Source: Pseudidiomarina indica (GTDB lineage Bacteria; Pseudomonadota; Gammaproteobacteria; Enterobacterales; Alteromonadaceae). From it: a stretch of 64,000 bases of DNA. How positions within the stretch are numbered: position 1 is the stretch's first letter; each line of letters begins with the position of its first letter. Location of the stretch: assembly GCA_029279945.1 (NCBI GenBank), contig JAJUHK010000006.1, positions 1 through 64,000 on the forward strand, in the 5' to 3' direction. The notes beneath the pieces are model-generated. The model searched no databases. It was not told where the DNA came from and was given only the letters and a program-made list of their open reading frames with translations. Shown here in pieces: positions 1-64,000 of the stretch. The position numbers and the translations under genes are program-made.

Positions 1-87
1 GATCCATTCCGAACTCAGTAGTGAAACGCTTCAGCGCCGATGGTAGTGTGGGGCCTCCCCATGTGAGAGTAGGACACTGCCAGGCTT
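1..87 (+). rRNA. rrf: 5S ribosomal RNA, 3' part (5' end outside the window)
   Basis: The first about 87 bases match the 3' three quarters of gammaproteobacterial 5S rRNA: the CCGAACTCAG block, the GCGCCGATGGTAGTGTGG arm and the closing CTGCCAGGC. About 30 bases of the 5' end lie before the window. A strong terminator follows directly, so this is the last gene of an rRNA operon on the plus strand. The exact 3' end is placed by analogy with E. coli. Confidence 0.95.
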
Positions 88-96
88 CAAATCGAG

Positions 97-125
97 AACC
101 CCGAGCTTACGCTCGGGGTTTTTTT
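97..125 (+). terminator. Rho-independent terminator of the rRNA operon
   Basis: A perfect 10-bp GC-rich stem (AACCCCGAGC / GCTCGGGGTT, 97-106 and 111-120) with a TTAC loop is followed by an unbroken T run to 125. It sits 10 bases after the 5S end. Confidence 0.95.
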
Positions 126-263
126 ATGCCTATACATACCCCATTCATGTTCGAATCACCCTTTTTTATTCGAAAAAATCGAAGCATACTCGCTAATTAA
201 TCCGATATCTCATTTTCAAAAATAAGCTACACTTCTGATAGTTCATTATCAGGGAGTTATCGC

Positions 264-815
264 ATGTTTAAAAATACCGCTCATAGCTACGGCTGGGTAA
301 GCATTGCGATGCATTGGATCACCGCAGTATTGGTCATCGGGTTGTTTATTCTTGGCTATTGGATGTTAACCCTAGGCTACTACGACAGCTGGTACCGATT
401 AGGCCCTTGGTGGCATAAATCATTCGGTATTACCTTGTTGGTGTTGACCGTGATCCGGCTGTTGTGGAGCTTATCGAATCAAAAACCAGAACCTTTGGGG
501 ACACCGTGGGAAAAGCGTGGTGCAACCGTAGGTCATGCACTTATTTATGGATTGTTGTTTGTTACGTTAATTAGTGGTTATTTGATTTCAACGGCGGATG
601 GTCGAGGTATTTCTGTATTTGATTGGTTCGAAGTGCCAGCGTTAATTACAAGCATACCGCAGCAGGAAGACATTGCCGGAGTGATTCATTGGTATGCCGC
701 TCTCACATTAGTGATTGTTGCCGCGGGACATGCATTAGCTGCGTTGCGCCACCACATCGTTAATCGTGATAACACCCTTAAACGTATGTTGCGGCCCACT
801 CCACCAGGCCAATAA
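264..815 (+). CDS. yceJ: Cytochrome b561 family membrane protein (YceJ-like)
   Basis: A 183-residue four-helix inner-membrane di-heme protein that carries electrons between quinol and periplasmic partners. Hydrophobic segments lie near residues 13-35, 53-70, 88-108 and 140-162. Histidines H17, H51, H142 and H156 sit in or beside them, where b561 family heme ligands are expected. The start follows a good CAGGGAG ribosome site. It is immediately followed by yceI, the same pairing as E. coli yceJ-yceI. The physiological partner is unknown. A role in acid or osmotic stress is only inferred from that pairing. Confidence 0.85.
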   Translation: MFKNTAHSYGWVSIAMHWITAVLVIGLFILGYWMLTLGYYDSWYRLGPWWHKSFGITLLVLTVIRLLWSLSNQKPEPLGTPWEKRGATVGHALIYGLLFVTLISGYLISTADGRGISVFDWFEVPALITSIPQQEDIAGVIHWYAALTLVIVAAGHALAALRHHIVNRDNTLKRMLRPTPPGQ

Positions 816-863
816 ACGATTGAAAAATTTTTATCTTATTATTCTATTCATCAGGAGATTTTT

Positions 864-1439
864 ATGAAAAAACTAGCTTTAGCAACATTGATTTCGCTCG
901 CTACCCTCGGTGCAACTTCAGCACAAGCTGCTGATTATGTTATCGACACTAAGGATGCACATGCATTTGTGCAATTCAAAATCAGCCACCTAGGATACAG
1001 CTGGTTATTAGGTCGCTTTAACGATTTCGAGGGCACCTTTAGCTACGATGAAGCCGATCCAAGCGCAGCCAAAGTTGATGTCACCATTAATGTAGCCAGC
1101 GTCGATAGTAACCATGCAGAGCGTGACAAGCATTTACGGAGTGCTGATTTCTTTAATGTGAGCAAGTACCCAAAAGCGACTTTCGTATCAACCAGCTATA
1201 CGCCAAATGGTGATGGTACAGGTGTATTGAAGGGTAAATTTACGCTACATGGCACCACGAACGACATTGCTATTGATGTGAAAGAAATTGGTTCAGGACA
1301 AGATCCTTGGGGTGGTTTCCGGCGTGGTTTTGAAGGTACTGTGACGATTAAACCAGCTGACTACGGAATGAAGTATGATTTAGGTCCAGCGTCTGAAACT
1401 GTTGAGATCTTCTTATCGATTGAAGGTATCAAGAAGTAA
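864..1439 (+). CDS. yceI: YceI family periplasmic lipid-binding protein
   Basis: 191 residues with a Sec signal peptide (MKKLALATLISLATLG..., cleavage probably after ...SAQA at about residue 22), so the product is periplasmic. The mature part begins with the YceI signature (DYVIDTKDAHAFVQFKI then GRFNDFEGTF) and keeps the 'DVTINVASVDSNHAERDKHLRSADFF' type core. YceI proteins form a lipocalin-like barrel that binds polyisoprenoid or other amphiphilic molecules. The strong AGGAG site lies 6-8 bases before the ATG. It is the second gene of a likely two-gene unit with the b561 gene, ended by the hairpin just downstream. Confidence 0.93.
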   Translation: MKKLALATLISLATLGATSAQAADYVIDTKDAHAFVQFKISHLGYSWLLGRFNDFEGTFSYDEADPSAAKVDVTINVASVDSNHAERDKHLRSADFFNVSKYPKATFVSTSYTPNGDGTGVLKGKFTLHGTTNDIAIDVKEIGSGQDPWGGFRRGFEGTVTIKPADYGMKYDLGPASETVEIFLSIEGIKK

Positions 1440-1455
1440 CAGAACTGTGCACAAT

Positions 1456-1489
1456 AAGCTTGCGGCTATAGCTGCAAGCTTTCTCTTTC
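1456..1489 (+). terminator. Probable terminator after yceI
   Basis: AAGCTTGC and GCAAGCTT (1456-1463, 1474-1481) form a stem extended by an inner GC..GC pair, followed by TTCTCTTT. It overlaps the stop codon of the converging hemY. The T tract is only on the plus side, so it should act on yceI. Confidence 0.65.
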
Positions 1490-2626
1490 CCGATAGCAGC
1501 GTAGTGCGTTTGCAGTATCCCCTAGCTTGTCGTAAGTTACAGCTAAATCTAACAACAATTGACGTGATGGCTGCTGTTCTGCTGCTTTACGTAACGCCCG
1601 TTGCGCTAAGGTTAAATCATTCGTTTGTAATGCTAACTGTCCCAACGCATGTAGTAACACCGCGTCATCTGGGTGTTGCTTGAGCTTCTCTTGAATCAAA
1701 TTACGCAGTTCTGGGCCGGGCACCAACAAGTTATGCTCAAGTAAATAAGCAATATCTAGTTCACCACGTTTTAGCGCGCGTGCTGCCACTTTATCTGCTG
1801 CTGCCGTAGCGTCGAAGGTTTTTAAAGCACGTAAGTAAGCCCGCCGAATAACCGCATCACGGCGTTGATCGCGACTTAGTCCTTGCCAATAATCTTGCAA
1901 TGAAGATGCGCCTAGACGCCCTGCCTCGAGCATCAAATTAAACTGAACTTCTTCTTGTAGTGCAGCAAATTCTTGTGGGCTAAAAAGTTGTTGTTTAGCA
2001 GCGCGAGGGAGTAAGTCGGCAAGATCATGGTAACGTTGCATTGAGCGCATCCCCAGAATTGCGTACCGCAACAAACTTGGGTGGTGCGGATAATCTGCCA
2101 ACAACGCTTTCAATTCTGGCCAACGCCGCTCTACAGCATCCGAAGACTCCCGCAGCGCTAGAATCATTTCAGTTAATGGTAACTCATTTGTTTGATGACT
2201 GCGGGTCAACCACTCGCGTGCTTGTTTGATATCACCCACCCGTTGCGCAGCGTAGGCTGCTAATAGGGCATCGGTAGGCAGTTTACGTAATTGCCAAGCC
2301 CGATTAATGGCTCTAGAACTGGCATCGTAATCCCCATGATTCAACTGAATCAGGGCTTCTCGAAAAGCTTGTTCTGCTTTAACTTCACGACGTTGGCCGA
2401 ACCATTTAATTCCCCATTCGGTGCCGCGGATCAAACGTCCGATAAAGCGTAATATTACCCGCAGGATAAGTAACACCACCACCAGCAGAATCAGCGCGGC
2501 AACCAAGCTGGTCTCGATAGTGTAGTTACCCACTGCGATAAGCACATAACCAGTATTGCCTGACCACAAGGGGCCTACCAGCAAACCTGCAATGACAAGT
2601 ACGATGATAGTGATGGCCGTTTTCAT
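1466..2626 (-). CDS. hemY: HemY, TPR-containing inner-membrane protein of the heme operon
   Basis: 386 residues. Two membrane helices (about 1-22 and 40-63) are separated by a short loop. The long soluble part (from about 85) is made of helical TPR-like repeats, for example 'ALIQLNHGDYDASSRAINRAW' and 'LHALGQLALQTNDLTLAQRALRKAA'. The last gene of the hemC-hemD-hemX-hemY set, 3 bases after hemX. HemY occurs beside heme genes throughout gammaproteobacteria, but its biochemical role is unsettled. It is not the Bacillus HemY oxidase. The name rests on synteny plus domain layout. Confidence 0.92.
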   Translation of the reverse strand: MKTAITIIVLVIAGLLVGPLWSGNTGYVLIAVGNYTIETSLVAALILLVVVLLILRVILRFIGRLIRGTEWGIKWFGQRREVKAEQAFREALIQLNHGDYDASSRAINRAWQLRKLPTDALLAAYAAQRVGDIKQAREWLTRSHQTNELPLTEMILALRESSDAVERRWPELKALLADYPHHPSLLRYAILGMRSMQRYHDLADLLPRAAKQQLFSPQEFAALQEEVQFNLMLEAGRLGASSLQDYWQGLSRDQRRDAVIRRAYLRALKTFDATAAADKVAARALKRGELDIAYLLEHNLLVPGPELRNLIQEKLKQHPDDAVLLHALGQLALQTNDLTLAQRALRKAAEQQPSRQLLLDLAVTYDKLGDTANALRCYRERESLQL

Positions 2627-2629
2627 GGC

Positions 2630-3748
2630 TTAACCCCCTTGCCCAAGCTGCTGTGCGAGACGCTCCAGTTGTCTTTGTGCTTCAAGTTGCGCAGGATAAG
2701 CTGGGCGCAACTGTTGCTGTCGTAACTGCTGTAATTGGCCAATAGACGCTGCTAGATCAGTGTTGTTGATGACACTGGCAACGTGTTGGAGCAGGTGAAT
2801 AGCTTCATCAAGATTGGCTTCGTAGAGTGTTTGGGAATTGTGGAGTGCTGCTTGTTGCGCTAACTGCAATTGCAGCAGCACGCGCTGTTGCAGTACGTTA
2901 AAGTAAGCTTGTTCAAGCATCGGAGCAACCGCTTGATCATGGCGCTGCACCTGAATGAATTGACTGAATAAAGTTGCCATGCTGCGTTGTAAGTTGCTTA
3001 ACCAAGTATTATCTGAGCTTGGGTCAGTCCCTGCGTTAGGTTGTGTTACTGATTGCTGCCAATCTTGTTCGGCCAGTTGTGCACGAATACCTATCAGGGC
3101 TAGACTCGCTGCCGATACTTGTTGTTGCGGTAGCTGTTCAAGCCGCGCGATATCACTTACCAATGCTTCGCGAACAGCAAAGTGTGCAGGATTATCGAGT
3201 GCTGTAAGATGAGACAAGGCCAACTTCAAAAAGGCAATCGCAGCTGCAATATCATGCTCAATCCATAGCTTCATTGCTGCACGGTCGGTAAGGTTACGCG
3301 CTTCAAAAATCCGCCAATGGGCTTCTTGCGATAAATCGAGGTTAGCAAGCTCAGCTTGGACCGACTTTACCGCCATATGATAATTATCGAGCTGCTGTTG
3401 TTGCTGCCGTAACTGGTTTCTGACAGCTTGTTCTAAGGCAGCCGTAGATTGATTGACTTGCTGCGCAATTCGCCCCTCTAGCGCACTTAGCTGCTGCTCG
3501 AATTGACTCATGGAGGCAGCGGTTTGCTGTTGTTGGGCGGTCATAGCCGCCAGTTGCTGTTGATGATGTGGCCACCATTTGGCGTATCCTAACCAGCCCG
3601 CAGCGCCAATTGCCAGCAACAATACGAGTGCAACCCACCAGCCGCCATAGCCTTTTTTAGTCGTAGGCTGTGCTGCGTTTACCACCGGCTGTTCAGCCGC
3701 TACTGGAGCACTTGTGGTTGTCTCGGGAGTTTGGTTTGACTCGCTCAT
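2630..3748 (-). CDS. hemX: HemX, membrane-anchored coiled-coil protein
   Basis: 372 residues. A low-complexity cytoplasmic N-terminus (rich in T, P, A, Q) leads to one membrane helix at about 36-54 (WWVALVLLLAIGAAGWLGYA). A Gln-rich coiled coil (about 65-135) and an all-helical domain follow. This is the usual HemX layout. Older databases call it uroporphyrinogen-III methylase, but no methyltransferase motif is visible. Its start overlaps the hemD stop in an ATGA, so translation is probably coupled. It likely acts as a scaffold or regulator in tetrapyrrole synthesis, which is not proven. Confidence 0.9.
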   Translation of the reverse strand: MSESNQTPETTTSAPVAAEQPVVNAAQPTTKKGYGGWWVALVLLLAIGAAGWLGYAKWWPHHQQQLAAMTAQQQQTAASMSQFEQQLSALEGRIAQQVNQSTAALEQAVRNQLRQQQQQLDNYHMAVKSVQAELANLDLSQEAHWRIFEARNLTDRAAMKLWIEHDIAAAIAFLKLALSHLTALDNPAHFAVREALVSDIARLEQLPQQQVSAASLALIGIRAQLAEQDWQQSVTQPNAGTDPSSDNTWLSNLQRSMATLFSQFIQVQRHDQAVAPMLEQAYFNVLQQRVLLQLQLAQQAALHNSQTLYEANLDEAIHLLQHVASVINNTDLAASIGQLQQLRQQQLRPAYPAQLEAQRQLERLAQQLGQGG

Positions 3749-4530
3749 AACAGTTCCTTTTGCTGTTCAACTTGGTGTTGCCACGCCTCGGCAATTGCAA
3801 AGGGGGTAGCACTATGGGCAACCACCACATTTTTTTGTAGGGCGGATGGGATGAGGTGCTTAAGTCGGTCACTGGCGACGATCCAGTAACAGCTGGCAAG
3901 CCAATCGATGTCAGCATTGGGTACCGCAGCTAAAAAGTAACCCAATTGCTCAGCACTAGTCACCACAATACCGTTTACATGGTGTCGCCAGAGTTGATAT
4001 TCATGGTCAGAAATAGTGGCTTGCTGGCGTTGATATACCTCTAAAAAGGTAACATCTGCACCGCGTGCGGTAAGCGTCTCAGCCACCAGATCACGGCCAC
4101 CTTTACCGCGGACAATAAGCCAGCGTTGACCTTTGACGTCGGCCAGCTCCGGAAATTCAAGTAAGGACTCACTATTATGTTGTCGCCAAGGACAATTCAC
4201 GGGGCGCCCCACTACTTTCGCAATCGCTGCTGCACTGGTCGGCCCAACCGCGTACCAGCGTGCGATAGGCATAGGGATGCCTGGGGCCCAGTCCTTGGCC
4301 TGTTGTGCAAAATAATGAGCCGCATTGACGCTGACCATGAGGCCAGCATCCCATTGCTGTCGCAGAATTCCCGCAAGGCTATGGTTAGGATCATCGTAGC
4401 TATGGATAGTTACCATACTCTTACTGCTGCTGGTGAGGTCAACCCCTAGAGCAGCTGCACGTTGCGATAGTAAGCGAGTGACTTCAGTCACTTGGTTGTC
4501 AGGGCGTAACAGCAGTAAGTGATGATTCAT
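3745..4530 (-). CDS. hemD: Uroporphyrinogen-III synthase
   Basis: 261 residues, normal length for HemD. It closes hydroxymethylbilane to uroporphyrinogen III with inversion of ring D, in the cytoplasm. Family marks are the N-terminal '[16 protein letters not shown]', '[12 protein letters not shown]' near the middle and '[14 protein letters not shown]' in the second domain. HemD sequences are weakly conserved, so the position between hemC and hemX is important support. It overlaps hemC by four bases (ATGA) at its start and hemX at its end. Confidence 0.95.
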
Positions 4531-5468
4531 GACTGCAACTCATTCTCTGCATAAACGTCGGTTAAAATTTTACCGGCTCCACGGGCGAGCAAATAGTCGG
4601 CTAATTCAGCACCTAATGCTTCGGCATGATCGCGGTGGCCACTGATTTCTCCTTCGATGATTTCACTTCCATCAGGGCGGCCCACTAGACCACGCAAATA
4701 GACTTGATCACCATGGAGTTCAGCATAGGCACCGATGGGTACTTGGCATCCCCCTTGTAAGCGTCGGTTCATAGCCCGTTCAGCTAACACACAACTGCGT
4801 GTATCAGGGCACGTGAGGGGTGCTAACAGCGCTTTAGTTTCAGCGTCATCGCTACGGCATTCAATACCCAACACCCCTTGCCCGTTAGCGGGTAAGCACA
4901 ACTCAACGGCGATGCGCTCTTTGATACGATCAGTCAGCCCTAAACGAACCAATCCTGATGCCGCAAGAATGATGGCATCAAATTCGCCTTCATCAAGTTT
5001 GCGTAGGCGTGTTTGTACGTTACCACGCAAATCACGAATGATTAAGTGTGGGTAATGAGCCAATAATTGGCATTTACGGCGTAAGCTACAAGTGCCGACA
5101 ACCGCGCCAGCTGGTAACTCATCGAGGCGGGCATAGTGGTTGGAAACAAATGCATCGCGTGGATCTTCACGCTCGCAGATACCAAATAATTCTAAGCCTG
5201 GTGGAAACTCAACAGGCAAATCTTTCATGGAATGGACGGCAAGGTCAGCCTTGCCTTCTAACATGGCCACTTCCAACTCTTTCACAAACAGCCCTTTACC
5301 GCCAATTTTGGCAAGCGGCGTGTCGAGAATGACGTCGCCGCGGGTACTCATCGGCAATAGCTCAACAGTTAAGTTGTCGTGTAGTTGCTCCAGCCGCGCT
5401 TTAATATGTTCTGCTTGCCACATGGCAAGCATGCTTTTACGGGTGGCGATGCGTAATGTTCTACTCAT
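4527..5468 (-). CDS. hemC: Hydroxymethylbilane synthase (porphobilinogen deaminase)
   Basis: 313 residues. The enzyme polymerises four porphobilinogens to hydroxymethylbilane. Seen: the N-terminal [15 protein letters not shown] signature, 'KGLFVKELE', the active-site 'AVHSMKDLP' and '[11 protein letters not shown]'. The dipyrromethane-cofactor cysteine is C241 in [13 protein letters not shown]. It is the first gene of a likely hemCDXY operon on the minus strand, starting 25 bases after cyaY, so cyaY may be co-transcribed. Confidence 0.98.
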
Positions 5469-5493
5469 AACAGCGATGCTCTTATTTTTAATA

Positions 5494-5820
5494 TTATGCT
5501 TGTGGAGGCGCTAACTTAATTGGTATTTCTGCTTGGCGACTAGCGGCGTCGTTGAGTAGCGCCCATAATTCACTACCGGTACGGTTATCGATCCACTGAC
5601 CATCATGATATTCAAAATGATGGCCGTTAAATTTGGTGGCAACCCATAACTGATGCAGAGGTGGTTGCTTATTGATAACCATTTTACTGCCGTTCGGGAA
5701 GGTTAACTCTAAAATGTCGCCGCCTGATTCGCAGTCAATATCCACCTCGCACGCTTCGATGGCTTCTTCGATAGCCAAAATGGTAGCTTCGGCGAGTTCG
5801 TGGTATTCGTGCTCTAGCAT
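5494..5820 (-). CDS. cyaY: CyaY, bacterial frataxin
   Basis: 108 residues from the chosen start ([11 protein letters not shown]...), close to the 106 of E. coli CyaY. An upstream in-frame extension to 5871 is possible, but the AGGAG site 6-7 bases before 5820 and the family alignment favour the shorter form. Frataxin binds iron and tunes IscS-based Fe-S cluster assembly. The first helix carries the acidic ridge ([25 protein letters not shown]). The strands include '[26 protein letters not shown]' and '[19 protein letters not shown]'. It lies divergent from lptM-lysA, as in E. coli. Confidence 0.95.
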
Positions 5821-5907
5821 GTTTACTCCTGATAATGACATTTGTGCGTTGCAATGCGATGATATGCGCACTGGCTAAAAACCGTAACAATTAGGTACAG
5901 TTTACCG

Positions 5908-6051
5908 ATGTTTAACTTGAAAGTAATGCGTCTTATCATTGTAGCAGGAACCCTGAGCTTTATCGCTGCTTGTGGTCAAAAAGGGCCGCTTGAATTACCG
6001 CCACCGGTGGAGCAAAACCAACCCGCTGCACCAGCCGATCCTAGTGAGTAA
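5908..6051 (+). CDS. lptM: LptM (YifL) small lipoprotein
   Basis: 47 residues. It has an N-terminal hydrophobic signal, a lipobox (FIAAC, lipidated Cys at residue 22) and then the family hallmark GQKGPLELPP with a Pro-rich tail. LptM is an outer-membrane lipoprotein that assists maturation of the LptDE lipopolysaccharide translocon. It stops 2 bases before lysA, matching the cyaY / yifL-dapF arrangement of enterics. The start could also be ATG 5926, which leaves a shorter signal. Neither has a strong ribosome site. Confidence 0.88.
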   Translation: MFNLKVMRLIIVAGTLSFIAACGQKGPLELPPPVEQNQPAAPADPSE

Positions 6052-6053
6052 TT

Positions 6054-7304
6054 ATGAGTTTTGACTATCACGATGGCCTTCTCTATGCAGAACAATGCAG
6101 CGTCGCTGCATTGGCGGCCCAACATGGCACACCTCTCTACGTGTATTCCCAACAACAGATAGTGAAGAATTGGCAACAGTTTGCGGCAGTGTGGCCAGCC
6201 CCTCACCGCTTATGTTACGCCGTTAAAGCAAATAGTAATTTAGCCGTGCTCAATGTATTAGCCCAGTTAGGTGCTGGTTTTGATATTGTTTCTGGCGGAG
6301 AGTTAGCGCGCGTGCTTGCGGCCGGTGGTCGTGCTGACCGAGTGGTGTTTTCTGGGGTTGCGAAAAGTCGTGCCGAGATGGCTGCAGCATTAGAGCAGGG
6401 AATTTACTGTTTCAATGTGGAATCGGCTGCCGAGCTGGAGCAATTAAACGACGTGGCGCGAGCCCACCAAATAACGGCACCTGTTTCCTTGCGCGTTAAC
6501 CCAGATGTGGACGCTCAAACGCACCCATATATTTCCACGGGGCTAAAAAGTAATAAGTTTGGCATTGCGATGCGACATGCCCGTGATGTGGCTGTGCGGG
6601 CGCAGGATCTCCCGCATATTCAGCTGCAAGGTGTGGATTGCCATATTGGGTCACAAATTTTGACGGCTGCACCATTTCTTGATGCTGCTGACCGTATGTT
6701 GGCACTTATCACGCAATTGCGAGGCGATGGTATCACCATCAGCCACTTAAATATGGGGGGCGGTATAGGTATCCCATATCAGCATGAACAGGCATTGGAT
6801 GTTAGCGCTTACTTACTTGAGTTGCAGCGTCGTGCTGATGCGGTTGGTGGTTTAACCTTGATGCTTGAACCGGGCCGCTCGATTGTCGGCAATGCTGGGA
6901 TATTAGTGACGGAAGTTATCTATCATAAGGCCGGTGACGATAAAGATTTCCTATTGGTCGATGCCGGTATGAATGATTTAATGCGGCCTGCACTGTATCA
7001 GGCGTATCACGATATTATCCCAGTCAAGCAAAGCTCTGCATCACCAATGCTGGTGGATGTGGTTGGGCCGGTATGTGAAACGGGCGATTTTCTGGGGCAT
7101 GCGCGTCATTTAGCGGCAGCTGCGGGCGATTTATTAGCGGTGATGAATGCAGGAGCCTACGGATTTACCATGAGTTCTAATTACAACACCCGCCCGCGAG
7201 CAGCTGAAGTGATGGTAGTGGGTGATAACGCCCATGTGATCCGGGAGCGTGAAACCTTGAGTGAGTTATGGAAAGGTGAGCATATTGTGGAGCTGCGACG
7301 ATGA
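6054..7304 (+). CDS. lysA: Diaminopimelate decarboxylase
   Basis: 416 residues. A PLP enzyme catalysing the last step of lysine synthesis (meso-DAP to lysine). The Schiff-base lysine is K58 in CYAVKAN. The glycine-rich phosphate-binding loop is '[10 protein letters not shown]', with '[11 protein letters not shown]' further on. The dimer-interface active-site Cys lies in '[11 protein letters not shown]', and '[18 protein letters not shown]' closes the site. It overlaps dapF by four bases, so the enzymes acting directly before and after meso-DAP are translationally linked. Confidence 0.98.
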
Positions 7305-8122
7305 ACTTCTCGAAAATGCATGGCCTTGGTAATGACTTTATGGTGATCGATGCGGTGACCCAGAACGTATATGTGAATCCGGAGCAAATTCGACATTGGG
7401 CAGATCGGCATCGTGGGGTTGGCTTCGATCAATTGCTGTTGGTGGAACCGCCCTATGATCCAGATTTAGATTTTCATTATCGAATTTTTAATGCCGATGG
7501 GTCAGAAGTTGCGCAATGTGGGAACGGGGCACGTTGCTTTGCGTTGTTCGTGAAACTCAAAGGGTTGAGCTCTAAAAACCACCTTAAGGTTAGTACCAAA
7601 GCAGGTAAAATGGTCTTGCACCATGAGCGCGATGGCCGCATCACCGTCGAAATGGGGACTCCTATGTTCCAGCCGGCGGATATTCCATTTAAGGCAAATA
7701 AAGAAGAACTCACCTATATTTTACGTGAGCAAGATCAAACCATTCTTGCGGGTGTGATGGGGATTGGTAATCCACATTGTGTGCTTGAGGTGGACAATAT
7801 TGAAACTGCGCCAGTGGCATCACTTGGGCGAGCGCTGGCGACCCATGAACGCTTCCCTGAAGGCGTAAATGTTGGCTTTATGCAACTTATTAATGACCAT
7901 CACATTAAGCTGCGCGTGTACGAGCGTGGCGTGGGAGAAACCCAAGCCTGTGGCAGTGGTGCCTGTGCCGCCGCTGTGGTTGGGATGCGACAAGGAAAAC
8001 TAGCCGATCAGGTCACCGTTGATTTACCTGGCGGTTCACTGATGATTCGATGGCAGCCTGGGCAAGCTGTGCGGATGACAGGACCAGCAGAACATGTTTA
8101 CGATGGATATATCAAACTATGA
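7301..8122 (+). CDS. dapF: Diaminopimelate epimerase
   Basis: 273 residues. It converts LL-DAP to meso-DAP for lysine and peptidoglycan. The two catalytic cysteines are visible: C73 in 'AQCGNGARC' and C217 in 'TQACGSGAC'. '[13 protein letters not shown]' is the N-terminal signature. Start and stop both overlap neighbours by four bases (lysA and the DUF484 gene). Confidence 0.98.
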
Positions 8123-8826
8123 CAAGTGATGTAAAACCTCTTGAGCAAACGGTGGTGGATGACACACTGATTGCTGAATACCTCATTGAAAACCCCGATT
8201 TCTTTGAACGTCACCCGCAGTTATTGCAGCAACTAAGTTTGCGGCATCAGCAGCAGGGTGCGATTTCATTGGTGGAGCGTCAACAACAAGTTCTGCGCCA
8301 GCGCATCATGCAGCTGGAGGAGGAAATCACTGACTTGATGGTAACGGCACGGCGCAATGAGGAAATTTTCCAAGCGTACAGCGATTTGTATGTTGCGCTG
8401 TTAGCTTGTGATGATTTACCGAGCATTATGGATGCACTGCAGGACACTTTCTCGACACGCCTACAGATGCCAGCATTGACGTTGAAGTTCTTCGATAGCC
8501 CAATAGAGCTCGATGAGCAATTCACTTTCGCTGCAGACACCCACAAAATGCTACTGAGTAAACGGTTTCAAAATAGTGCAGTGTATTTAGGTCGGCTGAC
8601 TGCTGAGGAGAAGAAATTGTTGTTTCCCAATGAGGCAATTAACTCGGTGGCGTTGTTGTTGTTGGGCAAAAAAGGTGAATTAGGTATGCTGGCGATTGGT
8701 AACCATGATGCTGGCCATTTTGAACCAGCAATGGACACACTGTTAGTACGCCAATTACAGGCGTTACTCAGCCGAATTTTGCCGCCGTTGCTACAGCATC
8801 AATCCCAACACCATGACTTTAGCTGA
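8119..8826 (+). CDS. DUF484 family protein
   Basis: 235 residues from the ATG overlapping the dapF stop. An open frame extends upstream inside dapF, but the ATGA overlap and the protein start ([10 protein letters not shown]) fit the family. Order: an N-terminal helix '[21 protein letters not shown]', a coiled coil '[24 protein letters not shown]', then a GAF-like domain. This is the gene found between dapF and xerC in gammaproteobacteria. Its function is unknown. It overlaps xerC by 14 bases. Confidence 0.93.
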
Positions 8827-9718
8827 ACTTCGCCAACCATTTTTAGACCATTTAGCCGGCGAGCGCGGGCTCGCCGAATTAACCCTTACCAATTACGGAC
8901 GCATTTTGGCCGATGACATAGAGGCTCTAGGCAGTCAGCGTGTTACCCAACCACAACAACTAACGGTTGCGGTCATGGAGCGCTTGCTGGTGGGGTGGCG
9001 CCGCCGCGGTTTGGGTGATTCCTCATTGGCATTACGTTTGGCGGCCTGGCGCACTTTCTGTGACTACCTGATCCGTGAAGATTGGTTGGTTGATAACCCA
9101 GCCAAACAACTCAAAGCCCCGAAGAAAGCGAAACGGTTACCGAAAAACCTCGATGTGGACAGCATTACACAGCTATTACGGCTGCCAGCTGATGATCCGC
9201 TGGCTATTCGTGACGCCGCTATGATGGAACTCCTTTATAGTAGCGGGTTGCGATTAGCCGAGCTGGTGGCATTAGATGTGGATGCGATTCACACCCGTCA
9301 CCGAGAATTACGGGTACTAGGCAAAGGGAATAAAACCCGCATTGTTCCTTATGGGCGGTTTGCCGCTGAGGCGCTCGAACGTTGGTTACCGATTCGAGCA
9401 CAATGGCTGGGTGGGCGGATTGATGAGCTAGCGCTATTCATTTCTCAACGGGCGCAGCGCATCCATCCGCGTACCGTGCAGCAACGATTAAACTATTGGG
9501 GACAGCAGCAAGGTCTAAACAGCACCTTGCACCCACACAAACTCCGTCATTCTTTTGCCTCACATATGTTAGAATCAAGCGGTGATTTACGTGCTGTGCA
9601 AGAGTTGTTAGGGCACGCCAATTTAAGCACAACTCAAGTGTATACCCACCTTGACTTTCAGCACCTCGCCAAAGTTTATGATGGTGCACACCCGCGCGCC
9701 CGAAAAAAGAAAACGTAG
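8813..9718 (+). CDS. xerC: Tyrosine recombinase XerC
   Basis: 301 residues. With XerD it resolves chromosome dimers at dif. An N-terminal SAM-like DNA-binding domain (about 1-100) is followed by the catalytic domain. It has all catalytic residues: R147 (SSGLRLAEL), K171 (LGKGNKTR), H242 and R245 (HKLRHSFASH), H268 (LLGHANLS) and nucleophile Y277 (TTQVYTH). The dapF-DUF484-xerC-yigB order identifies it as XerC rather than XerD or a phage integrase. Confidence 0.97.
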   Translation: MTLAELRQPFLDHLAGERGLAELTLTNYGRILADDIEALGSQRVTQPQQLTVAVMERLLVGWRRRGLGDSSLALRLAAWRTFCDYLIREDWLVDNPAKQLKAPKKAKRLPKNLDVDSITQLLRLPADDPLAIRDAAMMELLYSSGLRLAELVALDVDAIHTRHRELRVLGKGNKTRIVPYGRFAAEALERWLPIRAQWLGGRIDELALFISQRAQRIHPRTVQQRLNYWGQQQGLNSTLHPHKLRHSFASHMLESSGDLRAVQELLGHANLSTTQVYTHLDFQHLAKVYDGAHPRARKKKT

Positions 9719-9726
9719 GTAAATTC

Positions 9727-10452
9727 ATGCAGTTTTATCGCCGATTACAACCCGTTCAAGCCGTGAGCTTTGATCTGGACGACACGCTATACAACAACGT
9801 ACCCGTGATGCAGCGCGCTGAACAGGCCATGCGCGATTATGTCGCCCAGCACTTCCCTCGTACTGCGGTGTGGCAAACAACAGATTGGCTCGCGCAACGA
9901 CAACGATTATTGCAAGAGCAGCCAGATCTAGGCAGCAATATGACGCACTTACGGAAACAATCCCTAGCTGAGGGCTTGCGTTATTTCGGCATTAATGAGG
10001 ATGAGATTCCTGCGGCGGTGGCGGCAGCATTTAACCACTTCATGCTGTTTCGTAATGATGTTGAGATCGATGCCGTAGTACACCAAGCGTTACGAGAATT
10101 AGCTGACGCGTATCCAGTGATTGCGCTTAGTAATGGCAATGTTGATGTTGAGGCGATTGGCTTAGCGCCTTATTTTTCAGCAGTCTTTCAACCAATGGAT
10201 GAATTACGTGGCAAACCGTTCAGCGATATGTTTGTTGCGGCACAACGTGAACTACCAGCGATTGCAGCGCACAGCTGGTTGCATGTTGGTGACAGTCCAC
10301 AGGCTGATATTTTAGGTGCCCATCGCGCAGGTTGGCAAAGTGCATGGTTTACCGGTGGATTAGGTCGTGTCGAGCACTTACACGTGTTACCAACCTTAGC
10401 CTATCACGATTTAACGCAACTCGTTGATTACTTACTGGCTGCACGGCGATAA
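9727..10452 (+). CDS. yigB: HAD-family phosphatase YigB
   Basis: 241 residues. HAD motif I is 'SFDLDDTLYNN' (nucleophile Asp at residue 16), motif II 'ALSNGN', motif III Lys in 'RGKPFSDMF' and motif IV 'HVGDSPQADILGA'. YigB dephosphorylates 5-amino-6-(5-phosphoribitylamino)uracil in riboflavin synthesis, among other small phosphates. It starts 8 bases after xerC, the same neighbour as in E. coli. Confidence 0.92.
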   Translation: MQFYRRLQPVQAVSFDLDDTLYNNVPVMQRAEQAMRDYVAQHFPRTAVWQTTDWLAQRQRLLQEQPDLGSNMTHLRKQSLAEGLRYFGINEDEIPAAVAAAFNHFMLFRNDVEIDAVVHQALRELADAYPVIALSNGNVDVEAIGLAPYFSAVFQPMDELRGKPFSDMFVAAQRELPAIAAHSWLHVGDSPQADILGAHRAGWQSAWFTGGLGRVEHLHVLPTLAYHDLTQLVDYLLAARR

Positions 10453-10513
10453 CTGGTTGCATATACAGTAGTCAGGATTTAAACTGAAATTTTAGCTGGC
10501 TTGGAAGAACATC

Positions 10514-12709
10514 ATGTACGAACACCCGTTACTTTCCGAACTCAACGATAAACAGCGCGATGCGGTTAGTACGATGGAGCGTCATTTGCTCGTGTTGGCG
10601 GGTGCCGGAAGTGGCAAAACCCGTGTCTTGGTGCATCGGATTGCATGGCTGATTCAAACCCAAGGCGTATCACCACATAGTATTTTGGCGGTGACCTTTA
10701 CCAATAAAGCAGCCGCTGAAATGCGCGGGCGGATTGAGCAACTGCTGGGTAGTTCGGTACGCGCTATGTGGATGGGTACCTTCCATGGTTTGGCGCATCG
10801 CTTACTCCGCGCGCACTATATGGATGTCGGACTACCTCAGAACTTCCAAATCCTCGATAGTGATGACCAGCAGCGGTTGATTAAACGCATTATTCGCAGT
10901 TTAAATCTTGATGAAAAGCGCTGGCCACCAAAGCAAGCGCAATGGTTTATTAACCATAATAAAGATGAAGGGCTACGACCTCATCATTTAGATGGATATG
11001 ATATCAATGACCGCACCTTAAAAGAGATCTATGAAGCTTATCAAGTGGCTTGTGATCGTGCAGGATTAGTTGATTTCGCCGAGTTACTGCTGCGAGCGCA
11101 TGAGTTGTTGCGCGATAATAAGCATATACGGGAACATTATCAGCGGCGTTTCCGGTATATCTTGGTGGATGAGTTCCAGGATACCAACACCATTCAATAT
11201 AGTTGGATTAAACTCCTTTCTGGGGTCGGCCAAGACCAACCACATACAAATTACGTCACCATTGTTGGCGATGACGACCAATCTATTTATGGCTGGCGCG
11301 GAGCGCGGGTAGAAAACATCCAGTTATTCTTACGTGATTACCCCAATGCTGAGACCATTCGTTTGGAGCAGAACTATCGTTCCACCAATACCATTTTGAC
11401 TGCCGCAAATGAAGTGATTGCGAACAACCAAGGGCGTTTAGGTAAACAGCTCTGGACGGATGGCAGTATGGGGGAATCGATAGATTTATATGCGGCTTAC
11501 AATGAAATTGATGAAGCACGGTTTATCGCTGGACGTATTGAACAGTGGCATGAGCAAGGGAACGCCTTGCAAGATGTGGCCATCTTGTATCGTAGCAACG
11601 CGCAATCACGGGTGTTAGAAGAAGCGTTACTTCATGCGCGGATCCCCTACCGTATTTATGGCGGCTTGCGCTTCTTTGATCGTCAAGAAGTGAAGGATGC
11701 GTTGGCGTACTTAAGATTGGTGGCAAGCCGTAATGATGATGCTGCATTTGAGCGGATTATTAATACCCCAACGCGTGGGATTGGCGATCGCACAGTGAGT
11801 ATTATTCGTGACGGAGCACGGGAACGCGGGCTGCCGCTATGGGATGCCGCCAAGCAGTTAGTGCATGAAAAAATACTCACTGGGCGTGCTGGTAACGCAG
11901 TGGCAGCATTTGTTAACCTGATTGATCAACTTGAAGACAATATGGTTGATTTGCCGCTGGGCCGCCAAGTGGACATGGCGATCAAAGACTCAGGTTTGAT
12001 GGCTATGTATCAAGCTGAAAAGGGTGATAAAGCAGAAACTCGAGTGGAGAACTTGCAAGAGTTGGTCTCAGCCTGCGATAACTTTAATCAATTGGATGAC
12101 ATTATCTTAGAGGAATTGTCGCCATTGCAGGCCTTCTTGGCTCATGCCGCACTCGAGTCTGGTGAAGATCAGGCCGAAGAGCATCAAGATGCGGTGCAGT
12201 TGATGACCTTACACAGCGCCAAAGGCCTTGAGTTCCCCTTGGTATTTATGTGTGGGGTTGAAGAAGGACTATTTCCATCGCAGCAATCGTTAGGTGAAAG
12301 CGGACGGTTAGAAGAAGAGCGCCGGTTGTGCTACGTCGGGATGACGCGGGCGATGCAGAAGCTGGTCATCACGTACGCCGAATCACGCAGAATTTATGGC
12401 CAAGAAAAATTTGCAACAGTAAGTCGCTTTGTCGGCGAGATCCCGCCAGAAATGATCCATCATGTGCGGTTACAAGCGCGTACCTCGCACCATTCACCGG
12501 CGCTTGGGCGTTTCCATACGGGTGCTAGCCATGACGCGTTTGCTCAGACGGGTTATAGCCTAGGGCAGCGCGTTCGACATAGTAAGTTTGGTGAAGGTAC
12601 CGTGCTGAACTATGAAGGCAGTGGCCCACAGAGCCGTATTCAAGTGAATTTTGACACTGCGGGCACCAAGTGGCTGGCCGTCGATTATGCACGCTTAGAG
12701 CGTTGCTGA
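10514..12709 (+). CDS. uvrD: DNA helicase II UvrD
   Basis: 731 residues, normal UvrD length (E. coli 720). An SF1A 3'-5' helicase for nucleotide excision and mismatch repair. Motifs in order: Q-motif 'LNDKQRDAV', Walker A 'AGAGSGKT' (29-36), Ia 'VTFTNKAAAEM', II 'ILVDEFQDTN', III 'VGDDDQSIYGWRGA', IV 'LEQNYRST', V 'MTLHSAKGLEFPLVF' and VI 'EEERRLCYVGMTRA'. The C-terminal Tudor-like region (VRHSKFGEGTVLNYEG...) binds RNA polymerase and is typical of UvrD rather than Rep. Its 3' end overlaps the converging rarD by 25 bases. Confidence 0.98.
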   Translation: MYEHPLLSELNDKQRDAVSTMERHLLVLAGAGSGKTRVLVHRIAWLIQTQGVSPHSILAVTFTNKAAAEMRGRIEQLLGSSVRAMWMGTFHGLAHRLLRAHYMDVGLPQNFQILDSDDQQRLIKRIIRSLNLDEKRWPPKQAQWFINHNKDEGLRPHHLDGYDINDRTLKEIYEAYQVACDRAGLVDFAELLLRAHELLRDNKHIREHYQRRFRYILVDEFQDTNTIQYSWIKLLSGVGQDQPHTNYVTIVGDDDQSIYGWRGARVENIQLFLRDYPNAETIRLEQNYRSTNTILTAANEVIANNQGRLGKQLWTDGSMGESIDLYAAYNEIDEARFIAGRIEQWHEQGNALQDVAILYRSNAQSRVLEEALLHARIPYRIYGGLRFFDRQEVKDALAYLRLVASRNDDAAFERIINTPTRGIGDRTVSIIRDGARERGLPLWDAAKQLVHEKILTGRAGNAVAAFVNLIDQLEDNMVDLPLGRQVDMAIKDSGLMAMYQAEKGDKAETRVENLQELVSACDNFNQLDDIILEELSPLQAFLAHAALESGEDQAEEHQDAVQLMTLHSAKGLEFPLVFMCGVEEGLFPSQQSLGESGRLEEERRLCYVGMTRAMQKLVITYAESRRIYGQEKFATVSRFVGEIPPEMIHHVRLQARTSHHSPALGRFHTGASHDAFAQTGYSLGQRVRHSKFGEGTVLNYEGSGPQSRIQVNFDTAGTKWLAVDYARLERC

Positions 12710-13584
12710 TGTATCAAGGTATCGATGCTATAAATCGCTAATGCAGTCCAAATCATCGCAAAGGTGATGAGCTTGTCGGCCGCTAACGGCTCGCCGTACA
12801 ACCAAATGGCGAGTACAAACATCAGCGACGGGCCGATGTATTGGAAAAAGCCTAAGGTGGAGTAACGGATCCGCTGCGCGGCTGCGGTGAAACACAGCAG
12901 CGGTGCAGTGGTGACAATACCAGCCGCTACTAACAGCAGATTCAGCTGCCACCCGTTGGTAACCAGATTAAAGCTCTGCGCTTCTGCAAAAGCTCCATAA
13001 TAAATCAGTACTATAGGTAGCAAAATCGCGGTTTCTAACCACAACCCGGTAATGGAATCAACAGGAAGTCGTTTGCGAATAGCGCCGTAAATGGCAAAGC
13101 TACAGGCCAAGGTGAGTGCGATCCACGGCACCGAACCAAACGAGACAATCTGAATGACCACCCCAGTTAATGCCAATAAAATGGCAACCAATTGTATTTT
13201 GCGCATGCGTTCAGCGAAAAACATCATCCCAATGGCGACATTGAGCAAGGGGTTAATGTAATAGCCCAAGCTGGCATCTAATATATGGTTGTTGTTCACC
13301 GCCCAAATAAATAGAAACCAATTGCCACCTAATAAAAACGTGGCAATGGTGAGACGGAGCATATAAACCCGATTTTTTAGCACCGGTTTAATGCGATCAA
13401 AGCGCCCTAGCACAACAATGAGTAGCAGTACTAATACGAATGACCAAATAATCCGATGAGCAAGTATTTCAAGCGCTGGGATTTGCTGCAGCCATTTAAA
13501 ATAAATAGGTGCAAGCCCCCATATGGTATAAGCAGCAATTGCAAACAGCACACCATGACGGCTGCGAATAGATGGGTCACTCAT
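12685..13584 (-). CDS. rarD: RarD, EamA/DMT-superfamily transporter
   Basis: 299 residues with about ten hydrophobic helices in two EamA halves. The RarD signature begins the protein ('GVLFAIAAYTIWGLAPIYFKWL') and continues with 'HRIIWSF' and 'NWFLFIWAVNNNHILDASLGYYINPL'. The family belongs to the drug/metabolite transporters. The substrate is unknown despite the old chloramphenicol-sensitivity label. It converges on uvrD with a short overlap. Confidence 0.93.
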   Translation of the reverse strand: MSDPSIRSRHGVLFAIAAYTIWGLAPIYFKWLQQIPALEILAHRIIWSFVLVLLLIVVLGRFDRIKPVLKNRVYMLRLTIATFLLGGNWFLFIWAVNNNHILDASLGYYINPLLNVAIGMMFFAERMRKIQLVAILLALTGVVIQIVSFGSVPWIALTLACSFAIYGAIRKRLPVDSITGLWLETAILLPIVLIYYGAFAEAQSFNLVTNGWQLNLLLVAAGIVTTAPLLCFTAAAQRIRYSTLGFFQYIGPSLMFVLAIWLYGEPLAADKLITFAMIWTALAIYSIDTLIHQQRSKRA

Positions 13585-13730
13585 GAATAAATCCTAATTA
13601 GTTTGGTTTGTACGAAAAACAGCCATTCACCCCGAAATCAAGACAGATTTTGGTTGGCTCGGTGGAGGTTCGCACGCAGGATGCATACAATAGATACTCC
13701 ACAAGTCGGTCGTCAATTGGAGACGTTATT

Positions 13731-15551
13731 TTGTCCGAATCTTCACTGTCTAAAGTTCTTGCCGAAGTGTTTGGCTATACCACATTTCGCGATGGCCAAT
13801 TATTGGTCATTGAGGCAGTGATGCAGCAGCGCGATGCACTCGTTCTGATGCCAACTGGGGGCGGTAAATCGCTGTGCTACCAATTGCCTGCAGTGATGGG
13901 TGATGGCCTTACCGTTGTTATCTCACCTTTAATCAGTCTGATGCAAGATCAAGTTGAAGCTTTGCAAGCGATGGGGGTTGCTGCTGCGGCACTCAACAAC
14001 GGGTTGAGCCCCGAGGCGAGCCAACGGATCATGACCCAGTTGCATCAAAATCAAATACGGTTGCTGTATGTGAGCCCCGAACGGGCATTGCAACCATACT
14101 TTATGCGTCAGTTACAGCAGTGGCCGATACGACTCATCGCGATTGATGAAGCGCATTGTATTTCACAGTGGGGGCACGATTTCCGACCAGAGTATGGCCA
14201 GCTTGGAGTGTTGCGTGAGGCCTTACCCAAAGTGCCATTTATGGCGCTAACTGCAACTGCTGATGCGGCCACTGAAGGGGATATTATTTCCCGCTTACAT
14301 CTGCATGATCCTGTCGTTTATAAAGGGTCGTTTGACCGCCCCAATATCCGTTATGTGGTGGAAGAAAAATACAAGCCCTTCAAGCAGGTGACAGATTATA
14401 TCAAAAAACAACGTGGCGCGTCGGGTATCGTCTACTGTGGTAGTCGGAAAAAGGTAGAGGAACTGGCTGAAAAACTAAAACGGGAAGGGATTCGTGCTGC
14501 CGGATACCATGCTGGTATGGATCATGAGATTCGTGAGGATATTCTCCGCCAGTTTGTCCGCGATGACCTTGATGTGGTCGTTGCGACTGTTGCGTTTGGC
14601 ATGGGCATCAACAAACCCAACGTACGTTTTGTGGTCCATTTTGACGTGCCTCGGAGTGTCGAAGGGTACTATCAGGAAACTGGGCGAGCTGGCCGCGATG
14701 GCCTCGCGGCTGAAGCGGTACTGCTGTATGACCCAGGTGATGCCGCGTGGATCAAATCCATAATTTATGAGCAACCTGATGAAGAACGGCGCCGCATCGA
14801 ATTACATAAATTCGCTGCCATGCAAGCTTTAGGCGAAGCGCAAACCTGTCGCCGGTTGGTGCTGCTGAATTACTTTAATGAACATCGCACTCAGGCCTGT
14901 GGTAACTGTGATATATGTTTGGATCCACCCCGTCAGTATGATGGCACGGTCGATGCGCAGAAAGTTCTGTCATGCATTTATCGTGTGGGGCAGCGCTACG
15001 GTGTCAATCATGTGATCGATGTGCTGCGGGGGAGTAAATCACACCGTTTAGTTGAATTAGGGCACGATAAGCTATCGACCTATGGCATTGGCGCCGCTCA
15101 CAGCCATGAATATTGGTTAGCGGTAGTGCGTCAACTTATTCACCGCGGCTATGTTGTTCAGAATATGCAGCAATACGGTGTACTGCAATTAACAGAAGCT
15201 GCGCGTCCCATTCTGCGTGGAGAAATTACTCTACAATTAGCTGAGCCTCGGGTTACCTTGACGGCAGTGTCTAAGTCGCGGGTCGTTGATCGCGAAGATT
15301 ACGATAAAGTATTGTTCCGGCGCTTACGGAAATTGCGAAAAGCCATTGCAGATGAGGAAGAAGTACCGCCATACGTGGTGTTTAATGATAACAGCTTGGT
15401 GGAGATGGCGATGTATTGTCCCATCGATGAAGCTGCCTTTTTAGAAATCACCGGGGTTGGTCAAAAGAAACTCGAACGCTACGGGCAAGAGTTCATTGCT
15501 GCAATCACTGCGTACCTTGATGGTGAGAATGAGCCCCTGCTAAATTTCTAA
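13731..15551 (+). CDS. recQ: ATP-dependent DNA helicase RecQ
   Basis: 606 residues from a TTG start preceded by GGAGA with 7-base spacing. The frame is open to 13608, but the extra 41 residues have no RecQ counterpart, and E. coli RecQ (609) matches this start. Seen: 'FGYTTFRDGQ' motif 0, Walker A 'MPTGGGKSLCYQLPA', DEAH box 'IDEAHCISQWGHDFRPEY', motif VI 'QETGRAGRDG', the zinc cysteines (C..ACGNCDIC), a winged-helix RQC region, and a C-terminal HRDC domain (VPPYVVFNDNSLVEMA...). It acts in recombination and fork repair (RecF pathway). Confidence 0.95.
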   Translation: MSESSLSKVLAEVFGYTTFRDGQLLVIEAVMQQRDALVLMPTGGGKSLCYQLPAVMGDGLTVVISPLISLMQDQVEALQAMGVAAAALNNGLSPEASQRIMTQLHQNQIRLLYVSPERALQPYFMRQLQQWPIRLIAIDEAHCISQWGHDFRPEYGQLGVLREALPKVPFMALTATADAATEGDIISRLHLHDPVVYKGSFDRPNIRYVVEEKYKPFKQVTDYIKKQRGASGIVYCGSRKKVEELAEKLKREGIRAAGYHAGMDHEIREDILRQFVRDDLDVVVATVAFGMGINKPNVRFVVHFDVPRSVEGYYQETGRAGRDGLAAEAVLLYDPGDAAWIKSIIYEQPDEERRRIELHKFAAMQALGEAQTCRRLVLLNYFNEHRTQACGNCDICLDPPRQYDGTVDAQKVLSCIYRVGQRYGVNHVIDVLRGSKSHRLVELGHDKLSTYGIGAAHSHEYWLAVVRQLIHRGYVVQNMQQYGVLQLTEAARPILRGEITLQLAEPRVTLTAVSKSRVVDREDYDKVLFRRLRKLRKAIADEEEVPPYVVFNDNSLVEMAMYCPIDEAAFLEITGVGQKKLERYGQEFIAAITAYLDGENEPLLNF

Positions 15552-15643
15552 CGGCGCTCAAAAAAGGTGCAAAGTGTTGTAAATAATGCCAGTCTATCTG
15601 TAGGCCGTGATGTCACCCGCTATGTGACAAGGAAGGATGACAG

Positions 15644-16627
15644 ATGACAGACGAAAACCATTGGCGAGTCATTCGCCTTACTGAATTCACCCGCCCTGCC
15701 GCACCTGCAAGTACCTTACTGCAGCAATGGTATCACCATCTACGTAATCTTTTTATTAACACTGAGGATACCGATCTCGATGCGGAAGCGGAATCGCTCC
15801 CTAGTTATCGAGACTTTGCCGTTGAGCCAGCGGTGCGTGCTCTTGATGCCGCATTTGCAAGTTGGGCCGATGAATCCACGCCAGGGGTAAAGTTTCTAGT
15901 AGGACCACCACACAGCGGCACTGCAGCTATTGCTAAAGCATGGGCTGAGCACCACCAATGGCGTTGCTTAACACCACCGGACGCTGCGCAACTTAGCCAC
16001 GTTGAAGTGGCAGACTGGTGGCAGCCGCAAGCAGCGAAGCAGTGGGTGATACCCGATTTTGCGAGGTATTGGCGTCGCCATGTTGATGATTTGCCGTTGG
16101 TACGCGCGCTGTTACCACAACTCATTCGGGGACAGTTCGGACAAGGCTTGGTGGTGTGTGACAGTTGGAGCTTCATGTTTTTACAGCACGCTTGGCCAGT
16201 TCACCTCACCCATGTGTACTGTTTTGCTGCCGCAGAAGCGCCGTTACTCAAGCAATTGGGGGTTCGTGCACCAGCTAAACAGCTAAAATCCTTAGCTGCA
16301 CAAGCGCTAGGTAACCCAGGATTGGCGCTAGCGCTATGGGCCGCACAACGGCAAGGCCGTCATGAACCACCCTGCGTACCAGCGGGGAGTGGTGATGCTG
16401 CAGCCTTTGTGTTGTACACCTTGTTACTCCATAACGGGTTAAGTGGTACCGAGTTACAGCGCCTATTGCCGACGTTATCAGCGGCGCAACTTGATGTTCA
16501 GCTGTTGCAATTAGAACAAGCGCAAATTGTGCAACAAGAAGAACAGCAGTGGCAGGTTTCTGTGCACGGTTATTTGGCCGCACGAGACTTTTTAAAAAGT
16601 CGTGGATTCGATGTGGACGCGTTTTAG
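15644..16627 (+). CDS. Unrecognised protein with a degenerate P-loop and winged-helix-like tail
   Basis: 327 residues. I cannot assign a family. A nucleotide-binding-like strand-loop 'KFLVGPPHSGTAAIA' (84-97) has the G-x4-G spacing of Walker A (G87...G92), but the lysine is replaced by T93 and the next Ser/Thr by A94. Two hydrophobic strands ending in Asp follow ('QWVIPDF', 'GLVVCDSW'). The C-terminal third ('LLLHNGLSGTELQRLLPTLSAAQLDVQLLQLEQAQIV') resembles a winged helix. The layout recalls AAA/STAND ATPases that have lost ATP hydrolysis. GGAAGG lies 7 bases before the ATG. It is 21 bases before the mscS-type gene and probably co-transcribed with it. Confidence 0.7.
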   Translation: MTDENHWRVIRLTEFTRPAAPASTLLQQWYHHLRNLFINTEDTDLDAEAESLPSYRDFAVEPAVRALDAAFASWADESTPGVKFLVGPPHSGTAAIAKAWAEHHQWRCLTPPDAAQLSHVEVADWWQPQAAKQWVIPDFARYWRRHVDDLPLVRALLPQLIRGQFGQGLVVCDSWSFMFLQHAWPVHLTHVYCFAAAEAPLLKQLGVRAPAKQLKSLAAQALGNPGLALALWAAQRQGRHEPPCVPAGSGDAAAFVLYTLLLHNGLSGTELQRLLPTLSAAQLDVQLLQLEQAQIVQQEEQQWQVSVHGYLAARDFLKSRGFDVDAF

Positions 16628-16648
16628 CGGTAAGCGGGAGGCTCCCTC

Positions 16649-17464
16649 ATGGAAGCAGAAAAGTTATTACAATTATTCAAAACGCTAACCCAAGATATCG
16701 TTATTGAAATTGTGGTTGTCATTGTTTCGGCGGCATTGATTGTTTGGCTGAGTCAGCGGGTGTTGCCGTGGCTGGCCAACCATTTATATGGGCGTCAGCG
16801 GCTACTCCTACTGGCATTGATCCCCACCATTCGTATTCTGATTGTGATCCTTGCGCTTGCTTGGGTGGTACCACTGGTTATAGAAACCACGGTGCAGAAT
16901 ATGATTGCGATTCTCGGCTTGGCAGGCGTTGCTATTGGGTTTGCCCTCAAAGATTATGTTAGCAGCCTAATTGCCGGAATTGTGGCGGTGTATGAGTTAC
17001 CCTATCGACCTGGTGATTGGATAGAGGTGGATGGCACTTATGGCGAAGTCAAGCATATCGGTATGCGAACCATTGAATTGGTCACTGCTGATGGCGAGTT
17101 TGTGTTTGTGCCCCATCTCAAAATCTGGGACAACTTGATTCTAAATGCTAACCGCGGCAGCCCTAGCTTGCTTTGTGTCGTCGATTTTTATCTGACGGCC
17201 GACCACGACGCGTATGAGGTGCAACAGGTGCTGCATGACGTGGCATTAACGAGCCCTTACCTCCAGTTAAGTGAGCCAATAGTGGTGATTATTGAGGAGC
17301 AGCCATGGGGAACCCATTATCGTTTGAAGGCGAATCCGATTGATCCGCGGCAGCAGTTTCTGTTTAAAACTGATGTGACAGCGCGTGGTAAAGCCTGCCT
17401 ACGCGCTTTATCAGTACGTTTTGCTAACCTGTCACCAGAGTACGTTGCGCAGGGATACCCATAG
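16649..17464 (+). CDS. Small-conductance mechanosensitive channel (MscS family)
   Basis: 271 residues. There are three N-terminal membrane segments (about 15-40, 50-75 and 83-115). The last is the pore-lining TM3 signature 'GLAGVAIGFALKDYVSSLIAGI'. The beta domain follows ('YRPGDWIEVDGTYGEVKHIGMRTIELVTADGEFVFVPHL'), then an alpha/beta end. MscS channels release solutes on osmotic downshock. It is short for the family and paired with an unusual P-loop-like protein upstream. Its last 41 bases overlap the converging gene at 17424. Confidence 0.9.
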   Translation: MEAEKLLQLFKTLTQDIVIEIVVVIVSAALIVWLSQRVLPWLANHLYGRQRLLLLALIPTIRILIVILALAWVVPLVIETTVQNMIAILGLAGVAIGFALKDYVSSLIAGIVAVYELPYRPGDWIEVDGTYGEVKHIGMRTIELVTADGEFVFVPHLKIWDNLILNANRGSPSLLCVVDFYLTADHDAYEVQQVLHDVALTSPYLQLSEPIVVIIEEQPWGTHYRLKANPIDPRQQFLFKTDVTARGKACLRALSVRFANLSPEYVAQGYP

Positions 17465-18470
17465 AGAGCAAATAAGGTAACGCTGCTTGCTGGCGCTCGG
17501 TGAAAGTGGTTTTATCGGTTAAGCCTTGCCAGTCCATTGCAATCAAGGCTTGAGCCACTGCACCACCAAGCCCTGCACCTGGGCCCAGCAGAATGATATG
17601 GTCTGGTGCAAACTCTTTCACTGCCACTTGGATAGCGCGCGTGAAGTGGTAAGTTTGTGTGACCTGATGGTCGAGGGTGTATTGCTGCAGGGCAGCTTGG
17701 TCAACTACATGGGGTGACCAAATATGGCCGCGGCCATCAATCAGCGGTACTGCTGGCGCTTGGAACAAATGGGCTGGCCAGAGTTGCTGAGCGGTGACGG
17801 CAGCATCGACCATCATATTGGTATGAAATGCCGCGTGCCCCGGTAGCACCATCGGGAAGCGGTCATCAACTTTGGGTAGCGCGGCGACCGCCGCCTGACA
17901 GGCTTCGGTAGTACCAGCTAATACCGCATAGCCGCCATAGTGAATGGACATGTGCAAGTCGCCTGTATAGCGTTCCAACTGCTCCTCCACTGCCGCTTGA
18001 TAACCGGGATGGGGGCGCCACTCACTATCCACCAATGGATAAATAAATTGCGCACCGGCTCCAGCCGCGGTCAATTCTGCCATAGAACTCACCAAACGGG
18101 TGGTGGTTGGTACATCCCAGCAGCCAGCGCAGGCCATGGTGGTGTACCACCCCATGGAGTTGCCGGTGATAGCAACGACTTCAAAACGTTCTTGGTCAAT
18201 GGCGAGATAGTCCAAATAGCCGCCAGCATAAATCAGAGCAGCAGCATTGATGGCGTGTTGGTGAAGCGCACTTTTATAGTGCGGCGCCTGATCCAACTCC
18301 GTCACGGTGGCTTGGCCGAGGCTGGCACGAGTGGCATCGATGGAGGCCAATACTTCCTGTAGCTCAGGTTGATTGGTATTCAGATTACCTAGAATTGAGC
18401 CTAACTCAGGACGGTTATAGGTGCCACGACCTGGACAGACAACTAAGGCAGTTTTACGAACAGAAGTCAT
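17424..18470 (-). CDS. Malonyl-CoA:ACP transacylase-like protein (FabD fold)
   Basis: 348 residues. The acyltransferase nucleophile elbow is 'AITGNSMGWYT' (S105 in GxSxG). A later 'PGHAAFHTNMM' supplies a candidate catalytic His, and 'DHIILLGPGAGLGGAVAQALI' matches the C-terminal part of FabD-type proteins. It is not the housekeeping fabD, since no fab genes are near. It begins right after the stop of the fused E1 gene, so the two are probably one operon. I infer an acyl-transfer step tied to the product of that dehydrogenase. The substrate is unknown. Confidence 0.75.
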   Translation of the reverse strand: MTSVRKTALVVCPGRGTYNRPELGSILGNLNTNQPELQEVLASIDATRASLGQATVTELDQAPHYKSALHQHAINAAALIYAGGYLDYLAIDQERFEVVAITGNSMGWYTTMACAGCWDVPTTTRLVSSMAELTAAGAGAQFIYPLVDSEWRPHPGYQAAVEEQLERYTGDLHMSIHYGGYAVLAGTTEACQAAVAALPKVDDRFPMVLPGHAAFHTNMMVDAAVTAQQLWPAHLFQAPAVPLIDGRGHIWSPHVVDQAALQQYTLDHQVTQTYHFTRAIQVAVKEFAPDHIILLGPGAGLGGAVAQALIAMDWQGLTDKTTFTERQQAALPYLLSMGIPAQRTLVTG

Positions 18471-20663
18471 TTAGTTTGCCTCCAACAGTTGCAGTGCCGA
18501 AGCGACAATTTGTGCCGTAGATGGGAGCACATGGTAAGCAGCTTTACCTAGTGGAATAAAACTATCTTCAGCATTCAACCGAACAATGTTAAAGCGAGCC
18601 GGATGACGCTCGTGCAAGACGGTAAAGAGCTCTTCACTGAGCGACCCGCGGCGACGACATTCATCCACAATTAAAATGCGTGAACATTCACCAAGTGCTG
18701 CTACCAATGGCTCAACATGTAGTGGCACTAAGCAGCGCAAATCAATCACTCGTACTGAGTAACCTTGCGCTGCGAGCTGGGCTTCGGCTTGGCGGCTCAA
18801 GTAATAGCCATTACCGTAAGAAATAATGGCTAAGTCGGTGCCATCACCGTAGACACTTGGTTCGCCCAGAGCAGGTAATGGCTCGGTCACTGCAGGATAA
18901 TCCGCCAGCCATAGGCCATCACCGGTTTCGTGCAAATCACGAGTCATATACAGGGCTATAGGCTCTAACATAATGACGACGCGTTGTTCACGGGCAGCTA
19001 AGTCAACGGCTTGGCGCATCAATAATGCACCATCACGGCCGTTGGACGGGCACAACACGATCACGCCGGGAATATCACGGAATACTGCAAACGAGTTGTC
19101 GTTGTGGAAATGTCCACCAAAGCCGCGCTGATATGCAAGACCTGCGATACGAATCACCATTGGATTGGTGTACTGACCGTTGGAGAAAAACGACAATGTT
19201 GCCGCTTCGCCGCGAATCTGGTCTTCAGCGTTATGCACATAAGCTAAAAACTGAATTTCAGGGATTGGAATAAACCCTTGTTGCGCCATCCCAATGGCTA
19301 ATCCGAGAATACTTTGTTCATCCAGCAAGGTGTTGATCACACGATTGGGGCCAAATGCCTCAAACAAATGCTGAGTCACATGGTATACCCCGCCTTTTTT
19401 ACCAATATCCTCACCGCACAACACGGTGTTGGGGTATTGTGCCATGATATCGTGCAGCGCAAGGTTAATAAGTTTCGCCAGATGTTGTGGCTTACCTGCA
19501 TTGTGTTTATCCCAAGCAAACAACTTATCGCGAGTAGCGCCTTGTACAGGAACAGGTGGTGGTAGCTCACGCGTTGGCGGCACAATGGAGGCCATCACTT
19601 GTTCTGCAGTTTCTAGTTTAGGCCGCTGGGCAGCCTGCTCAGCAACCCGAGCAATGCGCTGTTGTTGCTGTTGAATATACTGACTAAGTGTGTGATGGGT
19701 AAATAAGCCACGGCTAATGAGGGCGGCGCAGCTATGCCGCAATGGATCACGTTGAGCATCGGTTGCTATGGCTTCCTTACTACGATAGGCGACCTCAGCG
19801 TCGGCACCAGCGTGACCAAATAATCGTACAGTGTGCAGATGAAGTACAGCTGGGCGTCGACGGGTGCGCACGTAATCAGCCGCAGCGCAAGCCACTGCAT
19901 AGGTGTCATCAAGATCACTGCCATCAGCCGTGAAGTATTTGAGTTCTGAGTGTTGGCTCAATTGGTGCTGAATCCAACCTTTCGGGGTATGCGTAGAAAT
20001 CCCTAAACCATTATCTTCACAGACCAGTAACAATGGCATGGGGACGCTTTGGTACGCAGCCCAGCAGGCTGCGTTGATGGCGCCTACTGCGGTTGAATGG
20101 TTGGCTGAAGCATCACCAAAACTACAGATAGCGATGGCATCTTGCGGCCATGTGCCGACGTGATTCAGGCGTTCGGATAGGCCGATCGCGTAGGCTGTTC
20201 CCATTGCTTTGGGAAGGTGAGAAGCAATCGTACTGGTTTGCGGTGGAATATTTAATTGGAGGCTGCCAAGAACTTTGTGACGACCGGCAGAAATCGGGTC
20301 ATCGGCCGACGCAGCGAAACTAAGCAATAAATCGTAAATCGGGGTAGAACCGGGCAATTGCTTCGCCCGCTGAATAAAAAATGCGCCGCTGCGATAATGC
20401 AAAAATGCCGGGTCAGTAACGCGTAGTGCTTTAGCAACCGCGGCATTGGCTTCGTGACCGGAACTACCAATGGTGTAAAAACTTTGCCCTTGCGCTTGCA
20501 TTAGGCGCGATTGCAGATCGAGTAAGCGGCTCCACAATTGAGATTCGAATAAATCAAATAACTCGACGTCGGTGAGCGTCCCAGCAGCAGAACCTGCCGG
20601 GAGCTGTTGCGCTTCAAGTTGTTGGATAAACTCCGCTAACCACGGGTGCATTGCTGCAGCCAT
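18471..20663 (-). CDS. Fused alpha/beta E1 component of a thiamine-diphosphate 2-oxoacid dehydrogenase
   Basis: 730 residues. The N-terminal half (about 1-350) is E1-alpha-like: 'YTIGSSGHEANAAVAKAL', then the ThDP/Mg motif starting FGDASANHS and ending CEDNG (the usual GDG is GDA here). The C-terminal half (about 390-730) is E1-beta-like: 'LCGEDIGKKGGVYHVTQHL', 'PIPEIQFLAY', 'IDLRCLVPL' and 'VDECRRRGSLSEEL'. GGAGG lies 8 bases before the chosen ATG. No E2 or E3 genes are nearby. It resembles branched-chain 2-oxoacid or acetoin-type E1, but the substrate cannot be told. Confidence 0.85.
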   Translation of the reverse strand: MAAAMHPWLAEFIQQLEAQQLPAGSAAGTLTDVELFDLFESQLWSRLLDLQSRLMQAQGQSFYTIGSSGHEANAAVAKALRVTDPAFLHYRSGAFFIQRAKQLPGSTPIYDLLLSFAASADDPISAGRHKVLGSLQLNIPPQTSTIASHLPKAMGTAYAIGLSERLNHVGTWPQDAIAICSFGDASANHSTAVGAINAACWAAYQSVPMPLLLVCEDNGLGISTHTPKGWIQHQLSQHSELKYFTADGSDLDDTYAVACAAADYVRTRRRPAVLHLHTVRLFGHAGADAEVAYRSKEAIATDAQRDPLRHSCAALISRGLFTHHTLSQYIQQQQQRIARVAEQAAQRPKLETAEQVMASIVPPTRELPPPVPVQGATRDKLFAWDKHNAGKPQHLAKLINLALHDIMAQYPNTVLCGEDIGKKGGVYHVTQHLFEAFGPNRVINTLLDEQSILGLAIGMAQQGFIPIPEIQFLAYVHNAEDQIRGEAATLSFFSNGQYTNPMVIRIAGLAYQRGFGGHFHNDNSFAVFRDIPGVIVLCPSNGRDGALLMRQAVDLAAREQRVVIMLEPIALYMTRDLHETGDGLWLADYPAVTEPLPALGEPSVYGDGTDLAIISYGNGYYLSRQAEAQLAAQGYSVRVIDLRCLVPLHVEPLVAALGECSRILIVDECRRRGSLSEELFTVLHERHPARFNIVRLNAEDSFIPLGKAAYHVLPSTAQIVASALQLLEAN

Positions 20664-20690
20664 TGGAACACCTCCTACGCTGTGACGAAA

Positions 20691-21866
20691 TTAACTAAAC
20701 GCCTGTAGGCCAGTTTGAGCACGGCCTAAAATCAGCGCGTGCACATCGTGTGTCCCTTCGTAGGTGTTGACCGCTTCTAAGTTCATGACGTGACGGATCA
20801 CGTGGAATTCGTCTGCAATACCATTACCCCCGTGCATGTCGCGGGCAAGACGTGCAATGTCAAGCGCTTTACCACAGGAGTTACGCTTGATGAGTGAAAT
20901 CGTCTCAGGTGGGAGTTGCTCTAAATCCATTAAGCGACCCGCTTGTAAACAAGCCAATAAGCCAATGCTAATTTCAGTTTGCATGTCGGCCAATTTCTTT
21001 TGAATTAACTGAGTCGCTGCTAGCGGGCGATTAAACTGGTGGCGATCGAGGGTGTATTGGCGCGCTGCGTGCCAGCAGAACTCGGCGGCGCCTAAGGCTC
21101 CCCACGCGATACCATAACGGGCTTTGTTTAGGCAACCAAATGGTCCTTTTAAGCCACTGACGTTAGGTAATAAAGCGGTTTCTGGCACTTCCACATTGTC
21201 CATCACAATTTCACCAGTAATGGAGGCGCGTAACGAGAATTTGCCTTCAATTTTTGGTGCGGATAAGCCAGGCATTCCTTTTTCTAAAATAAAGCCACGG
21301 ATGTCACCGTCTAATTTCGCCCACACGACAAATACGTCGGCAATTGGCGAGTTGGTGATCCACATTTTTGTGCCATTAAGCAGATAACCATTGCCAGTCT
21401 TTTTCGCCGTGGTGCGCATACTAGCAGGGTCAGAACCTGCATCAGGTTCGGTGAGACCAAAGCAACCAACCCATTCACCGCTGGCTAGTTTAGGCAAATA
21501 TTTCATGCGTTGCTCTTCGGTGCCGTAAGCGTAAATGGGGTGCATCACAAGGCTGGACTGTACGCTCATCGCGCTGCGATAGCCGCTATCGACGCGCTCA
21601 ACTTCACGTGCGATCAGGCCGTAGCAGACGTAATTTACTTCGGCGCAGCCATATTTCTCGGGCAAGGTTGCACCAAGTAAACCTAATTCACCTAATTCAG
21701 TCATGATCTCCCGATCAAAGCGCTCCTCGCGGTTGGCGGTCAGTACGCGCGGCATAAGTTTTTCTTGGCAGTACTGGTGGGCGGTATCGCGAATCATGCG
21801 CTCTTCTTCAGTGAGCATGGATGAAAACTGGAATGGGTCTTGCCAATCGAAAGGGTAACGAGCCAT
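20691..21866 (-). CDS. gcdH: Glutaryl-CoA dehydrogenase
   Basis: 391 residues from the ATG preceded by GGAG. The frame extends to 21926, but that extra stretch is a signal-like artefact of the promoter region. An FAD acyl-CoA dehydrogenase that oxidises and decarboxylates glutaryl-CoA to crotonyl-CoA in lysine/tryptophan breakdown. GCDH-type features: 'FDWQDPFQF' start, '[36 protein letters not shown]', '[14 protein letters not shown]', '[14 protein letters not shown]', and the catalytic Glu E370 in '[12 protein letters not shown]'. It is divergent from the LysR gene, its probable regulator. Confidence 0.93.
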
Positions 21867-21988
21867 GGGGAACACTCCGTATGCTAAGTAAATCGCAGAT
21901 AAAGTAGTTAGCAAAGATAGTACCACTTTACCTTGTAATAATATAAAGTTAAATCATATAAAAACTAGAATAGGTATAGTTTAAAACT

Positions 21989-22846
21989 ATGGACTGGCGG
22001 CAACTCAATTATTTTGTGGCAGTGTATGAGCAAGGCAGTATCAGTGGTGCGGCACGTGTCAGCCAAGTTGCTCAACCTTCGGTATCCACCGCGCTGCGGC
22101 GCCTAGAACAGGAACTGGGTACGGAGTTATTTGTGCGTCAACCGCGTGGCGTGACACCAACCGCTGAAGGTGATCGCTTATACAGTGAGGCTGGGCGGTT
22201 ATTAGGACAATTGCAATCACTCAAAGCGTCGTTTCGGCAACAAGTCAAACGCGTCCAATTTCGATTAGGGTTGATCCGTGCTTTGGGCGTTGAACGCATG
22301 AGTCAATTGTTGCGCGAATTTAGTGCTGGAGTAGATGGCTTAGAGCTGCATTTGGTCGAGCCAGAGCAGCCTGCTGATGCCCGCATTATTACACCCAAAA
22401 TGCTCAAGGCGGGCGAACAGTTTCTACCCATATGGACGGACAAATTTTTAGTCGCCATGCCCCATGGTCATCCGTTAGCGTTAAAATCAAGTATACAACT
22501 ACACGATTTTAATGCTGTCGCACTCATTAAGCGCACGCCCTGTGAGGCTTGGTCACAACTTTATCCCGAACTGATTCAGCATGGTATCCAACCCGATATA
22601 CGAGCTGATATCCAAACCATTGAATATGCGCTCGGGCTGGTTTCTGCGGGTGTTGGGATCGCGTTGGTACCAAACTTCGACGTACTCTATGAGCGTCAGG
22701 ACGTGGTATTACGGCCGCTAGCAGATATCAAACTGCAGCGCACCATAGGCTTGGCTTACCCGCACGCTAAAGTGGGGTGTTCACCGGCCCTCGATTGGCT
22801 GCGCGAAGTGTGCCGGCAGCGGGCTAGCGTGCGCGTAACCAGTTAA
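21989..22846 (+). CDS. LysR-family transcriptional regulator
   Basis: 285 residues. The N-terminal winged helix-turn-helix (about 1-60: 'FVAVYEQGSISGAARVSQVAQPSVSTALRRLEQELGTELFVRQPRGVTPTAEG') is followed by a periplasmic-binding-like effector domain. It is divergently transcribed from gcdH with 122 bases between start codons, the classical layout of a LysR regulator and its target. The effector may be glutarate or glutaryl-CoA, by inference only. Its stop overlaps that of the converging ferredoxin gene by four bases. Confidence 0.92.
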   Translation: MDWRQLNYFVAVYEQGSISGAARVSQVAQPSVSTALRRLEQELGTELFVRQPRGVTPTAEGDRLYSEAGRLLGQLQSLKASFRQQVKRVQFRLGLIRALGVERMSQLLREFSAGVDGLELHLVEPEQPADARIITPKMLKAGEQFLPIWTDKFLVAMPHGHPLALKSSIQLHDFNAVALIKRTPCEAWSQLYPELIQHGIQPDIRADIQTIEYALGLVSAGVGIALVPNFDVLYERQDVVLRPLADIKLQRTIGLAYPHAKVGCSPALDWLREVCRQRASVRVTS

Positions 22847-23037
22847 TCGGCGACGAGCACCATGCACTCAATGGGGCAGACCGGGATACAAGCCGGCTCA
22901 TCATAAAACCCAACACATTCGGTGCACTTATTGGGATCGACTTCATAATGTTCTTTACCCATTGAGATCGCTTCATTTGGGCACTCAGGCACACACATAT
23001 CGCAGTTAATACAATCACTTTCAATGATGACTGGCAT
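22843..23037 (-). CDS. yfhL: YfhL-type 2[4Fe-4S] ferredoxin
   Basis: 64 residues (short). Two cluster motifs: C9-x2-C12-x2-C15-x3-C19, and C38-x2-C41-x8-C50-x3-C54, where the long second spacing is characteristic of the Alvin/YfhL class. It starts inside the last codons of trhP (17-base overlap), so it is co-expressed with it. In E. coli YfhL is reported to support TrhP in tRNA hydroxylation. Here the genes are directly linked. Confidence 0.92.
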   Translation of the reverse strand: MPVIIESDCINCDMCVPECPNEAISMGKEHYEVDPNKCTECVGFYDEPACIPVCPIECMVLVAD

Positions 23038-24352
23038 CGGTTACCTCCACGACAGGAATATTTGCTGGCGCTTGCACCAGTTTGATCAGCATACTTACCT
23101 CTGCTTCTGCTGGGGTAAGGGCGACCGGGAGAGTGGCTTGCACTTGGCGGCCAGCACCGGCGGCTCGAGCTAGCGATTGATTCTTATCGTCGCGCAAATC
23201 GGTTAGCTGGAATTGAATGTTGCCAGAGGGTTTCATCAAAATTAATTGATCCCCCACTGCAAATGCGTTTTTGACATCAATCACTGCCTCGGTGCCCGTT
23301 TGGCTCAGCACTTCACCGACCAACAGTTGTTGACCTTGGCTGTGGCTGGTTTCGTAGTTTTGGGTTTCGCTTGGCACGTGGCGGCGTAAAAAGCCTTCGG
23401 TGAAGCCCCGGTTAGCCATGCCTTCTAATTCGTGCAAGAGCGCAGGGTTAAATGGCTTGCCGGCCAGTGCGTCATCAATTGCTTGGCGGTATACTTGAGC
23501 TGTCCGCGCCACGTAATAAGGTGATTTGGTGCGGCCTTCAATTTTGAGTGAATGCACCCCCATACGGGTGAGAGCTTCGACGTGTTGAATGCCGCGCAAG
23601 TCCTTAGAGTTCATAATGTAGGTGCCATGGAGATCTTCATCCATCAGCATATACTCGCCTGGGCGCTGCGGTTCAGTTAGCAATACCGGGGTATCGATGG
23701 GATTGAATTGTCCCACGTCGTCTTCAGCAGCAGCGTGCACTTGATAAGGCCAGCGACAGGAGTTGGTGCAGGCACCTTGGTTAGGATCGCGCTTGTTAAA
23801 ATACCCCGACAATAAGCACCGGCCTGAATACGCCATGCATAGTGCACCGTGTACAAAAACTTCTAATTCAATGTCGGGGCAGCGTTCACGAATTTCGGCA
23901 ATTTCACGCACTTCCAGTTCCCGTGACAGAATCACCCGTTCGATGCCTTGTTGCTGCCAGAATTTAACCGCAGCCCAATTAACGGTGTTCGCTTGCACAC
24001 TAAGATGTAACGCTTGCTCAGGGAAGTGAGTGCGCAGCAGCATCACGATGCCAGGGTCAGACACAATCAAGGCATCTGGTTTTAGCGCTACCACTGGTTT
24101 CATGTCCTCAACAAAGGTTACTAGTTTTGCGTTATGGGGGGCAATATTGACGACCACATAGAATCTTTTGCCCAATGCGTGGACTTCGCTAATACCTTGC
24201 GCTAAGCGAGGGAGATCAAACTCGTTGTTGCGAACCCGCAAGCTATAGCGAGGTTGGCCAGCATAGACGGCATCAGCGCCATATGCGAATGCCAGACGCA
24301 TAGCTTTCAAGCTACCGGCTGGACTGAGTAATTCAGGTCGGGGTAGTGACAT
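23021..24352 (-). CDS. trhP: tRNA U34 hydroxylase TrhP (YegQ, U32 family)
   Basis: 443 residues. Makes 5-hydroxyuridine at tRNA position 34 without O2, with prephenate as the oxygen source in E. coli. The U32 signature is 'LEVFVHGALCMAYSGRCLLS', followed by 'GACTNSCRWPY' whose cysteines with the first pair would hold an Fe-S cluster. 'ELLSPAGSLKAMRLAFAYGADAVY' opens the protein. An almost ideal FNR-dependent promoter lies upstream (24402-24443), and the ferredoxin gene overlaps the 3' end. Older annotations call it a peptidase. Confidence 0.92.
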   Translation of the reverse strand: MSLPRPELLSPAGSLKAMRLAFAYGADAVYAGQPRYSLRVRNNEFDLPRLAQGISEVHALGKRFYVVVNIAPHNAKLVTFVEDMKPVVALKPDALIVSDPGIVMLLRTHFPEQALHLSVQANTVNWAAVKFWQQQGIERVILSRELEVREIAEIRERCPDIELEVFVHGALCMAYSGRCLLSGYFNKRDPNQGACTNSCRWPYQVHAAAEDDVGQFNPIDTPVLLTEPQRPGEYMLMDEDLHGTYIMNSKDLRGIQHVEALTRMGVHSLKIEGRTKSPYYVARTAQVYRQAIDDALAGKPFNPALLHELEGMANRGFTEGFLRRHVPSETQNYETSHSQGQQLLVGEVLSQTGTEAVIDVKNAFAVGDQLILMKPSGNIQFQLTDLRDDKNQSLARAAGAGRQVQATLPVALTPAEAEVSMLIKLVQAPANIPVVEVTDASHH

Positions 24353-24401
24353 AACACCTTCGTAAATACTGCTTTAACAGAAAGTAATGGATTGACCGGG
24401 T

Positions 24402-24443
24402 ATTTTATACCATGCCACATGTCACATAATTGATGTAGATCAA
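24402..24443 (-). promoter_or_regulatory. Predicted FNR-activated promoter of trhP-yfhL
   Basis: TTGATCTACATCAA (minus strand, 24443-24430) matches all ten FNR consensus positions. TATAAAAT lies at 24409-24402. Its TAAAAT hexamer is centred about 32 bases downstream of the box centre, the spacing of a class II (-41.5) FNR promoter. The leader to the trhP ATG at 24352 would be about 40 bases. The box overlaps the narL stop codon. Confidence 0.7.
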
Positions 24444-25099
24444 TTCTTATCCGTGAGCTGCTCTTGGTTGACCATCCATACCGCAGCTTCAACGCGCGAA
24501 CGCAGCCCCAACTTCTTCAATAAATGTTTCACATGCACCTTCACGGTACCGTCAGAAATATCGAGTTCACGGGCAATAAGTTTGTTACTCATGCCTTTGG
24601 CGATGAGTTCTAAAATTTCACGCTCACGATTGGTCAGCGTGTCGAGCTTGCTCGCTGTTGGCGCGCTGGGCCGGCGTAACGCTGTGGCGAGAACTTCGGT
24701 GATCGCTTCGCTCAGCACCATTTTTCCTTCGATGGCACGGACGATTTGTTCCAATAGCAATTCTGGATCCATATCTTTGAGCAAGTAGCCATCAGCGCCA
24801 TGAGTGATGGCAGCAACGACGTCTTCATCTGCGTCTGATACAGTTAACATGACAATGCGTGAGGTAACCCCTTGGTCACGCATACGTTTGAGCGTTTCAA
24901 TGCCATCCATGCCTTGCATGTTTAAATCAAGGATAATGAGATCAGGATCGAGTTCTTCTGCCTTGATGAGGGCATCAGCGCCATTACTGCACTCAGCGAT
25001 AACCGTCAGGTTGTCTGCCAGAGAAATTAGTTGTTTTAAGCCTTTCCGTAGTAGTGGATGGTCATCGACCAGCATAATAGTCGCCGGGCTGTCAGACAT
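24440..25099 (-). CDS. narL: Nitrate/nitrite response regulator NarL-type
   Basis: 219 residues. Receiver domain with phospho-acceptor D58 (LIILDLNMQGMDG), D12-D13 acid pocket and K108-region 'YLLKDMDPELLLEQI'. The C-terminal LuxR-type helix-turn-helix ('LTNREREILELIAKGMSNKLIARELDISDGTVKVHVKHLLKKL') is as in NarL/NarP. The partner kinase narX is nearby, but the oppositely oriented narK separates the two. It likely controls nitrate-responsive genes including narK. I see no clean NarL 7-2-7 site here. Confidence 0.9.
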   Translation of the reverse strand: MSDSPATIMLVDDHPLLRKGLKQLISLADNLTVIAECSNGADALIKAEELDPDLIILDLNMQGMDGIETLKRMRDQGVTSRIVMLTVSDADEDVVAAITHGADGYLLKDMDPELLLEQIVRAIEGKMVLSEAITEVLATALRRPSAPTASKLDTLTNREREILELIAKGMSNKLIARELDISDGTVKVHVKHLLKKLGLRSRVEAAVWMVNQEQLTDKN

Positions 25100-25151
25100 A
25101 ACGAACTCCTTGGTGATGCGGATGTTGCTCTTACACAGAGATATTTACCAT

Positions 25152-25168
25152 ACATTGTTACACAATGT
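25152..25168. promoter_or_regulatory. Perfect 7-3-7 inverted repeat between narL and narK
   Basis: ACATTGT-TAC-ACAATGT lies in the 219-base gap between the divergent narL and narK, 53 bases from the narL start. The symmetry suggests an operator. It does not match FNR (TTGAT-N4-ATCAA) or NarL heptamers, so the protein that binds it is unknown. Confidence 0.4.
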
Positions 25169-25318
25169 GAGGGCACAAAGTAAAGCTTAGCGCAAACTAT
25201 CTCTTTTGGGGTAATTGCTAGTGCCACTTCTGCTTTAGTTATTATCACTCCCGCTGAATTGTCGTGATGCTTGTCTTGGCGCATAGTGAATAGTATCCAG
25301 ACCAGCCTGAGGTGAGTT

Positions 25319-26629
25319 GTGAATACCGTCCGAGCGTCTTCAACTGTTGATCAAGCAACAGCAATCAACCTGATTGTTGGTATGACGCTGTGGATGAGCC
25401 TCAGTGTATTGGTCGTACAGCTATTTACCGTTGACGCTGGGTTTAGTTTTGCACAACTGTACCGGCTGTTAGCTATTTCAGGGTTAAGCGCGACTGCATG
25501 GCATTTTATATTCTTCTGGTTGGGTGAACGAGCGATGCAGGCGCGCTTTATTTATGCCAGCACAGCGGTATTGCTGATTCCTGCTGGCGCGATGATTTGG
25601 TTGCTGAACCATCCACCACTGTCATATACCAGTTTGCAGTGGTTGGCCGTGGCTTGCGGTATTGGTGGTGCACAATTTATTGCCTTTGCCCAAACCGATA
25701 AAATTGACCACAGCGCACTAGGTTGGACCTTGGCGGTGAACGTTGGCGTTGCCGGCGTCGGGATAGTCGTTGCGCAAGCCGTGTTACCACTTTTTTCAAG
25801 TTTCAGATGGTCGGGTGTGCTGCCGTGGACTACTATCCACGGTAGTGGGGATATTGTCGGTGTGATCGCACCGGGTACCTCGTTGTACTTAGCAAACCAT
25901 GGCTGGTTGGTTGTGTTTGCTGTGGTGATTGCCTCTATCGCTTGGCGCTATACCGCCAACCGTCAACCGGTGAAGACCTTTCATGCTGACTTGCTGGCGC
26001 CGCACTCACCGTATCGCGCTATATTACGTAATAAACATACGTGGCTCATGACCTTACTCTATGTCATGGCGTTTGGCTCCTTTATTGGGTTTGCCATGAC
26101 GTTCCCATTGGGTTTGCAAACCTTTAGTACCAGTTATGCACCAAGCGCATTAACCTACGCATGGATTGGTCCGTTGCTCGGAGTGCTGGCACGGCCACTC
26201 GGTGGTTGGATAGCGGATGCTTTTGGTGGGGCGAAAGTAACATTATGGTGTGCAGTGGTGTTAGCGGTAAGCTGTATTATTGCGGGAGTCATTACCTATC
26301 AAGCTAGTCACAGCGCGTTGCCAGAACAATGGTTCTTAGGCTATTTACTGACGTTTTTAGTTATCTTCATGGCTACCGGTGCCGCAAGTAGCGCGATTTT
26401 CCGTAGTGCCAGTGTGGTATTGCCATTCGAACAATTGCCGCTGGCATTACGTTGGTTAACAGCAGTCGCCACTACGGGAGCAGCATATATTCCAGCGTTG
26501 TGGTACGTGAACAGCAGCTTAGCAACACCCGCCTATGCCCTATTTGGATTTGCATTGTTCTACGTAGTCTGTGTGGTGCTAGTGGCGTGGATGTACCTAC
26601 GACCCCATAGTGAATTCTATAACCCGTGA
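25319..26629 (+). CDS. narK: NarK-type nitrate/nitrite MFS transporter
   Basis: 436 residues from a GTG start with GAGGTGA just upstream. About twelve membrane helices. NNP-family marks are a nitrate-signature-like stretch 'VAVNVGVAGVGIVVAQAVLP' (with N near the middle) and 'GPLLGVLARPLGGWIADAFGGAKVTLW' in the second half. It moves nitrate in or exchanges it for nitrite. It is transcribed opposite to narL and narX, which flank it. No nitrate reductase genes are in the window. Confidence 0.85.
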   Translation: MNTVRASSTVDQATAINLIVGMTLWMSLSVLVVQLFTVDAGFSFAQLYRLLAISGLSATAWHFIFFWLGERAMQARFIYASTAVLLIPAGAMIWLLNHPPLSYTSLQWLAVACGIGGAQFIAFAQTDKIDHSALGWTLAVNVGVAGVGIVVAQAVLPLFSSFRWSGVLPWTTIHGSGDIVGVIAPGTSLYLANHGWLVVFAVVIASIAWRYTANRQPVKTFHADLLAPHSPYRAILRNKHTWLMTLLYVMAFGSFIGFAMTFPLGLQTFSTSYAPSALTYAWIGPLLGVLARPLGGWIADAFGGAKVTLWCAVVLAVSCIIAGVITYQASHSALPEQWFLGYLLTFLVIFMATGAASSAIFRSASVVLPFEQLPLALRWLTAVATTGAAYIPALWYVNSSLATPAYALFGFALFYVVCVVLVAWMYLRPHSEFYNP

Positions 26630-26634
26630 CTGCG

Positions 26635-28440
26635 TTATGCTGGTGTCGGTTGCTGCTGGCGCTCGAGAATGTATTGTGGGGTAAACTTAAAGTACACGCC
26701 CGTACCGCCCACGTCACGCCGCTGAATACGAATGTTGCCACCTAAATGGCGGCTACGCTCCTGCATAATTGCTAGGCCATAGTGATTTAACTTTTCCGCA
26801 TTATCAGGGATCCCAATGCCGTTATCTTCAATACTCAAGTGAATAACTTCGTCGTCATTCTGAGTCAGTTGCACCACCACATCGGTTCCTTGGCTATGAT
26901 GAATCGTGTTTTGGCAGGCTTCACGAATGATCTGGAGTAAATGAATTTCTTCATGGGGTGCAAGCGGTGTATTTTCGAGTCGATAATCCAAGCGGAATGA
27001 AATGTCGGACTGGTCATTAAACTGCTGCATGGTGGTTTGCAGGGCTTGCAGCAAGCCAGCGCCGTCAACTTTTAAACGGAATGTGGTCAGCAGTTCCCGC
27101 AGCTGACGGTATGCCGCATTCAAGCCTTCATGGAGTTCGAGCGCTACGTCTTCGATAACGGCTTGGTTATTTTTTGCAATAGCCTTATTCAAACGGGTGA
27201 CCTGAATTTTTAAATAGGACAAGGCTTGCGCTAAGGAGTCGTGTAATTCGCGGGCAATGACGGTACGCTCTTGAATCAGCGCCAAGCGCCGTACTTGCTC
27301 TTCTTCTTGCTTTAAACTCAACGCAATGGCCAACTGATCAGCCACCGATTGAATGAGTTGTTGTTGCCAATCACTTAACTGCTCGGTGCGGTCACAGCGC
27401 GCTACCACCACGCCATAACTATGATTTTCACGAACAATGGAAAACCGATAAATGCGTTTATCACCTTCTATCGACACGCCAGCACAGGCAGTTACACATT
27501 GGCTGCAATCAACGCCTTCACAAGGGTCAAAGGGCGCCCCGCTGGGTTGTACTTGTAAGTAGGGTTTATTACCGGCTTCGGTGATCAGACACAGTTCAAT
27601 ATCATCTACTTCGGCGGCATGTTTGAGGCCATTTACAATCGTCGTAAAGTCATGATAGCCCGGTGAGTGCTCAATAATAGTGCGGGCCGTTTCATAGAGG
27701 AATTGCAGCCGAATATTGGATTTTTGGATGGCTTGGGTTTGCTCAGCAACCCGTTTCTCGAGGTTGCCATACATATGGCCTATCGCTTCATTCATCTTGT
27801 TTAACGTGCTGGCAAGTACCCCAAGCTCATCGCGCATGGGATGTTTCACACGCGCGGTGAAATCCCCCTGACCAATACGCCGTGCGGCTTGAGTGAGTAC
27901 TTCAAGTGGGTAGCGCACCCGGGTACGGAGCCAATAAAAAATCACCAAGGCGAGGCCAATGCTACTGAATAAGCTGACCACTTGAATGGAGCGGATGGAG
28001 CGGATGCGCGCCTCTGCATCCTGCTGGATGGCGGTCACAACTTGGTTAATGTGTGCAATTTGCGGCTTGATGGCAGACATCAATTGCTCATGTGGGATTT
28101 CATGGTTGGCAATTTGTCGTTGAAACGCTTGCCACTGTGCTTTGGAATTTTGGAATTGCTGCGCTAAGTCGCTTTGCTCGTGTTGAAAGCGTTTAAAAAC
28201 ATCGTGATCCCAACTGGCAGCTAATTGTGCAGCAACTGCTTCAGCTTGTTCAGGAGCATACATAACTTGCAACGTATATTGATATGCTTGGTAGCGCAAC
28301 GAGCCGGCGATATTAATAGCAAGGGCGTCGTGATCAGCTTTTTCGGAAAGCCAATAGGAGGCCAGTAAGGTGACAATTGTCAGCCCAACCATGGCACTGA
28401 GCGCAATACCGATACGGGTAACGATAGACAAATTCTTCAT
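26635..28440 (-). CDS. narX: Nitrate/nitrite sensor histidine kinase NarX-type
   Basis: 601 residues. TM1 (about 10-31) is followed directly by the ligand P-box 'AINIAGSLRYQAYQ' (41-54, with R49), a periplasmic helical bundle, TM2 (about 153-171) and a HAMP region. A central GAF-like module carries the Cys cluster C307/C312/C315/C319. The HisKA_3 dimerisation helix has phospho-acceptor H400 (ARELHDSLAQALS), and the HATPase contains 'EDNGIGIP'. It phosphorylates NarL in response to nitrate or nitrite. It converges on narK with a 5-base gap. Confidence 0.93.
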   Translation of the reverse strand: MKNLSIVTRIGIALSAMVGLTIVTLLASYWLSEKADHDALAINIAGSLRYQAYQYTLQVMYAPEQAEAVAAQLAASWDHDVFKRFQHEQSDLAQQFQNSKAQWQAFQRQIANHEIPHEQLMSAIKPQIAHINQVVTAIQQDAEARIRSIRSIQVVSLFSSIGLALVIFYWLRTRVRYPLEVLTQAARRIGQGDFTARVKHPMRDELGVLASTLNKMNEAIGHMYGNLEKRVAEQTQAIQKSNIRLQFLYETARTIIEHSPGYHDFTTIVNGLKHAAEVDDIELCLITEAGNKPYLQVQPSGAPFDPCEGVDCSQCVTACAGVSIEGDKRIYRFSIVRENHSYGVVVARCDRTEQLSDWQQQLIQSVADQLAIALSLKQEEEQVRRLALIQERTVIARELHDSLAQALSYLKIQVTRLNKAIAKNNQAVIEDVALELHEGLNAAYRQLRELLTTFRLKVDGAGLLQALQTTMQQFNDQSDISFRLDYRLENTPLAPHEEIHLLQIIREACQNTIHHSQGTDVVVQLTQNDDEVIHLSIEDNGIGIPDNAEKLNHYGLAIMQERSRHLGGNIRIQRRDVGGTGVYFKFTPQYILERQQQPTPA

Positions 28441-28524
28441 AGTGACCTGACTGCTAGAGTCCTTGCTACAACTTGGTTATAGTTTAACCCGAATTCACCT
28501 GATGTGCGAACAAAGGAAGGCGTT

Positions 28525-29175
28525 ATGGAGCACGAGTTTTGGCATGAACGTTGGCAGCGTGGAGAAATTGGATTCCACCGAGCAGAAGTTCATCCAGTAT
28601 TAAAGGCACAAATTAGCGCGTTGCTGCCACCACCGGCTGGCATATTTGTCCCCTTGTGTGGCAAATCGCTGGATATGAAATGGTTGTGCGAGCAAGGATA
28701 TGATGTGGTGGGTGTGGAGTTAAGTGCCGCAGCTATTGAAGCATTTATGCTGGAACAAAAACTCAGCTATACCCGTCAGCAACAAGGCCCTTTTGAGGTT
28801 TATCAGGCGGAGGGTATACGGATCTACCATGGTGATTTCTTTGCCTTGCAGCGTGAACATTTAGTGCATTGCCAGGCATGGTATGACCGTGCCGCACTTG
28901 TCGCGTTACCGCCAGCGATGCGTGGGCGCTATAACCAGCATTTACAGAGCATAATGACGCCGACAGCTGTAGGGTTGGTGATAACTGTTGAATACCCTGA
29001 CGGCTATTGGAAAGGACCGCCATTTACCGTCACTGAGGATGAGGTGCGTGCGGCGTACAGTCAACGCTACGACATCGACGTATTACCTGCGCGGAAAGGT
29101 TTTATTGATGGCGGTGATAGCCAAGTGCAAGAACGTGGCTATCGGTTATTTCCACGGCAATCATCAGCGCAATAA
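28525..29175 (+). CDS. tpm: Thiopurine S-methyltransferase family protein
   Basis: 216 residues from the ATG preceded by AGGAAGG. The frame opens at 28504, but the family starts at MEHEFWHERW. An SAM-dependent methyltransferase: 'WHERWQRGEIGFHR', the SAM loop 'FVPLCGKSLDMKWLCEQGYDVVGVELS', and 'YDRAALVALPPAMRGRYNQHL'. Bacterial members methylate selenium or tellurium compounds and thiols. Its physiological substrate here is unknown. Its stop codon lies in the A/T tract of the terminator for the converging norB. Confidence 0.93.
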   Translation: MEHEFWHERWQRGEIGFHRAEVHPVLKAQISALLPPPAGIFVPLCGKSLDMKWLCEQGYDVVGVELSAAAIEAFMLEQKLSYTRQQQGPFEVYQAEGIRIYHGDFFALQREHLVHCQAWYDRAALVALPPAMRGRYNQHLQSIMTPTAVGLVITVEYPDGYWKGPPFTVTEDEVRAAYSQRYDIDVLPARKGFIDGGDSQVQERGYRLFPRQSSAQ

Positions 29176-29206
29176 AAAAGCCCGAGATATGGGGGATATC
29201 TCGGGC
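29174..29206 (-). terminator. Rho-independent terminator of norB
   Basis: An 11-bp perfect stem (GCCCGAGATAT at 29180-29190, ATATCTCGGGC at 29196-29206) with a 5-base loop is flanked by A6 at 29174-29179, which reads T6 on the minus strand. It is 44 bases after the norB stop. Confidence 0.9.
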
Positions 29207-29249
29207 AACAGAGGCCGTGGCATAACCACGGACAACAACATCAGAGTCG

Positions 29250-31520
29250 TTATTTAACAGGGACCACATCAGCATCAGGTTGCTGCTGTTTTCCCATTAA
29301 TCCCATCACGACTTGATGGGCAACAGCTAAGCCACCAATAATGAAGACCACGTCTCCGATGGTTCGGATCCAGCGTAAGCTTTGCAGGAGAGGTTGCTGC
29401 ATAAACTCTTCACTGCGGGCATACCATAGACCTTCGGAAGCCGATGCGAAGAACTGAATGAAACCAATCGGCAGCAAACTGGTGAATAACATCAGGCAGA
29501 GGCCGATATTGAGCCACCAGAATGAGGTTTTCATAATTTTTTCGTTGAACACAAACTGTGGTCGTAAGTACCGCAGAATGAGTAGCACGAAGCCGATGGC
29601 GAGGAAGCCATACACTCCGAACAACGCAGCGTGTGCATGGGTAGGGGTAGTATTCAAACCTTGAATATAGTACAGCGCGATAGGCGGGTTAATCATAAAC
29701 CCAAACACCCCTGCACCAAGGAAGTTCCAGAACGCTACCGCAACGAAGCAAAGTAACGGCCATTTGACACGTTCCATCCATGCGGCTTTATGCTGTAAGC
29801 TCCAGTTTTCCCATGCTTCGTAACCTAAAACTACCAGCGGTACCACTTCTAAAGCTGAGAAAGTAGCCCCAACTGCCATGACTGGAGTGGTGGTTCCAGA
29901 AAAATACAAGTGGTGGAACGTCCCTGGCACACCGCCGAGCAAGAACAGCGATGCCGAAGCGAGCGAAGCAACAGTAGCTATACGTCTGGAGACGAGGCCC
30001 ATGCTGTAGAAAATAAAGGCTAAGGCCGTGGTCGCAAACACTTCAAAGAAGCCTTCTACCCATAAGTGAACAATCCACCAGCGCCAGTATTCCATAATGG
30101 AAATATGGGTTCGCTCGCCGTAGAAGAAACCAGCACCATAGAACAAGCCAATAGCAACGACAGAAGCGGTTAACAGCGCAAGCAGGTTTTTGTCACCGGG
30201 TTGTTTAAAGGCACCAACCACACCACGCAGCATCAAGACAAGCCAGAAGGCGATACCGGTGAACTTACCGATTTGCCAAAGTCGGCCTAAATCAATGTAT
30301 TCATAGCCTTGGTGTCCTAACCAGAAGTTGAGGTGTTCTGGCATGATTTGCGCGATAGCTAAATAGTTCCCGATAAAGGAGCCTGCCACGACAACCACTA
30401 ATGCCCAGAATAAAATATCCACTCCCAGCTTTTGGAATTTAGGATCTTTACCACCATTGATGATCGGTGCTAAGAAGAGGCCGGCAGCTAGGAAGCCAGT
30501 GGCGATCCAAAAGAGCGCAGCTTGAATGTGCCAGGTTCGAACTAAGGAGTACGGGAACCACTCAGACACATTGATGCCGTAGAAGTGCTGACCTTCAACG
30601 GTGTAGTGCGCGGTGAAACCGCCGAGGAAAATCTGGAAAATGAACAATGCCATGACTAAGAACAGATACTTACCGAGCGCTTTTTGTGATGGCGTTAAGT
30701 TCACTAAACTGATGGGATCTTTTGCTGGTACTTGAGCATCGTCTTCATCATGCTCGCGTAAAAATGCCCAACCCCAAATTAATCCACCAATACCTGCAAC
30801 CAAGAGCACGATGGAAATGAGTGACCAGATAATATTTTCTGTCGATGGCTTGTTGTCAATTAACGGCTCATGGGGCCAGTTGTTGGTATAGGTGACATCA
30901 CTATCCGGCCGTTCAGTGGCAGCAGCCCATGCCGTCCAGAAGAAGAAATGAGTCATTACCTCGCGGCGTTCAGCGCTAGGTAAGGTATTTTCTTTCATGG
31001 CATAGCTTTGGCGGGTGCTGGTTAACGATAAATCATCGCTGAATAAACGGTCATAATATGCCGCGGTCTGTGCGATAGCTTGAGCACGGGTATCGTCAAT
31101 CACCAAACGGTTGCTTGCGGCATCATAATTCGGATTACGATACACCTGTTTAAGTTCAAACTTCAGCGCATGCTGTAAGGCAGGCTCGAGGTTGTCATAG
31201 CTGGTACCGTAAGTACGTTCAGCTTTGATATTTAACCAAGCAACCAATTCGCGGTGCAACCAATCAGCAGTCCAGTCTGGAGCTTGGTAAGCACCATGCC
31301 CCCATATCGAACCAAGTTGCATACCCCCTACCGATTGCCAAGCAGTTTGCCCATCGAGAATTGACGTTTCCGTCATCAAGACTTCGCCTGATTCCGTTAC
31401 CACTTGCGCAGGAATTGGCGGAGCTTTTCGATAAACCTCAGTACCGAAGTAGCCCAAAATACCGAAAGTGATAGCAAGAATGACGATAAGGGTCCACCAG
31501 AGTTTTTTATAACCGGCCAT
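29250..31520 (-). CDS. norB: Quinol-dependent nitric oxide reductase (qNOR, NorB/NorZ)
   Basis: 756 residues, the single-subunit type. TM1 (about 8-28) is followed by a periplasmic domain (about 35-220, 'LTETSILDGQTAWQSVGGMQLGSIWGHGAYQAPDWTADWLHRE' type). That domain has the NorC-like fold but no CxxCH heme c site, as expected for a quinol enzyme. The membrane domain then shows heme-copper-oxidase-type helices, with 'HLWVEGFFEVFATTALAFIF' (Glu near the non-heme iron) and 'TFHHLYFSGTTTPVMAVG' (His ligands). It reduces 2 NO to N2O, for respiration or detoxification. A sigma-54 promoter upstream points to NorR control. Confidence 0.96.
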   Translation of the reverse strand: MAGYKKLWWTLIVILAITFGILGYFGTEVYRKAPPIPAQVVTESGEVLMTETSILDGQTAWQSVGGMQLGSIWGHGAYQAPDWTADWLHRELVAWLNIKAERTYGTSYDNLEPALQHALKFELKQVYRNPNYDAASNRLVIDDTRAQAIAQTAAYYDRLFSDDLSLTSTRQSYAMKENTLPSAERREVMTHFFFWTAWAAATERPDSDVTYTNNWPHEPLIDNKPSTENIIWSLISIVLLVAGIGGLIWGWAFLREHDEDDAQVPAKDPISLVNLTPSQKALGKYLFLVMALFIFQIFLGGFTAHYTVEGQHFYGINVSEWFPYSLVRTWHIQAALFWIATGFLAAGLFLAPIINGGKDPKFQKLGVDILFWALVVVVAGSFIGNYLAIAQIMPEHLNFWLGHQGYEYIDLGRLWQIGKFTGIAFWLVLMLRGVVGAFKQPGDKNLLALLTASVVAIGLFYGAGFFYGERTHISIMEYWRWWIVHLWVEGFFEVFATTALAFIFYSMGLVSRRIATVASLASASLFLLGGVPGTFHHLYFSGTTTPVMAVGATFSALEVVPLVVLGYEAWENWSLQHKAAWMERVKWPLLCFVAVAFWNFLGAGVFGFMINPPIALYYIQGLNTTPTHAHAALFGVYGFLAIGFVLLILRYLRPQFVFNEKIMKTSFWWLNIGLCLMLFTSLLPIGFIQFFASASEGLWYARSEEFMQQPLLQSLRWIRTIGDVVFIIGGLAVAHQVVMGLMGKQQQPDADVVPVK

Positions 31521-31621
31521 GTGGCACCTCCGCTGGTAAATGTTGTTGTTTCATTATTGTGTTCTCCCGTTAAGCATGTTTGCGCGTGTGGTGGTAAGAA
31601 ATCGCGCACCCATGGAGTTAA

Positions 31622-31637
31622 AGCAAGGTGTGTGCCA
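31622..31637 (-). promoter_or_regulatory. Sigma-54 promoter of norB
   Basis: Read on the minus strand: TGGCAC-ACACC-TTGC (31637 down to 31623), a full match to the -24/-12 consensus TGGCAC-N5-TTGC. The predicted start point is near 31611, leaving a leader of about 90 bases before norB. NorR, a sigma-54 activator, is encoded at 39.8 kb. Confidence 0.85.
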
Positions 31638-31703
31638 ACTTGCATCATGTTGAAAAACAACGACTAACTCCGTTGTTGTGGTGGAAATAACCCTTTTATA
31701 TCA

Positions 31704-31718
31704 CGGTGAATTTCACCG
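31704..31718. promoter_or_regulatory. Candidate NorR enhancer site upstream of norB
   Basis: CGGTGAA-T-TTCACCG is a perfect inverted repeat containing GT-N7-AC, the core reported for E. coli NorR sites. Its centre is about 100 bases upstream of the predicted norB start point, a usual enhancer distance. Neighbouring GTTGT-TTT-ACAAC (31805-31817) is another symmetric element of unknown role. The rest of the 404-base norB-nrdG gap shows no open gene. Confidence 0.5.
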
Positions 31719-31829
31719 CGGAGGTACAAACAACCGTATTAGTAATACAGCCTAGCTGATGATTAAAAAATAGCCAGAACCAATATTAAAAGAAGGAGTT
31801 ACGGGTTGTTTTACAACTCTGCAAATAAC

Positions 31830-31870
31830 TTGCGCTGGATCAAGGCAGAGTTACGGAACAAGTCTATGCT
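31830..31870 (+). promoter_or_regulatory. Candidate FNR-dependent promoter of nrdG-nrdD
   Basis: TTGCG-CTGG-ATCAA (31830-31843) matches 8 of 10 FNR positions. TATGCT at 31865-31870 is centred 31 bases from the box centre, as in class II FNR promoters. The leader to ATG 31925 is about 45 bases. Anaerobic control suits a class III ribonucleotide reductase. Confidence 0.55.
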
Positions 31871-31924
31871 GAAGCACAATATATAGTGCTGATATTATTT
31901 ACATACACAATATGTAGGTGTTTT

Positions 31925-32410
31925 ATGCTTCGATTTAGTGCAGAGCAGGTGGTGTTTCAGGAGGTGCCCGGTGAGGTTTCTTTGGCCTATACGGTGACTG
32001 GGTGTCCGATTGGATGTAAGGGGTGTCATAGTGTTGACAGCTGGCCTGCTGACCGCGGCGAATTATTAACTCCAGACTATTTAATGCAGCGAATTCAACA
32101 ATATCACCGGTTGCTCACCTGTGTCTTGTTTCTTGGGGGGGAATGGCAGCCAGAGACCCTAATCGAGCTATTGAAAGTTGCCCGTAAAGAGGGCTTAAAC
32201 ACTTGTTTGTACACGGGCTACGACGACGTTCCACAGGCTATAAAACAGCATTTAACCTATCTCAAAACAGGCCCGTGGATTGCCGAACTCGGTGGGCTCA
32301 ACAGCCCCAGAACGAATCAAAAGTTTTATGACTTGCGCACCCAAACCCTACTTAACCATAGGTTTTTAAATGGCGATCGTATCGCCTGTACTGATACCTT
32401 AGGAGAATAA
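31925..32410 (+). CDS. nrdG: Anaerobic ribonucleotide reductase activase NrdG (radical SAM)
   Basis: 161 residues from the ATG after AGGTG. An upstream in-frame start at 31886 adds a stretch with no family match. The radical-SAM motif C-x3-C-x2-C is 'CPIGCKGC', followed by HSVDSW as in NrdG/YjjW activases. It uses SAM and a 4Fe-4S cluster to create the glycyl radical on NrdD, whose gene starts 2 bases after the nrdG stop. The order nrdG-nrdD is reversed from E. coli. Confidence 0.92.
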   Translation: MLRFSAEQVVFQEVPGEVSLAYTVTGCPIGCKGCHSVDSWPADRGELLTPDYLMQRIQQYHRLLTCVLFLGGEWQPETLIELLKVARKEGLNTCLYTGYDDVPQAIKQHLTYLKTGPWIAELGGLNSPRTNQKFYDLRTQTLLNHRFLNGDRIACTDTLGE

Positions 32411-32412
32411 CA

Positions 32413-34200
32413 ATGATACGCTTACACCCAAAGCAAGTAGACGCAAAAATAGATTTTATTCAGGACTATTTAACCGCTCAAAACGCAGCTGATGGCTCCA
32501 AAATGGATGCCAATGCAAACGTTACCCAAAAAAACATTGCGACGCTGGAAGCAGAGTTAATGAAAGATTTCTTTGTACAAATTAACCGCCAGCAAGTGAG
32601 CAATAAAATCACGGAATTATTTGGCGTTGAACTTGGCCAAGAATACCTGCGGCAGATTGAATCCCATGAAATCTATGTGCATGATGAAACCAGCCTAAAA
32701 CCCTACTGTGTTTCAGTTACTATGTATCCGTTTTTACGGGATGGGCTGACAAAGTTGGGCGGTGAATCTAAAGCACCTCAACACTTAGAGAGTTTCTGCG
32801 GTACTTTTGTGAACTTCGTTTTTGCGGTGAGCTCACAATTTGCTGGTGCAGTTGCCACTGTCGAGTTCCTCACCTACTTCGATTACTATGCGCGGCGTGA
32901 TTACGGTGATGATTACTTGACAACCCACCGCAAGCAAATCGAGAACCATCTCCAGCACGTGGTGTATGCATTGAATCAGCCAGCAGCAGCACGGGGTTAT
33001 CAAAGTGTTTTTTGGAATATATCCATTTATGACCAACATTACTTTAGCAGTATGTTTGGCGATTTCGTGTTCCCCGATTTTACCAAGCCAAGTTGGGATT
33101 CGGTGAGCCAACTGCAACTGTTCTTCTTGCAATGGTTCAATGCCGAACGGCAGAAAACAATTTTGACTTTCCCGGTCGTGACCGTGGCCATGTTGACCGA
33201 CCAAGGGCAGTGTAAAGATCAGTCGTTTGCACGACAAATGGCGCAAGAACTAGCGCAAGGTAACTCATTCTTTGTGTACTTATCGCCGAACGCAGACTCA
33301 CTCGCTTCGTGTTGCCGCTTACGCAATGAAATTGCTGATCATACGTTCTCGTATACCTTAGGTGCGGGCGGCGTCGCGACTGGTTCAATCAACGTCATCA
33401 CCATTAACATGAACCGTTTGGTGCAAGATGGGCGAGACTTGCAGACCGAAGTAGAAAAGATACATCGTTACCAGGTGGCTTACCGTCGTTTAATGGAAGA
33501 ATACTTGGCCGCTGGATTACTCACCGTGTACGACGCTGGTTTTATTAGTTTGGATAAGCAATTCCTTACCATTGGCATTAATGGCATGGTTGAAGCAGCA
33601 GAATCACAGGGCATTCAAGCGAGCAATAATCCAGACTATATTGCGTTCGTACAACGCCACTTAAAAGTCATTTATGACGCCAACAAGCGCGCCAAACAAG
33701 AGTACGGATATTTATTCAATACGGAGTTCGTGCCCGCTGAAAACCTAGGTGTTAAAAATGCGAAGTGGGATAAAGCGGACGGTTACTTTGTCCCTCGTGA
33801 TTGTTACAACTCCTACTTCTACGTGGTGGAGGATGAGCAAACCAATGCGCTGGATAAATTTATTTTACATGGGCAAGAACTGATAGAGTATCTAGATGGC
33901 GGCTCAGCGCTACATTTGAATTTAGAGGAGAAGTTGACCACCGATGGCTATCTAGCCATGCTGAATATTGCTGCCACCACCGGCTGCAACTACTTCTGCG
34001 TGAATGTGAAGATAACTATCTGTAATGATTGTGAGCACATTGATAAGCGTACTCTTCATGCTTGTTCAAGCTGTGGTTCGTCAGATATCGACTATGGTAC
34101 ACGCGTGATCGGGTACTTGAAGCGGGTATCTGCGTTTAGTGCGGGACGTCGGCAAGAGCATGCGGCGCGCCACTATCATCGCCAACAGCAGGTGGCATAA
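32413..34200 (+). CDS. nrdD: Anaerobic ribonucleoside-triphosphate reductase NrdD (class III, no ATP-cone)
   Basis: 595 residues, about 115 fewer than E. coli NrdD. The N-terminus lacks an ATP-cone regulatory domain, similar in size to phage T4 NrdD. Active-site cysteines: C99 ('KPYCVSV') and C300/C301 ('SLASCCRLRNE'). The zinc site is C537/C540 and C551/C554 (CNDC...CSSC). The glycyl-radical loop is 'TRVIGYLK', with G567 the radical residue. It reduces NTPs to dNTPs without oxygen, using radicals made by NrdG. The stop codon lies in the loop of an 11-bp hairpin. Confidence 0.95.
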   Translation: MIRLHPKQVDAKIDFIQDYLTAQNAADGSKMDANANVTQKNIATLEAELMKDFFVQINRQQVSNKITELFGVELGQEYLRQIESHEIYVHDETSLKPYCVSVTMYPFLRDGLTKLGGESKAPQHLESFCGTFVNFVFAVSSQFAGAVATVEFLTYFDYYARRDYGDDYLTTHRKQIENHLQHVVYALNQPAAARGYQSVFWNISIYDQHYFSSMFGDFVFPDFTKPSWDSVSQLQLFFLQWFNAERQKTILTFPVVTVAMLTDQGQCKDQSFARQMAQELAQGNSFFVYLSPNADSLASCCRLRNEIADHTFSYTLGAGGVATGSINVITINMNRLVQDGRDLQTEVEKIHRYQVAYRRLMEEYLAAGLLTVYDAGFISLDKQFLTIGINGMVEAAESQGIQASNNPDYIAFVQRHLKVIYDANKRAKQEYGYLFNTEFVPAENLGVKNAKWDKADGYFVPRDCYNSYFYVVEDEQTNALDKFILHGQELIEYLDGGSALHLNLEEKLTTDGYLAMLNIAATTGCNYFCVNVKITICNDCEHIDKRTLHACSSCGSSDIDYGTRVIGYLKRVSAFSAGRRQEHAARHYHRQQQVA

Positions 34201-34211
34201 CACCTGCTGTT
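34184..34211 (+). terminator. Hairpin at the nrdD/hemN convergence
   Basis: AACAGCAGGTG (34184-34194) and CACCTGCTGTT (34201-34211) form a perfect 11-bp stem with a 6-base loop holding the nrdD stop. No T tract follows on either strand, so intrinsic termination is doubtful. It may protect the mRNA end instead. Confidence 0.45.
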
Positions 34212-34235
34212 AGTTGCCATTGTTGCTGCGCTACA

Positions 34236-35615
34236 TTAAACGACTTTGGAGTAGCGCGGCGCAGTGGCAGCGTCATCCAAATAGGCGTCAAAACAGGCAC
34301 AAATACTACGTACCCAGAGGCGACCTAAAGCAGTAACACGCAGTTGGTGTTCAGTTATCTCGACTAAACCATCCTCAATAAAGGGCGTGAGTTTACGCCG
34401 AGCAGCAGCGAAATAGGTCCAAAAATCGTCCATTCCCCAGGTTTTGGCAAACTCCTCGAAATCGAGGTGGAAGTGGCAAATAACCTGAGAAATCAATGCG
34501 GCACGTAAGCGATCATCAGCGCTAAGCTCAAAGCCTTTGATAATAGGTAGCTGGCCTTCATCGATTAACCGGTAGTAGGTCGGCAGTTCTTTGTTGTTCT
34601 GCCATAACACGCCGTCAATTTGGCTGATGGACGACGCACCGATACCTAATAGCGCATCTTGACCGTGCGTGGTGTACCCTTGGAAGTTGCGTTGTAAGTT
34701 GCCTTGTTGTTGTGCTTGCGCCAGCGCATCGTCGGTTTTAGCAAAGTGATCCATACCGATAAACTGGTAGCCAGCCGCAGTAAAGCGGGTGATACCCAGT
34801 TGCAACAATTCTAACTTGATGGGTGCTGACGGTAAGCTGGACTCATCGATTTTACGTTGCCCAGCAAAGCGTGAAGGTAAGTGTGCATAGCTAAACAAGG
34901 ACACGCGATCGGGGTTTAGCGCTATGACTTGCTCAATCGATGCTGCAAAGGTTTCTGGGCGTTGATAAGGCAAGCCATAAATTAAATCGAGGTTGATAGA
35001 ACGGAAGCCAAGTTCTCTGCTCAACGCTACCTGATGTTTGATAAGGTCAGTGTCTTGGACACGATTAATTGCTATTTGTACCTTACTATCAAAGTCTTGT
35101 ACGCCATAGCTGACACGGTTAAAGCCGAGCTTGCGCACGTGGCGGAGTTTATCGTCGCTACAGCTACGTGGGTCAATCTCAATGCTCCACTCAGCGTCAT
35201 CGGTGAAGTGAAAATTCTCATGGAGCAAATCGAACAATCGTGACAGCTGCACTTCAGTTAAAAAGGTTGGTGTACCGCCACCCATGTGAACCGATTCAAA
35301 GCGACGATTACCCAGCAACGGCCGATACATGGCCATTTCTTTCGCCAAATAATCAAGGTATATATCTGCCTTGTGCTGGTGGCGCGTAATGACTTTATTA
35401 CAGCCGCAGTAATAACAAAGCTTATGGCAGAACGGCAAGTGGATATACAAGCTCAGCGCTTGCGGTGCGTTCTGAAGCGTTCGCGTCATCGTGCTTAACG
35501 GAAAGTTGGATTGCAATGCTAACGCCGTAGGGTACGAGGTATAGCGCGGACCGTTAATGTTGTACTTGTCAATGAGCGCTTGGCTCCAAACCACTTGCTG
35601 TGCGTGATGAGTCAT
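34236..35615 (-). CDS. hemN: Oxygen-independent coproporphyrinogen III dehydrogenase
   Basis: 459 residues. A radical-SAM enzyme converting coproporphyrinogen III to protoporphyrinogen IX anaerobically. Cluster motif C-x3-C-x2-C: 'LPFCHKLCYYCGCNKV'. Other HemN marks: 'YNINGPRYTSYPTA' at the N-terminus, 'MGGGTPTFL', 'SIEIDPRS', 'RVSYGVQDFD', 'DLIYGLPYQ', and the C-terminal HemN domain. An FNR box sits 52 bases upstream, in the ubiT-hemN gap. Confidence 0.97.
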   Translation of the reverse strand: MTHHAQQVVWSQALIDKYNINGPRYTSYPTALALQSNFPLSTMTRTLQNAPQALSLYIHLPFCHKLCYYCGCNKVITRHQHKADIYLDYLAKEMAMYRPLLGNRRFESVHMGGGTPTFLTEVQLSRLFDLLHENFHFTDDAEWSIEIDPRSCSDDKLRHVRKLGFNRVSYGVQDFDSKVQIAINRVQDTDLIKHQVALSRELGFRSINLDLIYGLPYQRPETFAASIEQVIALNPDRVSLFSYAHLPSRFAGQRKIDESSLPSAPIKLELLQLGITRFTAAGYQFIGMDHFAKTDDALAQAQQQGNLQRNFQGYTTHGQDALLGIGASSISQIDGVLWQNNKELPTYYRLIDEGQLPIIKGFELSADDRLRAALISQVICHFHLDFEEFAKTWGMDDFWTYFAAARRKLTPFIEDGLVEITEHQLRVTALGRLWVRSICACFDAYLDDAATAPRYSKVV

Positions 35616-35666
35616 GAGAACACCCCAATGGGACTGTGATCAGTCAAACGAATGGCTGCAGTTTAC

Positions 35667-35680
35667 CTGATAGAGATCAA
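35667..35680 (-). promoter_or_regulatory. FNR box upstream of hemN
   Basis: Minus strand TTGAT-CTCT-ATCAG, 9 of 10 consensus positions, centred about 58 bases from the hemN ATG. The same 15-mer (TTGATCTCTATCAGG) recurs before fnr. A good -10 hexamer at class II distance is not obvious. Confidence 0.6.
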
Positions 35681-35717
35681 AATTTTGATACACCAGAAGG
35701 GGTAGGAATCGCTTGCA

Positions 35718-36227
35718 TCAATGCTGTCCTGGCTGGCTCTGTAGCGCCTTGGCAAGGCTTTTGGTTGCTTGCACTAGGGGGCCAGGTAAGCGCTCATCGA
35801 GCTCAACGGTGTCCAGTAGATTTTTAACGGCAAGACCTAATTCTGTATCGCCAGTGATCAGCAGTTTCCGCCGAAAGAACAGCGTATCTGGGTCACAATC
35901 CCCGCTAATTAACAACAGTAACGCGGCACTGTTACTGCGCATGGTGACTGTCGCGCGTTGCGGCCGCATGGATACCCGTAAGCTTGTTCCTGTCGCCGTT
36001 GGTTTGGCAGTAACGGCAAATGTTAAGCTCAGATCAGGAACCTGAATTTGCACCCAGTGTTGGTGTAAAAAAGCAAATTGCTGGTGCTGGCATTCAGGGT
36101 TGAACAATCGATTCAATGCCGCCCCAAATAATTGTTCTAAAAGGGGCTTTGGCATGACATGCAGGATGCTATTGAGCCCTGTTGTGAGCTGTTGCCAGTG
36201 ATCTACTACTTTAGTGATAACCCTCAT
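35718..36227 (-). CDS. ubiT: UbiT, SCP2-domain accessory factor for O2-independent ubiquinone synthesis
   Basis: 169 residues. An SCP2 sterol-carrier-like domain: 'FLHQHWVQIQVPDLSLTFAVTA', 'VTMRSNSAALLLLISGDCDPDTLFFRRKLLITGDTELGLAVKNLLDTVEL'. The FFRRKLxxxGDTELG run is characteristic of UbiT. It binds prenylated intermediates while UbiU-UbiV hydroxylate the ring. It lies divergent from ubiUV, as in E. coli (yhbT next to yhbUV). The start codon is preceded by a doubled TAGGTGGCAAA stretch. Confidence 0.9.
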   Translation of the reverse strand: MRVITKVVDHWQQLTTGLNSILHVMPKPLLEQLFGAALNRLFNPECQHQQFAFLHQHWVQIQVPDLSLTFAVTAKPTATGTSLRVSMRPQRATVTMRSNSAALLLLISGDCDPDTLFFRRKLLITGDTELGLAVKNLLDTVELDERLPGPLVQATKSLAKALQSQPGQH

Positions 36228-36265
36228 TTGCCACCTATTTTTGCCACCTAAAAATTTCCTCGAAT

Positions 36266-36271
36266 TATAAT
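36266..36271 (+). promoter_or_regulatory. Candidate -10 element for ubiUV
   Basis: A perfect TATAAT lies 46 bases before the ubiU ATG in the 84-base ubiT-ubiU gap. The expected -35 position has no TTGACA-like hexamer, which would fit an activator-dependent promoter, but no clear activator site was found. Confidence 0.4.
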
Positions 36272-36311
36272 ACTTATTGCGAATGCATGTTTATGAACAG
36301 GATCAATAATT

Positions 36312-37307
36312 ATGGAACTTCTGTGTCCAGCAGGCAGTATGCCGGCTTTAAAGGCGGCCATTGAAGAAGGGGCAGACGCGGTTTACGTTGGACTCAAAGA
36401 CGAGACCAATGCGCGCCATTTTGCCGGATTGAATCTGGATGATGCCAGTTTACGCGATGCTGTACGCTATGTGCATCAGCACCAACGTAAGCTGCATGTG
36501 GCGATCAACACGTTTGCGCATGCCGACAATTTTAAGGTATGGCAGAACGCCGTTGATATTGCGGTGCGGGCAGGTGCCGATGTGTTGATACTGGCCGATA
36601 TAGCCATGTTGGCCTATACCGCCGAACGCTATCCTGAGGTGGAAGTGCACCTATCAGTTCAGGCTTCGGCCACCAACGCTGCAGCAATTGAGTTCTATCA
36701 GCAGTTTGGCGTGAAACGGGTGGTGTTGCCACGGGTGTTATCAATGAATCAAGTGCGGTCATTGGTTCGCAGTACTAGCGTCGATTTGGAAGTATTTGCG
36801 TTTGGCAGTTTATGTATTATGGCAGAAGGCCGTTGCTATTTAAGCTCGTATTTAACCGGCGAATCCCCCAATACGGCAGGTGCATGCTCACCGGCTAAGT
36901 TTGTGCGCTGGGATGAACGAGCTGATGGCTCATTGGAATCACGGCTAAACAATATTCTGATTGATCGCTTTGCCGCGAACGAAACGGCTGGTTACCCCAC
37001 TCTCTGTAAAGGTCGCTTTCAAGTTGGTAATGACACTTATCACGCACTGGAAGAGCCTACGAGTTTGAATACCTTGAGTTTATTGCCAGAGCTGTACCAA
37101 GAAGGTATTGCATCCTTAAAAATTGAAGGGCGTCAACGTAGCCCAGCATATGTGAGTCAAATTACTCGTGTATGGCGACAAGCCATCGATGCAGTGATGG
37201 CCGATGCCGACCGATTCCAAGTACAGCAAGAATGGGATCTGGTGTTAGCCAACTTATCAGAAGGTAACCAAACCACCTTGGGTGCCTACCATCGGAAGTG
37301 GAAATAG
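36312..37307 (+). CDS. ubiU: UbiU, O2-independent ubiquinone hydroxylase subunit (U32 family)
   Basis: 331 residues, matching E. coli UbiU (YhbU). It opens with 'MELLCPAGSMPALKAAIEEGADAVYVGL'. The four cluster-binding cysteines are in place: C168 and C175 ('GSLCIMAEGRCYLS'), C192 ('GACSPAKF') and C232 ('TLCKGRF'). With UbiV it hydroxylates the quinone ring under anaerobiosis, using prephenate as oxygen donor. ubiV follows after 2 bases. Confidence 0.95.
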   Translation: MELLCPAGSMPALKAAIEEGADAVYVGLKDETNARHFAGLNLDDASLRDAVRYVHQHQRKLHVAINTFAHADNFKVWQNAVDIAVRAGADVLILADIAMLAYTAERYPEVEVHLSVQASATNAAAIEFYQQFGVKRVVLPRVLSMNQVRSLVRSTSVDLEVFAFGSLCIMAEGRCYLSSYLTGESPNTAGACSPAKFVRWDERADGSLESRLNNILIDRFAANETAGYPTLCKGRFQVGNDTYHALEEPTSLNTLSLLPELYQEGIASLKIEGRQRSPAYVSQITRVWRQAIDAVMADADRFQVQQEWDLVLANLSEGNQTTLGAYHRKWK

Positions 37308-37309
37308 CT

Positions 37310-38188
37310 ATGAAGTTTGCATTAGGGGCCATTCAGTACTTTTGGCCACGTGATGTGGTGAAAAATTTTTATCAACAGGCAGCTGAGTCGTCTGTGGATA
37401 TCGTGTATTTAGGGGAAACGGTTTGTAGTAAGCGGCGTGAGCTGAAGTTTGATGACTATCTTGAGATCGCCCATATGCTACGTGAAGCGGGCAAGCAAGT
37501 TTGTTTGTCTACGATGACGTTGCTGGAGGCGCCATCTGAGTTACGTGAGCTACGCCGTTACTGTGATCAAGGCGAGTTTATAGTGGAGGCTAATGACGTG
37601 GGCGCCATAGCTTATCTACAAGAACAGAAACTACCTTTTGTTGCTGGTGCAGCAATTAACTGCTACAACCAATATACCTTGCGTCAATTAATGAGCATGG
37701 GCATGAGCCGATGGGTCATGCCCGTTGAGTTATCGCGGGAGTGGTTAGCACAACTCCTGCAGCAGCCGTTGGTAAAAGATGTTCGTGATTGTATTGACGT
37801 TGAAGTATTTGCATTTGGGCATATGCCATTAGCATGGTCAGGACGTTGTTTTACCGCACGTTCGGAAAATCGCCCCAAAGATCAATGCGAACTGGTTTGT
37901 ATTCAATACCCTGAGGGACGACCGGTAACGAGCCAAGAAGGGCAGCAAGTATTTGTCTTAAATGGCATTCAAACCCAGTCAGGCAGCCGTTATAACTTGA
38001 TTAATCAGCTGCCATCCATGCACGGGTTGGTTGATGTTGTGCGGCTCAGCCCACAACTCATGGGAACTTTTGAATGGCTGGAAAAATTCCGTGCTAACGA
38101 GCATGGGCAAGCGCCACAAACGCTCGATAAAAATGACAGTAATGGCTATTGGTTAGCGCTTGCTGGCCTCGTGCAACAACTAGACTAA
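37310..38188 (+). CDS. ubiV: UbiV, O2-independent ubiquinone hydroxylase subunit (U32 family)
   Basis: 292 residues, the length of E. coli UbiV. The start is MKFALGAIQYFW, because the open frame to 37298 only adds four residues inside ubiU. The [4Fe-4S] cysteines keep E. coli spacing: C39 ('LGETVCSKRRELK'), then C-x12-C-x3-C in the stretch from SGRCFTARSEN to DQCELVC. 'GRCFTAR' and 'DVEVFAFGHMPLAWSGRC' are family marks. It forms a heterodimer with UbiU. Confidence 0.95.
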   Translation: MKFALGAIQYFWPRDVVKNFYQQAAESSVDIVYLGETVCSKRRELKFDDYLEIAHMLREAGKQVCLSTMTLLEAPSELRELRRYCDQGEFIVEANDVGAIAYLQEQKLPFVAGAAINCYNQYTLRQLMSMGMSRWVMPVELSREWLAQLLQQPLVKDVRDCIDVEVFAFGHMPLAWSGRCFTARSENRPKDQCELVCIQYPEGRPVTSQEGQQVFVLNGIQTQSGSRYNLINQLPSMHGLVDVVRLSPQLMGTFEWLEKFRANEHGQAPQTLDKNDSNGYWLALAGLVQQLD

Positions 38189-38208
38189 CGCTCACACAAG
38201 GAGCACTC

Positions 38209-39417
38209 ATGATGCAAATAACCGATTTACAAGTAGAGCAACGCATGTGGCCACTGTTACGGCAAGCGTTTCGGCCAATGTTTTTGCTCGGTGCTAGCTT
38301 CAGTGCCATCGCTATGGCGCTTTGGATTTTGGTATTAGGTGGGTACCTCAATCTGCCGGTGTATGGGCAGGTTATGTTCTGGCACGCACACGAAATGTTG
38401 TTTGGGTTTGTTGCAGCTATTGTGGTGGGTTTTCTACTGACGGCAGTGCAAAACTGGACTGGGCTGCGAGCAACACACGGTAAAACTCTCGGTGTTCTCA
38501 CTGGTGTCTGGCTCGCGGCACGATTCCTAATGCTATTCGGAGCGCAGGTGCCGGTATGGTTGGTGATGGCGGTTGATTTGTTGTTTTTGCCACTGGCAGC
38601 AGTTTGCCTCGCTATACCGCTGATAAAAGTGCAGCAACAGCGTAACCTATTTTTTGTTCCGGTCTTGTTGTTGTTGACGTTCTGTAATGCGCTCATGCAT
38701 TACGGCTTGGTTACTGGACGTTTTGATATGCAACAACTCGGTAGCCAAAATGCGGTGTGGCTGATCACCTTGCTGATGGCCATTGTAGGTGGGCGAGTGT
38801 TACCTATGTTTACCGCTAACGGCACCATGACCGCAAAAGCCCAACCGATCGTTTGGTTGGACCGAATCGCACTTGGTAGCCTCTGGCTAATTTTCATTTT
38901 GAACGTTACCTTACTCAGCAGCCAGCTACCACCAGGAGCGATGGGGGTACTCTACGCCATTGCTGCATTTACACTCGGCTGGCGCTGCTTACGGTGGCGG
39001 ATTTGGATTACGTGGCGCGTACCATTATTGTGGTCACTCCATATTGCCTATTGGATGATCCCATTGGGTTTGATGTTGTTTGCATTGCGTGAGTTTGGGG
39101 TAGTAGCAATTACGCCTTCGATTGCGTTACATGCGTTAACTGCAGGCGCCATGGGAAACATGATTTTGGCTATGTTAGCCCGGGTTTCACTGGGTCATAG
39201 TGGTCGTCCGTTACAACCAAAACCGATTATGTCTGCTGCATTTATGCTGGTGATCGTAGCCGCATTAACGCGGGTGATCTTGAATTGGCTGGTTCCAGAT
39301 TTAGCAATGACGTGGTTGATTGTGGCGGCGACAGCGTGGATTGTGGCATATGCGATTTATGTGGTGGTATACGTTCCCATTCTCACCACTCCACGGCCTG
39401 ATGGCCGGCCGGGTTAA
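38209..39417 (+). CDS. nnrS: NnrS family heme-copper membrane protein
   Basis: 402 residues from the ATG after AAGGAG. The next ATG, 3 bases on, is equally possible. The upstream frame extension reads through ubiV. About twelve membrane helices. NnrS marks: 'RPMFLLGASFSAIAMALW', 'WHAHEMLFGFVAAIVVGFLLTAVQNWTGL' (HAHE metal/heme motif) and 'HALTAGAMGNMILAMLARVSLGHSGRPL'. NnrS eases nitrosative stress caused by NO-bound iron. It fits the surrounding norB-norR-ric set. Confidence 0.93.
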   Translation: MMQITDLQVEQRMWPLLRQAFRPMFLLGASFSAIAMALWILVLGGYLNLPVYGQVMFWHAHEMLFGFVAAIVVGFLLTAVQNWTGLRATHGKTLGVLTGVWLAARFLMLFGAQVPVWLVMAVDLLFLPLAAVCLAIPLIKVQQQRNLFFVPVLLLLTFCNALMHYGLVTGRFDMQQLGSQNAVWLITLLMAIVGGRVLPMFTANGTMTAKAQPIVWLDRIALGSLWLIFILNVTLLSSQLPPGAMGVLYAIAAFTLGWRCLRWRIWITWRVPLLWSLHIAYWMIPLGLMLFALREFGVVAITPSIALHALTAGAMGNMILAMLARVSLGHSGRPLQPKPIMSAAFMLVIVAALTRVILNWLVPDLAMTWLIVAATAWIVAYAIYVVVYVPILTTPRPDGRPG

Positions 39418-39809
39418 ACGTTTGGATTATCGGCAGCTGGTTCGGTCTCAGGCCGCAGCCAGAGCCACGTTGCCACGGTAAGCATAATACCGATTACTGT
39501 CAGTTTAACTAGCATGGGAGCAGGGCTAAGGCTCAGCCCTGTGGCACTACCACACATCATCACCGAAGCGATCACTTTGGGGCGTCGACGGACGACACCG
39601 TGTTGTCGCCAGGCAATGATTTGCGGACCATATTTGGGATGTGATAACAGCTTCTCTTCAAGTACCGGCCAACCTTTGCCGCCTGCCCATGCAGCGACCA
39701 ATAGGAATGGAACCGTAGGCATGATTGGCAACAACAAGCCAATGATGCCTAGAATGAGTGCCAAAACTGCAATTGAGCGCCATACCAAAATACGCAAAAT
39801 GACGGCCAT
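39414..39809 (-). CDS. DUF454 (YbaN family) inner-membrane protein
   Basis: 131 residues. Two to three membrane helices (about 8-40 and 95-118). The family stretch is 'GIIGLLLPIMPTVPFLLVAAWAGGKGWPVLEEKLLSHPKYGPQIIAWRQHGVV'. The function is unknown. In several bacteria the family is linked to FNR-regulated or heme-related loci (for example HemY-adjacent YbaN). It overlaps the nnrS stop by four bases and sits just after norR on the same strand. Confidence 0.88.
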   Translation of the reverse strand: MAVILRILVWRSIAVLALILGIIGLLLPIMPTVPFLLVAAWAGGKGWPVLEEKLLSHPKYGPQIIAWRQHGVVRRRPKVIASVMMCGSATGLSLSPAPMLVKLTVIGIMLTVATWLWLRPETEPAADNPNV

Positions 39810-39816
39810 ACAATCC

Positions 39817-41370
39817 TTACTTTAGCCCAAGCCGAGATGCTAGTTTATGGAGATTACTCGGATCCACGTCTAGGATACGAGCAGCTTGAGCCCAATTGTA
39901 ACCAGTTTGGGTGAGTGCTTGCAAAATGAATTGACGTTGTAATTCTTGTACCGCTTCACGCAGATTCATCGAGCCAGGTGTAAAGGTTGTATGCTGATTG
40001 GCTACCAATACGTCTTGAATATCAGGTTGTGCGATTGCTGTTGGTAAATCCAATAGATGGGCATCAATGGTTACGATGTCGTTGCGGTGCGCACCGAGGC
40101 TGAGCGCTTTAATAGCCGCACGGCTGATGGTATGTTCCAACTCACGTACGTTACCGGGCCAGTCGTAACGCTGCAACGCATGCTCTGCCGCTGGCGATAA
40201 GCGTAGTGCCCGAACGCCTAAGCGCGTCCGGTTCAGCTCCAAAAAGTGCCCTGCGAGTAATGCAATATCGTCGTCACGGTCACGCAACGGTGGAATGGGA
40301 AGGGGATAAACCGACAAGCGGTGGTATAAATCGGCCCGAAAATCGCCTGCTTTCACGTGCTGTTGAAGATCGCGATTGGTTGCAGCGACAATCCGCACAT
40401 TAACGCGATGCGATCGGTCGCTGCCAAGCCGTTGAATCTCACCGTTTTGCAGCACCCGTAACAACTTCGCCTGAATTGCTAGGGGTAGCTCCCCGACCTC
40501 ATCGAGAAACATGGTACCGCCATCAGCGCTGTCAAATCGCCCTGCGCGTTCGTGACTGGCACCTGAGAATGCGCCACGCGTATGCCCAAACAATTCACTT
40601 TCCGCTAAGGTTTCGGGAAGTGCTGCGCAGTTAACATAAACCAAGGGTTGTTGATGCCGCGGTGAAAGTCGATGTAGTTCGCGTGCAAACAGCTCTTTCC
40701 CCACGCCAGTTTCACCGAGTAATAAGACCGGCAGTTCAGAATGAGCAACAACTTCCAGTTCTTGTAACACCTTCATCAAGCTGGCGCTACGGCCGATGAT
40801 TTCGTTGCTATCATTGACCTCGTTTGCATATGGATGCTGATTATCCCGTTGGTAACTGCGCAGTGCACGGATGTTTTGTTCAATCATGCTCATGCGCACT
40901 GCTGCTTCTACGAGTAAGCTAGCACGCTGCAACGCTCGTATGGTGCTGTCATCAAAGGTACCCGGGGTGAGTGCATCGAGTGTAAGAACTCCCCAAATTT
41001 GACCCTCGATGTACAAGCTGATCCCCATACAATCATGCACTGCTAATAGTCCGTCTGGACTGTCATTGATAAGCCCATCGTATGGATCGGGTAATGGACT
41101 ATCTGGTTCAAAGCGAATTGCTTCACGAGTCGCTGCAATGGCTGCCAAACGTGGGTGCTGGTCAATCAGAAAACGACGCCCGAGGGCTTCTTTGGCAAGT
41201 CCAACACTGGCGACTGGTCGTAACACATCTTGCTCTCGCTTGAGGATAACGACAGCGCCACAATGAAAGTGAGTGCGCAAAGTTTTGACAACTTTTTCGA
41301 GTCGAATAGCAGCTGGTAAATCAGTGACTAAGTCAGCAATGAGAGTCTCTAATAAGGATACGTCGTGCAT
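39817..41370 (-). CDS. norR: NorR, NO-responsive sigma-54 activator
   Basis: 517 residues from ATG 41370. An in-frame GTG four codons upstream is an alternative. The N-terminal GAF domain binds NO at a mononuclear iron. The AAA+ domain has Walker A 'GETGVGKE' near 219, the sigma-54 contact loop as GAFSGA near 264 (usual GAFTGA) and Walker B 'GTMFLDEVGEL'. A Fis-type helix-turn-helix ends the protein. GAF similarity to E. coli NorR includes 'LGRRFLIDQHPRLAAI' and 'SPLPDPYDGLI'. Likely targets in the window are norB and ric, both with sigma-54 promoters. Confidence 0.95.
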   Translation of the reverse strand: MHDVSLLETLIADLVTDLPAAIRLEKVVKTLRTHFHCGAVVILKREQDVLRPVASVGLAKEALGRRFLIDQHPRLAAIAATREAIRFEPDSPLPDPYDGLINDSPDGLLAVHDCMGISLYIEGQIWGVLTLDALTPGTFDDSTIRALQRASLLVEAAVRMSMIEQNIRALRSYQRDNQHPYANEVNDSNEIIGRSASLMKVLQELEVVAHSELPVLLLGETGVGKELFARELHRLSPRHQQPLVYVNCAALPETLAESELFGHTRGAFSGASHERAGRFDSADGGTMFLDEVGELPLAIQAKLLRVLQNGEIQRLGSDRSHRVNVRIVAATNRDLQQHVKAGDFRADLYHRLSVYPLPIPPLRDRDDDIALLAGHFLELNRTRLGVRALRLSPAAEHALQRYDWPGNVRELEHTISRAAIKALSLGAHRNDIVTIDAHLLDLPTAIAQPDIQDVLVANQHTTFTPGSMNLREAVQELQRQFILQALTQTGYNWAQAARILDVDPSNLHKLASRLGLK

Positions 41371-41443
41371 GGTATAAATCACCGCAATGGGGCCAAAATG
41401 ACCCGTTTAATAATGGGTTTAATGTACCATCTGAGAAAAAATC

Positions 41444-41457
41444 TCGATATAAATCAA
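41444..41457. promoter_or_regulatory. Candidate FNR box between norR and ric
   Basis: TCGAT-ATAA-ATCAA matches 9 of 10 FNR positions. It is centred 80 bases from the norR ATG and 20 bases upstream of the ric sigma-54 -24 element. It could activate norR or interfere with ric. The -10 for norR is unclear. Confidence 0.45.
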
Positions 41458-41469
41458 AGTAGGTAGTGT

Positions 41470-41485
41470 TGGCATTCTAATTGCA
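41470..41485 (+). promoter_or_regulatory. Sigma-54 promoter of ric
   Basis: TGGCAT-TCTAA-TTGCA has the exact -24/-12 spacing, with one deviation from TGGCAC. The start point would be near 41497, giving a leader of about 53 bases. The divergent neighbour is norR. A GT-N7-AC element is at 41417-41427. Confidence 0.75.
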
Positions 41486-41549
41486 ATACCTCTGGGGTAG
41501 GTCGCGGGCTTCCCCGTATGCAACCCATGATGTCAATAGGAGAGATTGA

Positions 41550-42086
41550 ATGACAACCTATGCTATTCACGAGCAAACATTAGCCGATTACCAAGCGATG
41601 CCCACCAAAGATCTGGTGGAGTTTATTGTTGAAAACTTTCATGAAAAACATCGTGCGCAGTTGCCTGAGCTAATAATTCTAGCGCGTAAGATTGAAGAAG
41701 TTCACCACGATCACAACGCCTGTCCAACGGGCTTAAATGAGTTGCTCCAAACCGTTTATCAAGAGCTAGAAAGTCATATGCTTAAAGAAGAGCAGATTCT
41801 GTTTCCGATGTTGGCTGGGGGGATTTTTCCACAAGGTCCAATAGCGGTGATGGAAGAAGAGCACGAACACCATGAGCAGCTGATTGAACAGCTTCAAGCG
41901 CTGACTAATCAATGCCAGCCACCAACCGACGCCTGTGGCAGTTGGCTGACGCTGTATACTCAGTTAGCAGATTTTATTTTTGATTTGCACCAACATATCG
42001 CACTTGAAAACACGGTGTTGTTCAAGCAACCAGCGGCTGCGGCAGGCCATCATGGCAACGGCCACTGTTGTGGCGGTTGCCAGTAA
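41550..42086 (+). CDS. ric: RIC/YtfE-type di-iron hemerythrin for Fe-S cluster repair
   Basis: 178 residues, about 40 fewer than E. coli YtfE. The hemerythrin-like domain is intact: 'FHEKHRAQLPELIILARKIEEVHHDH', 'ELESHMLKEEQILFPML', 'VMEEEHEHHEQL' and 'FDLHQHIALENTVLF' supply the His/Glu ligands. The N-terminal ScdA_N domain with its CCGG motif is missing, yet the protein ends in HCCGGCQ (C173, C174, C177). It repairs nitrosylated or oxidised clusters. A sigma-54 promoter and divergent norR indicate NO induction. Confidence 0.9.
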   Translation: MTTYAIHEQTLADYQAMPTKDLVEFIVENFHEKHRAQLPELIILARKIEEVHHDHNACPTGLNELLQTVYQELESHMLKEEQILFPMLAGGIFPQGPIAVMEEEHEHHEQLIEQLQALTNQCQPPTDACGSWLTLYTQLADFIFDLHQHIALENTVLFKQPAAAAGHHGNGHCCGGCQ

Positions 42087-42096
42087 GTGTTGATGA

Positions 42097-42801
42097 TTAT
42101 TGAGCCATTTCACGCAAACGGAGTGGCTCAAGAATGTCGACTAATTTGTTTTGAACCTCAATAACCCCTTCATGTTGCAGGTTCGAAAGAATGCGGCTAA
42201 TGGTTTCAACAGAGAGTCCCAAATAGTTACCAATGTCCGCTCGGGTCATGGTGAGGCGATATGAACGATTTGATAAGCCCCGCTCTTTGAAGCGATCAGC
42301 TAAGGTCACAAGGAAATGAGCCACGCGTTGTTGCGCAGTGCAGTTATTCAAGGTTCCGAGCAATTGTTTAGTGGTGAATATTTCACCACTCATCAGGCGC
42401 CACAGCTGGCGGCGTAGCCCAGGTATTTGCTCGGCGAGCTCGTCGAGTGAGTGAATGGGAATTTCACACAGCATGGATGTTTCAAGGGCTTGGGTATAAC
42501 TACGGTGTTCGTTATCCACTAAACCATCAAAGCCAATGACATCACCCGGGAGGTGAAAATCAATAATTTGCTCTACCCCACGGTCGTCAATTGTGTATGA
42601 TTTAAGTGAGCCACTACGAACCGCATATAAGAATTTGAGTGGAGTTCCAGCATGAACCAAAATGTCCCGCTTTTGTAACGGTTTATGCCGCTGGATAATG
42701 GTATCAAGTCGAGCCATCCCTTCCTGATCAAGCTGATACGGCAAACACAGCGCCGCCATACTACAATTTTGACAATGAATGTGTGAGGTCATATTTGCCA
42801 T
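42097..42801 (-). CDS. fnr: FNR, anaerobic global regulator
   Basis: 234 residues from ATG 42801 (AGGA site upstream). The frame is open to 42867. Cluster ligands C10, C13, C19 ('HCQNCSMAALC') and C112 ('SMLCEIP') keep exactly the E. coli FNR spacing (20/23/29/122). A CAP-like sensor domain is followed by a helix-turn-helix whose recognition helix 'VETISRIL' carries the E-x-x-S-R set for TTGAT half-sites. An FNR box overlaps its own ribosome site. It converges on ric with a 10-base gap. Confidence 0.97.
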   Translation of the reverse strand: MANMTSHIHCQNCSMAALCLPYQLDQEGMARLDTIIQRHKPLQKRDILVHAGTPLKFLYAVRSGSLKSYTIDDRGVEQIIDFHLPGDVIGFDGLVDNEHRSYTQALETSMLCEIPIHSLDELAEQIPGLRRQLWRLMSGEIFTTKQLLGTLNNCTAQQRVAHFLVTLADRFKERGLSNRSYRLTMTRADIGNYLGLSVETISRILSNLQHEGVIEVQNKLVDILEPLRLREMAQ

Positions 42802-42810
42802 GATGATTTC

Positions 42811-42824
42811 CTGATAGAGATCAA
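42811..42824 (-). promoter_or_regulatory. FNR box over the fnr ribosome-binding site
   Basis: Minus strand TTGAT-CTCT-ATCAG (9 of 10) ends 10 bases before the fnr ATG and shares its last bases with the AGGA Shine-Dalgarno. This position suggests repression of its own gene rather than activation. Confidence 0.6.
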
Positions 42825-42925
42825 AACTAACGACGTATGGGTGTAGTATACGCCGATCATGTGACAAATCATGTTAGGCTGAAGGAGTACCCCCTATATC
42901 CCCCGCAAGGGGTAGTTGTTATGTT

Positions 42926-42954
42926 TTGAACATTGGGGACAATACCGTTAAAAT
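42926..42954 (+). promoter_or_regulatory. Sigma-70 promoter of gdt1
   Basis: TTGAAC (42926-42931), a 17-base spacer and TAAAAT (42949-42954) place the start point near 42961, 18 bases before the GTG start. The -35 lies in a small ATGTT-TTG-AACAT palindrome. A CCCC-GCAA-GGGG hairpin (42901-42912) lies just upstream. Confidence 0.65.
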
Positions 42955-42978
42955 GCGCCTTCTGTGAAGGAGCTTTTT

Positions 42979-43536
42979 GTGGATGCATTCTTAACTTCGA
43001 CAGTCACCGTTGCTATTGCAGAGATCGGTGATAAAACACAACTTCTTAGCCTACTATTAGCCGCACGTTATCACCATAAGTGGTCCATCATCGCCGGAAT
43101 TTTTTGCGCTACCTTGTTGAACCATTTCGCCTCAGCGTGGTTTGGTCAATGGATAATGACGGTGATTCCAGCACATATTGGGACTTATATTGTTGCCGGC
43201 TGCTTTATCCTTGTGGGGATGTGGGCGTTATTCCCCGATAAACTTGAGGACCATGGTACTTCCGCAGTAGGTAAGTACGGGGCGTTTATGGCTGCCTTGA
43301 TATTATTCTTTGTAGCCGAAATTGGCGACAAAACACAGGTTGCTACCGTAGTCCTTGCCGCCCAGTACAATAACGTGATTGCGGTGACCTTAGGTACAAC
43401 GTTAGGAATGATGCTAGCAAACGTTCCGGTCGTGCTGCTGGGGGAGCGTATCATGAAAGTGTTCCCATTATCATGGGCGCGCTATGCAGCTGCGATGATA
43501 TTTATTACCCTCGGGGTACTGGCACTCATCACGTAA
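42979..43536 (+). CDS. GDT1/TMEM165 (UPF0016) family cation exporter
   Basis: 185 residues from a GTG start with AAGGAG six bases upstream. The frame extends 15 bases further. Six membrane helices in two repeats, each with the E-x-G-D-K-T signature: 'IAEIGDKTQLLSLLLAARY' and 'VAEIGDKTQVATVVLAAQY'. Bacterial members (MneA type) export Mn2+, while eukaryotic ones move Ca2+/Mn2+. A 5'-truncated paralogue lies at 44668. The DsbA-like gene follows 12 bases after the stop. Confidence 0.92.
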   Translation: MDAFLTSTVTVAIAEIGDKTQLLSLLLAARYHHKWSIIAGIFCATLLNHFASAWFGQWIMTVIPAHIGTYIVAGCFILVGMWALFPDKLEDHGTSAVGKYGAFMAALILFFVAEIGDKTQVATVVLAAQYNNVIAVTLGTTLGMMLANVPVVLLGERIMKVFPLSWARYAAAMIFITLGVLALIT

Positions 43537-43548
43537 GGAATGAAGTAA

Positions 43549-44289
43549 ATGATTAGCAGGTTAATGAGTGGGCTCTTGATCGTGATGGCGTTATGGAATG
43601 CCCCTTTATTTGGTCAAGACAAAGCCGATTATCAAACCGAGTTGGAGGAATTGAATCAGCTCTTGGAAGAATATCCAGCTTTGATCCCTAATGTGCTGTC
43701 GAGTGTGAAAGAGTTCTTCCGCCAGCGTAATGAACATCTCGCACTTATGCAAAAACATGAAGGTTGGCTGTTCAACAATGACCGCACTCATCCTTGGTAT
43801 GGTGCCGAGAATGGCTCCTTACCTGTCGTGGTGATCACCGATTACGACTGCCCTTATTGCAAACGTTTAGAGCCCCATTTGCAACGCTTGGTGGCAGAGT
43901 TCCCGCAAGTGAAAGTCATTAACGTGATGGTTCCGATTCGGCAACAAAATGTTCAAGGCGGGCGTCTGAACCCAGCCAATTTCGCGTTAAACGTGTGGCA
44001 GAACCAACCGAATCAATTTGCGGACGTCCATCGATTACTGTATGAGCAAAATGGCCTACATACGGCACAATCACTGGAGAAAATTGCTCGCCAGACCGGC
44101 ACCCGGTCACAGCTCACCAGTGCCCGTGCAACCGCTTCGGTGATCGAACAGAATCATCGGGTGTTTAGTGATTTTCAACTCCGTGGTACCCCTGCAATCA
44201 TCATGGGACCACTGATTATTCCTGGCTATGTTGATTATGACGACCTCAAAGCGGCCGTCACGAATTTGCTGGCCAACCAAACGCCTTAA
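43549..44289 (+). CDS. DsbA-family periplasmic thiol oxidoreductase (ScsC-like paralogue 1)
   Basis: 246 residues. A signal peptide (MISRLMSGLLIVMALWN..., cleavage near residue 22) and an N-terminal helical stretch (about 28-68) typical of ScsC/DsbA trimerisation stalks precede the thioredoxin fold. The active site is 'TDYDCPYCKRLEPHL' (CPYC), and the cis-Pro loop is 'LRGTPAIIMG'. About 60 percent of visible positions match the gene at 48695, including 'DYDCPYCKRLEPHLQ' and 'LNPANFALNVWQNQ'. It sits just outside the Tn7-like left end, with no DsbD-like partner of its own. Confidence 0.88.
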   Translation: MISRLMSGLLIVMALWNAPLFGQDKADYQTELEELNQLLEEYPALIPNVLSSVKEFFRQRNEHLALMQKHEGWLFNNDRTHPWYGAENGSLPVVVITDYDCPYCKRLEPHLQRLVAEFPQVKVINVMVPIRQQNVQGGRLNPANFALNVWQNQPNQFADVHRLLYEQNGLHTAQSLEKIARQTGTRSQLTSARATASVIEQNHRVFSDFQLRGTPAIIMGPLIIPGYVDYDDLKAAVTNLLANQTP

Positions 44290-44333
44290 TTATGCAATGT
44301 GGGGAAATTGCTTTATCGAAGTCACAACCTACA

Positions 44334-44395
44334 TGTGAACTAACAATAAAGTTAGTACACTAAACCCGGAATTAACAATAAAGTTTGTACACTAA
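44334..44395 (+). repeat. Tn7-like left end: terminus plus two TnsB-type sites
   Basis: The terminus TGTGAACT is followed by two 22-base repeats at 44342-44363 and 44374-44395. Both start AACAATAAAGTT and end GTACACTAA, differ at one base and are 10 bases apart. Confidence 0.85.
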
Positions 44396-44457
44396 TTGCG
44401 GGGCTAATTTTACGAAAATCTACAATCACATTGAAATTTATGGTGTTTTCGTGATTG

Positions 44458-44664
44458 TCAGGTCACGCTATCAATAAAGTCTTTATGACATTTTTTTCGA
44501 AAATCAGCGGTATTGAACTCGGTTGGGCAAAACAAATCAAAGTATGTGACAAAGTATTTTTTGTCTTTTCGTAAATCTCCAGTCCAGTTTATTTCCGTGG
44601 TAGTTCTCTTTAACACATAGGAAAACAGTCGATCATTTAGGAGCTTGACCAAATTCTCGCACAC
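44458..44664 (-). CDS. Unrecognised AT-rich ORF fragment next to the left end
   Basis: 68 residues with a GTG start, beginning 'CENLVKLLNDRLFSYVLKRTTT' and ending 'FRKKCHKDFIDSVT'. I cannot place it. It ends just inside the left repeats and its 5' end is at the junction with the truncated gdt1 copy (about 44667), so it may be the C-terminal piece of a larger lost gene. Its Lys/Phe-rich codons and low GC differ from the neighbours, pointing to foreign origin. The remaining 44396-44457 shows no gene. Confidence 0.35.
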   Translation of the reverse strand: MCENLVKLLNDRLFSYVLKRTTTEINWTGDLRKDKKYFVTYFDLFCPTEFNTADFRKKCHKDFIDSVT

Positions 44665-44667
44665 AGA

Positions 44668-44969
44668 GCCTATTTCCTGATAACGACGAGCATGATGAAG
44701 TGCGCAAGTACGGCGCTTTCATTGCCACCACCGTCTTGTTCTTTATTGCTGAAATTGGTGACAAAACACAGGTGGCCACCATTGTGCTTGGTGCGCAGTA
44801 CACCAGTGTTGTTGCAGTAACTTTAGGTACCACGCTTGGCATGATGGTCGCAAACGTGCCGGTGGTGTTACTCGGTGGTAAGTTAATGCAAAAGTTACCG
44901 CTCGATTTGGCTCGTTATATCGCCTCGGCGGTGTTTATCATACTGGGTGTTGTCGCGTTGCTTTGGTAA
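44668..44969 (+). pseudogene. 5'-truncated GDT1-family exporter copy
   Basis: Translation in the frame of the TAA at 44967-44969 gives homology to gdt1 from 'LFPDNDEHDEVRKYGAF' onward. It includes the second 'IAEIGDKTQVATIVLGAQY' repeat and the normal C-terminus ('YIASAVFIILGVVALLW'). The first repeat (about 90 residues with its EIGDKT motif) is absent, and sequence before 44668 is unrelated. Half a pore is unlikely to work alone. It is a paralogue, not an exact copy, of the gene at 42979. Confidence 0.85.
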
Positions 44970-45082
44970 GGAACGTTTGGCAAAACGTGGGCAATGGTAA
45001 AAAACTTAGCGATGATCACAAAATTGCACAGAAAGTAATCTATAGTTGATCGCACATACACGAAGCCAAGTGGAGATGTGCG

Positions 45083-45625
45083 ATGCCCCGTCTTGAAGAT
45101 AAAGTTGCCATTATTACCGGCGGTGCCGCAGGCATTGGTCTTGCTACCGTTCATGAACAAACCACCGAGCACTTCGATCGGGTGATGGCCGTGAACGTGC
45201 GTGGCGTTTTCCTTGGCATGAAGTATGCGTTGCCGCACATGTTAAAAGCGAAATCAGGTAGTATTATCAATATGTCGTCTGTTGCTGGCTTGGATGGCTT
45301 TGGCAATCTGAGCCCCTATGTGGCGTCAAAGCATGCGGTGGTTGGTCTAACTAAGTCGGCGGCACTCGAGGCCGCGTCATCTGGTGTACGTGTGAATTCG
45401 GTGCATCCATCGCCGATTCATACGCGCATAATGCGAGCGATTGAGGAGAGTATGAATCCTAGCCACGCTAAAGAAGTGCAAAGTCAATTTGAACAAAATA
45501 TTCCAATGCAGCATTATGGTGAGCCGATAGACGTTGCGAACTTAGTGTTATTTTTGGTGTCTGATGACAGTAGTTTTATTACGGGTTGCCAATATCGCGT
45601 CGACGGCGGCATGGGCGCCAGTTGA
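45083..45625 (+). pseudogene. Short-chain dehydrogenase with a large internal in-frame deletion
   Basis: 180 residues where about 250 are expected. It starts normally ('LEDKVAIITGGAAGIGLAT', TGxxxGIG motif), then at about residue 22-23 (near 45149) jumps to 'VHEQTTEHFDRVMAVNVRGVFLGMKYALPHM', which lies about 65-70 residues further on in classical SDRs. The NNAG motif is missing. The catalytic Ser ('NMSSVAG'), YxxxK ('SPYVASKHAV') and C-terminus are present. The cofactor pocket should be broken. The frame is kept, so a residual protein may be made. Confidence 0.75.
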
Positions 45626-45669
45626 AAAGCAAGAGCGATATTAGCTTTTAGATATTAGTAACGAGGGTT

Positions 45670-46044
45670 ATGTTGAGATTTGGTGCTGACAAAAAACGAG
45701 CTTACACCGCCTTAATGGCGGTATTTTGCGTGCTGTTTTTATGTTGGGGCCAACAAAGTAGCTGGGTAACAGCAAGCTGTCCGCAATCGCAGCACCATAA
45801 CCAAGCAAGCACGACTAGTGCTGGTGATATCGATAACACGGTTGTGGTGGCTGAATGCGATAGTTCGTCGCAGTTATTGCAGCAAGCGCACCTGAATATT
45901 TTAGATGGTGGCGCCGCCGTATCGTTGTTTGTCGGCATCACTTTACTAATTATTATCCGTCACTTCTTTGTTGGTTATGCGCAGGCGCCGCCCAGCTATC
46001 GGCGACGTCGTCCCCACCTTCTATTTTGTGTATTCAATGAATAA
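45670..46044 (+). CDS. Small membrane protein preceding scsB
   Basis: 124 residues, family not recognised. A hydrophobic N-terminus (about 12-34, 'YTALMAVFCVLFLCWGQQSSW') is followed by a loop with Cys and His-His (CPQSQHHN) and a second Cys. A second membrane helix (about 77-99, 'GGAAVSLFVGITLLIIIRHFF') and an Arg-rich tail complete it. By position and size it may play the part of ScsA in Scs loci, but I see no clear sequence match. Metal binding by the loop is a guess. Confidence 0.55.
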   Translation: MLRFGADKKRAYTALMAVFCVLFLCWGQQSSWVTASCPQSQHHNQASTTSAGDIDNTVVVAECDSSSQLLQQAHLNILDGGAAVSLFVGITLLIIIRHFFVGYAQAPPSYRRRRPHLLFCVFNE

Positions 46045-46119
46045 CACAGAAGCCTATTAACTCTGTGTGCACATAGTTGATATGTGCGATAAGTATTACT
46101 GAATACATGAGATAACTTT

Positions 46120-48192
46120 ATGAAGAACATTTCAAAAATCTGGTTGGCTGCGATGCTGCTGTGGCTGCTAAGTGCAAGCGCCCAAGCCCAAGTTGCGACG
46201 GACTGGATTCAACTTGAAGAGCACCCACCGGTTCAGGTGCGATTGCTGGTGCCGGGGAAAACTGACCCTGAACAGCGGCAAGTTTCAGCCTTGTTGCAGG
46301 TCAAGCTTGCTGATAATTGGAAAACCTATTGGCGAACGCCCGGTGAAGGTGGTGTACCGCCGCAACTGGCATGGCAAGCTGATTCTACTAATATCACTGA
46401 TGTTTCTTGGCGCTTTCCAGTACCTGAGCGTTTTGACGTACAAGGTATTGAAACGGTGGGTTACCAAGGTGATATCAATTTCCCGCTGCAAATTAGTGTG
46501 GCAGATTGGCAACAGCCCGTTCGCTTAGAAGGGCTACTGACCTTAGCCAGCTGTACCAATATCTGCGTGATTTCCGACTTTCCACTCGCTCTTAACTTCA
46601 CCCCAAGTGAGTTGAATGCGGACATGGATGCGCTATTTGCCTATGAGCAAGCGCAAAGTGCGTTGCCACATCGTGACCACCCGCAACTGACTGTGTCTGA
46701 CTTGGTTTGGTCGGCGTCACAGCAGCAGTTAGCCGTAACGGTAACGAATACTGAGCAATGGCAGCAGCCACGTATTTTCGTAGATAGTCTGCGTGAGGAT
46801 TATGCCGACCTCACCATTGAGTTATTAGAGCAGCAGCAACAAGGCAATGAGTTGACCGCTCGGTTTGCAATTTCGCATTGGTTGGAACAGCCAGAGTTAG
46901 CTGGCGAGACACTTCAGGTGACCATAGCGGATGAACTAATTCGTGCAGAAATGAGCGCTCAAGCTATTGCTGGTAACGTGCAGCCATCAACAGTATCCGC
47001 AAGCTGGTGGATGATACTGCCGCTGGCGTTACTTGGCGGCCTTATTCTCAACATTATGCCATGCGTACTGCCAGTACTTGGCTTAAAGCTGCAATCGGTG
47101 ATTGTTGCCGAGCGCGAGCGTGGTCAGGTACGTCGTCAATTTATTGCTTCAGCACTTGGCATCATCACCTCGTTCGTCATTCTGGCGATCATGCTGATGC
47201 TATTGAAGCTCGGTGGACATGCCATTGGTTGGGGTATTCAGTTCCAGAACCCGTATTTTATCGGGGGCATGGCGCTGGTGATTGGCCTCTTTGCTCTCTC
47301 AGTGAGTGGCTTATGGACGATTCAACTACCGCACGGCATGCAGCAGTGGGTAGCAACCCGTGGCGATCAATCAACGCTGGGTCATTTCATTCAAGGCATG
47401 TTTGCGACTTTGCTAGCAACGCCTTGTACCGCGCCGTTCTTAGGAACAGCCGTCGCTTTTGCCCTAGCGGCATCGAACCTTCAGTTACTGCTTATTTTTG
47501 TGGCGTTAGGTGTCGGTATGGCATTGCCTTGGCTGGCCGTTGCTATATGGCCTAGTGTGGCGATGAAACTCCCGAAACCCGGGCCATGGTTAAAATGGGT
47601 CAACCGGATTTTCGCGTTGTTATTGTTGCTTACCACGGCGTGGTTGATTAGTTTGCTCAGTAACCATGTCAGCGCTGACGTATTCGCATTCATTGTTGCC
47701 GCATTTGTTTTATTGGCGCTGGTATTAGCCTACCGTCGGTTTGGGCGAGCGGGCGTGATTGGTGCTATTGCGGGCACAGTGCTGCTAAGTGGCATCGGCT
47801 TGCTAGTAGGTAGTTGGACAAGTAGTCCGAAACAGCTTGAAGAACATGCTTGGCAGCAACTACAACCAAGCGTCATTGCCAGTGCCGTTGCGCAAGGCAA
47901 AGTGGTGTTTGTAGATGTTACTGCGGATTGGTGTGTGACCTGTAAAGCTAATAAAATTGGTGTGTTGTTGCAAGAGCCGGTGGCAAGCGCCTTGCGCGCT
48001 GATGATATCGTGCTTATGCAGGGGGATTGGACGCGGCCAAGTGACCAAATCACCGACTATTTGCGTAGCTACAACCGTTATGGCGTTCCATTTAATCAGG
48101 TTTATGGACCCGGTGCGCCGAATGGCATTGCGTTACCCGTGATACTGACGGATGACGCGGTACTTGAAGCAATCAAGCAGGCACGTCAATGA
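46120..48192 (+). CDS. scsB: ScsB/DsbD-family membrane thiol-disulfide reductase
   Basis: 690 residues. Signal peptide (to about 23). A long periplasmic domain (about 24-285) has the pair 'ASCTNICVI'. A DsbD-type membrane domain (about 295-565) has 'NIMPCVLPVLG' and 'LATPCTAPFLG' supplying the reactive cysteines. The C-terminal thioredoxin-like domain has 'TADWCVTCKAN'. The large N-terminal domain marks ScsB rather than DsbD. It carries electrons from cytoplasmic thioredoxin to periplasmic partners, here ScsD and ScsC. Overlap with scsD is ATGA. Confidence 0.9.
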   Translation: MKNISKIWLAAMLLWLLSASAQAQVATDWIQLEEHPPVQVRLLVPGKTDPEQRQVSALLQVKLADNWKTYWRTPGEGGVPPQLAWQADSTNITDVSWRFPVPERFDVQGIETVGYQGDINFPLQISVADWQQPVRLEGLLTLASCTNICVISDFPLALNFTPSELNADMDALFAYEQAQSALPHRDHPQLTVSDLVWSASQQQLAVTVTNTEQWQQPRIFVDSLREDYADLTIELLEQQQQGNELTARFAISHWLEQPELAGETLQVTIADELIRAEMSAQAIAGNVQPSTVSASWWMILPLALLGGLILNIMPCVLPVLGLKLQSVIVAERERGQVRRQFIASALGIITSFVILAIMLMLLKLGGHAIGWGIQFQNPYFIGGMALVIGLFALSVSGLWTIQLPHGMQQWVATRGDQSTLGHFIQGMFATLLATPCTAPFLGTAVAFALAASNLQLLLIFVALGVGMALPWLAVAIWPSVAMKLPKPGPWLKWVNRIFALLLLLTTAWLISLLSNHVSADVFAFIVAAFVLLALVLAYRRFGRAGVIGAIAGTVLLSGIGLLVGSWTSSPKQLEEHAWQQLQPSVIASAVAQGKVVFVDVTADWCVTCKANKIGVLLQEPVASALRADDIVLMQGDWTRPSDQITDYLRSYNRYGVPFNQVYGPGAPNGIALPVILTDDAVLEAIKQARQ

Positions 48193-48698
48193 AATTCTTA
48201 AAGCAATTAGCCATTTACCTCGCTATTTTTATTGCCATTAGTTTCGCGGTGGATAGCTGGCGCAGTCGTGGTTTGCCATCAGGCCCAATTGATGCACTGT
48301 CGGTGGTTACTATCGACTCGCAACAGCATGATGTTCTTGCGCACAGTCATGAACAACCCGTCCTATTGTACTTTTGGGCAACCTGGTGCCCGATATGTGA
48401 TTGGGTTTCGCCATCCATTAATTGGCTTGCCGATGATCATGAAGTGATGAGTATCGCGATTCGTTCTGGCAACGATGCCCGGGTAACAAGCTACTTGCAG
48501 CACCACGATTATCGATTTGCGACCGTCAATGATAATACGGGTGAATTAGCACGTCGTTGGCAAATCAACGCGACTCCAACGGTCGTGATTGTTGCCGACG
48601 GCGAGATTGTTTCGTATACCACCGGCGCATCAACGCCGGTTGGTTTATGGTTGCGTCTGAAGTGGGCGCAATTGATGCAAAAATTGGAGAAGTTATGA
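48189..48698 (+). CDS. scsD: ScsD, membrane-anchored TlpA-like thioredoxin
   Basis: 169 residues. One N-terminal membrane anchor (about 5-20, 'LAIYLAIFIAISFAVDSW') precedes a periplasmic thioredoxin fold with active site 'YFWATWCPICDWVSP' (WCPIC) and cis-Pro 'NATPTVVIVADG'. ScsD proteins take reducing power from ScsB in copper-stress redox systems. It overlaps scsB and scsC by four bases each, so the three form a translationally coupled unit. Confidence 0.88.
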   Translation: MKFLKQLAIYLAIFIAISFAVDSWRSRGLPSGPIDALSVVTIDSQQHDVLAHSHEQPVLLYFWATWCPICDWVSPSINWLADDHEVMSIAIRSGNDARVTSYLQHHDYRFATVNDNTGELARRWQINATPTVVIVADGEIVSYTTGASTPVGLWLRLKWAQLMQKLEKL

Positions 48699-49423
48699 AG
48701 TACCTTTTAAGCACAGTAGTTTCGTTATTGTTTGTTGTTAGCGTGGCAGCGAGCGCGCAACAAGCGGCAAATCAACCCCAGCGACTTGAGCAAATTAACG
48801 AATTGCTGAAGCAAAACCCAGAAGTTATTCCGAGCGTGTTAAATAGCTTGCAGCAATACATTGCAAGCAAAAAAACTGCCGAGCAAGCGCAGCGTGATCA
48901 TGGTAAGTGGTTACTTGATAACGATGATGCGCACCCGTGGTTTGGGGCTGAAAACGGCTCTGTTCCGGTTATTGTCTTTACAGATTATGACTGCCCATAT
49001 TGCAAACGTTTAGAGCCTCATTTGCAAAAACTAGTGGAAGAGTTTCCACAAGTGAAAGTGATTAATGTGTTGGTACCGTTGCGTCAGCAGAGTGTACAGG
49101 GGGGCAACTTGAACCCAGCAAACTTTGCCTTGAATGTATGGCAGAATCAGCGTGAGCAGTTTGCTGAAGTGCATGAACTACTCTATAAAAAGAACGGTCT
49201 GCATACCGGTAAATCGCTCGAACAAATTGCGCGTAAAACCGGAACCCGCTCGCAATTAGATAGCCCGAAGGCGACGCCAACCATTATTGAGCGTAACTAT
49301 CGGGTATTCTCTGATTTTCAATTGCGTGGAACGCCGGCAATTATGGTTGGCGGACAAACCATTCCAGGTTACGTTGAATATGCTGAGTTGAAACAAGTTG
49401 TTCAACAAGCCGTCGCGCATTAA
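48695..49423 (+). CDS. scsC: ScsC/DsbA-family periplasmic thiol oxidoreductase (paralogue 2)
   Basis: 242 residues from the ATG overlapping the scsD stop. The frame extends to 48557 inside scsD, but GGAGA supports this start. Signal peptide MKYLLSTVVSLLFVVSVAASAQ. An N-terminal helical stalk (about 28-65) comes before the thioredoxin fold. The active site is 'TDYDCPYCKRLEPHL' and the cis-Pro loop 'LRGTPAIMVGGQTIPGYVEY'. Close paralogue of the gene at 43549, with its DsbD-type partner in the same operon, unlike the outer copy. Confidence 0.9.
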   Translation: MKYLLSTVVSLLFVVSVAASAQQAANQPQRLEQINELLKQNPEVIPSVLNSLQQYIASKKTAEQAQRDHGKWLLDNDDAHPWFGAENGSVPVIVFTDYDCPYCKRLEPHLQKLVEEFPQVKVINVLVPLRQQSVQGGNLNPANFALNVWQNQREQFAEVHELLYKKNGLHTGKSLEQIARKTGTRSQLDSPKATPTIIERNYRVFSDFQLRGTPAIMVGGQTIPGYVEYAELKQVVQQAVAH

Positions 49424-49465
49424 TGTGAAGTAATCAATGTTACAGAAACTCGCAATAGTTCTACT

Positions 49466-49494
49466 GGCGCCCTTGCTGATATGGCAAGGGCGCC
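49466..49494 (+). terminator. Strong hairpin after scsC
   Basis: GGCGCCCTTGC (49466-49476) and GCAAGGGCGCC (49484-49494) make a perfect 11-bp stem with a 7-base loop, 43 bases after the scsC stop. Only a weak AAGTTATA follows, so termination may be inefficient or need another factor. Confidence 0.5.
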
Positions 49495-49589
49495 AAGTTA
49501 TAGGCACACGCCATTCGAGAAATCTAAGCTTAAAGCGACACATGTCTGGTATACTTGCGCCTCGCTTTCCGATTAAGAAGAACCCCACC

Positions 49590-49832
49590 ATGCCAAATAC
49601 AGCACCAGCCACCCAACAATTCTCAGACGTTGGCCTTAACAATGAGCTTTTAAAAAGCTTAAAGGAGGCGGGCTATCAGCAGATGACGCCGGTTCAAGCC
49701 ATGAGCTTACCGTTGGTATTACGCGGTGATGATGTGGTGGTGCAGGCACAAACGGGCTCTGGCAAAACCGCCGTATTTGCTTTGGGGATACTTGCCAAAC
49801 TGTACACACTTTATTGTTATTTTGTGTGTTAG
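49590..49832 (+). pseudogene. dbpA: DEAD-box RNA helicase (DbpA-like) truncated by the Tn7-like right end
   Basis: The first about 70 residues match DEAD-box helicases: Q motif 'GYQQMTPVQAMSLP' and Walker A 'AQTGSGKTAVFALGILAKL'. At about 49797-49800 the frame runs into the transposon repeat and reads 'YTLYCYFVC' to a TAG stop. All later motifs (DEAD, SAT, helicase C) are missing. The TPVQA pattern suggests DbpA rather than RhlE. No remainder of the gene is in the window. Confidence 0.9.
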
Positions 49833-49858
49833 TGCACAAACTTTATTGTCAGTTTACA
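49797..49858 (-). repeat. Tn7-like right end: terminus plus two TnsB-type sites
   Basis: Minus strand, from the tip: TGTAAACT (49858-49851), a repeat at 49850-49829 (GACAATAAAG...GCACTAA) and a second, weaker repeat at 49818-49797 (AACAATAAAG...). They are inverted relative to the left-end repeats. The tip is 4 bases from the yhiN stop codon. Confidence 0.85.
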
Positions 49859-49862
49859 GTAG

Positions 49863-51053
49863 CTAAAGGCTTTGCCCGCAGGCCCAGCCACTGGACCATG
49901 CCCATTGGAAGTTGTAGCCACCTAACCAGCCAGTGACATCGAGCACTTCGCCAATAAAATAGAGCCCAGGCTGGCGGGTGCTGGCCATGGTTTTGGAGTT
50001 TACTTCACGTGTATCGACGCCGCCTAAGGTAACTTCGGCGGTGCGATAACCTTCCGTACCATTAGGTTTAATCGTCCAGTTGGTCAAGGTATCAGCGATT
50101 TGCTGTAACAAGGCATTGCTACAATCAGCGAGATTTTTATCAGGCCATTGATAGTGCTCAGCTAATGCTAGGGCGAGACGCTTTGGCAGCCATTCTTGTA
50201 CAGCTGTTCGCAAGCCCAGTCGCGGTCGCTGTTGGCGTAGGTCGATGAGTGTATCGAACACTGCGTGGTGTGGGAGTAAGTTAATCTGAATGGTTTCACC
50301 GGGGTGCCAGAAAGACGAAATCTGCAACATAGCAGGTCCAGATAAGCCACGATGAGTAAACAACATGGCTTCCTTGAACTGACAGCGTTGGTTGGTTGCA
50401 ATGACATCAACAGCAAGCCCTGATAATTCAGCGAACTGTTGTTTATCACTATCATGCAAGGTGAACGGGACTAAGCCGGCGCGAACTGGCACGATGTGAT
50501 GCCCAAATTGTTCTGCCAATTGGTACCCAAATGGCGTGGCGCCTAACTTTGGCATGGACAATCCACCGCAGGCAACAACTAATTGCTCAGCCCGAAGGGT
50601 ACCCTGGTCAGTCGTTAACAGATAACCATCACGACCATAGTCGACGGTGGAGATTTGCGTGCGTAGCTGAATGCGGGCACCAGCTTGGCGGCATTCTGTC
50701 AGCAGCATGGTAACGATGTCTTTGGCGCTATGATCACAAAACAGTTGCCCCAAGGTTTTTTCGTGGTAGGCAATCCCGTGTCGAGTGACCATGTCAATAA
50801 AATCCCACTGGGTGAAGCGGCTTAACGCCGATTTACAGAAGTGCGGATTGTCGGACAGATAGTTTTCAGGGCCAGCGTATAAATTGGTGAAGTTGCAGCG
50901 TCCCCCACCGGAAATAAGAATTTTTTTGCCGGCCTGCTTGGCGTGATCAACAACTAATACCCGTCGACCGCGCTGCGCGGCAATGGCAGCACAAAGAAGG
51001 CCGGCAGCGCCGGCCCCTATAATAATCACATCATGAGATTCAGTCTGCGCCAC
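49863..51053 (-). CDS. yhiN: YhiN/HI0933-family NAD(P)/FAD-dependent oxidoreductase
   Basis: 396 residues from a GTG start with AAGGG upstream. The ATG at 51077 lies in the last codons of the peroxiredoxin gene and is less likely. Rossmann FAD motif 'VIIIGAGAAGLLCAAIAAQRG', then 'ISGGGRCNFTN', 'VVACGGLSMPKLGATPFGYQLAEQFGH' and the C-terminal 'FIGEVLDVTGWLGGYNFQWAWSSGWACG', all HI0933-type signatures. The function is poorly defined. Its 3' end is the landing point of the Tn7-like right end. Confidence 0.9.
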   Translation of the reverse strand: MAQTESHDVIIIGAGAAGLLCAAIAAQRGRRVLVVDHAKQAGKKILISGGGRCNFTNLYAGPENYLSDNPHFCKSALSRFTQWDFIDMVTRHGIAYHEKTLGQLFCDHSAKDIVTMLLTECRQAGARIQLRTQISTVDYGRDGYLLTTDQGTLRAEQLVVACGGLSMPKLGATPFGYQLAEQFGHHIVPVRAGLVPFTLHDSDKQQFAELSGLAVDVIATNQRCQFKEAMLFTHRGLSGPAMLQISSFWHPGETIQINLLPHHAVFDTLIDLRQQRPRLGLRTAVQEWLPKRLALALAEHYQWPDKNLADCSNALLQQIADTLTNWTIKPNGTEGYRTAEVTLGGVDTREVNSKTMASTRQPGLYFIGEVLDVTGWLGGYNFQWAWSSGWACGQSL

Positions 51054-51057
51054 AGAG

Positions 51058-51540
51058 TTACCCTTGTAATGCTTCAAGCACGTGTTCGGCGCTGCTTACT
51101 CCGTAGGTTTTTTCACCTTCAACAAATAAGTGGGTGATGACACCATCCTTAATGACCATTGCGTAGCGCTCTGCACGGATACCGCCAAATGTCCCTGTTG
51201 CTTTGGTTAAGCCGAGTGTTTGGTGATATGAGGCATCGCCATCGGATAGAAACTGTACGATTTGGTCTGGATCTTGCGCTTTACTCCATGCACGCATGAC
51301 GAAGGCATCATTCACGGCAACGCAAGCAATGGTTTGCACGCCTAATTTACGCAGTTCATCGGCATGTTTAATAAAGCTCGGTAAATGCTGTTCTGAGCAT
51401 GTTGGGGTAAATGCACCCGGTACCGCGAACATCACGTGGGTACCTTGGGCAAACAACTCAGCTGGATTGATGTGCTGTAAGCCGACGTCACCTAACGTGG
51501 TGAGGGTGCCAGCAGGCAAGTTATCGTTAACTTTAATCAT
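51058..51540 (-). CDS. Atypical Prx5-type peroxiredoxin
   Basis: 160 residues from the ATG after GGAG. Nine extra codons upstream are not supported. The peroxidatic Cys is in 'VPGAFTPTCSEQHLPSFI', with 'VNDAFVMRAWSK' and 'GIRAERYAMVIKDGVI' as further Prx5/AhpC-TSA marks. It reduces hydroperoxides using glutathione, glutaredoxin or thioredoxin. No fused glutaredoxin domain. It sits between rsmJ and yhiN on the same strand, 4 bases from each. Confidence 0.93.
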   Translation of the reverse strand: MIKVNDNLPAGTLTTLGDVGLQHINPAELFAQGTHVMFAVPGAFTPTCSEQHLPSFIKHADELRKLGVQTIACVAVNDAFVMRAWSKAQDPDQIVQFLSDGDASYHQTLGLTKATGTFGGIRAERYAMVIKDGVITHLFVEGEKTYGVSSAEHVLEALQG

Positions 51541-51544
51541 GGCT

Positions 51545-52213
51545 TTACTCCGGAAAATAAATATCAAAGCGGTGTTTTTTACTCACCACTTGGGTATGTG
51601 GTACAACACCACCTAAAAAGCCAGCATGTTGTGGGCGTTTGACCACCACACGTTGACGCGCTATGCGCCGAGCCGGGGCTAACAAGTCATCGGCGTCAGC
51701 ATCAGGCCCCACCAACTGGTGGAACATTTGCATATCTTTTTTGACCGCAGCTTTGACTTTACGGTCAGAGCTTGGATACATCGGGTCTAAGTAAACCACA
51801 TCGAAACTTGCTGTGGCGACTTCAGCTAAACTGGCAATAGGTAGTAAGTATAGACGTGTTTGCCAATCGGGGTGTTGTTCGTACAAACGCTGGAGTGCAT
51901 CAGCTAGCAAGGCCCGCACCACAGTGTGACGCTCATTGAGAGCCACCTGCGCCCCCAACCACGCCAAAATAAACGCATCTCGAGCTAGCCCTGCGGTAGC
52001 ATCAAGCAAGCTGCTATGGTTCGGTTTACCCAACCCACATGCACGCGCAATCGCTTCATCTTTGATGCTGGCGTGCGCGGCACGAAAGGCATTTTTGCCG
52101 CTTAAAAAATCAATTCGTAAAGGCGTCATTTTAGGCTGGCTTAACCAGCGTAACTGTAAGCCATCTGGGTGAGGTTCCAACGCAAAATCAGAGGGCAGAG
52201 ACGTGCTGCTCAT
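51545..52213 (-). CDS. rsmJ: 16S rRNA m2G1516 methyltransferase RsmJ
   Basis: 222 residues. A SAM methyltransferase: 'LLDATAGLARDAFILAWLGAQVALNERH' (SAM loop), 'FDVVYLDPMYPSSDRKVKAAVKKDMQMF' (DPMY catalytic motif) and 'RQRVVVKRPQHAGFL'. It methylates G1516 in the small-subunit rRNA. Its start overlaps the GNAT gene by four bases. rsmJ itself is a known target of some CRISPR-linked Tn7-like elements, but no end is seen beside it here. Confidence 0.95.
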   Translation of the reverse strand: MSSTSLPSDFALEPHPDGLQLRWLSQPKMTPLRIDFLSGKNAFRAAHASIKDEAIARACGLGKPNHSSLLDATAGLARDAFILAWLGAQVALNERHTVVRALLADALQRLYEQHPDWQTRLYLLPIASLAEVATASFDVVYLDPMYPSSDRKVKAAVKKDMQMFHQLVGPDADADDLLAPARRIARQRVVVKRPQHAGFLGGVVPHTQVVSKKHRFDIYFPE

Positions 52214-52656
52214 TGTTGCAGTTCCATGTCGATATGTGGGATCCCATCTTCGAGATACTCGGCACTGATGTCCATAAAGCCAAAGCTTGCGTAAAAATCA
52301 TGGAGATAAACTTGGGCACTTAAGCGAATCGGTAGAGTTGGCGCATGGGTGTGACACAACTCAATGGCACGGCGCATTACTTCTCGGCCGATGCCACGAC
52401 CACGGCCATTGGCCGTAGTGAGAACGCGACCAATACGACTGTATCCTGTTGTGCTGGTACCGATAAAAACTCGTGCGTAGCCAACAAGTTGTATGCCTTC
52501 GGTAGCCCATAAATGAATGGCTTGAGGGTCGGCACCATCACTATCTAAATATGGACAGGTTTGTTCCACGACAAACACCGCTGCACGCTGCTGCAATATC
52601 ATATAGAGCTCGTGCACAGTCAACTCAGCAAAGGCTTTACAGTGCCATTCAATCAT
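52210..52656 (-). CDS. elaA: ElaA-family GNAT acetyltransferase
   Basis: 148 residues. ElaA pattern: 'WHCKAFAELTVHELYMILQQRAAVFVVEQTCPYLDSDGADPQAIHLW', acetyl-CoA loop 'RIGRVLTTANGRGRGIGREVMRRAI', and 'LSAQVYLHDFYASFGF'. The substrate is unknown. Both ends overlap neighbours by four bases (dam upstream, rsmJ downstream). Confidence 0.93.
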   Translation of the reverse strand: MIEWHCKAFAELTVHELYMILQQRAAVFVVEQTCPYLDSDGADPQAIHLWATEGIQLVGYARVFIGTSTTGYSRIGRVLTTANGRGRGIGREVMRRAIELCHTHAPTLPIRLSAQVYLHDFYASFGFMDISAEYLEDGIPHIDMELQQ

Positions 52657-53519
52657 GGTGCTAATTTCCGGATTCGCGCGGTTAGTGGAACAACATTATC
52701 GTGCGCTCGTGAATACAGCGCTAATAGTTCTGCGACTTTGCCACGACTGTCAGCATTAGGACTAATAAACCGCGACACTTGTAATTTACTTAGCTGCGCG
52801 CGACGGTAGAGCAACCGCGTAAAATCCGTATCGTGGTTGCTGATCAATACGGGGATACCACGCTTGTAAGCAGCTGCTTCAGCACGGCGTGCTAATTCTG
52901 ATTGGTCGTCTAAGGTAAACCCACCGCTGGCATAGCTGGTGAAGTTTGCCGTTAAACTTAATGGTGCATAAGGCGGATCACAATAAATTACATCACCTTT
53001 ACGAGCCCGCCGAAATACATGCTCAAAACTCATACAGGTAAAGGTAGCATGCTGAGCTTTTTCGGCGAATAATTCCAGTTCGGTCTGTGGAAAATAGGGG
53101 CGCAAGTACTGTCCAAATGGTACGTTGAATTGCCCTGACAAGTTGTAACGACATAAGCCGTTGTAGCCATGCCGATTGAGGTACAAAAATAGTAATGAAC
53201 GCTCGTACGGGTCGCAACTTTGGTTAAATTGCTGCCGCAAACTATAATAGGCTTCTGCGGTGTTGTTAGCCGCGGTGAATAGTTTACGTGCGTCTTCAAT
53301 AAAGCGCTTAGGACGGCGTTTTACGTATTTAAACAACGTAATTAAATCTGGGTTTACATCGTTTAGCAGGTACTTAGGGTAATCCGTATTTAAAAAGACT
53401 GATCCGGCGCCCACAAAAGGCTCAATGAGCTTATTACCATCGGGCAGCATGGCTGTGATTGGTTCAATGAGGTTGTATTTCCCACCAGCCCATTTTAGGA
53501 AGGAGCGCTGTTTCGTCAT
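52653..53519 (-). CDS. dam: DNA adenine methyltransferase Dam
   Basis: 288 residues (E. coli 278). N-terminal SAM motif 'RSFLKWAGGKYNLIEPI', 'IEPFVGAGSVFLN' and catalytic 'VIYCDPPYAPLS' (DPPY). It modifies GATC for mismatch repair, replication timing and gene control. It follows aroB directly with a 19-base gap. The damX gene that separates them in E. coli is not here. Confidence 0.96.
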   Translation of the reverse strand: MTKQRSFLKWAGGKYNLIEPITAMLPDGNKLIEPFVGAGSVFLNTDYPKYLLNDVNPDLITLFKYVKRRPKRFIEDARKLFTAANNTAEAYYSLRQQFNQSCDPYERSLLFLYLNRHGYNGLCRYNLSGQFNVPFGQYLRPYFPQTELELFAEKAQHATFTCMSFEHVFRRARKGDVIYCDPPYAPLSLTANFTSYASGGFTLDDQSELARRAEAAAYKRGIPVLISNHDTDFTRLLYRRAQLSKLQVSRFISPNADSRGKVAELLALYSRAHDNVVPLTARIRKLAP

Positions 53520-53538
53520 GCGGTTCAGCTCTTTATTT

Positions 53539-54636
53539 TTATCGAGTTTTTGCGGTGGCGCTGCTCATGCTGACAATGGCTTGCTGGATGGCTTGCCAGT
53601 CAGACCAAGGTTCCACTTGGGCTTGCCCTATTGCAGTCGGAACCACTAAGCGTACCGTGCCTGCTTGTACTTTTTTATCACGTTGCAGCAATGTCTGCCA
53701 CCGGTCAAATGACATCATTGGTGCACGTGTCGGTAATTGGAACTGTTCGAGCAGTCTCTCAATACGTTGTTGGTCAGTTAATTGTAGACGACCTTGCTGC
53801 ACCATTAAGGTTGCTGCAATCATAATACCGGCAGCGACTGCTTCCCCATGTTTCCAAGTCGATGTGAATTCTGTTTCAATGGCGTGCCCAAAGGTGTGCC
53901 CCAAATTGAGCAACGCTCGCACCGATTGTTCGCGCTCATCTTTAGCAACAATCTCAGCTTTAATTGCACAACTACGATAAATTGCAGTTTGGAGTGCATG
54001 CGGATCACGAGCCATCAAGGCGGCGCTATGTTGCTCTAACCACGTAAAAAAGTCGCCATCTGCAATAATGCCATACTTGACCATTTCCGCTAACCCGCAT
54101 ACGTAATCCCGCAGTGGAAGTGATGCTAAACAGGTGGTATCGATCAATACCGCCTGCGGCTGATGGAAAGCGCCAATTAAGTTCTTCCCGCCCGAATGAT
54201 TAATGGCCGTTTTGCCACCCACGGAAGAATCCACTTGTGCTAATAATGTGGTCGGGATTTGATAAAAGGCTACACCGCGTTGATACGTTGCTGCCACAAA
54301 ACCCGCCAGATCGCCAACCACGCCACCGCCAAGAGCGATAATGGCACAATCACGGTTAAAACTGTGTTGGATAAGGGTATCAAGAACGGCGGCGTAAGTG
54401 TCGATACCTTTCGCGTGCTCGCTGTCTCCGATGCAGTAGGTGATGACGTGATGGGCGGCTAGTGCACGGCGTACAGTCTCCCCATACAAGGCGTTGATTG
54501 GCGCGTTGGTAACTAGCAGCAATTGCTTGGGTAATGCTGGAAATAACGGCGTGCGGTGGAGCAACTCAGCACCAATATCAATTGGATAGCTGCGCTCATG
54601 GAGTTCCACTGTTAATTGTTGTGTGGCAGATGTCAT
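53539..54636 (-). CDS. aroB: 3-dehydroquinate synthase
   Basis: 365 residues. Second step of the shikimate pathway (DAHP to dehydroquinate, NAD- and metal-dependent). Marks: 'ALGGGVVGDLAGFVAATYQRGVAFYQIPTTLLAQVDSSVGGKTAINHSGGKN', zinc ligands in 'EMVKYGIIAD', and 'LNLGHTFGHAIET'. It lies 33 bases after aroK, the usual aroK-aroB pair. Confidence 0.98.
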   Translation of the reverse strand: MTSATQQLTVELHERSYPIDIGAELLHRTPLFPALPKQLLLVTNAPINALYGETVRRALAAHHVITYCIGDSEHAKGIDTYAAVLDTLIQHSFNRDCAIIALGGGVVGDLAGFVAATYQRGVAFYQIPTTLLAQVDSSVGGKTAINHSGGKNLIGAFHQPQAVLIDTTCLASLPLRDYVCGLAEMVKYGIIADGDFFTWLEQHSAALMARDPHALQTAIYRSCAIKAEIVAKDEREQSVRALLNLGHTFGHAIETEFTSTWKHGEAVAAGIMIAATLMVQQGRLQLTDQQRIERLLEQFQLPTRAPMMSFDRWQTLLQRDKKVQAGTVRLVVPTAIGQAQVEPWSDWQAIQQAIVSMSSATAKTR

Positions 54637-54669
54637 GAGCGCCTCCGAACAGTTATCGATGCAAAAAGT

Positions 54670-55188
54670 TTACCGACCTACCTGAGCAATAATTTGATCA
54701 ATCACCACTTTGGTCGTTTGATCGTCGGTACGGATAATAATATCAGCAATTTCTTCATAAAGTGGATTACGTATTTCAGCAAGCTGCTCTAAGACAGCTC
54801 GCGGGTCATCCGCATTAGCAATCAAGGGCCGTCGTTTGTCACGTTGGGTACGGTCTAGTTGTTTCTCAATGGTCGTTTGTAGATACACTACAACACCACG
54901 AGCAGAAAGACGATTGCGGCTTTCTTTGCTCATAATTGAGCCGCCGCCCGTTGCAAGTACAATACCAGTGTTTTCGGTTAGCTCCTCGATAACCTTTTCT
55001 TCGCGCATGCGAAAACCTTCCTCGCCTTCGAGCTCAAAGACCCAAGCAATATCTGCGCCGGTGCGGCGTTCAATTTCTTGGTCAGAGTCAAAAAATTCGA
55101 GGTGGAGTTGACGGGCCAATTGACGCCCGATGGTGCTTTTGCCGGCCCCCATAGGGCCCACTAAGAAAATGTTACGTTTTTCAGCCAT
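54670..55188 (-). CDS. aroK: Shikimate kinase I
   Basis: 172 residues. P-loop '[15 protein letters not shown]', '[29 protein letters not shown]' with the shikimate-binding Asp, 'LATGGGSIM' and the lid '[11 protein letters not shown]'. It phosphorylates shikimate. It lies between pilQ (126-base gap) and aroB on the same strand, a common gammaproteobacterial order. Confidence 0.98.
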
Positions 55189-55314
55189 AATTGATGTGTT
55201 ACTTCACTTGATATAACTCGCTGTGACTCACGAAACTCGGAGTGTCTCAAGACCATCCTTTACCTAATCAAAAAGATGCGGGATTATCGCAAGACGTAGT
55301 CGTATTAGCAAGGT

Positions 55315-56967
55315 TTAAGGGTCGTTGCTTACAATTCTTGGCGTCACAAATATCAGTAATTCACGTTTTTCAGCAACTTTGGCGGCGTTGCGAAATAACA
55401 CGCCCACGTACGGGATATCACCAAGCCAAGGCACTTTAGCAATATCGTTTAAAATCTGCTGCTGATAGATGCCGCCCAGCACAATAGTCTCGCCATTTTC
55501 CACCAGTACTTGTGTATTAATTTCTTGGGTATCGATAGACACCGCAGGTCCGGTTGGCGTAGTCACTGTTTCACCACGGGTATTTTGGGTGATGACCAAG
55601 TCCAGAATAACCCGATTGTCCGGTGTGATTTGTGGCGTTACCGTAAGTCCTAGGACGGCTTTTTTGAATTGCACCGAGGTGGCACCCGATGCTGCACTTT
55701 CCACATAAGGGATTTCCGTACCCTGTTCAATATACGCTTGTTTTTGGTTGGCTGTGGTAATTCTTGGGTTGGCAATAATCTCCCCTTTATTTTCTCGCTC
55801 AAGAGCACTGAGTTCTAAACTCAGTAGGCGATTATCAATAAACCGAGCAACTTGTAGACCTAAGGTGGCAGCTGGAGCTGCTACCGGCAGCGTCAGTTCA
55901 AAATCTCCGTCGAAGCGGTTGTGTTGCTCAAGGTCGGCTTCACTAATTCCCCATTGAATCCCCAATTCGTCGCTAATGTTGTCACGGACAGTAACCATAT
56001 GAGCTTCGATAATGACTTGCTTGATAGGCACATCCAGTACTGCAACCAACTCTTTTGCTGCCGCTAAATGCTGTGGGGTATCCCGAATAAGGAGGGTATT
56101 CGTGCGTTGATCAATGGTCACGGTACCCCGGCTAGAAAGCATATCGGCACGTTCAGTTCGAAGGATTTGCGCGATGTCTTCGACCTTGGCGTAATTAATC
56201 TGAATGTAATCACTTACAAGTGGAATAAGTTCTAATTTGTGTTGCTGCCGTGCCAGCTCATCGGCTTCCAGTTGTGCCATTTCAGTGGCTGGCGCAACGA
56301 CTAGAATGTTGTGTTCGAGGCGCTGTGCTAAACCATGCACCTGTAAGATAGTATTCAGGGCGACTTCCCAAGGGACATCATCCAACCGCAAGGTAAGTTG
56401 GCCTTGCACACTATCACTTGCCACTAAGTTGAGCTTGCGTTCTGCTGCGAGTAATTGCAACAGTTCCCGCACAGCAATGTTCTGGAAGTTGAATGAAACA
56501 TTAGGTGGCGTTTGTTCGATGGGTGAAACCGGTGGCTCAGTCGTTGTTACCGTGGTTGCTGCAGCGGTCGTGGTAAATGCAAACTGCAACAGCTCACCAT
56601 GACGTTGTATGTGCGCCACAGTGTCACCGTGCGTGAGGATGCGTAGCAATGTATGTTGCTGCTGTTGATGCCATTCAAGAGTAGCGAGTAACGGGTGCGC
56701 TGGTGCTTGACCATGAGGTTGTGGCGCTTGGGTGAATGGGAGCACAAATTCATGAAGATGACTCGGCTGTTCCGTGGTGTGCAGCTTAAACCCGACCGGC
56801 TGTTCAAACTGAGCTTGAATGGTCAGGGTGCGTGCAGGGCTTTGTGCTACATGAACGTTGAGTAAGTGGTTACTAACGTTTGATGCCGCCCAACTCGTCG
56901 TCATGACAAGAACAAGGAATAGTATTAATGCACAGGTTGTTAAGAGGCTACGGGTCATGTGTTTCAT
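55315..56967 (-). CDS. pilQ: Type IV pilus secretin PilQ
   Basis: 550 residues from ATG 56967, which overlaps the upstream stop as ATGA. The frame extends to 57057 inside that gene. Signal peptide (about 1-28), a single AMIN-like domain, an STN domain ('VSFNFQNIAVRELLQLLAAERKLNLV'), an N1 domain ('LIRDTPQHLAAAKELVAVLD'), and the secretin barrel ('ANPRITTANQKQAYIEQGTEIPY', 'VPWLGDIPYVGVLFRNAAKVAEKRELLIFVTPRIV'). It is the outer-membrane pore for the pilus, on the short side (E. coli-type homologues 400, Pseudomonas about 710). Confidence 0.95.
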   Translation of the reverse strand: MKHMTRSLLTTCALILFLVLVMTTSWAASNVSNHLLNVHVAQSPARTLTIQAQFEQPVGFKLHTTEQPSHLHEFVLPFTQAPQPHGQAPAHPLLATLEWHQQQQHTLLRILTHGDTVAHIQRHGELLQFAFTTTAAATTVTTTEPPVSPIEQTPPNVSFNFQNIAVRELLQLLAAERKLNLVASDSVQGQLTLRLDDVPWEVALNTILQVHGLAQRLEHNILVVAPATEMAQLEADELARQQHKLELIPLVSDYIQINYAKVEDIAQILRTERADMLSSRGTVTIDQRTNTLLIRDTPQHLAAAKELVAVLDVPIKQVIIEAHMVTVRDNISDELGIQWGISEADLEQHNRFDGDFELTLPVAAPAATLGLQVARFIDNRLLSLELSALERENKGEIIANPRITTANQKQAYIEQGTEIPYVESAASGATSVQFKKAVLGLTVTPQITPDNRVILDLVITQNTRGETVTTPTGPAVSIDTQEINTQVLVENGETIVLGGIYQQQILNDIAKVPWLGDIPYVGVLFRNAAKVAEKRELLIFVTPRIVSNDP

Positions 56968-57836
56968 GGCACTGCGTCTCCAGCGGCGGGGTTTAGATGA
57001 GCCAGTGGAATGGTCCGTTCGCGCAGGGTCCAGCAATCGGGTGCGGACTGCAACCACTCGTTGAGTACTAGCGCCTGGTCGGTAATTTGTAGAACTTGTT
57101 GGCGCCCATATGTCTGGCCTAGTGCAAGTGTCATAAGTTGCCCTGTTGCGGTAGCAACCACTGCTTTAGCCGCGGCATCGGGATAACGCCACCCGCCAAG
57201 AAATTGAATCGGCTCTGGAACATCATCCGGTTGCACTGCAATGGGTGGGGTGTGACAGCTTGCCGTGCCAGCAGTGTTGGTTAGATCTGCTGTCGCCGGG
57301 CCAAATGGATCAAGCCCACTGAGCATGGTTTGGGCTTCGGGTGACTCGGGCGTAGTAGGTAATGCATGTACACGCGGCGACGTTAGCTGTAACTGTAGAC
57401 TAAGCTGGAGTATGGCGTCCCGCTGGTGCAGTTTTAGTTCAGTAATATTGACGTTTACAAGTCGCTGTTGTAGCTGCACAGTGAATTGCTGTAACGCTGC
57501 GTAATACCCCCAAATCTCAACCTGTGCCGTGCGTTGCTGGTTAGTGGCAGAGGGGTCTTGCCATGTGAATTGCCGCAACGCTACCCTGTTAGCAGCTGTT
57601 AGTTCACTCACTGTGTGAACAACCTCAGTGGTTGTTGGGGTCGGTGGCAGGCTTTCGGTAAACGATGGCAATGGTGTCGTCATGGTTATGTTCTGACGAG
57701 GTTCATTTGTTAGCCATGGGTTCCAATATAAGCCAGCTCCCAAGACGCCAAGACTGATGCCCACATAAACAACCAAACGCCACGGCCATGGCCACCAAGG
57801 TAGGTCACGTAAATCAAGCTCAGTAACTGACGTCAT
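56964..57836 (-). CDS. PilO-PilP fusion, type IV pilus inner-membrane alignment protein
   Basis: 290 residues from ATG 57836. The first half is PilO-like: 'LDLRDLPWWPWPWRLVVYVGISLGVLGAGLYW' (cytoplasmic start plus one membrane helix to about 40), then a coil and a ferredoxin-like region ('ALQQFTVQLQQRLVNVNITELKLHQR'). After a Pro-rich linker (about 160-210) the end is PilP-like: 'IQFLGGWRYPDAAAKAVVATATGQLMTLALGQTYGRQQVLQI'. Only one reading frame stands between pilN and pilQ. The usual PilP lipobox is absent, as the fusion makes it unnecessary. Confidence 0.8.
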   Translation of the reverse strand: MTSVTELDLRDLPWWPWPWRLVVYVGISLGVLGAGLYWNPWLTNEPRQNITMTTPLPSFTESLPPTPTTTEVVHTVSELTAANRVALRQFTWQDPSATNQQRTAQVEIWGYYAALQQFTVQLQQRLVNVNITELKLHQRDAILQLSLQLQLTSPRVHALPTTPESPEAQTMLSGLDPFGPATADLTNTAGTASCHTPPIAVQPDDVPEPIQFLGGWRYPDAAAKAVVATATGQLMTLALGQTYGRQQVLQITDQALVLNEWLQSAPDCWTLRERTIPLAHLNPAAGDAVP

Positions 57837-58326
57837 GGGCAATCGCTCTGGTAGTTAGGATAGCTTGGATAGTGAATGTGTACGCAAACGGTTCTTGGTG
57901 TTGTTCGTCATGATGTGTCAGTTGGTCAAGCTGAGCTTGTGCAATCCACGCTTGCGATTGCAACGCCTGTAAAAAGGTCACAACGGCTTGATGGTTTAGA
58001 GCCACACCGGTTACGGTCAGCCGGGGCTGCAACAAATGTAGTTGCTGGAGCTGCAGCGTAGGAGTGACGAGTCGGGGCAACGTTTGTAACAACACTAATG
58101 CATAGGCGGGCTCCTGCCGCAGTGGTTCGATAGTGGTCGCCTCAGTCAGCGTCGCTGCTGTGTATTGAGACGATGTTGGTGCCAAGAGTTGGTGCCAACC
58201 CAATACTGTCATGATTCCCCAGAGTGCCACCGCGCTGCCGATAGCGATCCCAATGTGTATCATGCAGCGCTGATAAGCCCGCCGGCGCTCACGCTCACGC
58301 CATGGCAACAGATTAATGAGTTTCAT
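57820..58326 (-). CDS. pilN: Type IV pilus assembly protein PilN
   Basis: 168 residues from 'MKLINLLPWRERERRRAYQ', the classical PilN start that binds PilM through INLLPWR. One membrane helix (about 22-45) precedes a periplasmic coil and ferredoxin-like domain ('LLQPRLTVTGVALNHQAVVTFLQALQSQAWIAQAQLDQL'). It overlaps pilM by 14 bases and the fused pilO-P gene by 17. Confidence 0.92.
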   Translation of the reverse strand: MKLINLLPWRERERRRAYQRCMIHIGIAIGSAVALWGIMTVLGWHQLLAPTSSQYTAATLTEATTIEPLRQEPAYALVLLQTLPRLVTPTLQLQQLHLLQPRLTVTGVALNHQAVVTFLQALQSQAWIAQAQLDQLTHHDEQHQEPFAYTFTIQAILTTRAIAHDVSY

Positions 58327-59257
58327 CCATGACTCCACGCAACGCTAACCCGAACGCTTCAACGAAACCTGTGCCGGTTGGAAGAAGCGGGCTTAGCCTT
58401 GGCGCAATGGGTACGAGAGCAAGTGGATTGACGACGTCAACGTAGCACTCTGCCGTTGTGGCAAGCTGGTGTAACACAGTGGGCTCTATTAACTGGTCAC
58501 TAACCACCAGAACCCCCTCATCAGTCGGCTGTACTAACACCGATACCAGTGCCTGTAGGCGTTCGGGAACTGAACGAGAATCGCGTTGTGGCAGGCCGGC
58601 ATCGAGTTGATGGGTTCCTCGCACACGCCACCAAGAGGTGGCAGTTGCGGAGCAATGAATGAGGAGTAGCTGTGGTTGTTGCTGCCAACTCTGTTGCAGG
58701 TAAGGGGTCAGCATATGACAGGCACGAATAATAGCGTGGCTATCAAGTTCAATCGCATCGATCCGATAACCTGCTTGGGTTAAACCCTGCAATGGAGGGT
58801 CAACTATAGCTGTAGGGGCAGCAATCACCTGCACCTGCTGCCGCGACTGATTTGACCCAGCTGCTGACTGGGACGTTGTGGTGAGCAGATAATCTACATA
58901 GAGATCACTGAACGGTGCCCCAAATAAGCTGAGCGACTCTCGTTGTATTTGCGCCATGATGCTGTCATCGTCGGCCTCAGTGGCGATGGTTAATTGCTTA
59001 GTTTGAGTCGCTGCAGCGGCTATCGCCATGGTCGTGGTGTAGCGATGGCGTGGTGGTTTAATTGGTTTTGCAAGTGCCGCCAAGGCCGGCGCTGCGAGGT
59101 TCCCTTGCTGCCAAAAGTTGGTGGGTAATTGACATTCTGCCGCTGCAATAATTTGAATTTCGGTCGCCTTCCGCGAGCACGCCAGCCAACGAAAATGATC
59201 TGGCTGGATGGAAATCCCTAATCCCACTGGCGGCCGAGCACCGGCGAAGCGGTCCAT
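58313..59257 (-). CDS. pilM: Type IV pilus assembly protein PilM (divergent)
   Basis: 314 residues, about 40 fewer than usual. Actin/FtsA-like cytoplasmic ATPase family that binds PilN. Visible: an early 'LGISIQPDHFRWL' in place of the common GIDIGSSSVK loop, 'MAIAAAATQTKQLTI', 'ESLSLFGAPFSDLYVDYLL', 'RIDAIELDSHAIIRA' and a C-terminal 'ALVPIAPRLSPLLPTGTGFVEAFGLALRGV'. The weak phosphate-1 loop makes ATP binding uncertain. The name leans on pilN next to it. It is divergent from mrcA, as in pseudomonads and alteromonads. Confidence 0.85.
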   Translation of the reverse strand: MDRFAGARPPVGLGISIQPDHFRWLACSRKATEIQIIAAAECQLPTNFWQQGNLAAPALAALAKPIKPPRHRYTTTMAIAAAATQTKQLTIATEADDDSIMAQIQRESLSLFGAPFSDLYVDYLLTTTSQSAAGSNQSRQQVQVIAAPTAIVDPPLQGLTQAGYRIDAIELDSHAIIRACHMLTPYLQQSWQQQPQLLLIHCSATATSWWRVRGTHQLDAGLPQRDSRSVPERLQALVSVLVQPTDEGVLVVSDQLIEPTVLHQLATTAECYVDVVNPLALVPIAPRLSPLLPTGTGFVEAFGLALRGVMDETH

Positions 59258-59339
59258 GTGTTCTCCCTAAAACTCGTCCTGAGTTGTTGTGCAAAAAGTA
59301 AGCATTATGCAAAGCCCAGCGTTGGGCTTGAAATAATCG

Positions 59340-59368
59340 TTACGTTTCCGAACGTAAGTTTCTATAAT
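59340..59368 (+). promoter_or_regulatory. Candidate mrcA promoter with a palindrome over the -35
   Basis: TTACGTT-TCCG-AACGTAA (59340-59357) is a perfect 7-4-7 inverted repeat. A perfect TATAAT lies at 59363-59368, 17 bases after TTACGT. The start point would be near 59375. A second small hairpin (AAGCCCA-GCGT-TGGGCTT) precedes it, near 59314-59331. Confidence 0.5.
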
Positions 59369-59428
59369 AAGTTTGATTCGTGTGCAAATTGGTTATTTGA
59401 ACAAAGCGGATAAGAAAGGGGTTCTTCG

Positions 59429-61891
59429 TTGAAAATTTTAAAGTGGGTGCTGGGTGTTTTAGCCGTCGCAATTTTAGTCGGCTCAACTGCCGTTGTGGGC
59501 CTATATTTCTATTGGAAAGATGATTTACCAAGTGTTGCCGAGCTGCGTGAGGTGCGCTTACAAACCCCCATGCAGGTTTATTCTGCCGACGGTGAGCTGA
59601 TTGCACAGTTCGGTGAGATTCGGCGAATTCCACTGAAATTAGAAGAGATTCCGCAACCACTTATCAATGCTTTCTTAGCGACCGAGGATCAACGGTTTTA
59701 TCAGCATTTTGGTATCGACCCGATTGGGGTTGCACGGGCATTTTTCCTATTGTTGACCAGCGGTGAGATTCAAGGTGGTGGTAGTACCATTACCCAGCAA
59801 TTAGCTCGTAACGTGTATTTGAGCTTTGAACAAACGTGGTCTCGCAAAATAAAAGAGGCGTTCATTGCGCTGCGCATGGAGCGTGAGTTGACCAAGGATG
59901 AAATTCTCGAGTTATATCTGAATAAAATTGCGTTTGGACAACGAGCGCATGGCGTGGGTGCTGCCGCGCAAGTGTATTACGGTAAAGATGTGCGTGAGCT
60001 CAGTATTGCTCAAATGGCGATGATCGCGGGCTTACCCAAGGCACCATCAACCATGAACCCTATTACTAATCCAGAGCGTGCGCGGGAGCGTCGTGCAGTC
60101 GTGCTGGGGCGGATGCTTGCGGAAAATGTTATCACGGACCGAGAGTATCGTGAGGCTTTGGCTGAGCCGATTGAATCCCGCCTGCATGGTGCCGAAGTAA
60201 CGATGCATGCACCATACTTGGCGGAAATGGTGCGTGCCGAAATGGTTGTTCGTTATGGTGAAGATTATGCCTATAACTCAGGCTTGAAAGTATTCACTAC
60301 GGTAAGCGCGAAACAACAACGAGCAGCCCAGCACGCCCTACAAACCCATCTGCATCTATACGATGAGCGCCATGGGTATCGTGGGCCAGAAGCGGTGGTG
60401 TGGCAGCCTGACGAGGAGCCCTGGCCGCTTGACCAAGTTATCGACTATTTACGTGAGCAAAGCAGCATTGGTATGACAGTCCCCGCAATAGTCATGCGTG
60501 TGGCTGAACAATCGGCGGTGGTTTTGACCGCTAGCGGGCAACCGCACGAGATACCATGGTCAGGCTTGGCTTGGGCGCGCGCATATATGCATGCCGATCG
60601 GCAAGGGCCGCCACCCCAAGTGGCGAGTGATGTGCTACAGCCAGGGCAACTGGTACGTATTCGTAGCACAGATCAAGGGTTACGCTTAGCGCAGATTCCT
60701 GAACCAAGTGCGGCGGTGATTGCACTGCGTCCACAAGATGGCAGTATTGCCGCCGCTGTCGGTGGTTATAGCTTTGCGATTAGCCAATATAACCGGGCAA
60801 TTCAGGCGAAACGGCAATCAGGTTCAAATATTAAGCCGTTTATTTATTCGGCAGCATTAGAAAATGGCTTTACATTAGCAACTTTGGTGAATGATGCCCC
60901 GATCAACCAATGGAATCCTGGTAGTGGTATTGCTTGGCGTCCACGTAATTCACCTGATGTATACGAAGGACCAATTCGCGTTCGGCAAGGGTTAGCGAAA
61001 TCTAAGAACGTCGTGTCGGTGCGTTTGCTACGCGCTATTGGGATAGATACTACGGTCGAATATCTGGCCCGATTTGGCTTCAACATTGATGAATTGCCGC
61101 GCAATGAATCCTTGTCGTTAGGTTCAGCATCCATGACTCCGCTTGAGGTAGCACGCGGCTACGCTGTGTTTGCAAATGGTGGTTATTTGGTTGAGCCGTA
61201 CTTTATTGAACGTGTGGTTGATGACAATGACCACGTGATTTTTAAGGCACAGCCGACGGTCGCCTGTGTACCCTGTGAAGATGGCTCTCGAGACGTGGTG
61301 CAGGCTCCGCAAGTGATTACTGAGCAAAATGCATTCTTAATCACTGAAGCATTAAGTTCGGCCGTATGGGGTGGGGGTAGCTGGCAGCACAAGACTGGTT
61401 GGAACGGTACCGCATGGCGGATCCAGCGGTCGAAGCCAATTGTAGATTTAGCAGGCCGTAATATTGTTGGTAAAACGGGTACCACGAACGATATTAAAGA
61501 TGCTTGGTTCTCAGGTTATGTGAGTGGCTTAGTAAGCACCGCTTGGGTTGGTTTTGACAACCTTGAGCGCGCATTGGGTAGTACAACGATGAACAGTAAC
61601 CTGACGGCTGAAGAACAGGCCATTACCGGTGCTGAGGGTGGTGCTAAAACAGCACTCCCGATGTGGATTGATTTCATGGAAGTAGCGTTAGAGGAAGCGA
61701 CCATTGAGCCGTTCCAAGTGCCACCAGGATTAGTGATGGCACGGATTGATCTGGAAACGGGTAAACTGAGTCGCAAAAATGATCACACGTCGCGATTCGA
61801 ATACTTCCTGCCAGGAACGGCACCGACCGAGTTTGCTGATTCCAAGCCGGCGAATCGCGATATCTTTAGCAACGAAGACTCAATCTTCTAA
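59429..61891 (+). CDS. mrcA: Penicillin-binding protein 1A
   Basis: 820 residues from a TTG start with AAGGGG 7 bases upstream. A bifunctional peptidoglycan synthase anchored by one N-terminal helix (about 5-30). The GT51 transglycosylase has the catalytic Glu in 'ATEDQRFYQHFGID' and 'GGGSTITQQLARNVYLSFEQTWSRKIKEA'. The OB-like insert typical of PBP1A follows. The transpeptidase has SxxK 'SGSNIKPFIY' near 465, SxN 'AKSKNVVS' and 'VGKTGTTND' near 680. Divergent from the pil operon, the usual neighbour of mrcA/ponA. Confidence 0.97.
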   Translation: MKILKWVLGVLAVAILVGSTAVVGLYFYWKDDLPSVAELREVRLQTPMQVYSADGELIAQFGEIRRIPLKLEEIPQPLINAFLATEDQRFYQHFGIDPIGVARAFFLLLTSGEIQGGGSTITQQLARNVYLSFEQTWSRKIKEAFIALRMERELTKDEILELYLNKIAFGQRAHGVGAAAQVYYGKDVRELSIAQMAMIAGLPKAPSTMNPITNPERARERRAVVLGRMLAENVITDREYREALAEPIESRLHGAEVTMHAPYLAEMVRAEMVVRYGEDYAYNSGLKVFTTVSAKQQRAAQHALQTHLHLYDERHGYRGPEAVVWQPDEEPWPLDQVIDYLREQSSIGMTVPAIVMRVAEQSAVVLTASGQPHEIPWSGLAWARAYMHADRQGPPPQVASDVLQPGQLVRIRSTDQGLRLAQIPEPSAAVIALRPQDGSIAAAVGGYSFAISQYNRAIQAKRQSGSNIKPFIYSAALENGFTLATLVNDAPINQWNPGSGIAWRPRNSPDVYEGPIRVRQGLAKSKNVVSVRLLRAIGIDTTVEYLARFGFNIDELPRNESLSLGSASMTPLEVARGYAVFANGGYLVEPYFIERVVDDNDHVIFKAQPTVACVPCEDGSRDVVQAPQVITEQNAFLITEALSSAVWGGGSWQHKTGWNGTAWRIQRSKPIVDLAGRNIVGKTGTTNDIKDAWFSGYVSGLVSTAWVGFDNLERALGSTTMNSNLTAEEQAITGAEGGAKTALPMWIDFMEVALEEATIEPFQVPPGLVMARIDLETGKLSRKNDHTSRFEYFLPGTAPTEFADSKPANRDIFSNEDSIF

Positions 61892-61898
61892 TGTGTGC

Positions 61899-64000
61899 TT
61901 AGCCTTGATGCCGATTGCTGAGGTGACTCAGCAATTGGTTCAAGTCTGATTGTACGCCACCAGCAGTTACTTCTTTACCTGCACCAGGACCACTAATGAC
62001 CAGCGGCATTTCGTGGTACCAGTCGGTATAAATCACGAAAATATTCTCACCTGGAATCAGGTTAGCGAGCATATCTCCTGCTGGGATAAATTCGATACCT
62101 ACACGCGCCTCAACACTATCGTCAGGTTGCACCGCAAAACTCGCAAGCACCCGTGGTACCTTGCCTTGTTGTTGAGCGGTACGATACAGCTCCTGCATGG
62201 GCGCATCGAGTTCAGGCAGACGCTGCATGAATTCCTCGTAAGAAATACCGTGTAATTGTTCGGGTAACAGGCTATCTACTTGGATATCTTGCCAATCGAG
62301 TTTTAAACCGATTTCCCTCGCTAAAATCAGTAGTTTACGAATAATATCCTGGCCGGTTAAGTCGGCCCGTGGATCAGGTTCAGTAAGGCCGCGGTGCTTG
62401 GCTTCGCGAACTAAGTCACTGAACTTCACCTCAGCGTTGAAATTCTCGAACAACCAACTCATGGTTCCTGAGAAAATACCGGAAATACTGCGAATGGTGT
62501 CACCAGAATTAATTAAGTCATTGATAGTGTAGTTTAACGGCAAGCCGGCGCCCACTGTGGTGTTGTAATACCATTCACGTTCGTATTCACGTTGAATCGT
62601 ACGAATTTCGTTGTACTGTGATTCTCGCGATGCGCCAGCGCGTTTATTGGCACTGATAATGTGCACCCCATTAGCAAAGAAGCTTGGGTAGAGTTGTGCT
62701 ACTTCAGTAGAGTCAGTCAGATCAAGCATGACGAGCTCATCACAGCCAGCATTAGCTAGCTCTGGAATTAATTGGCTAAGTTCGTAGGGGCGAGCAAATT
62801 TATCAAAACTGCTTTCCCAGTCATCAAGTTCTAGCCCATGGTAATCCAGCCACATCCGCGTGGAGTTTAAAATACCGAGGATGCGCACGTCCATTTGCTC
62901 ATTGATACGCTCTTGCAAGCGGCGGTATAGCGCTAGCCAAGCACTCCCGATGTTGCCGCGACCTACCACCAGTACACCTAAACTACGACGGTAATTAAAG
63001 AGCTGGCTATGAAGACGGTTTAACAGGCGGTTTTCGAGTTTTTGCTCAAGGATCGCGATAACCGCATTGTTGTCTGGTGAAAAAGCTAACCGACGCAAGT
63101 TCTGGGCACTGAGCTCAGTTTTAAATGTTTGGTATTGCGTGGTTTCCTGAATACGATTCCCGACCAGGGCAATCATCGAGTAGCCTTGCATTTGCACCAC
63201 TTCATCGGCTTCGTCGACATGCTCAAGCCAACGTTCGATGTAATCTAAGTGGTTTTGATGGTAGGCGTAATAAGCATGGTGCTGAGAAATCTCATTCCAG
63301 CTAATGAGAGGCACTAATTCTAATTCTTCGAATTGCTGTATCAGTTTGGCATTGCTCAAATTAACGCGGAATAGCACGACATCGGTTAATGACGTTAAGA
63401 CTTTGCCTTTGGGTTCAGTATCATCGTACTGCCCAATACGCGTTTGTTGGTTTTCTACTTTGAGGCTGGAGCGTACCGCGATCACCATCCGTTTCCGATT
63501 GACCGGTTGGAAGGTACGTGGGTGCAGCACCGGGCTACCGAGACGTGCTAGCTCTTCGGCTTCATGCCAATCAAGTAACGGCAGGCTGACCACGCGTTCA
63601 ACTTTGCGAGGGTCTGCAGAATATACGCCGGCCACATCTTTCCATATAGTGACTTGTTTGGAATCGATAAGACTCCCAACTAGTGTGGCTGAATAGTCAC
63701 TACCATTACGCCCAAGAATCAACGACCGCCCGGTTGGGTCGGAGCAAATGAAACCGGTAACGATAAAGCGCACGCCCGGATGGGGTGCAATTCGATTCAA
63801 TAACCCAATACGAGATACCTCAACACGAATGTGAGGTTCCGGGGCATCGTCGGCAATTAAGAAATCGCGCGCATCAATGTAATCCGCTTTGATGCCTTGT
63901 TGTTTCAACAATGCAGCTAGGAGACGAGCACTCCAAAGTTCACCATAGGATAGCAATTCTGGTCGATGGGTGATGATTTCGTCGCCTTGTAGCCATCCCC
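61899..64000 (-). CDS. metL: Bifunctional aspartokinase II / homoserine dehydrogenase II, 5' end outside the window
   Basis: About 700 codons are visible. The frame stays open to base 64000 ('WLQGDEIITHRPELLSYGELWSARLLAALL'). The kinase part has 'LLSYGELWSARLL', 'VVTGF'-like 'IVTGFICSDPTGRSLILGRNGSDYSATL' and 'DVAGVYSADPRKV'. The dehydrogenase part has 'VLVVGRGNIGSAWL', 'ISANKRAGASRESQYNEI', 'TVGAGLPLNYTINDLINSGD' and 'GLTEPDPRADLTGQDIIRKLLILARE'. MetL-type similarity ('LLSYGE.WSARL' and the 'WLxGDE' lead-in) favours MetL over ThrA. It serves methionine, threonine and lysine synthesis. Confidence 0.95.
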   Translation of the reverse strand, partial: GWLQGDEIITHRPELLSYGELWSARLLAALLKQQGIKADYIDARDFLIADDAPEPHIRVEVSRIGLLNRIAPHPGVRFIVTGFICSDPTGRSLILGRNGSDYSATLVGSLIDSKQVTIWKDVAGVYSADPRKVERVVSLPLLDWHEAEELARLGSPVLHPRTFQPVNRKRMVIAVRSSLKVENQQTRIGQYDDTEPKGKVLTSLTDVVLFRVNLSNAKLIQQFEELELVPLISWNEISQHHAYYAYHQNHLDYIERWLEHVDEADEVVQMQGYSMIALVGNRIQETTQYQTFKTELSAQNLRRLAFSPDNNAVIAILEQKLENRLLNRLHSQLFNYRRSLGVLVVGRGNIGSAWLALYRRLQERINEQMDVRILGILNSTRMWLDYHGLELDDWESSFDKFARPYELSQLIPELANAGCDELVMLDLTDSTEVAQLYPSFFANGVHIISANKRAGASRESQYNEIRTIQREYEREWYYNTTVGAGLPLNYTINDLINSGDTIRSISGIFSGTMSWLFENFNAEVKFSDLVREAKHRGLTEPDPRADLTGQDIIRKLLILAREIGLKLDWQDIQVDSLLPEQLHGISYEEFMQRLPELDAPMQELYRTAQQQGKVPRVLASFAVQPDDSVEARVGIEFIPAGDMLANLIPGENIFVIYTDWYHEMPLVISGPGAGKEVTAGGVQSDLNQLLSHLSNRHQG

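Follow-up and report, generated by a model that had tools for sequence, protein, structure and literature searches.

A tns-less segment between Tn7-like ends at yhiN, probably shaped by inter-species recombination

Tn7, which targets glmS, has ends built of a TGT tip and inverted repeats with an GACAATAAAGT core, and its insertion duplicates five bases of target. For Tn6230, the recorded target is yhiN (PMC11406308, Table 1). Segment 44334-49858 of the window (the whole stretch analyzed, 64,000 nucleotides of contig JAJUHK010000006.1, from a marine bacterium) resembles Tn6230 and other yhiN-targeting elements in its site at the yhiN 3' end, its right end (R) beside yhiN, its Tn7-type tips, and its ACAATAAAGT repeats, a kinship drawn from the recorded target of Tn6230 and not from that element's own ends. 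Unlike elements of the Tn6230 type, it has no tns genes and no target duplication, and its interior is chromosome adjacent to the attachment site. It shares the end logic of Tn7, but not its target gene or its tns genes.

A second comparison is the element of I. loihiensis SN11 (L051:7910-14734), in which a left end (L), a decayed tnsA and tniQ set, and R lie between dsbA and yhiN. Like the window segment, it follows a dsbA gene, and the two share 311 bp on the left at 99.7% identity (window 44369-44679, L051:7913-8223) and a closely similar R (L051:14677-14734). Unlike the window segment, it holds an IS3-type element and other cargo, has TTTAGA on both sides, and carries one left repeat rather than two. 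Similar ends accompanied by tnsABC, which the sequence-only reading had proposed to look for, were found at yhiN in Shewanella PS-2 (L037, where the locus edge cuts tnsD after its start) and together with tnsABCD in Photobacterium malacitanum (L046). Outside the window, yhiN adjoins similar repeats in 5 of 43 loci. In the window, R meets the 3' end of yhiN (tip at 49858, stop codon at 49863-49865), an arrangement shared with I. loihiensis, Shewanella PS-2, and further loci.

Features of the segment and its flanks, in window coordinates
Feature	Position	Strand	Support or comparison
Resident TMEM165/GDT1 gene, left flank	42964..43536	+	Pfam GDT1; 82.6% aa to P. indica
Resident dsbA-like gene dsbA1, final gene ahead of left end	43549..44289	+	Pfam DSBA/Thioredoxin_4
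Left flank CACAACCTACA	44323..44333	.	Matches yhiN-proximal target, P. indica-type allele
Left end, Tn7-like, with tip TGTGAACT and two repeats (44342-44363, 44374-44395)	44334..44395	+	
Third left site, weaker, TCAATAAAGT	44471		
Inner left end and last ~73 codons of truncated cargo ORF (from ~44458)	44396..44679	-	
Illegitimate junction of cargo ORF and TMEM165	44676..44679	.	4 bases, CCTG, in common
Second TMEM165 gene, 5'-truncated	44680..44969	+	89.9% nt to G303 (44676-46719)
SDR gene	45083..45625	+	In-frame internal deletion of 228 bp vs G070
Small ORF, "scsA" as positional label, no family match	45670..46044	+	Conserved in relatives' native loci
dsbD gene, intact, which we take to be ScsB-type	46120..48192	+	Pfam DsbD_N, DsbD_TM, Thioredoxin_7
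Thioredoxin-like gene, intact	48189..48698	+	
dsbA2, intact	48695..49423	+	
Scar of 595-bp deletion vs G070, dsbA2/rhlE gap	49499	.	Window 49499 joins G070 14907 to 15503
rhlE-like DEAD-box helicase fragment, first 70 codons, ends at right end	49590..49799	+	Pfam DEAD
Right end, Tn7-like, with tip 49858, outer repeat at 49829-49849, and inner repeat from 49817 to fusion point	49801..49858	-	
Right flank GTAGC, abuts window's own yhiN stop	49859..49863	.	
yhiN/HI0933-family flavoprotein gene, attachment-site gene	49863..51077	-	Pfam HI0933_like, TIGR00275

The sequence-only reading had described matched inverted ends too improbable for chance, each with two inward repeats of 22 bases. Its coordinates and tips hold: TGTGAACT stands at 44334, and the inverted tip TGTAAACT reads inward from 49858. 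The left repeats lie 32 bp apart, start to start, and do differ at one base. The right end also has two inverted repeats at 32-bp spacing, but 4 of the 21 bases of the inner one (49797-49817) are not those of the consensus, so that calling them matched 22-base repeats slightly overstates the case on this side. When a 30-mer comprising the tip and first repeat (TGTRAACTRACAATAAAGTTWGTRCACTAA) was searched with up to 3 mismatches, the window gave two inverted matches with 5.5 kb between them (44334-44363 on the plus strand and 49829-49858 on the minus strand) and 100 shuffles gave none; the pattern derives from these same two ends, making the test post hoc, though with a wide margin. Taken by itself and allowing up to 1 mismatch, the 10-base core says little (11 occurrences in the window against 5.15 expected, with 4 of 100 shuffles equally high). 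The 21-base repeat had no further copy in the window genome at up to 2 mismatches and a single isolated copy elsewhere in it at 3. A yhiN-targeting Tn7-like transposon is recognized by inverted ends that begin with a TGT tip and carry TnsB-type repeats in arrays; these features were found, and by their sequence the two ends of 44334-49858 are real Tn7-like ends.

As had been claimed, open reading frames and profile matches revealed no tnsA, tnsB, tnsC, tnsD, or TniQ-family gene inside the segment. Profiles for TniQ (PF06527) and TnsA (PF08722) had no match in the whole window genome, and neither did PF09299. Because PF09299 also misses the TnsB of yhiN elements in G026, a genome of the same genus, and in the Shewanella PS-2 locus, searches for TnsB and TnsC were redone with the proteins themselves, and no match to either protein of the yhiN-element kind was obtained in the window genome. 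The P. indica genome likewise had no TnsA, TniQ, TnsB, or TnsC match, and the same searches succeeded in G026, which carries tnsABCD at yhiN. The segment should be immobile unless a TnsABC set comes in trans. Relative G303 was considered as a source of helper elements, but its Tn7-like TnsA, TnsB, and TnsC share only about 26 to 33% identity with their yhiN-type counterparts, and the stretches examined there showed no matching ends.

The interior is a TMEM165-SDR-scsA-dsbD-trx-dsbA(-rhlE) cluster that lies natively beside yhiN in relatives. This is the normal order next to yhiN in 6 of 25 relatives, with no Tn7-like ends found within the stretches scanned there; the sequence-only reading had counted the same order in all relatives, free of ends, as evidence against a transposon, and this applies to those six and not to all. 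In I. loihiensis, the same order minus SDR sits outside the element. Similarity to the native locus of G070, and to the first part of that of G303 (whose contig ends inside dsbD, so the comparison covers that part of the cluster), extends to gene order and to 81 to 90% of nucleotides: the interior is 81 to 85% identical to G070 and 89.9% to G303 (44676-46719), compared with 70 to 73% for adjoining DNA. G303 aligns across the SDR deletion site in a single piece, with 21 gap letters among 2,051 columns. In G070 and G170, a gene start matching the window's rhlE fragment lies in the dsbA-yhiN interval. Unlike the G070 locus, where ends were looked for and not found, the window copy is cut short at either side and lacks two internal stretches present in G070, and the genes at both of its edges are broken and fused to transposon DNA. 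The interior genes have low dN/dS; DsbD is 94% identical in amino acids to that of G070 (dN 0.032, dS 0.87) and 100% to that of P. indica. On these comparisons, the interior is not typical transposon cargo. The earlier description of a non-autonomous or decayed Tn7-like member thus stands as regards real ends without tns genes, and is incomplete in that the interior is a chromosomal cluster rather than the result of mere tns loss. A single Tn7-like insertion at this locus, stripped of its tns genes by internal deletion, would account for the ends, the yhiN target, and the remnant of a cargo ORF within the left end, but it is very unlikely given an interior close to the sister species' cluster and native beside yhiN in relatives, and given L and R flanks that match different yhiN alleles.

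The left end leads into a cargo ORF that is intact in I. loihiensis (L051:8002-8724) and truncated in the window; residues 168 to 240 of this ORF are matched in P. indica. The intact ORF had no family match in Pfam, PADLOC, or NCBIfam, and a HEPN-like identity for the truncated ORF was dropped, as these three gave it no support. At the junction, I. loihiensis reads ...TTTCCTGGATTG, G303 reads ...AAACCTGATAACG, and the window reads ...TTTCCTGATAACG, with CCTG at 44676 common to them. The L/TMEM165 fusion occurs in 2 of 26 genus genomes, the window genome and P. indica, at the same locus. The rhlE'/R junction is known from one genome, at the assembly level, and the window genome is a draft of 28 contigs, which would be compatible with a chimera joining two loci. 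Such an assembly error is nonetheless highly improbable, since both the L end/TMEM165 junction and the interior recur in a separate assembly, that of P. indica, and the R-yhiN layout resembles that of I. loihiensis.

The lack of a target duplication was correctly read: the flanks are CTACA on the left and GTAGC on the right. The triplet CTA reads as a yhiN stop codon on the opposite strand. Of 25 relatives, two (P. indica and G070) have CTACA as their yhiN end, and the window's own reads CTAAA. In P. indica, the yhiN end has the same 11 bases as the left flank, CACAACCTACA, followed by AGC. The first 4 of these (CACA) also stand at that junction of the interior, so only 7 bases carry the argument. 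The duplication is likely absent because the left flank matches a yhiN allele other than the window's own. GTAGC alone is no proof of a separate insertion, as a crossover located right on the tip of R might produce the same bases. Taken at the level of these alleles, L and R probably stem from separate insertion or recombination events.

P. indica carries the same left end, the same L end/TMEM165 junction, and the same interior; a right end was looked for there and not found. In 200-base steps, the two genomes are 65 to 86% identical in the flanks and mostly 99 to 100% identical from about 43390 to 49542. This near-identical block between diverged flanks indicates that the block moved between species, and a patch within it (43941-44274), where 28 of 334 bases are unlike P. 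indica and the neighbors are nearly identical, means that more than one exchange is needed. Arrival of a donor yhiN tract along with R was weakened as an idea, because the first two 75-base bins next to R are nearest P. indica and only some later ones (50166-50315, 50826) favor G070.

Near-identity of the interior in two species could also arise if a non-autonomous mini-Tn7-like transposon had captured the sister-species segment and, with help in trans, moved as a unit to the yhiN gene in one species or more; recombination would later have overwritten the window's left flank and removed the right end in P. indica. Both tips are complete and correctly inverted, the P. indica block has CTACA on either side, and the right end adjoins the window's own yhiN. 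This course of events is unlikely, however, since the window has no matching target duplication, the L-interior-R unit was absent from any second site among the 26 genus genomes, and searches of both host genomes gave no match to TnsA, TniQ, TnsB, or TnsC. A slender point is that the right junction in P. indica retains AC past CTACA, unexpected from simple deletion of R. Plasmid and viral vehicles were tried as well. A near-mode search with the whole segment returned one 67-bp TMEM165 match, a distant-mode search with the left end alone hit 3 Enterobacter plasmid records, solely through 53-base matches to the end repeats, and the exact repeat and the exact L/TMEM165 junction each had 0 matches in viral contigs.

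We consider it probable that recombination between species turned Tn7-like insertions at the yhiN site into a segment that resembles a transposon but has no tns genes. The ends would be remnants of transposition into the yhiN 3' end, with the target picked by a TnsD/TniQ-class protein, and the enclosed DNA would be the yhiN-adjacent TMEM165-scs-dsbA-rhlE cluster of a sister species near G303 and G070, enclosed via illegitimate and homologous recombination at an insertion hotspot. One insertion into a P. indica-type yhiN would have left the left end and CTACA, a second into the window lineage's own yhiN would have left the right end and GTAGC, and incoming DNA carrying dsbA1-L-interior would then have recombined into the locus. 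As far as sequence comparison goes, the identity of the ends, the yhiN site, the native interior, the broken inner junctions, the left flank matching another yhiN allele, and the lack of TnsA, TnsB, TnsC, and TniQ matches in the window genome are the supported parts of this account.

No literature on this locus was found among open-licence PMC papers. Section 2.9 of a review deems undiscovered mechanisms of Tn7-like cargo capture likely (PMC11406308), and Benler et al. include homologous recombination among proposed capture routes, stating that its share was left unaddressed (PMC8649781). Tentatively, recombination at an attachment site may let a Tn7-like element enclose host genes beside its target, giving a tns-less unit with putatively mobilizable ends by a route distinct from IS- or integron-driven capture. 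A matched pair of ends alone does not define a transposon, as L and R may stem from different insertions. The dsbD of the segment is the window genome's only full-length gene of the type we label ScsB, and the present role of the segment is most likely to provide thiol-redox genes (DsbD/ScsB-type, Trx, and DsbA) absent from the resident TMEM165-dsbA1 locus. Together with its sister-species relatives and partner genome, this locus indicates that recombination at a common attachment site can place chromosomal genes between transposon ends.

The sequence-only reading had placed Tn7-type ends at 44334 and 49858 and had taken everything between them as one non-autonomous or decayed element. Both ends lie there and their class holds, but the interior is a native chromosomal locus and the left flank fits another allele of yhiN, the attachment-site gene beside the right end, which argues against a single element. 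The tip plus first repeat matched twice in the window, once at each end in inverted orientation, and never in 100 shuffles, using a pattern derived from these same two ends. The 10-base core alone (at most one mismatch) was weak, with 11 occurrences against 5.15 expected and 4 of 100 shuffles equally high, so the evidence for the ends lies in the ordered tip-repeat-repeat array. An exact search of species genomes with the 21-base repeat returned 17 stretches; at up to two mismatches, the window's genome held no further copies. At that threshold, matches occurred in 21 of 295 same-family genomes, including the window's, and a reversed control pattern matched in 15 of 295, so lone repeats among these matches carry little meaning. 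The two left-end repeats are 32 bp apart, and a spacing of 32 to 33 bp recurs at L025, L038, L039, L043, and L044; P. indica and I. loihiensis (L034 and L035) have a one-repeat form.

The interior corresponds to a native locus ("scsA" being a position label) found beside yhiN in 6 of 25 relatives, a set that includes P. indica and I. loihiensis and some stretches so short (L080, L087, and L089) that absence there says little. Two of the six (G070 and G170) carry rhlE, which was not detected in G131, G305, G220, and G204; I. loihiensis has the same gene order minus the SDR gene. Identity to the sister-species genomes G070 and G303 was 81.2 to 89.9%, versus 70 to 73% for adjoining DNA. Relative to G070, the SDR gene has a 228-bp in-frame deletion, apparently also present in G303. 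Both edges of the block are truncated: the 5′ part of TMEM165 is missing and the remainder begins at a CCTG common to the cargo ORF, which is cut off inside the left end and intact in I. loihiensis, and rhlE ends after 70 codons, where it runs into the innermost repeat of the right end. In the window's genome, dsbD of the interior is the sole full-length match (the other is partial and 29% identical). Compared with G070, dN was far below dS (Nei-Gojobori count) for the SDR, scsA-position, dsbD, trx, and dsbA2 genes, consistent with constraint, albeit mostly reflecting time before capture.

Coordinates of the features (window positions unless a locus is named)
Feature	Coordinates	Observation
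Left of dsbA1 patch	43390-43940	1 change in 551 bases vs P. indica
dsbA1 patch	43941-44274	28 changes in 334 bases vs P. indica
Left end	44334-44395	two repeats 32 bp apart
Native block	44676-49800	TMEM165-SDR-scsA-dsbD-trx-dsbA-rhlE
Interior vs G070	44676-45149	81.2% identity
Interior vs G070	45150-49499	85.4% identity
Interior vs G070	49499-49802	83.6% identity
Interior vs G303	44676-46719	89.9% identity
Interior vs P. indica	44680-49542	about 99-100% identity
Deletion vs G070	49499	595 bp
I. loihiensis SN11 element	L051:7910-14734	tnsA and tniQ; no tnsB or tnsC match
Cargo of that element	L051:9132-10154	peroxidase-domain protein (PF00141)
TnsB-position protein	L087:6189-8297	no match to any Pfam family at E 0.01, including Mu-transpos_C
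TnsB-position protein	L037:2046-4178	no match to any Pfam family at E 0.01, including Mu-transpos_C

The absence of target duplication was confirmed, the left flank being CTACA as in P. indica versus GTAGC on the right. In P. indica (L052), CACAACCTACA precedes the left tip, and these 11 bases recur at the yhiN end of that genome, immediately followed by AGC. Since the interior likewise has the first four (CACA) at the corresponding point, ACCTACA is the informative part of this match. CTA is the yhiN stop codon as read on the window strand, and among 25 relatives two, P. indica and G070, have a yhiN that ends in CTACA. The window's own yhiN ends in CTAAA, which makes a different yhiN allele the most likely birthplace of the left junction.

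Outside the block, the window and P. indica are 65 to 86% identical per 200 bases; the interior and the stretches neighboring a diverged dsbA1 patch are nearly identical, and the left end differs by five single-base changes and a 32-bp repeat loss. This mosaic shows recent, patchy exchange of the block between species. No right end was found in P. indica, where the right junction has CACA in common with the interior, followed by sequence like an empty site. The left 311 bp of the segment are 99.7% identical to I. loihiensis.

As the left flank suggests, a yhiN-targeting Tn7-like element would have inserted in a P. indica-type genome, with a separate insertion in the window lineage's own yhiN accounting for the right end plus GTAGC. 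Illegitimate joining of sister-species DNA to the left end, to which the junction sequence points, may have come before or after that second insertion. The mosaic would then reflect spread of the left end and interior by homologous recombination through TMEM165 and dsbA1; the unit itself may or may not have transposed.

A search of relatives for similar ends with tns genes was successful: in Shewanella PS-2 (L037), tnsA, tnsB, tnsC, and the first part of tnsD adjoin the yhiN-proximal end, and in Photobacterium malacitanum (L046) tnsABCD adjoins its end, with no yhiN in the stretch examined. Among 43 loci outside the window (L004 to L046, many just 3 kb long), yhiN lay within tens of bases of a repeat in five (L008, L009, L013, L014, and L037). 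Within the window's genus, G302 has a diverged right end at yhiN, and G026 has tnsABCD there with a more diverged right end. TnsA, TnsC, and TnsD of G026 match Pfam families; its TnsB does not and is named from gene order and 40% identity to the protein of L037, whose own name also comes from gene order. The lack of Pfam matches for TnsB-position proteins of two yhiN-site elements means that family scans can miss such elements. The I. loihiensis SN11 element lies between dsbA and yhiN, with both ends and TTTAGA on each side; an IS3-type element adjoins its tnsA, as if it had removed tnsB and tnsC. Other Tn7-like subtypes occur in G303, as a tnsABC set on C186 (L141) and a second TnsA and TnsB-like pair on C107 (L142).

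The window's genome (28 contigs, 99.96% complete by tool estimate) had no match to TniQ, TnsA-N, or the Shewanella TnsB and TnsC, and neither did P. indica (G299, treated as the genome of the named contig on the basis of agreeing yhiN coordinates); identical searches detected all four in G026. PF09299 also had no match in the window's genome, although it misses TnsB of yhiN-site Tn7-like elements. Table 1 of PMC11406308 records yhiN as the target of Tn6230, the same target gene as that of the ends in the window. Overall, this is an element of a known kind, but its state is unusual and informative.
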